Below are positions 1 through 22,005 of a stretch of DNA of 22,005 nucleotides, one piece after another; within the stretch, counting starts at the first letter, position 1; each line of letters starts with the position of its first letter. The notes below the pieces were generated by a model. The model ran no database searches. It saw only the letters and a program-made list of their open reading frames with translations, and was not told where the DNA came from. A program made the translations under genes and the position numbers. Source of the DNA: a virus; the IMG/VR virus record IMGVR_UViG_3300030085_001557, positions 1 to 22,005 of that record; one strand, given 5' to 3'.

Positions 1-213
1 TTCTTTTGTAGCTTTTACTTTTTTGAATAACTGAAATAGATTGTGACCACCTTGATTTGAAATCCAACAATGCCACTTCTGAGTTTTTATGTTTATTTGT
101 AATTTTGGTTTGTGATGGGATACAAATGGTGACCAATACATATACTCATTGGCTTTGTTCAGAAGTCTACCATTACTCCCTACTACTCTATTTAGAAGAT
201 TTACTATTCTCAT
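1..213 (-). CDS. DNA primase, N-terminal part (truncated by window edge)
   Basis: Reading the minus strand from an ATG at 213-211 gives 71 in-frame codons with no stop to the window edge. The visible protein starts MRIVNLLNRVVGSNGRLLNK and continues through EYMYWSPFVSHHKPKLQINI, then KWHCWISNQGGHNLFQLFKK. This is the layout of the N-terminal zinc-finger-like domain of T4-superfamily phage primases (gp61 role: synthesis of RNA primers with the replicative helicase). In typical members two Cys pairs bind zinc. Here the first pair is replaced by S and V (SPFV) and the second is C..S (CWIS), so the zinc site looks degenerate. The gene overlaps the last 26 bases of the upstream nuclease, so translation is probably coupled. 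The catalytic TOPRIM part lies outside the window. Family assignment is from the motif pattern; the truncation limits certainty. Confidence 0.66.
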   Translation of the reverse strand, partial: MRIVNLLNRVVGSNGRLLNKANEYMYWSPFVSHHKPKLQINIKTQKWHCWISNQGGHNLFQLFKKVKATKE

Positions 214-541
214 TTATTAATTCTATAAATTTCTCTATGTTAATTACAGCGTATGTTTTTGTTCTGTTTCTTTTAAATATCAACACAGGATCGTAATCAC
301 CGCTATTTTCTTCAGCTTGTTTTAATGATGACCATATGTTCAATGATTCTTGATTTTTGCATTCAAATGAATAGGGAATGAGTTTACGAGCAGCAGGTGA
401 TAATTTTATATCTTCACCTGATTCTCCCATAATAGCAGACTTTATATCATCGGGTTCTAATTGATTGAATGTTTCTAACAAAAGGTCTCTTACATTGTTT
501 TGTAATCTCTTACCTTTATTCTTAGCACTTCTTGATTTCAT
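188..541 (-). CDS. Small PD-(D/E)XK family endonuclease
   Basis: This 117-residue protein has a basic N-terminus (KSRSAKNKGKRLQ), then GESGEDIKLSP (residues 39-49) and SFECKNQE (58-65). The acidic residues E40/E43/D44 followed by E60-x-K62 fit the PD-(D/E)XK nuclease core, and the length and layout match a phage family usually annotated as a putative PDDEXK endonuclease of Holliday-junction-resolvase or T7 endonuclease I type. It probably cuts or resolves phage DNA during replication, recombination or packaging. The 3' end overlaps the downstream primase start. The ATG at 541 has no Shine-Dalgarno sequence; its leader instead carries three copies of ACAAGTA. It is separated from the tail operon by about 173 bases, so it probably belongs to a different transcription unit, that of DNA metabolism. 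The exact substrate cannot be told. Confidence 0.72.
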   Translation of the reverse strand: MKSRSAKNKGKRLQNNVRDLLLETFNQLEPDDIKSAIMGESGEDIKLSPAARKLIPYSFECKNQESLNIWSSLKQAEENSGDYDPVLIFKRNRTKTYAVINIEKFIELINENSKSSK

Positions 542-714
542 AGTTGATACTTGTTACTTGTTATACTTGTACTTATTAATTATTAATATTTAATTTTAAA
601 ATTATAAAAAAGGCAGAGAGATTTTATTAAAAAACCTATCATAATTTTTTATAACCAAATTAAATGTTAACATTACTAATATATATACAGAAAAAAAGTA
701 TTATACGATTTTAT
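542..714. other. AT-rich intergenic region between tail operon and DNA-metabolism genes
   Basis: This is the longest gene-free stretch in the window. It holds a 12-bp perfect palindrome AATGTTAACATT (663-674), a run that on the minus strand reads GCC followed by six T (about 608-615) without a convincing stem, TATAAT on the minus strand (plus 601-606) without a good -35 box, and three 7-mer repeats next to the nuclease start. It is a plausible place for an early or middle promoter of the nuclease-primase unit, but no promoter is convincing from sequence alone. Confidence 0.45.
548..570 (-). repeat. Three copies of the 7-mer ACAAGTA in the nuclease gene leader
   Basis: On the plus strand TACTTGT occurs at 548-554, 555-561 and 564-570: two abutting copies and a third two bases away. 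On the coding (minus) strand this is ACAAGTA three times, immediately upstream of the ATG at 541, in the place where a Shine-Dalgarno would be expected but is absent. It could be a protein-binding operator, a translational control site, or simple slippage repeats. Confidence 0.6.
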
Positions 715-1437
715 TTACAACCATTTCGATAATTCTCTTTTTGCAAATCTTTCAGCTTTTTCTTCCCACTTATTATCATCGTGTGGGTCTAATCCTTTGT
801 ATGTAGCCATTGTTCCTGCCTGAGTATATTTCTTTATATACTTTCTGACTCCTAATCTTTTAGCATCTAATGCGTGTCCTATCTCGTGTAGTATTGTCAT
901 AAGAAATTCTTTTACATTTGGGTATGACCTTCTTAAAGTTACAGTATCAGTTTCAGGCACATACTCTCCAAAATCTTTTCCACTACCAAACTTTACTTTA
1001 GATTTTAAACCATATTGTTTTATAAGAGTTTCAGCAGTATCTAAATAATCTATTCTTTCTAACAATACATTGTTCATAACTTTTTTGTATTTTGATTCTT
1101 CTAAACTATCAGTATTCTGTTCTTCAAAATTTTCTCCGGCTACCCACTCTTCCCAATTTTCAAATTGAGCTGCAAATTGTTTATCTATTTCAGAAACATA
1201 TGCAGTTTTTATTACAGAATAATCTTCTTCTTCACCTTTACCATAAATGTAATCCGCTTTAGGAAAATCAACCTGTTCATATCCACCTCTTTCAAACCAA
1301 GGTTCAGGTTTACCTGCTAGTGTTCCTAATTTTCTTTTTTTATCACCTCTGATAAAACCTGTATCCGGCTCTCCCTCATCAGCTGGATATCTACCTGTTA
1401 CAGAAGAAACTTCCATTATCTTTTTGTACTTACTCAT
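715..1437 (-). CDS. HEXXH zinc metallopeptidase, last gene of the tail operon
   Basis: The 240-residue protein carries a clear zinc-metallopeptidase signature, LHEIGHALD, with H184, E185 and H188. A glutamate-rich helix, KWEEKAERFAKRE (E225/E226/E229), could supply the third zinc ligand, as in gluzincins such as the ImmA/IrrE (M78) type. The first 110 residues are charged and low in hydrophobics, with no signal peptide or membrane segment. Similar stretches occur at residues 3-8 (KYKKIM) and 116-121 (KYKKVM). Its ATG overlaps the stop of the preceding tail protein (TAATG), so it is co-translated with virion genes. This suggests a virion-associated or assembly protease, or an enzyme acting at the host envelope, rather than a regulator protease. 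There is no strong Shine-Dalgarno, which fits coupling. The peptidase call is secure from the motif; the substrate is unknown. Confidence 0.8.
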   Translation of the reverse strand: MSKYKKIMEVSSVTGRYPADEGEPDTGFIRGDKKRKLGTLAGKPEPWFERGGYEQVDFPKADYIYGKGEEEDYSVIKTAYVSEIDKQFAAQFENWEEWVAGENFEEQNTDSLEESKYKKVMNNVLLERIDYLDTAETLIKQYGLKSKVKFGSGKDFGEYVPETDTVTLRRSYPNVKEFLMTILHEIGHALDAKRLGVRKYIKKYTQAGTMATYKGLDPHDDNKWEEKAERFAKRELSKWL

Positions 1438-2414
1438 TATGCGTCAAACCTTACTTGAATAGCTAAAGCTAAATCTTTATCGTTTTTTACAGGTCTAGCA
1501 AGTTGTCCAATAGCAACCAGTTCATCAAAGTCATTATACAAACCAACCTTAGTAACATATGGTCTAAATTCAGAATGTGTTACGAAGTTATTATATGTAG
1601 TTGCTTGTTCGTAAAAATGTTTATAAGAGCCTGATTGATATTTAGCATCACCAGGTGGAAACAATCTCCAACTATGAGAGCCTGATACGTTTATACTACC
1701 ACTTCTTTCAAAAGTTGCAGATATGTTCTGTGTCGCATTAAATTCGTTTTCTCCAATAACACAAAGGTAAGAGTATTCTCTTATATTTACTTGAGCTTTG
1801 TAAGTTACGGAGTAGCCATCTGTACCCAAACCAGTTCCTACATCAATGTACTTAGAACCTGTATTTGAAAATACCATCGTTCCGTGTTCGTAAAAAACAT
1901 TACCGACAAAACTTCCAGTACCATCTATACTAGCAGTAAAATTACTAGCAGCAAATCTAGCAAAACTAGATGAAAAATCATTATCATATAAATTTCCATT
2001 TCCATCATCTACTATTGTTAGAGTAGAATCTCCGCTGTCGTCATCTATAGTTATTGATTTAGGTTTTATTCTTTCCCCAAATAACTTTTGAGGCATCGAT
2101 ATTACAGAAGCAGATGGTTGTAAAGCTCTGTATTGTATAGGTTGTCCAGCATCATTTTCTCCAAAGTTGTTATAGTTGTTTTCTACATCTTTGTAATACA
2201 AATGATTTATTCCAAACCAACTTGGCATCTCATAAAAACTAGCAGATGGAAATGTTGTTTTTGGTGCTGTGTTTGAATCAAAATTATGAGCGCTTGAACT
2301 GACTATTCTAAAACCATAAACACCACTACCACTATCTACATTAGTGACAGTAAACTCCTTATAAGCTTTAAAAGGTGTTATATTGATGTCTCTTGGGTCG
2401 AGTCTTTTAAACAT
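1437..2414 (-). CDS. Tail/baseplate structural protein with GLYND C-terminal cap
   Basis: This 325-residue protein is rich in Ser, Thr, Asn and aromatic residues and lacks membrane segments, as expected of a virion surface protein. The start reads FKRLDPRDINITPFKAYKEF. The C-terminus, YVTKVGLYNDFDELVAIGQL followed by ARPVKNDKDLALAIQVRFDA, closely parallels the end of the next upstream protein (2433-3488), so the two share a terminal domain that may cap or dock onto the same partner. A GGGAG Shine-Dalgarno lies about 9 bases before the ATG. The gap to the upstream stop is 18 bases, and its stop overlaps the peptidase start. Function is inferred from position in the tail operon: peripheral baseplate, fibre or decoration. 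No named family is recognised. Confidence 0.68.
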   Translation of the reverse strand: MFKRLDPRDINITPFKAYKEFTVTNVDSGSGVYGFRIVSSSAHNFDSNTAPKTTFPSASFYEMPSWFGINHLYYKDVENNYNNFGENDAGQPIQYRALQPSASVISMPQKLFGERIKPKSITIDDDSGDSTLTIVDDGNGNLYDNDFSSSFARFAASNFTASIDGTGSFVGNVFYEHGTMVFSNTGSKYIDVGTGLGTDGYSVTYKAQVNIREYSYLCVIGENEFNATQNISATFERSGSINVSGSHSWRLFPPGDAKYQSGSYKHFYEQATTYNNFVTHSEFRPYVTKVGLYNDFDELVAIGQLARPVKNDKDLALAIQVRFDA

Positions 2415-2432
2415 GACCTATATCTCCCAAGT

Positions 2433-3488
2433 TTAGAAATCTAATTTAACTTTAATAATAGCTTCTCTTGAATAAGATTTAAGTAATGGTTTACTCAATT
2501 TAGCAACAGCTAATAGTTCATTATCATCATTATACAAACCAACTTGTGTTATAAACACCTTTGGATTTTTAAAGAACGTTGGTACAGTAAATGAACCAGC
2601 TGAACCAGTAGTAAAAGTTGGATTAGAACTAAAGTTAAATTCCTTATTCGGTACTCTACAAAAATAATGCTGTGAAGTAATTACTTCTTCTCTTCTAGCC
2701 GCAAAGTATTCTCCCTTTTCAATCTTCTGAAAGAACTTAGAAGTATTATCTCCTTCAGTATTAGAAGCTATAGAAGCTGATAAAGAAGCTGAAGCTGGTG
2801 AACCAATTACAGGTCCATTCAATACAATGATACCAGTATCAGGATAGAATAATCCAAGTCCACCACCTGGTTGTGCAGTAGCAGCTGTTTTTATTTCAGC
2901 TACACCTGCTGATATTGAACCACTAACAACATTAAAAACTCTACCACCTTGATTTACAGTAGGATTAGTTGTAGCACCACTATCGTCAATCAATTTCATT
3001 GTTGATATACCACTACCACTTAAATGTAATTCCCAATTGCCTGGATCCATCTTTTCACGAAGTTGTGCTCTAGCTATAGATATAGCATAAACATAATGTG
3101 GTGTGGTATGGTCACCGCCTGAATCTGCAAAAGAAAATCTTTCTTCAGTTGGTCCTAAAAGAGTGTTTGACAATTGTCTATAAATGGTAGCAGATTCTCT
3201 ATTACCATCAACACCTTTAGTACCAGCACTACCACTTCCGTGTATATGTCCATATGCTACTGAAAACTGAACAGTGCCTGTACTATCAGATTGTGGATTC
3301 TTATCATATACATCTAAGTAGTAAGTACCACTATTTGTTTCTTGCGTAGAAGAAGTGAAGAATGATGTTAAAGAACCAGCCCCATCTGCCCACATTCCAG
3401 ACGATACAGTGTCTTTTACATTAGTCACCACATCACTTGAGATAGGACTATCTGGATCCTGAATATTAAAATCTTTATAAATTGCCAT
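2433..3488 (-). CDS. Tail/baseplate structural protein, paralogue of its downstream neighbour at the C-terminus
   Basis: The 351-residue protein begins MAIYKDFNIQDPDSPISSDV and is rich in Ser, Gly, Thr and Asn, typical of an extracellular beta-rich phage protein. Its last 45 residues, including VFITQVGLYNDDNELLAVAK and then LSKPLLKSYSREAIIKVKLD, align by eye with the C-terminus of the 325-residue protein next to it (GLYND..EL.A...L..P). The middle holds long Ser/Gly segments (SGSISAGVAEIK, SASLSASIASN). An AAGGAG Shine-Dalgarno precedes the ATG and the gap to the upstream gene is 10 bases. It is probably a peripheral tail or baseplate component. The two may be an ancient duplication with diverged bodies or two proteins sharing a docking domain. 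The precise role is unknown. Confidence 0.68.
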   Translation of the reverse strand: MAIYKDFNIQDPDSPISSDVVTNVKDTVSSGMWADGAGSLTSFFTSSTQETNSGTYYLDVYDKNPQSDSTGTVQFSVAYGHIHGSGSAGTKGVDGNRESATIYRQLSNTLLGPTEERFSFADSGGDHTTPHYVYAISIARAQLREKMDPGNWELHLSGSGISTMKLIDDSGATTNPTVNQGGRVFNVVSGSISAGVAEIKTAATAQPGGGLGLFYPDTGIIVLNGPVIGSPASASLSASIASNTEGDNTSKFFQKIEKGEYFAARREEVITSQHYFCRVPNKEFNFSSNPTFTTGSAGSFTVPTFFKNPKVFITQVGLYNDDNELLAVAKLSKPLLKSYSREAIIKVKLDF

Positions 3489-3498
3489 TACTTACTCC

Positions 3499-4173
3499 TT
3501 ATCCTGTAACTGTAGTATTACCCTGCTGAGCTATTGAAGCCAGAGTAACATTATTAGTTATCGTTATAGATGTTGTAGCACCAGTATCGTTTCCTATTAT
3601 TGTTAAAGATGTAGCTCTAACAGCATCTTGCGCTAACACACCAAGTTTAACTGTTTGTGCGACAAGCGTTTTACTATTAGGTGCATCATCATCTCCTAAG
3701 AAGAATGGTGTCGTAGCACCAACTCCTGAACCAGCTGCTACATCAACATTCATTGAACAAACAGATTGGTTATGTAATATAAATGTGTAAGAATTATCCG
3801 AAACATTAGCAGTATTGACTACGATTGTAGGTTGTGGTTGATTTAAACCACCAGCTGATGTAAATGTTACTGAAGCAGGTGTTACATTAATTACTGGCAT
3901 TCTTACAGTATTTTTTGGAAGAGTTACCAACTTATATCTCAACACGTGATTCTCATCAGGTATAGCTTCTAATAATGGCATATTTTCTATTACCTTCCCA
4001 TAGAAATCACTACCATTTGGATGTGTTACATCCCATAAATTATAATCTACTTCATCATCTGATAAAGCGAATTTTGTGATATTAAAAGCATCAGTTCCTT
4101 GCGCTAATAATTCACGACCTTTTTTAGTTAAAATAGCATCAACTGTAACAGTTGTATTATTTAAAAATCCCAT
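3499..4173 (-). CDS. Putative structural protein with N-terminal docking segment and Ig-like body
   Basis: The 224-residue protein opens MGFLNNTTVTVDAILTKKGR followed by ELLAQG, a segment I associate with virion proteins of marine T4-like phages. The rest (about residues 95-224) is a beta-strand-rich, Val/Thr/Asn-rich sequence resembling one or two Ig-like or bacterial-surface-type domains (for example VINVTPASVTFTSAGG, TSLTIIGNDTGATTSITI). Ig-like domains on phage virions commonly mediate weak binding to host glycans. An AGGAG Shine-Dalgarno precedes the ATG. It is the first gene after the giant 2228-residue gene, from which it is separated by a 77-base gap containing an extended stem-loop, so it may be differentially expressed or mark an mRNA boundary. 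The Ig-like reading is from composition, not a verified domain hit. Confidence 0.66.
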   Translation of the reverse strand: MGFLNNTTVTVDAILTKKGRELLAQGTDAFNITKFALSDDEVDYNLWDVTHPNGSDFYGKVIENMPLLEAIPDENHVLRYKLVTLPKNTVRMPVINVTPASVTFTSAGGLNQPQPTIVVNTANVSDNSYTFILHNQSVCSMNVDVAAGSGVGATTPFFLGDDDAPNSKTLVAQTVKLGVLAQDAVRATSLTIIGNDTGATTSITITNNVTLASIAQQGNTTVTG

Positions 4174-4196
4174 AGTTTACTCCTAATCATATTTTT

Positions 4197-4248
4197 AAAT
4201 TTTGTATAGATAAGTGATTCATATATAAATATCACTTATTCAAAATTT
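4197..4248. repeat. Extended inverted repeat / stem-loop between two tail genes
   Basis: A perfect 9-bp inverted repeat, ATAAGTGAT (4210-4218) and ATCACTTAT (4231-4239), encloses a 12-base loop containing TATAAATA on the plus strand (4224-4231). Outside it a second perfect 8-bp pair, AAATTTTG (4197-4204) and CAAAATTT (4241-4248), extends the hairpin across a 5/1 internal loop. It follows the stop codon of the 2228-aa gene by only two bases. There is no long U-run after it on the transcribed strand, so an mRNA processing or stabilising element is as plausible as a terminator. Confidence 0.65.
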
Positions 4249-4250
4249 TA

Positions 4251-7200
4251 TTACTTTTTTCCACTTTTTCCTTTACTAACCTTACCTTTACCATCAAGTT
4301 TTGGTTCGATTACTTTTCCCTTACCATCGGGCGTACTTTCAAATTTAGTCTTTTCACTTAATTTTTTTCTTTCCTTTTTCTGCTTTTCTCTTTTTATCAT
4401 AGCATCAGTTATAGGTCTTTCCTCTGTACCAATCTTCTTTATGTTGAATCCCTTTAATCCTCTTAATAAACCTTTTGGATTTAATGCAGTAATTTTAGGT
4501 TCTGGTAATCCTAAAATCTTAGGTTGAGCTTCAGCGTCTTCAGGAGTTTCAATTACTTTAGGTTCAAATTTATCTTTCTTAGGTTCTTTTTCTTTGAACT
4601 TAGAAACAATACCTTCACCAGTTTTCAAAGTAGACTCAGCTTCTTTTGTAGAAACCAATTTAGATGGTGCTGTAACAATCACCTCTACTGGCGGAGCTCC
4701 ATCAATTGTTGTTTTGTTTGTATTTTTTACACCGCTGTAAATTCTTCTAAATAAAGCTGTAGACTCTTCTACTCTGTTATCTAAATCTACATTGAAAAAT
4801 GAAGATGAGTAAGCTTTGAATAAAGAAGCGCTTAATGAAGAAGAGTAAAAAGGCATAGTCTTTTGATTTCTTCCATATATTCTAGAACCAGATACTATAG
4901 GTTGTTTTACTTCTGCATATAAAATATCTCCTGCAACTATAGATGATGTTGCGTATAAATTGTCTACTCTGTTTAATCTCTGCCATATTCTTAATTCTAA
5001 AAATCTATCTCTAGCTTCTGAACCAGTTGCTTCTTTTAGTAAATTATCACCACTAGCAGAAACTATAGAACCAGTATCGTAAGTGAATATATCTATCATA
5101 CCATCGTAAGCTTCATAGCTGGTAATAGTAGTTCCTATATTAAAAGAACCACTTGTAGATACAGCATCTGGTACATCAATTGAAGAACTAAAATGTCTCT
5201 CTTCAGCATTTGGTTTTTTACCTGTTATTACTTTTGGTCTTTCAAAGATGTTAGGTTCAATTAACAATCCAATATCAGGCTTCGCTCTAGCAGGCACCAT
5301 TTTTCTTAATTGTGTGTAAAGAGATTGGTCGTAATATTTTAGTAGTCTTATATAATCCCAAAAGTTATTTGGTGCAGTATATTTTTTCCAATAGTTATCC
5401 GCTACTCTTTCCAATCCTCTGTATTTTAATTCTGTTTGGTCTCTAGGGTCTCCTAAAAAGTTATCAAAGTTTAGATTACCTACAGATTGTATTATGTCAT
5501 TATTTATAACATCAGTAGGAGCAAAGTATATACCTACTTTATTAGAGTCAAGTGGCGCTGAATCATAAACACTATCAGTAGACCTTTTATCTGGCGAAAG
5601 AACTTCACCAGGTTTCAAATTGTTACTTTCAATTCTTATTTTATTAGTTGTTCTTCTTAAAGCACCTATACTCGGTATATGACTTTTTAGTTCGTCAACC
5701 ACACTTCTAAAGAAATTGCCTGTAAATCCGTTATGTGAACCTGATACTGTAGAGGTTTGATTGGAACTTACATCACGAATACCTTCTGTATCAGCAGCTA
5801 AATTTTTGTTATCATCAAATGAGTATCTTAATACTAAGTTTTCGTAAGACGATGAAATACTATTACCATCATAAGCTTTTGGATTAGCTATGTGATTTTT
5901 GAAAGATGATGTGTTCAATGTTTCTGTCCAATTTCTGTACTCCATAATTGAACCTGTAAGTGGTACACCGATTATACCATCAGCACTAGAACTTAATATT
6001 TCTTCACCACCAATATAAATTTGTCCGCTACCTGAATAGTGTCCATTGTATCCACCTATACTACCTGTTATAGTCATAGTATTACTGGTATACAAATGTA
6101 TTTTGCTTCTACCCGAATCGTACTTACCAACATTAAGTTCATAAGATTGTGATATATGTACGCTATCACTTCCAGAAGTTCTAGATACCATAACAGAATA
6201 AAAATCCCCATCATAAATTGGTAACACAGAAGACGAAACTTCTCTGTATCCTTCTGAACCTGATAACATAAAAGAAACGTGACCTCTGTTATCTGTAGAA
6301 TTATTATTTTTTAATCTTAGTATAAAATCTTTGTCTTTGTTTAGTAGAATCTGATTTGAACCACTAGCAGCTCGAAATCTAAGTTCTATAGTATCCGGCT
6401 TTCTACCTGAGTCTGTATCATTTGCCCAACTATGTTTTACATATTGTTCACCTTTGAAATCTAAAGCCTTTGTAAACTTTCTCGTTATTTCAAATTGTGG
6501 TGAAGCATCATCTGGCAAATCAGGTCCACCATATTCTTTAACTCTTAAAATAGTTGATGGAATACCATATATATTTATCAATCCTTTTAGAGCTCTTACT
6601 GTTCCTTTGTTCTTTAAAAAGAAAGGCATATTGTTTACAATACGACTCCAAATTTCACGAGATATATCACGCTCAGCTACAGCTGAGTAATCGGAGTAAG
6701 CTGAGCCAGTTACTTCTTTACCTAAAGCAAATCTTGGTAAATCTATTAAATCTTTTCCATCGTCTAATGTCCATCCTAAAGAACGACCAACAGAATATAG
6801 TAAGTCTTTAGATATACCTTCTGTTAATTTTTCTCTTCTATCAAATGTATCGGTTATGGCATTTATGTAAACCCAAATAGAATCGAAGTGTTGTCCTATC
6901 ATATCTGTAAATCTTAGGAACACTTCGTTTTCTAAATTTTCTTTTATATGTTCGGGAAGTAAACTACTTAGTTTACTACTATTTTCATCATCGTATAAAG
7001 AACCAGATGTTGTTGCTTCTGTAAACCAATTTACTGCGTTAGTAGAATTTACTGTTTCTAATACATAAGGATCTCTTAATGTTCCATTTCCACTTGCTTT
7101 AGGCCAAGCATTATCGTAAAATATTCCTAAAGAACCACTTTGATATGAAGAACTTTCAAAGTACATATACTTTTCAAAACCATCAAAATTATTTTTTATT

Positions 7201-10200
7201 TCTCTAACACTATTTTCAGCTGAAGCTATTGCGCCAGCCGAACCACTTATTCCTATAAAAGAGGAACTTATTGAATTGTAATTTTCTATCTGCTCTAACT
7301 TTGTTCTAAAATTTCTTATTCTTTTATCAACAGAACTAAAATTTGCAAAGTTCTCATATCTTCTGTAATCTATATTTAAATCTACGCTATCTAAACTTTG
7401 ACTTAAAAACTCATTCTTTAATTCTGTTGATATAGTTTCATCATCAGTTAGTATTTCATTTTCGTTTTTAAAATCAGAAGTTCTGGCTCTAATAGGACTT
7501 TCCACATTTGCCAAATCAGGAGACCTAAGAACCAATTTACCTTCTTCTGCAGGAATGAAGTCTACAATTTTTACAGACTCAACTACTGGTGAAGCCATTT
7601 CTTTAACTACTATACACTCATCAAACTCAGCAAAGCTTTCAGGTAAAGGTTCGTAAAGTTTGTAAACAACAGAATGTGGATAATCTCCCACACTTATTTT
7701 GTCTTGTTTAAAATTTGTTGTTAGGAATAAATTATTCTCAAACTTTAAATACGTTCTTAAATCTAAAGGATTTAAATTTAAATAACTTACTCTAAATCTT
7801 TCAAATCCATTGTCTGGTGGATTAGTTATATCATAAACTTCTGTTTCTGGATCTTCGTCATTCACTCCCAAATCTATAGCACATTGTTTGTAACTTCTAT
7901 CTAATACAACAAAAGTACCATCAGCTGAAACATCCGTTATCTGTGCTGTAAATGGTCTAAATACTTCTCTTAATGTTGATTGGTCTGTTAGTGTAAAATT
8001 CATATTCATATTATCAACCCAACTTATTCCAAATAAGTCGTTTCCAAGATTGAATGTATGTCCATATATTACAAAAATCCAATCTTCAGTTACTAACCAA
8101 TCATCAGGTATCTCTAATGTTACCGATTTTCTTTCCCAAATATTTGCTTGATTTACTGAAATTAATTCAGACCAAACAGAAGAGTAATTAAATCTAGGAG
8201 GGCTTACCACATTTTGAACCCATTGACTGCCATTCCATCTCCAAAATTCTTGAGGACTTAAAGCTCCTACTCTCGTTGGATTAGTATCAAATGAAAATTC
8301 ACCTGAGTTATCTTCATAGACTATATAACTGCTTTCACCTAAAAGACTAAGAAGTAAATTAGCATTATCAGCTGCCGGATTTCTAGGCCCACTAACCTCT
8401 TCAAAGCTCTTACTACCATCAGCACCATATCTTCTACCACATCGGTAAAAATTGTCTTCTATAGGCGTTGGGGATTCAACTCCATCTGAAGTGGTTGACT
8501 TAGACCTATACACTTGGTCTCCAGCAATATATCTATACCTACCATAACCCTGATTTTTACCAATTATAGCAGTTACACCTTCAGGAAAGTTACTACCCCA
8601 ACCTGCTGTGATAGCAGTAGGACCTGCTATGCTTCCATCTTCCAAATTACCACCATCGTCACCATCAAGCTTTGAGTAATATTGGTCACCACTAAAAAAA
8701 TAATATTTTACAATGTCGTCATCGATTTTGTAAAATACTTCTAACTCTCCATTGTTCTCTAAAACAGTATCATTTAAAGAAACTGGAGCATCTCCAGCAA
8801 CATCTTTTAGAAGCTGAACAGCACTACCATTTCTTACTTGAACTTGGTCATCGCCATAGAAAAAATATCTGTTTGAATCTTCTGTTAAACTTCCATCTTC
8901 ATTTCTATCACCATTATTATAAAAAACAACATAGTAACCACCTTTAATTCCTTCATCAGGTCCTTCACTTACTCTTTCTACAGATTGTAGAAAACCATAT
9001 CTAAATATATCTGTGTATATACTTCTTCCATTCTCTAAATACGTGGTTGTTACTCCACTAAAAAAAGAGAAAAATTTACGAAATTTAAAACTACTTAAAT
9101 TTTGTCTACCATGCTTTTGCTCCCAAATCAAATCGTCTTTAAATAATAATGTTGTTGCGTTAGTTCCTACATTACAGGCAGTTTGCCATCCATTATTTTC
9201 ATTGACTGCTGTAGTTCTTGGAAAGAATGGTTGACCATTACCTTCTAACTGATATGGGTGAGCATTTACAGCATCAGGAAATTCTGCCTGACTAACAGTA
9301 AAATTTGGTGCTACAGGAAATGGTGATTGAAATTCTGGATTTGCTATCCATTGACTTCCATTCCACATCCATTGTTGCTCAGGACTTAATTCTCCTTCTG
9401 CGTCATTTCCTACATTCGGACCCCACTCCAAAGTCAAAGGATCGTTTTGTACATTCACTTCCAATATTACCCAAGCGCCAGCTCCACCCCATATTTCAGT
9501 AGTTGCGCCCTCTATTAAATCATCTAACATAATTGATGGATATTGTAGTAGTAATCCACTAGAATTGTTAGTTGGTGGCATTTCAACTTGTGTAGCTGCA
9601 GAAAAACTATTTTCAACAAAAGTAGGTGGTGGATTTTGTATTCCAGGATTATCTTCTTGTGGTGGAGGTGCTTGTGGGTTGTAGAAACCTTCAGGTGGAT
9701 TATTATCACCAGGAGATTCTTCTGTAATCTCTGCAGTTGGATACTTTAATCTTACTGAAACACCTCTTCCGGCTATACTACCTTTTAAATCAAATTCTAT
9801 ATTAACGAAGTCACCTTCTTTTGCACCTTGACCAGTTAAAGGTAACATTGTTTGAGCAACAGCCATATATCTACTTGGAAGATCGTCAGGCCATTCGTCT
9901 AATGGTACAAAGTTCTGATTAGTATCGGGAAACTTTAAGCAAACTCCACCATTAACTCCTTCACCTCTTACAAAGTGACTATGATAACCTATATGTTCAG
10001 TACCATTGTGTGGATTGCCAGTTGAAAATGAGTTGTAACCTGAATTCCAATTATTTACTGATACAGCTTTAGAATGTAAACTACTATCCCAAGGAAAAGC
10101 ATCTCCTAATGTAATTTCATTTCCATATGTATCCATTTTAGTTGTTTCAAACGCAGGATTTTGAATTGCATTTAATGTTGTCTTTACTGGAACTTCTATT

Positions 10201-10937
10201 TCGTTAACTTTGAAAACATCTGGTATAGACAAAGTTCCATTTTTCATTTTCTTAGTAAATATAAAATCACCTTCTTGTGGTGATATAGATACCACATTAG
10301 AATCAAATAAATCAGATGAAGATTCATTTGGGTCGAAGTTAATAACTAAACCAACATCGGTTGCTATAGTAGCAGTCTGTATATCTACAAAATCATCTCT
10401 GTATGTTCCTTTTATATTTTTAGCTTTCAACCTTACTTCTGTTCTATTTGGAGAAATAGCATCAATCTGATACTTTAAATCTTCTATACTTAATTGTTCG
10501 GCTATAGTAGGATTATTTATAAATTCTTCTTCCGTTCCACTATACACTTTACCATCAGGCTGAATGTTAAATTGTTCTGTCCATACATCCCCTTCATATG
10601 GTGCTTTGTTTCTTACCAATACCGCTCTTTCATCTCCGGCTAATTTTCTAAAAAATTTGTAATTAACATTATACACACCATTGTTGAATCCAGCATCTCT
10701 TAAATGGTCTCCAACATAAAATGTTATGGTGTTGTTATCGGGATTAGTAGAAAAGTTATCAGTTGATAAATTTTTGAACTCTATCAGATTATTTGAATCA
10801 TCGTAGACTTCTAAGTAGGCAAAATCTTTATTTCCTTGAGAAGACCACAAACCATCTTCGTAGGGTTTCTCTCCTACTCTTTTATCTTGATAGGCATTTA
10901 GTAGTAGTCTATCTCTATCACTAAGTTGACTAGCCAT
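4251..10937 (-). CDS. Giant composite baseplate/tail protein (gpI/gp7-like core, LamG-like domain, basic tail)
   Basis: This 2228-residue protein takes up 30% of the window. Parts seen in order: beta-rich N-terminal region (1-400); proline-rich linker near 405-435 (QAPPPQEDNPGIQNPPP); two copies of a LSP-x(3-4)-W-x-WNGSQW motif at about 520 and 900; helical region 1140-1290; a segment at about 1325-1480 (LPEHIKENLENEVF; later FFLKNKGTVRALKGLINIYG) resembling P2 tail protein I and the T4 gp7 baseplate wedge; a concanavalin/LamG-like jelly roll at about 1490-1700 (IELRFRAASGS; IMEYRNWTETL); and a very basic, Lys/Pro-rich, probably disordered tail from about 2085. Its place after gp6 in the operon matches T4 gp7. 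It probably links the wedge to outward adhesive domains. A GAGGAG Shine-Dalgarno and TAATG overlap define the start. Confidence 0.78.
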   Translation of the reverse strand: MASQLSDRDRLLLNAYQDKRVGEKPYEDGLWSSQGNKDFAYLEVYDDSNNLIEFKNLSTDNFSTNPDNNTITFYVGDHLRDAGFNNGVYNVNYKFFRKLAGDERAVLVRNKAPYEGDVWTEQFNIQPDGKVYSGTEEEFINNPTIAEQLSIEDLKYQIDAISPNRTEVRLKAKNIKGTYRDDFVDIQTATIATDVGLVINFDPNESSSDLFDSNVVSISPQEGDFIFTKKMKNGTLSIPDVFKVNEIEVPVKTTLNAIQNPAFETTKMDTYGNEITLGDAFPWDSSLHSKAVSVNNWNSGYNSFSTGNPHNGTEHIGYHSHFVRGEGVNGGVCLKFPDTNQNFVPLDEWPDDLPSRYMAVAQTMLPLTGQGAKEGDFVNIEFDLKGSIAGRGVSVRLKYPTAEITEESPGDNNPPEGFYNPQAPPPQEDNPGIQNPPPTFVENSFSAATQVEMPPTNNSSGLLLQYPSIMLDDLIEGATTEIWGGAGAWVILEVNVQNDPLTLEWGPNVGNDAEGELSPEQQWMWNGSQWIANPEFQSPFPVAPNFTVSQAEFPDAVNAHPYQLEGNGQPFFPRTTAVNENNGWQTACNVGTNATTLLFKDDLIWEQKHGRQNLSSFKFRKFFSFFSGVTTTYLENGRSIYTDIFRYGFLQSVERVSEGPDEGIKGGYYVVFYNNGDRNEDGSLTEDSNRYFFYGDDQVQVRNGSAVQLLKDVAGDAPVSLNDTVLENNGELEVFYKIDDDIVKYYFFSGDQYYSKLDGDDGGNLEDGSIAGPTAITAGWGSNFPEGVTAIIGKNQGYGRYRYIAGDQVYRSKSTTSDGVESPTPIEDNFYRCGRRYGADGSKSFEEVSGPRNPAADNANLLLSLLGESSYIVYEDNSGEFSFDTNPTRVGALSPQEFWRWNGSQWVQNVVSPPRFNYSSVWSELISVNQANIWERKSVTLEIPDDWLVTEDWIFVIYGHTFNLGNDLFGISWVDNMNMNFTLTDQSTLREVFRPFTAQITDVSADGTFVVLDRSYKQCAIDLGVNDEDPETEVYDITNPPDNGFERFRVSYLNLNPLDLRTYLKFENNLFLTTNFKQDKISVGDYPHSVVYKLYEPLPESFAEFDECIVVKEMASPVVESVKIVDFIPAEEGKLVLRSPDLANVESPIRARTSDFKNENEILTDDETISTELKNEFLSQSLDSVDLNIDYRRYENFANFSSVDKRIRNFRTKLEQIENYNSISSSFIGISGSAGAIASAENSVREIKNNFDGFEKYMYFESSSYQSGSLGIFYDNAWPKASGNGTLRDPYVLETVNSTNAVNWFTEATTSGSLYDDENSSKLSSLLPEHIKENLENEVFLRFTDMIGQHFDSIWVYINAITDTFDRREKLTEGISKDLLYSVGRSLGWTLDDGKDLIDLPRFALGKEVTGSAYSDYSAVAERDISREIWSRIVNNMPFFLKNKGTVRALKGLINIYGIPSTILRVKEYGGPDLPDDASPQFEITRKFTKALDFKGEQYVKHSWANDTDSGRKPDTIELRFRAASGSNQILLNKDKDFILRLKNNNSTDNRGHVSFMLSGSEGYREVSSSVLPIYDGDFYSVMVSRTSGSDSVHISQSYELNVGKYDSGRSKIHLYTSNTMTITGSIGGYNGHYSGSGQIYIGGEEILSSSADGIIGVPLTGSIMEYRNWTETLNTSSFKNHIANPKAYDGNSISSSYENLVLRYSFDDNKNLAADTEGIRDVSSNQTSTVSGSHNGFTGNFFRSVVDELKSHIPSIGALRRTTNKIRIESNNLKPGEVLSPDKRSTDSVYDSAPLDSNKVGIYFAPTDVINNDIIQSVGNLNFDNFLGDPRDQTELKYRGLERVADNYWKKYTAPNNFWDYIRLLKYYDQSLYTQLRKMVPARAKPDIGLLIEPNIFERPKVITGKKPNAEERHFSSSIDVPDAVSTSGSFNIGTTITSYEAYDGMIDIFTYDTGSIVSASGDNLLKEATGSEARDRFLELRIWQRLNRVDNLYATSSIVAGDILYAEVKQPIVSGSRIYGRNQKTMPFYSSSLSASLFKAYSSSFFNVDLDNRVEESTALFRRIYSGVKNTNKTTIDGAPPVEVIVTAPSKLVSTKEAESTLKTGEGIVSKFKEKEPKKDKFEPKVIETPEDAEAQPKILGLPEPKITALNPKGLLRGLKGFNIKKIGTEERPITDAMIKREKQKKERKKLSEKTKFESTPDGKGKVIEPKLDGKGKVSKGKSGKK

Positions 10938-11245
10938 TATAACTCCTCAAAGTTTCTGTCTAAGATATTATTCACACTACTCTCATCGTCTTTGAGTTTA
11001 CCAACAGTCAAACTATGTATGTAATTTGTGCTTGGGTCTTGTGGTATAATATTTGTGTACGGATTTTCAAACAAAAGTATCGTATTGTTTTCATCTCTAA
11101 CTAATAGAGAACCATTATCAGCTGAACCTGACAATGCTGCTTGTTGTAGTAACAAATCTTTATTTTGAAGATATTGTTGCTCATCTTCATCTATTAAATT
11201 TTGATACCAAGTTAAACTTTGTAATTCTTCTTGCGTATAAGGCAT
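10937..11245 (-). CDS. Small acidic tail-operon protein of unknown function
   Basis: The 102-residue protein begins MPYTQEELQSLTWYQNLIDE, is acidic and Gln/Asn-rich, and has a helical N-terminal half followed by a short beta-like segment (GSLLVRDENNTILLFENPY). No membrane segment or enzyme motif is visible. It sits between the DNRLRE-like protein (1-base gap) and the giant tail protein (TAATG overlap), so it is co-translated with baseplate genes and its stoichiometry is probably tied to them. It may be a small wedge connector or an assembly chaperone for the giant protein. I do not recognise its family. A GGTGAG sequence about 7 bases before the ATG serves as a weak Shine-Dalgarno. Confidence 0.68.
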   Translation of the reverse strand: MPYTQEELQSLTWYQNLIDEDEQQYLQNKDLLLQQAALSGSADNGSLLVRDENNTILLFENPYTNIIPQDPSTNYIHSLTVGKLKDDESSVNNILDRNFEEL

Positions 11246-11246
11246 T

Positions 11247-12386
11247 TTATCTCACCACTTTAAATATAAAATCGTCATCAAAAAATTGTATGGTTTCTTC
11301 ATCTGTACCACTACCACTAACTATTTTAAATTCAAATTTATAATATCTCTCCGATTGTAAACCATTCATTCTAAAATTGAAATAATTGCCAGTAGAGTCA
11401 CAACTGATAACAGAACCACTTCCAAAAGGAATCATAACATCGTCTGTCTGTTCATCTATTACAGAGTAGTAAGCACCATCTCCACCTATTTGTGATTTAC
11501 TACCACTAGGTAGATATTTTACTGTTAGATATTCTGAAGCAGTATTTGAATAAGATTTGGTTGGAAATCTATTTCTACCAACTAATCTAAATTTAACTAT
11601 AGATTTCTCTTTGTACTCAGGCCTTAATCCTTTCATATAAATTTGTAAGTCATCAAAGTCTGTGGATGATAAAGGTGATAGTGAACCAGTACTAAATTTT
11701 GTATCGTACCACTCAATCTCTAATCTCGGAGAGTATATTGTATTTGTCTCTCTAGAAAAGAATGAAAAATTACCTAATCTAGTATCATCTCCTTCGGGAA
11801 CATCAATAGATAGGTTTCCAAGACTACCACTTCTCTTTACTATAAATCCATCATTTGAATATGTTCCATCTAACCATTTATTTACAACTGGAGTGACATC
11901 CATTCTCATATCTCTCGTCTGATGATTAAATGATTGTGAACCAAATACATTCTGAAACCAAGCACCACCTGAAGAAGAAACAGCTGATTCATCTGCACCC
12001 AACCAATATGTTTTACCAGTTAATCCATCTCTAAAATTCCAACTAGCTCCTTCCATAGTCTTAGGGTTATCAGCTCTAAATCCTTCACCTGGTACCCAAC
12101 TAGCACTAATCGGATAGGCAAATAAAGACTGACTATATGAAAGTTCTTGTGGATTAGCGTCATACATATTTAAATAATATTTAGCATCACTAGCTATTTG
12201 TCCTCTAGCTATTCCTTTTGTTATTTCTTCTAATTCAAATTTTATCAAAGCACGAGAAACTCTTACATTACCGCCTGACTGATTCATAGTCTTTTCTATT
12301 TCTAATATCTCATCAAGTCCTGTGTTTCTACTTTCAGATGCTTGATATATAGTTGTATCAAATTCTGGATAAATAAAATGATGCAT
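11247..12386 (-). CDS. DNRLRE/CBM-like structural protein of the baseplate
   Basis: This protein has 379 residues. The N-terminal half (about residues 1-235) has the pattern of DNRLRE-type beta-sandwich modules: an early TTIYQASESRNTGLDEILEI, then SRALIKFELEEIT, an A..YLNMYDA strand, SWVPGEGF, a GASW block, and a late VTPVVNKWLDGTYSNDGFIV. In surface proteins this domain is thought to bind carbohydrate or act as a structural spacer. The C-terminal half (about 250-379) is another beta-rich domain ending DDDFIFKVVR. It lies between gp6 and the gp7-like giant, where T4 has no equivalent, so it is probably an added peripheral component that contacts the host or decorates the wedge. AGGAG lies before the ATG, which overlaps the gp6 stop (TAATG). 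The domain assignment is by pattern recognition. Confidence 0.66.
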   Translation of the reverse strand: MHHFIYPEFDTTIYQASESRNTGLDEILEIEKTMNQSGGNVRVSRALIKFELEEITKGIARGQIASDAKYYLNMYDANPQELSYSQSLFAYPISASWVPGEGFRADNPKTMEGASWNFRDGLTGKTYWLGADESAVSSSGGAWFQNVFGSQSFNHQTRDMRMDVTPVVNKWLDGTYSNDGFIVKRSGSLGNLSIDVPEGDDTRLGNFSFFSRETNTIYSPRLEIEWYDTKFSTGSLSPLSSTDFDDLQIYMKGLRPEYKEKSIVKFRLVGRNRFPTKSYSNTASEYLTVKYLPSGSKSQIGGDGAYYSVIDEQTDDVMIPFGSGSVISCDSTGNYFNFRMNGLQSERYYKFEFKIVSGSGTDEETIQFFDDDFIFKVVR

Positions 12387-14335
12387 TAGCTATCTCCTGC
12401 TGAATCACCAATCACTCTTCCTTCAATATCTATATTAGGATATTTTAGTTCAAATATGCTTGGGTCTAATGATGGGTATACTACTCCATTTTTTGTTGCT
12501 CCTTTTATGTCATAGACATTTCCAGAGTAACCTCCTGATTCTAAAAATTTATTTTCTATTAGTACTGGTAATCCATCTTCATTGTTATCTGTTGGTGCGA
12601 TTACAGCAGAAACGCCATCTGTAAGTGATATTTGATAAGCTAAATCAGCTATGACAATTGGTTGTCCTATTTGCCACTTATCAGTATCAAAGAACTCCTT
12701 TACTGTTTGAATCGCTCTTAGAACAACTTCGTCTTTATTGTAGCCTGTTTTTGTGAGTAAGTTAAACTTTACTCCGATGTTAATTACAAATGCGTCTTTT
12801 ATATTTACAGCATCAGTAACCATTCTAAACTGAGTTAAGTAAGTTTGTATATTTTCTTTTACTGCTTGATTTACAGAAACCAATCTTTTGTTTGCATCAA
12901 ATCCTAATATGTATAAATTAAGAGCTAATGGGTTTACCACTCTGTTGTTAGAGTTAGCATCAGAACTACTGTCTAATTGTGTATCCTGCACTATATAAGC
13001 TTTTGCTATATTACCATACTTCGGAGGAAGTGCGTAAACTCTCGTTATATAATCTTCTTTAGTTACTGCTCTTTGTTGTGCTTGAAAATATGCTAGTGTA
13101 TTATTTTTAACTTCTATAATACTTTCAGAGTCTTTACCACCAGTAGCTGGTATGTTATTGTTTACAGCAACAGATGCTCTAGTTGACGATACCAATGCTG
13201 GAGATAAACCTGTTTGGTCTGTTGTAACGTTTATTTTGTTTATATTTCTTATACTATTAGACTTTACATTTTGGTCTACGCCACCACCATATCTGTAAGT
13301 AATAGTTAATTGTGTATTAGATGGAGCTTGTCCGTAAGCTTTAGTTGCCAAAAAATTAGACGGATCGAAAGCTGTATTTAAGTAAGTCGGTGAGCCTGGT
13401 AAAGATGAACCAACTTCATCGGGATTAGGAATAATCTCTTCATCAGGACTATCTGAAGTACCAGCCCCAAATCTTAATTCTGTTCTACCATCTTCTCTGA
13501 TAAACGTAGTAAATCTTCTCGATGTCTTTAAAAGTTTTAGTAGATATGGAGCTTGGTCAGCAAAGGTATACAATTGGTCATCATTTTCTTCTTTATTCTC
13601 CATATCCGTAAACACTGTATCTTGAGCTAAGAAAGGAACTTCATACCAACTATTACCATCGCTGTCTGTACAAGTTAATATCTCTGTTACATTTGATTGA
13701 GCTAAAGCTATTCTTTTATATTTCTCTGCGTTGTTAAAAGTAAAAAATTCTGTAGCTATATCACCACCACTAACTTTAACAGATTTTTTAAGTAAGTAAG
13801 TTACTGGAACATTGTTGTTACTTTCGTAGATACTAATATCTAAAGGATCGTAAGAGCTAGAAAATTTAAAATTACAATCCTCCTGCGAAACAAAGTTTAT
13901 GCCCGAATCAGAACTAACTTCCATTCCAGATTGTATAACCATAGAATATCTTAAATCAGGTTTAACTGAGTAACTAGCACCAGTGCCAGAACTTATAGCT
14001 GGTACAGTCTGAAAGACATCTAAATCAGTAGTGGCTGGTGTCGCAAGTTTTGGTTTGTATCCTAAAGATTGTGCCATATTGTAAACAGTTCTTTTTTCTT
14101 CAGCAAATGATAATAGACTTTCTTTAAATTGATTGTCTATATAATAAGATAAAACATCACCAACGTAAGAAGCCATCTCAATAAACATCATACCTGGTGA
14201 TGATTCATTAAAATCATTGTATTCTTTTGGAAAATATATTTTAGCAAATTCGATTAGATTATCTTTAAAAGATGCAAAATCTTTATTTAAATATCTAACT
14301 TCTTTTACTGATTTTTTAGGCGCTGAATATGGCAT
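12386..14335 (-). CDS. 6: Baseplate wedge protein, T4 gp6-like (baseplate J family)
   Basis: The 649-residue length is very near T4 gp6 (660). The N-terminus, YLNKDFASFKDNLIEFAKIY followed by SPGMMFIEMASYVGDVLSYY and NMAQSLGYKP, is the classic signature of the gp6/baseplate-J family. The C-terminal half contains the expected EDYITRVYALPPKYGNIAKA segment and a repeated fold around NIGVKFNLLTKTGYNKDEVV. In T4, gp6 dimers join neighbouring wedges and form the inner ring whose rearrangement triggers sheath contraction. It follows gp25 by 12 bases, the conserved order seen in many contractile systems. The start is supported by GGAG seven bases upstream of the ATG. The C-terminus ends GRVIGDSAGDS and overlaps the next gene by one base. 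Confidence 0.9.
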   Translation of the reverse strand: MPYSAPKKSVKEVRYLNKDFASFKDNLIEFAKIYFPKEYNDFNESSPGMMFIEMASYVGDVLSYYIDNQFKESLLSFAEEKRTVYNMAQSLGYKPKLATPATTDLDVFQTVPAISSGTGASYSVKPDLRYSMVIQSGMEVSSDSGINFVSQEDCNFKFSSSYDPLDISIYESNNNVPVTYLLKKSVKVSGGDIATEFFTFNNAEKYKRIALAQSNVTEILTCTDSDGNSWYEVPFLAQDTVFTDMENKEENDDQLYTFADQAPYLLKLLKTSRRFTTFIREDGRTELRFGAGTSDSPDEEIIPNPDEVGSSLPGSPTYLNTAFDPSNFLATKAYGQAPSNTQLTITYRYGGGVDQNVKSNSIRNINKINVTTDQTGLSPALVSSTRASVAVNNNIPATGGKDSESIIEVKNNTLAYFQAQQRAVTKEDYITRVYALPPKYGNIAKAYIVQDTQLDSSSDANSNNRVVNPLALNLYILGFDANKRLVSVNQAVKENIQTYLTQFRMVTDAVNIKDAFVINIGVKFNLLTKTGYNKDEVVLRAIQTVKEFFDTDKWQIGQPIVIADLAYQISLTDGVSAVIAPTDNNEDGLPVLIENKFLESGGYSGNVYDIKGATKNGVVYPSLDPSIFELKYPNIDIEGRVIGDSAGDS

Positions 14336-14347
14336 TTTCCATCTCCG

Positions 14348-14767
14348 TTAAATTATATCTATTGGTTCATAGTTTCCAAAATCTAAAGCGAGTTGTTCTT
14401 CTTCACTTGCATCCGAAGCTAAACTAAATCTGATACTAACACCTACAGTATTTCTATCAGAAAAAACAGAGTCTATCGAAACTACATTTACAAATGGTAA
14501 GAACTTTTTTATAGCAGAGTTTATAGCTTCTTCTATTTGACTTTCTACATCACCTTCTTGCTCAAATATAACTTGTCTTAAATCACATCCAAAATTAGGA
14601 TTACCTAATCGCTCTCCTTTTTGAGTGTTCAAAAGATTTCTAATATTAGATTTAGTTTGTTCTAAAGCAGTTTTAGTTCTTTTGAAGAACCCCTGACTAC
14701 CATAGTTCATTGGTAATTCTAAACCAATATATACATCTGGATCTAAATCATTTTGGATTGAACTCAT
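14348..14767 (-). CDS. 25: Baseplate wedge protein, T4 gp25-like
   Basis: The 139-residue protein matches gp25 in length (T4 gp25 is 132 residues) and has the diagnostic core NIRNLLNTQKGERLGNPNFG (residues 41-60) followed by CDLRQVIFEQ, then an acidic helix and a C-terminal strand pair (VSIRFSLASDA). gp25 sits in the inner baseplate next to gp6 and is conserved in contractile tails, R-type pyocins and type VI secretion (TssE), where it helps initiate sheath assembly. Its ATG overlaps the TGA of the upstream gene (ATGA), and gp6 follows after a short gap, which supports assembly as a unit. No departures from the family are evident. Confidence 0.9.
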   Translation of the reverse strand: MSSIQNDLDPDVYIGLELPMNYGSQGFFKRTKTALEQTKSNIRNLLNTQKGERLGNPNFGCDLRQVIFEQEGDVESQIEEAINSAIKKFLPFVNVVSIDSVFSDRNTVGVSIRFSLASDASEEEQLALDFGNYEPIDII

Positions 14768-15237
14768 CTTTTAACTTTTTCCTTTGTCTTTTTTAGTACA
14801 TCACTATAGTTTCTTGTTAAGTTACTCATCACATCTTGCACCGCTGGATTAGAGATATCTGCTCCTGCTGCTTGTGCTGTTTGAACTGCTGATACTTCTC
14901 TCTTAGTTTTATCAGGCATCATATTCCCATATCCCAAAGTCTCTGCCATCTTAGACGAATCAAAAGTTTTACCACCCATTGTTGGATACTCTTCATATTC
15001 ACTACCACCAGCAGTTTCATTTAAAATATCGTTTAACACTGGATTTTTAGTGTATGTGACTTTTTCCTTTGGTGTTTGTTTCTTTTCAGGCAAAACCTCC
15101 ATAACATCATTTTCTACGATTGAAGATTTAGTCATAGACTTGATACCCTCATTAATAAATATCTTATTTACTTCTTTTTTAACTTCTTGTTTAACTATTT
15201 CTTTAATTAAACCAATAAGTTTTGTTGTTTTAGCCAT
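14764..15237 (-). CDS. Small tail-operon protein of unknown function
   Basis: The 157-residue protein has a lysine-rich N-terminal helix (LIGLIKEIVKQEVKKEVNKI), a low-complexity middle (EYEEYPTMGGKTFDSSKMAE) and a short C-terminal helix (VQDVMSNLTRNYSDVLKKTK). It has no membrane segment and no enzyme motif. It lies between the helical 168-residue protein and gp25, overlapping gp25 by four bases, so it is probably needed in similar amounts to baseplate parts: a hub or tube accessory protein, an assembly chaperone or a small connector. AGGAG lies upstream of the ATG. This kind of protein is often seen in T4-like marine phages, but I cannot attach a function. Confidence 0.68.
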   Translation of the reverse strand: MAKTTKLIGLIKEIVKQEVKKEVNKIFINEGIKSMTKSSIVENDVMEVLPEKKQTPKEKVTYTKNPVLNDILNETAGGSEYEEYPTMGGKTFDSSKMAETLGYGNMMPDKTKREVSAVQTAQAAGADISNPAVQDVMSNLTRNYSDVLKKTKEKVKR

Positions 15238-15264
15238 AATAACTCCTGTCTTTTATATAAATAT

Positions 15265-15771
15265 CTAAATTAACATCTTTCTGTTTTCTTCAGCAATTCT
15301 TTTTTGTTGCTCTCTTCTTTCCTTTTCTTTTGCTAATTTTTTTCTTGTATTAGTTAAAAATTTATCGAAACTTTCTATTATTTTTGGTGCGACATTTAAC
15401 TCATCATCAATATCTTTTATCTCTTTTTTCAATGTGTCTATTATAAATTTTTGAGCGTATGCTATAGCGGCAGCTGCAGGGTTTAGAGCAGAACTAATAG
15501 TAGAAGCTTTTTCAGTTGTCTCAGCTACTGTTCTAGTATTATCAAAGCCAGTCTTTACTGAGTCTATACCATCTACAACATTTTGAACAGAATCTTTAAG
15601 ATTTTGAGCATCATCTATTCCCTTTTCTATTTCTTCAACTACCTTTTCAGCCTGTGGGTCTCCTTTTTTGTAAAGAGACAAAGCTGTGTCAACCTTTTTG
15701 TTTAGGTTGTCTTTTTGTTTTTTGATTTGGTCATCAATTATTTGTTTTATCTTATCTGAAGTAGCACTCAT
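15265..15771 (-). CDS. Helical coiled-coil protein of the baseplate hub region
   Basis: The 168-residue protein is almost wholly helical by composition. Long charged helices (KIKQIIDDQIKKQKDNLNKK; TRKKLAKEKERREQQKRIAE) flank a central Ala-rich, mildly hydrophobic stretch (ISSALNPAAAAIAYAQKFII, around residues 90-110). Such a layout suits a protein that oligomerises, threads a channel or stabilises the hub/spike. It lies one base after the stop of the OB-fold hub gene, with GGGGG as the Shine-Dalgarno, so it is tightly coupled to the hub. It could be an assembly chaperone or a tail-tip component. No homologous family is recognised, and the central hydrophobic stretch is too weak to call a membrane segment. 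Confidence 0.68.
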   Translation of the reverse strand: MSATSDKIKQIIDDQIKKQKDNLNKKVDTALSLYKKGDPQAEKVVEEIEKGIDDAQNLKDSVQNVVDGIDSVKTGFDNTRTVAETTEKASTISSALNPAAAAIAYAQKFIIDTLKKEIKDIDDELNVAPKIIESFDKFLTNTRKKLAKEKERREQQKRIAEENRKMLI

Positions 15772-15772
15772 A

Positions 15773-16993
15773 TTACCCCCTTACTCCTGATGTTTGGAAT
15801 ATTATTTCACTTTCCCCCTCTACATCTGTGATATCATCGGTTTCATTATCCGAATCATCATCTGCTACAAACACTGTTTTACTAGCTATCTTAGGTAAGT
15901 TTTCTGTTTGTATTAAAGATATCTCTTTTTGTAAAGTCACAGCTGCATCTCCAATTTGTTTAGAATCTTTAGCGCCAGATAAAGCATTTAAAAAGTCATC
16001 AAGTCCAGCAAATAGTTTTTCAAAGACATCTTCTAATTCTATACTTTTGACTACGCTATTTACAGAATCAGGATCTCCTAAATTTACAGCACCACCTTTT
16101 TTATCTCCAATGTTTATTTCGTAGTTTGAACTTAAATTTATATTTCTACCTGCAAACATATGTATATCACTATTATTTTTTTTACCATCTCCTTTTGCGT
16201 TTACGACAACTTTGTCTGAATTTATAGTTATCATATCACCATTCATTTTACCACCTACCGATGGAGGCCATCTTACAGAATCAGCTGATGGTTCTAACTC
16301 TTCCAACTCCGGCTTTAATTCGCCTGAGGTTATAAATATGGAACTACCATCTGAATTAATATCTTGTGTATGTGGAAAATCCATATCGATTATTTTTGCA
16401 TCTGGCACAGATTGTCTGTTTGTAATTTTTATATTTGGATACATATATTTTTTATCACTACCAAATTTTATTCCGTGTCCAAACCTACCATTTATAGAAA
16501 TATCTCCTTGTTCAGAAAAATTTCTTCTATTGAATTTAATTCTTTGAGGTAGAACTAACCCTTCACCACTAGCGCCAGCTGTTCTGTTTAAATTAGCTCT
16601 ATTATATAGATTTAGTGGCATATCATAGTACAAATTATTTAAATGCGTTGTTACATTAACAACTTCACCTTTTAGTGGATATGTTGTAAAGTGAGGCGAT
16701 AAAGGTTTTATAAATCCATCTATAACATCTCCATCACTTTGACTGTGTAAGAATCTAGCCTCTATAGAGCCATAGTAAGAATAATCAGGAACCTGTCTTC
16801 CATCTTCTAATTGTTTTTTAGGGAGAGTAGATGGATTTAGATTTACATTCAAAACTACCGCAGGTTCTATCTCATAAAATTCTTGAGTTTCGTCAACATT
16901 ATCTTGTAAGATATTAAAGACATCTGTGTAACTAGCAAATCCTACTTTATCTGTATCTCTATTTGTTACTTTAGGTGAATTACGAAATGGCAT
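15773..16993 (-). CDS. 5: Baseplate hub OB-fold protein, T4 gp5-like (no lysozyme domain visible)
   Basis: The 406-residue protein has an OB-fold-like N-terminal half: YYGSIEARFLHSQSDGDVID (residues 73-92) and PLKGEVVNVTTHLNNLYYDM (106-125). It then carries INGRFGHGIKFGSDKKYMYP (167-186) and NIKITNRQ (187-194), a pattern typical of gp5 of marine T4-like phages. This is followed by a beta-helix-like segment at about 252-304 (ITINSDKVVVNAKG, NINLSSNYEINIG) that may correspond to the central spike, and an acidic C-terminus. T4 gp5 carries a lysozyme domain between OB fold and spike; here no recognisable lysozyme motif is seen and the length leaves little space for one. It probably forms the trimeric hub/spike that pierces the outer membrane. 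It starts TAATG-coupled to the preceding gene. Confidence 0.78.
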   Translation of the reverse strand: MPFRNSPKVTNRDTDKVGFASYTDVFNILQDNVDETQEFYEIEPAVVLNVNLNPSTLPKKQLEDGRQVPDYSYYGSIEARFLHSQSDGDVIDGFIKPLSPHFTTYPLKGEVVNVTTHLNNLYYDMPLNLYNRANLNRTAGASGEGLVLPQRIKFNRRNFSEQGDISINGRFGHGIKFGSDKKYMYPNIKITNRQSVPDAKIIDMDFPHTQDINSDGSSIFITSGELKPELEELEPSADSVRWPPSVGGKMNGDMITINSDKVVVNAKGDGKKNNSDIHMFAGRNINLSSNYEINIGDKKGGAVNLGDPDSVNSVVKSIELEDVFEKLFAGLDDFLNALSGAKDSKQIGDAAVTLQKEISLIQTENLPKIASKTVFVADDDSDNETDDITDVEGESEIIFQTSGVRG

Positions 16994-17382
16994 TAATTTT
17001 CAATCCTTTTCATATCTTCTGTAATCTCATCTGAATGATTTTGTAAATCAGTAGCAGCGTCTTCTATCGCACCCAACAATTGTTCTTTTTCAGCATCAGA
17101 TAATCCAAATTCTTCTTCCGAACTACCTTTACTTTCAGAAGCTATAATTCTTTGTACTATAGCAGCTACCTTTACTAATTGGTCATCATTCTTTACATTA
17201 ATTTCTAAGTACTCTTTCAACATAGGAATAATCTGTACAGCAGTATCACCATCTTTAATAAATGAAGTTACTTCTTTCATAAGAACTTCTAATTGTGTTT
17301 TATTTCTTTCTGTATTATCATATATATCTTTAAATAAATCTGATAACGATTTACCTTCAAATATTTCATAATCGTTAGCCAT
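16993..17382 (-). CDS. First gene of the tail operon, acidic helical protein
   Basis: The 129-residue protein begins MANDYEIFEGKSLSDLFKDI and is acidic and helical (QLVKVAAIVQRIIASE; DAEKEQLLGAIEDAATDLQN), with no membrane segment. It is the first gene read from the divergent control region, about 70 bases after the predicted late transcription start. Its stop overlaps the start of the hub gene (TAATG). GGAG lies six bases before the ATG. Position at the head of the tail operon suggests an assembly or hub-completion factor, but similar proteins in marine myoviruses are uncharacterised as far as I know and I do not assign a function. Confidence 0.72.
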   Translation of the reverse strand: MANDYEIFEGKSLSDLFKDIYDNTERNKTQLEVLMKEVTSFIKDGDTAVQIIPMLKEYLEINVKNDDQLVKVAAIVQRIIASESKGSSEEEFGLSDAEKEQLLGAIEDAATDLQNHSDEITEDMKRIEN

Positions 17383-17419
17383 TTTATACTCCGTATATGT
17401 ATTATTAATTGTGATTATA

Positions 17420-17427
17420 TATAAATA
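17420..17427 (+). promoter_or_regulatory. Late promoter element TATAAATA for the plus-strand membrane gene
   Basis: An exact copy of the T4 late -10 element TATAAATA lies on the plus strand in the intergenic region. Transcription would start around 17433, giving a leader of about 79 bases before the GTG at 17512. AT-rich sequence makes chance matches possible, but the site mirrors a second copy on the other strand and a gp55-like sigma factor is encoded nearby. Confidence 0.5.
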
Positions 17428-17458
17428 TCAAAATATTTAACTTTTGGAATATATGTTA

Positions 17459-17466
17459 TATTTATA
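17459..17466 (-). promoter_or_regulatory. Late promoter element TATAAATA for the tail operon
   Basis: TATTTATA on the plus strand is an exact TATAAATA on the minus strand, 77 bases upstream of the first tail-operon ATG (17382). The predicted start near 17453 gives a leader of about 70 bases. Together with the plus-strand element it forms an inverted repeat, TATATATAAATAT (17416-17428) and its mirror (17458-17470). This is the best-placed late promoter for the tail operon, since no other large gap occurs between 17382 and 4251. Confidence 0.6.
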
Positions 17467-17469
17467 TAT

Positions 17470-17489
17470 AGGGTATTAGCCCTTTTTTT
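17470..17489 (+). terminator. Short hairpin with T-run in the leader of the plus-strand gene
   Basis: AGGG (17470-17473) can pair with CCCT (17480-17483) around a six-base loop, followed at once by a run of T to 17489. It resembles a weak intrinsic terminator or attenuator. It lies between the predicted plus-strand late start and the GGGAG ribosome site. With only four base pairs it is unlikely to be strong; it may modulate read-through or be a chance structure. Confidence 0.3.
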
Positions 17490-17511
17490 ATTAACTAACG
17501 GGAGAATAAAC

Positions 17512-17733
17512 GTGAAAGAGATAATAACAATGGTAAAAGGATATATAGATGATTTAGTTCATTTATTAACTTCTTTTGTTGCTATAGGTGCTGTTTCTGA
17601 AGTAATATTTGGAACTGGTGTCTTCGGCGTCAATGTTATTGGAAACTTAACATCAATCATAAACACATTCGGCGAATCAGGCTTCGCTGGACTCGTCGCT
17701 TTGTTGGTGTTGGTGGGTTTATTTCGTAAGTAG
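17512..17733 (+). CDS. Small two-helix membrane protein, the only plus-strand gene
   Basis: The 73-residue protein starts at GTG, seven bases after a GGGAG Shine-Dalgarno at 17500-17504. An internal ATG at 17530 lacks a good ribosome site. It has a hydrophobic segment at about residues 12-35 (DDLVHLLTSFVAIGAVSEVI), a polar middle (NLTSIINTFGESG) and a second segment at about 57-71 (GFAGLVALLVLVGLFRK), ending in a short basic tail. This suits a small holin-like or other inner-membrane protein, but no family is recognised. The second half uses more C/G-ending codons (GGC, GTC, CTC) than its neighbours, which may reflect high expression or separate origin. It has its own late-type promoter and a strong terminator straight after it, converging on the sigma gene. 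Confidence 0.78.
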   Translation: MKEIITMVKGYIDDLVHLLTSFVAIGAVSEVIFGTGVFGVNVIGNLTSIINTFGESGFAGLVALLVLVGLFRK

Positions 17734-17742
17734 TTCTAAAAC

Positions 17743-17773
17743 AAAAAAGGGGAGTTTTACTCCCCTTTTTTTT
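17743..17773. terminator. Bidirectional intrinsic terminator between convergent genes
   Basis: GGGGAG (17749-17754) pairs with CTCCCC (17760-17765) around a TTTTA loop, and the flanking six A and eight T add further pairs and give U-runs in both directions. It ends ten bases after the 73-aa gene's stop and abuts the stop codon of the leftward sigma-factor gene at 17772-17774. It is therefore placed to stop both convergent transcripts. Confidence 0.92.
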
Positions 17774-18539
17774 AATTCTCTTTTACAAGAGAACCTGTGT
17801 AACTAACATCAACCATACCTATGGTATCAAACTCGTGTTGTAACCTTTTATTATATTTTTTCATAACATTAATTATGCGAGTTATATGTTGAGTGTTAGA
17901 ACCTGTCATTTCACGAATAAGAATATACAAAGCTTTTTTATTAAAGTTTTCTATACTATCTTTTATTCTGAATATATGTAAAACAGCGTCAGCAACTCTA
18001 ATATCTTTATCTCTACGAAATATATTAGTTAGATTAGAATCCCAAAATCTATGTAACTCATCTATAAATAAAACAGATTTTTCTGATTTCTCAGAATCAG
18101 AACTTTCTCCCATAAGATTTCTTTTATAATCTAAGACATCCATTTCTTGATGTATCTTACCCATCTTATAGTTTTTGTTATTATTTAGTATGAGATAGTT
18201 TTTAGCGACAATACTAAAATAAGAAAATGCTTTACCTTTACCTTCTTTGAATTTGTGCATATTCATAACTAAGAAAGAAACAACTTCGTGTTTTACTTCT
18301 TCAGAACCTACATCAAAGTAATAAAATTTAAATGTGTGAATAATATTTTCAGCTAACTTATCAAAAGCTGCTCTTATATGTTCATTGTAAATTTTATTTT
18401 TTTCAAAAGGACTTTCAGTTTTATTATAAAGTATAATAGCATCTTCTGTACCTTGATTGAAATAATAGTTTTTACCTTTTTTCTTTCTCTTACGAGTTTT
18501 CTTAACTGCTGAACCTGATGTTGCTGTTACTGCTGACAT
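17772..18539 (-). CDS. 55: Late-transcription sigma factor, T4 gp55-like
   Basis: The 255-residue protein has a sigma-70 region 2-like core: VKHEVVSFLVMNMHKFKEGK (83-102) followed by GKAFSYFSIVAKNYLILNNN (102-121), closely resembling the stretch in T4-type gp55 that binds core RNA polymerase and the TATAAATA late promoter. Upstream is a strongly basic N-terminal tail (KKTRKRKKKGK). A linker (MGESSDSEKSEKS) leads to a helical C-terminal region. T4 gp55 is shorter (185 residues) and ends in a hydrophobic acidic motif that grips the sliding clamp. No such ending is clear here (the protein ends VSYTGSLVKEN), so clamp coupling may differ or involve another protein. Shine-Dalgarno AAAGGAG lies 11 bases upstream and the start overlaps the previous stop. 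TATAAATA elements just downstream support the role. Confidence 0.78.
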   Translation of the reverse strand: MSAVTATSGSAVKKTRKRKKKGKNYYFNQGTEDAIILYNKTESPFEKNKIYNEHIRAAFDKLAENIIHTFKFYYFDVGSEEVKHEVVSFLVMNMHKFKEGKGKAFSYFSIVAKNYLILNNNKNYKMGKIHQEMDVLDYKRNLMGESSDSEKSEKSVLFIDELHRFWDSNLTNIFRRDKDIRVADAVLHIFRIKDSIENFNKKALYILIREMTGSNTQHITRIINVMKKYNKRLQHEFDTIGMVDVSYTGSLVKEN

Positions 18540-18799
18540 TATTGTTGTTCTCCTTTGAATCTATTCAATTGATTTATTACTGTATTAATTTGTTTAAATA
18601 TTACTCCAACTTCGTCATCCGCTTCAAAGTAACCTTTGTAATCTATTTTCTTAATTTCCATTTGAATCTTTTCTACTGTATTAATGAAGTCTGTTACCCA
18701 ATCCTCTAATGCTTCTAACTTTGTTGTAATATTCCATATAACATAACAGGAAGTTACAAACAGAACGGACACTAATACAAGACTTATTTCTAAAAACAT
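18539..18799 (-). CDS. Small membrane-anchored coiled-coil protein
   Basis: The 86-residue protein has one N-terminal hydrophobic segment (about residues 3-23, ISLVLVSVLFVTSCYVIWNI) followed by an amphipathic helical region (KLEALEDWVTDFINTVEKIQ; VIFKQINTVINQLNRFKGEQ). The short arm before the membrane and the charged helix after it suggest an inner-membrane anchor with the coiled coil in the cytoplasm, though orientation cannot be settled. The Cys in the segment (SC) is not in a convincing lipobox. It lies between the HD hydrolase (stop at 18800, no gap) and the sigma gene (TAATG). GGAG precedes the ATG. Its length and single anchor leave room for an Rz-like or superinfection-exclusion role, but this is speculation. 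Confidence 0.72.
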   Translation of the reverse strand: MFLEISLVLVSVLFVTSCYVIWNITTKLEALEDWVTDFINTVEKIQMEIKKIDYKGYFEADDEVGVIFKQINTVINQLNRFKGEQQ

Positions 18800-19573
18800 T
18801 TACTTTTCTCCAAACAATTCATCAAAAAGGTCTTGTGATTTCTCACTTAGTTTTGGTGATGGTTGTTTTTTCTTTTCACCACTAACGGCTTGTTTTATGT
18901 TTGTTGCTACCCTAACATTTTCTTCTTCGTCTGCTCGTTGCCACTCATCATATTCGATGTGAGTCGCCATCATATCTGCTTGGTGAAGTATGTACGCTAT
19001 GTTAGATTTTAACGACCAATCGGGGTTGTAAGAAATGTAATAAGACTTATTTGCTTCTTCGTACATACCATCGGTTAGTCGTAATCCGATGTACTCCCAT
19101 TCCGACATTTGAACACCGAAATGATTTAGAAGAAAAATAGCTCGGTCGGTAACTGTCATATATTGGAGTTTCGGATTGTGCTTAAATATTTCTCCTTTAT
19201 TCTTACGATGCCATTCGGAGTCTTGTGGGATATAATAGTCTTGATTTAAATCACCAACCTTACCTAAGTCGTGGTGCATCGCAGCGAATATGAGTTCTTC
19301 ATCGGTGAAGTTAATCATAGCGCCATTAGACTCCCACATCTTTTTAATTTGAATAGCGCAATCAGTTACGTGTAGTACGTGTTCTACATAACCACCAACC
19401 ATAGCATTGTGATAAGCTGACTTACCACTAGCAGGTGCTAATGACATTCTATCCTCAAAGTATTTATACATCTCTAAGAGTTTCTCTTTACGTTCTCCTT
19501 CAAATGTATCTTCAATAAGTTTCATCAACTTATTCCAGTTATCTAATATTTGTTGTTCTGTAAGTTGTTTCAT
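18800..19573 (-). CDS. HD-domain phosphohydrolase
   Basis: The 257-residue protein shows the HD-superfamily metal-binding pattern: H55 and H65 (YHNAMVGGYVEHVLHV), the H101-D102 pair (AAMHHDLGKVGDL), and a late D200 in the helix LHQADMMATHIEYDEW. HD proteins hydrolyse phosphomonoesters or phosphodiesters, often of nucleotides. The layout HN..(G)..EH..HHDLGK resembles phage and bacterial HD hydrolases of the YhaM/dNTPase-like types. The C-terminus (QAVSGEKKKQPSPKLSEKSQ) is basic and probably disordered. It stands in an operon with glycosyltransferase and DUF4338 genes upstream and gp55 downstream. Possible roles are adjusting nucleotide pools, degrading signalling nucleotides of host defence, or RNA processing. 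Sequence alone does not choose between them. Confidence 0.83.
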   Translation of the reverse strand: MKQLTEQQILDNWNKLMKLIEDTFEGERKEKLLEMYKYFEDRMSLAPASGKSAYHNAMVGGYVEHVLHVTDCAIQIKKMWESNGAMINFTDEELIFAAMHHDLGKVGDLNQDYYIPQDSEWHRKNKGEIFKHNPKLQYMTVTDRAIFLLNHFGVQMSEWEYIGLRLTDGMYEEANKSYYISYNPDWSLKSNIAYILHQADMMATHIEYDEWQRADEEENVRVATNIKQAVSGEKKKQPSPKLSEKSQDLFDELFGEK

Positions 19574-20917
19574 TTATCTAACCTCATATCTATTTTTTGT
19601 AAATCTTATTGTTGATTCTGTTCTTAATCTATTTCTGTATGGACTAAAAGATATCCGCACACCCCAGCCGAGATAATCTAATATTTCTTTTTTTGTAACC
19701 GATTTCTTTTTATGTATGAAATCTACGATTTTATCATACGACTCACTTTTATTTCCAATCATATCAAACGAATCAGTTTGTAAAAAACTCCAACCATTAA
19801 ACCATTGAGGAACTCTACTAGCCCACGGAAATTCTTCTATCTTTGTTTTCAAATATTCTTTGGCTTTATCTACACTACCATCATCATCTAAAGCACCATT
19901 CAATCTTTTTAGGAACTCATCTTTACCATCATATAACAATGGATATTCCTTTCCAACCATTTCGGGATAACATAGCTTGTTTGGCAAAATATAAGGAACA
20001 CCCATACTAAGTGAATCTGTTGTTGATATAGACCAAGCAGAGTATTTCTGAAATGTTCCAACACCAACGTGCATTGAACGGATAAAATCTAAATATTCAT
20101 CTCTATCACTTATCTTAACTCTTTTGGAATAAGGTCTATCTAAATCGGCGAGTGTGGTATAGACAGTAAAGTCTTGGCGTTGTTTGTATAATTCATCCAT
20201 TCTGTCTATAAACCAAGTCCAACCTGTATAGTAATTATCTCTATGATTGAAGATAATCGTTTTCTTTTTTGTTGGAACTTCTACATTGTTAATCTTATCT
20301 ATACCAAGATAATGTGGTTGAATGATTTTATCTAACTTAGAAATAATTTCATCATTGTAATATTTCTTAGCCTTCTTCAAAACCAATTCCTTCAACCATA
20401 TACTATTTACACCACACTCTTCCATTTCTAACATACCATTGTAATTGTCCATAAGCATACGCTTACTATAGTTTGTATTTTCATCTACTTCATACCAATG
20501 ACAATAACCAACATATTTAGGAGATATATTAGTGTCATTCTCTAATAGGTTACTCATATTCAATGTATGTTCTGGCAAATGAGAGTACACTACATCATAA
20601 TCAGTTTCTTTCCATCTTAAATTTGCTTTGATTTCATTATAATTAAAATGACATCTCATAGCGTTTGGATAAGATGGTAAGTTAATTGGTATTTGTGTAG
20701 TGTTCTCAAATGTCAAACTTTTGATATCACCTGGTGACATTATTGTCCAATGAATATCATCACGAACTTTATTAAGTTCTTTAATTACATTACGCAAAAC
20801 TACCACATACGAATCTTTTTCTAAGTCACGCATATATGTAATGTTCGGATAAACAAGTATCTTATATGGATACTCTTTATCAGAATCTTTTTCTTTTGTA
20901 AAATCAAATATGTTCAT
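19574..20917 (-). CDS. GT-B glycosyltransferase with C-terminal winged-helix-like domain
   Basis: The 447-residue protein has two Rossmann-like halves as in GT-B enzymes. The N-terminal part starts YKILVYPNITYMRDLEKDSY, and the C-terminal part has KKTIIFNHRDNYYTGWTWFI, later FTVYTTLADLDRPYS, and STTDSLSMGVPYILPNKLCY (297-316), matching the sugar-nucleotide-binding E-x7-E-like region of GT4 enzymes with the first Glu replaced by D. The last 44 residues, KKEILDYLGWGVRISFSPYR followed by NRLRTESTIRFTKNRYEV, look like a winged helix-turn-helix. A DNA-binding-type extension suggests the acceptor may be DNA (a hydroxymethylated or otherwise modified base), but surface polysaccharide or protein targets remain possible. 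It starts four bases inside the DUF4338 stop (ATGA). The GT call is strong; the DNA target is inference. Confidence 0.8.
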   Translation of the reverse strand: MNIFDFTKEKDSDKEYPYKILVYPNITYMRDLEKDSYVVVLRNVIKELNKVRDDIHWTIMSPGDIKSLTFENTTQIPINLPSYPNAMRCHFNYNEIKANLRWKETDYDVVYSHLPEHTLNMSNLLENDTNISPKYVGYCHWYEVDENTNYSKRMLMDNYNGMLEMEECGVNSIWLKELVLKKAKKYYNDEIISKLDKIIQPHYLGIDKINNVEVPTKKKTIIFNHRDNYYTGWTWFIDRMDELYKQRQDFTVYTTLADLDRPYSKRVKISDRDEYLDFIRSMHVGVGTFQKYSAWSISTTDSLSMGVPYILPNKLCYPEMVGKEYPLLYDGKDEFLKRLNGALDDDGSVDKAKEYLKTKIEEFPWASRVPQWFNGWSFLQTDSFDMIGNKSESYDKIVDFIHKKKSVTKKEILDYLGWGVRISFSPYRNRLRTESTIRFTKNRYEVR

Positions 20918-22005
20918 CGACCAACTTCACTTAAATACATTTCTTTAGTTTCCTCCCAAGTCTTTCCCACTATATCTCCATAGAAAAGCTTCTCAGGCTT
21001 TAGTCTACCTTCATCAAATAACTTAGTATATCTTTTGATAGCTTTTGGTTTCCACCACTTCATAATGTAGTCACTATCTTCAGAATACTTTTCTTTCATC
21101 TTTAAATCTTTTTCCTCTATCTCACCTCGTAAAAACTCTTTACCATTCTCATACATATCAGCATAGTAGATACCTCTTTGAAAGCCGTGTTCGTAATCTG
21201 ATGCTTTTATACCAACGGCTCTAAAAATTAAATTAATTGTTTTTTGCTTTACGCCAGTTGGAGGACCTGATACTCCTTCTTTTTGTGTTGTGGCTTTTTT
21301 ATATTCTGATTCCATATTCTCTCTAACCCAATCGTGCCATACTTCATAAGTAGCGTCATCTGGCTTTAGAGCTATTCTACCAACTGATTTACCCATAGTA
21401 CGCCAAAGTGGTATAGAGTTATACATAGAGTGAATACCATACAAAGATGTAGTGGACATACCAACTAATGTTTGCCCATACAGTTTCTTCCAAGCATCTC
21501 TAACTACGGATGATGTAACTAAAGCAGCTACTAACTTACCACCTAAAAAATTATATCCTAATGGTTGAGCACAACATATAGTCGTACCAATAGCAGTATG
21601 TTTTAGTTTACCATCTTTAAATTTATTATCTAAAGACCAACCAATATATTTATCTCTAGCTCCTAACGAGGTTACATCAGAACCTAAACATATAACACCT
21701 AACAATTTGCCTGTTACTTTATCTTTTACAAAGAACTTTAGATTTCTACCAGGATTAGCAGTAAACTCCATAGTATGAATTAGTCTACGAACTAATGTCC
21801 AAGTCTCATTATCTTTAGCATTACCCTGCTCTAACATTTCAACATAAGGTTCTAATGCTAAAAGCTCTATTAGAGTTTGTTCTTTATTGGTGATATCAGA
21901 TGGTGTCCAAATAGAATTATTTATTCTTTTGAACTTAGATGCTTTTTGTGTCATTGAATAAACATCAGCGTTGAACTCTTGCCATTTCTTATAAAGTGTT
22001 TGTTC
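20914..22005 (-). CDS. DUF4338 (DruA-like) protein, 5' end outside the window
   Basis: From the ATG at 21954 the protein would have 346 residues, but the frame is open for 17 further codons to the window edge (EQTLYKKWQEFNADVYS) without a stop or start, and no Shine-Dalgarno precedes 21954. The true start is therefore probably beyond the right edge. Core residues (numbered from 21954): LKFFVKDKVTGKLLGVICLG (72-91), ARDKYIGWS (99-107), CCAQPLGYNFLGGKLVAAL (126-145), WKKLYGQTLVGMSTTSLYGI (155-174), WRTMGKSVGRI (184-194). These fit DUF4338, the family of the Druantia protein DruA, whose RD..IGWS and late TTSLYG-type segments are shared. Phage copies may act in DNA modification or defence interference. 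The homology is by eye; the activity is unknown. Confidence 0.7.
   Translation of the reverse strand, partial: EQTLYKKWQEFNADVYSMTQKASKFKRINNSIWTPSDITNKEQTLIELLALEPYVEMLEQGNAKDNETWTLVRRLIHTMEFTANPGRNLKFFVKDKVTGKLLGVICLGSDVTSLGARDKYIGWSLDNKFKDGKLKHTAIGTTICCAQPLGYNFLGGKLVAALVTSSVVRDAWKKLYGQTLVGMSTTSLYGIHSMYNSIPLWRTMGKSVGRIALKPDDATYEVWHDWVRENMESEYKKATTQKEGVSGPPTGVKQKTINLIFRAVGIKASDYEHGFQRGIYYADMYENGKEFLRGEIEEKDLKMKEKYSEDSDYIMKWWKPKAIKRYTKLFDEGRLKPEKLFYGDIVGKTWEETKEMYLSEVGR

Follow-up and report, generated by a model that had tools for sequence, protein, structure and literature searches.

What do a gene of the DruA (DUF4338) family and a glycosyltransferase (GT) gene do side by side in a virus genome, and is DNA the molecule they act on? 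The question arose from a virus contig of 22,005 bases, which makes up its entire record and is called the window here. An initial annotation, made from its letters alone, had proposed that the two gene products modify phage DNA in two steps or interfere with a host defence. On the minus strand of the window the order is the DruA-like gene (20914–22005), the GT gene (19574–20917), a gene for an HD-domain protein resembling metal-dependent phosphohydrolases (18800–19573; PHROG 28876, E 1e-11, with the Pfam HD match below its cut-off), genes for an 86-aa protein with a membrane-like N-terminal segment (18539–18799) and for a 255-aa protein with no assigned function (17772–18539), and then tail and baseplate genes. 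The 86-aa and 255-aa proteins are conserved neighbours and are used for context only; an assignment of the latter to the T4 late sigma factor gp55 was unsupported (hhalign prob 1.3). A short plus-strand ORF (17512–17733; 73 aa, hydrophobic) lies in a 389-bp gap of the minus-strand gene row, and small opposite-strand ORFs occupy the same junction in some relatives. Elsewhere in the window, positions 188–541 encode a PDDEXK/RusA-like phage endonuclease (PF24608, E 3e-7; PHROG 244, E 3e-20).

The DUF4338 assignment was confirmed, with the ORF at 20914–21954 matching PF14236 (DruA) in Pfam at E 3e-24 and the PADLOC DruA model at E 8e-24. The reading frame stays open up to the contig end, and nearly all homologues are 397 aa long, their start lying 51 codons upstream of the ATG at 21954; the start giving a 346-aa protein is therefore internal and the gene is cut in the window, where it has lost its 5′ end and retains 363 of ~397 codons. 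A structural model was built on the full-length homologue of L002, which is 98% identical, and has a GNAT fold (pLDDT 90). Its top PDB matches by Foldseek are nearly all GNAT acyltransferases, at modest E-values (3e-3 to 1e-1), and DUF4338 has independently been classed as a GNAT domain (PMC10853773). Single-sequence and profile searches of DruA against PDB sequences gave no match. The loop-helix QPLGYNFLGGKL (21532–21567, minus strand) comes after strand 171–179 of the model and forms a (near-)invariant block in 45 homologues, with Q181, P182, G184, N186, G189 and K191 (L002 numbering) as invariant columns. We infer that this block stands where GNAT enzymes have the loop that binds their cofactor (Q/R-x-x-G-x-G/A; here Q-x-x-G-x-N). 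In a separate search of the DruA model against BFVD, the closest named viral structures outside phages were giant-virus proteins (Faunusvirus, E 3e-18; Yasminevirus; Dasosvirus). One related contig, L116, encodes a second, divergent DruA-like ORF (9234–9998; 254 aa) directly upstream of the GT gene with a 4-bp overlap, and also a full DruA 3 kb from it.

A GNAT-like enzyme is known to act on phage DNA: Mom of phage Mu methylcarbamoylates adenine. The window DruA has no match to the Mom family (PF25680), and a direct profile comparison between phage DruA and Mom was not significant (prob 1.8). The two are bridged by short DUF4338 proteins of bacterial metagenome genomes (L239, L240, L246, L247 and L248): with hhalign, a profile of phage and bacterial or plasmid-borne DruA aligned with these short proteins at prob 97.5 and E 9e-12, and the short proteins aligned with Mom at prob 96 and E 3e-9 over 123 columns. 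The DUF4338–Mom score was 65.6; among the controls, 60 column-shuffled Mom alignments did not exceed 21.8 and 19 unrelated families did not exceed 23. Run on the DUF4338 proteins, the Pfam Mom model gave E-values of 1.4e-5 and 5.8e-5, slightly short of its cut-off, and the pattern HY(L/S)G ... (Y/F)(A/V)D ... G..Y.A(A/T)N(W/F)...G is common to DUF4338 and Mom. By these profile comparisons, DruA proteins are distantly related to the Mom family of DNA-modifying enzymes through the DUF4338 bridge, and the relationship would give DruA a concrete chemistry, namely base modification in DNA. In phage DruA the Asp of the (Y/F)(A/V)D motif is lost and TTS (in TTSLYG) stands at that position, so that the reaction may differ from that of Mom. 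A search of the full-text literature found no paper linking DruA or DUF4338 with Mom; one GenBank cyanophage record labels its DruA homologue ‘methylcarbamoylase mom’.

DruA is also known from Druantia type I, and as a fusion to DndF. Similarity to Druantia DruA, seen in the PADLOC match and in alignments with the Meiothermus and Pseudomonas proteins, would fit a counter-defence role without DNA modification, in which phage DruA, as a decoy or a dominant-negative form of the bacterial protein, would disrupt Druantia or similar host systems. We consider this highly improbable: the gene is very deeply conserved among the replication genes of marine T4-like phages with different hosts, the invariant fold-core residues of the 45 homologues point to catalysis over mimicry, and the GT neighbour would be left unexplained. 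The earlier suggestion of interference with a host defence protein found no specific support, and the same holds for Druantia as a system, since a DruE-type helicase with DUF1998/MZB (PF09369) was detected in 0 of 20 related records, which may be fragments, and was found in the control genomes.

The neighbouring 447-aa GT is far less recognisable from its sequence, which matched no Pfam family at E 1 (the GT4 families included), no NCBIfam or PADLOC family, no PHROG family significantly, and no PDB sequence in single or profile searches. Relatives were absent from 50,697 GenBank phages and number at least 80 in IMG/VR. We computed an AlphaFold2 model from an alignment of 33 IMG/VR relatives (pLDDT 89.8), whose closest structures by Foldseek are GT4-type GT-B enzymes: MshA (E 3e-14, TM-score 0.62–0.71), and also PimA, BshA and SenB. 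Against MshA, PimA and BshA in the PDB, E-values were about 1e-10 to 3e-14. The model thus bears out the GT-B assignment of the initial annotation and, by structure only, places the protein among GT4-type GT-B enzymes. Bacterial genomes contained the GT on two MAG contigs only, L149 (NHIV01000037.1, ‘bacterium TMED198’) and L148 (PFHO01000040.1); because L149 carries the GT, DruA and an insert, at least this contig is phage DNA that was binned as bacterial. Apparent short GTs of 360 aa were rejected as real short forms, as their alignment begins at an internal ATG and the true start is probably a non-ATG codon.

Residues ~387–447 of the GT (19577–19759, minus strand) are predicted with high confidence to form a winged helix of three helices (392–404, 409–416 and 425–431) and two short strands (437–439 and 444–446), with a pLDDT of 93–96 across the block. 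The fold agrees with what had been recognised from the sequence, and its extent is about 60 residues, not 44. A profile of the tail matched 110 of the 115 GT homologues and no other protein of the loci, and conservation along the GT is highest in this sixth of the protein (mean identity 65%, against 32–58% elsewhere). The GT fold alone is silent on the acceptor, and the substrates of its PDB neighbours are small molecules or lipids. The pair might decorate a glycan or protein on the virion, on the tail or on the host envelope: the GT would add a sugar, DruA would acylate it, and allele exchange would serve receptor or antigenic variation. Envelope glycans are commonly built by GT4 folds, tail and baseplate genes lie farther along the window, GT alleles are swapped between relatives, and in L080 nucleotidyl transferase, reductase-like and dehydratase genes resembling dTDP-sugar synthesis (7288–9971) stand directly upstream of the GT, which is also a hint at the sugar donor. 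Even so, DruA groups with Mom and DUF4338 rather than with sugar acyltransferases, the GT bears a winged-helix tail, other lineages place the pair among replication genes, and the genes around it are of the restriction and DNA-modification kind rather than sugar ligases or flippases; we regard glycan or protein decoration as quite improbable.

The initial annotation had taken the ATGA overlap between the DruA stop and the GT start (20914–20917, minus strand) as translational coupling of the two genes. The overlap itself, read directly from the sequence, is real, but 7 of the 18 neighbouring same-strand junctions of the window have overlaps of 1 or 4 bp, so that it is weak evidence of pairing when taken alone. 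The recurrence of the arrangement carries more information. The order DruA then GT recurs on dozens of contigs, even where protein identity is as low as ~50%, and 19 loci have exactly the same 4-bp overlap; this recurrence is beyond chance. In L101, L102 and L111 the two genes are flanked by those for the sliding clamp and the clamp loader; in L085, L121 and L042 DruA comes after the clamp, with the GT adjacent to DNA polymerase or one gene ahead of it, and in L085 Mom genes adjoin the GT (clamp, clamp loader and polymerase were identified by hhalign at E 1e-7, 9e-74 and 1e-114, respectively). Cyanophage DruA also lies between clamp-loader genes. This setting among replication genes favours DNA as the substrate.

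The main rival explanation is that the two proteins act separately, DruA being a core gene of the replication cluster with its own DNA-related role, the GT an exchangeable cargo of a hot spot that DruA and the HD gene delimit, and the overlap a matter of operon packing, of which the frequent small overlaps in the window are suggestive. DruA does occur without this GT, in cyanophages, in pelagiphages (90 pelagiphage-type loci had DruA with neither this GT nor Mom within 8 kb), in several contigs of the present group including one of 216 kb, and in L031, L037 and L038, where a nuclease-like gene lies in the gap; among cultured phages, DruA is present in HTVC008M, Mosig and S-SSM7. Across contigs, the identity of DruA tracks that of the HD protein (Spearman 0.70) and the 255-aa neighbour (0.75) and not that of the GT (0.19), and the GT is less than 60% identical in 74 of the 139 contig pairs in which DruA and the HD protein are both at least 80% identical. 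The GT thus varies almost independently of DruA and behaves as an exchanged allele. Separate carriage, which the initial annotation had named as evidence against a joint function, is therefore found in part, both as DruA without the GT and as GT alleles that do not follow the DruA phylogeny, and the idea of an obligatory pair is weakened. Two observations run the other way: the genes are neighbours both at the clamp and clamp loader and in the HD cluster, two unrelated contexts, and nearly all contigs that carry the GT and extend far enough also have DruA. We hold separate action to be possible but somewhat unlikely.

The interval between the two genes is a hot spot for gene insertion. DruA lies upstream of the GT in 59 loci, and in 41 of these the interval holds one or more additional genes, drawn from 42 families, whereas nearby junctions had inserts in 0 of 81 (HD/86-aa), 0 of 81 (86-aa/255-aa) and 0 of 77 (f5/f6) loci. 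At the GT/HD junction inserts were present in 8 of 77 loci and the HD gene followed the GT directly in 69 of 77; the HD gene forms the conserved right edge of the variable locus and is not clearly a member of the module. The inserts that Pfam recognises are mostly restriction and modification genes. Mom (PF25680, 1.8e-40) lies within the interval in 7 loci and beside the pair in others; the interval of L005/L058 holds an EcoRI-family endonuclease (PF02963, 3e-11) adjoining a D12 adenine methylase; N6/N4 methylases are inserted in L013 and L027 and a second D12 methylase in L020; and TAGT, a TET-associated GT (PF20691, 1e-18), is found in L025/L043. Further inserts include a ResIII helicase, GmrSD_N with HNH, HNH_2, Endonuclease_7 and a PLOD-type GT (GT_PLOD), together with about a dozen families that have no Pfam name, several of them nuclease-like by eye. 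Searching the unassigned inserts against NCBIfam and PADLOC gave almost no matches, the exception being a GmrSD/HNH protein that is NsnA-like and PD-T4-2-like. Inspection led us to reject the idea that each nuclease is closely matched to its own GT, as nucleases of one family are found alongside different GT alleles. The interval is empty in the window, in its 98% relative L002 and in the distant L091–L108 and L101–L112 groups, and the empty, overlapping state is therefore probably ancestral. As side observations, the L005/L058 interval also encodes a 514-aa protein that is helicase-like by eye with no Pfam match, and two or three different Mom-family genes occur per 20-kb locus in L066, L045, L048, L101, L085 and L121.

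Base composition bears on how far any DNA mark could extend. Short palindromes are strongly depleted in the window (seen against expected: CATG 2 vs 63, GATC 11 vs 85, CGCG 0 vs 5.5), with no non-palindromic 4-mer under 0.54. The depletion is similar across all related groups and weaker in T4, where, over a 40-kb stretch, GATC alone is low (0.32) and all others are at least 0.68. Avoidance of CATG and GATC argues against a T4-like shield of window DNA from every kind of restriction. The co-occurrence with hydroxymethylase genes that the initial annotation had proposed to survey was not seen: a dCMP/dUMP hydroxymethylase homologue of the thymidylate-synthase superfamily (PF00303) was detected in 0 of 20 related records, many of them fragments, and was found in the positive controls; ThyX was present in 3 of the 20. 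A Tet/JBP search matched neither the 20 records nor the control. With the site avoidance and the lack of a hydroxymethylase homologue in the 20 records, T4-style global protection is not supported or is weakened, and a partial, motif-limited DNA mark is possible despite the depletion.

We favour, at about even chances of being right, a post-replicative DNA-modification and restriction locus in which DruA is a Mom-related transferase and the GT a DNA glycosyltransferase. Of the two-step modification first proposed, DNA modification is the best-supported reading, through the Mom relation, the interval contents, the winged-helix tail and the clamp context. DruA and the GT would be the conserved edges of this locus in marine T4-like phages. 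Most likely, DruA, as a GNAT-fold protein distantly related to Mom, would transfer a small group onto bases of the phage DNA after its synthesis, placing the mark at certain sequences and not everywhere; most likely, too, the winged-helix tail would guide the GT to DNA, to which it would then add a sugar. The sugar might be accepted by the group that DruA had made or, in parallel, by another base. The genes for nucleotide-sugar synthesis that directly precede the GT in L080 would also suit such a transfer. The interval would act in related phages as an uptake site for restriction nucleases, DNA methylases, Mom and more sugar-transfer genes, and its nucleases may attack DNA without the mark or with the wrong one, such as the host chromosome or rival phages. 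The gene order, the folds, the DruA–DUF4338–Mom relationship and the hot spot with its contents are observations; DNA as the substrate, the chemistry and the sequential action of the two enzymes are deduced from them. A bolder version would make all DruA/DUF4338 proteins, that of Druantia included, Mom-like DNA-modifying transferases, and would have the winged-helix GT4 enzyme of these phages glycosylate the DruA-made group, giving a sugar mark without hydroxymethylpyrimidine that is accompanied by exchangeable restriction nucleases; we think this unlikely to hold in full. The locus also shows how restriction and modification genes are exchanged among marine T4-like phages at a single position, flanked by a conserved gene for a putative DNA modifier and by the GT gene, and it makes phage–phage and phage–host DNA warfare readable in sequence.

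Known systems resemble this locus in part. Mom shares with DruA/DUF4338 a distant profile homology and a phage setting, and Mom genes lie inside or beside the DruA–GT locus; a partial, sequence-limited modification of the Mom kind would also suit the site avoidance seen here. Phage DruA differs in being twice as long, in having no direct significant match and in the replaced Asp of (Y/F)(A/V)D, and Mom is not known to act together with a glycosyltransferase. With Druantia DruA the phage protein has in common the Pfam and PADLOC family and the LGGKL and TTS-x-x-G-x-(S)S-x-YN blocks of bacterial DruA, but here it is a phage-borne core gene with other neighbours and without the DruE-type helicase signature in the 20 related records. 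DruA-like proteins have been noted by Phold in Synechococcus T4-like phages (PMC12774648); they match the present gene in family and in their location in the replication cluster and differ in having no GT of this family. The alpha- and beta-glucosyltransferases of T4 are likewise phage GTs near replication genes, with a presumed post-replicative transfer of sugar to DNA. They are, however, members of other GT fold classes, the GT described here has an additional winged-helix tail, T4 has a dCMP hydroxymethylase where the 20 related records have no such homologue, and restriction-site avoidance is stronger here than in T4. A likeness to the TET/5mC-linked DNA glycosylation loci of phages is given by the TAGT gene that L025/L043 carry between DruA and the GT.
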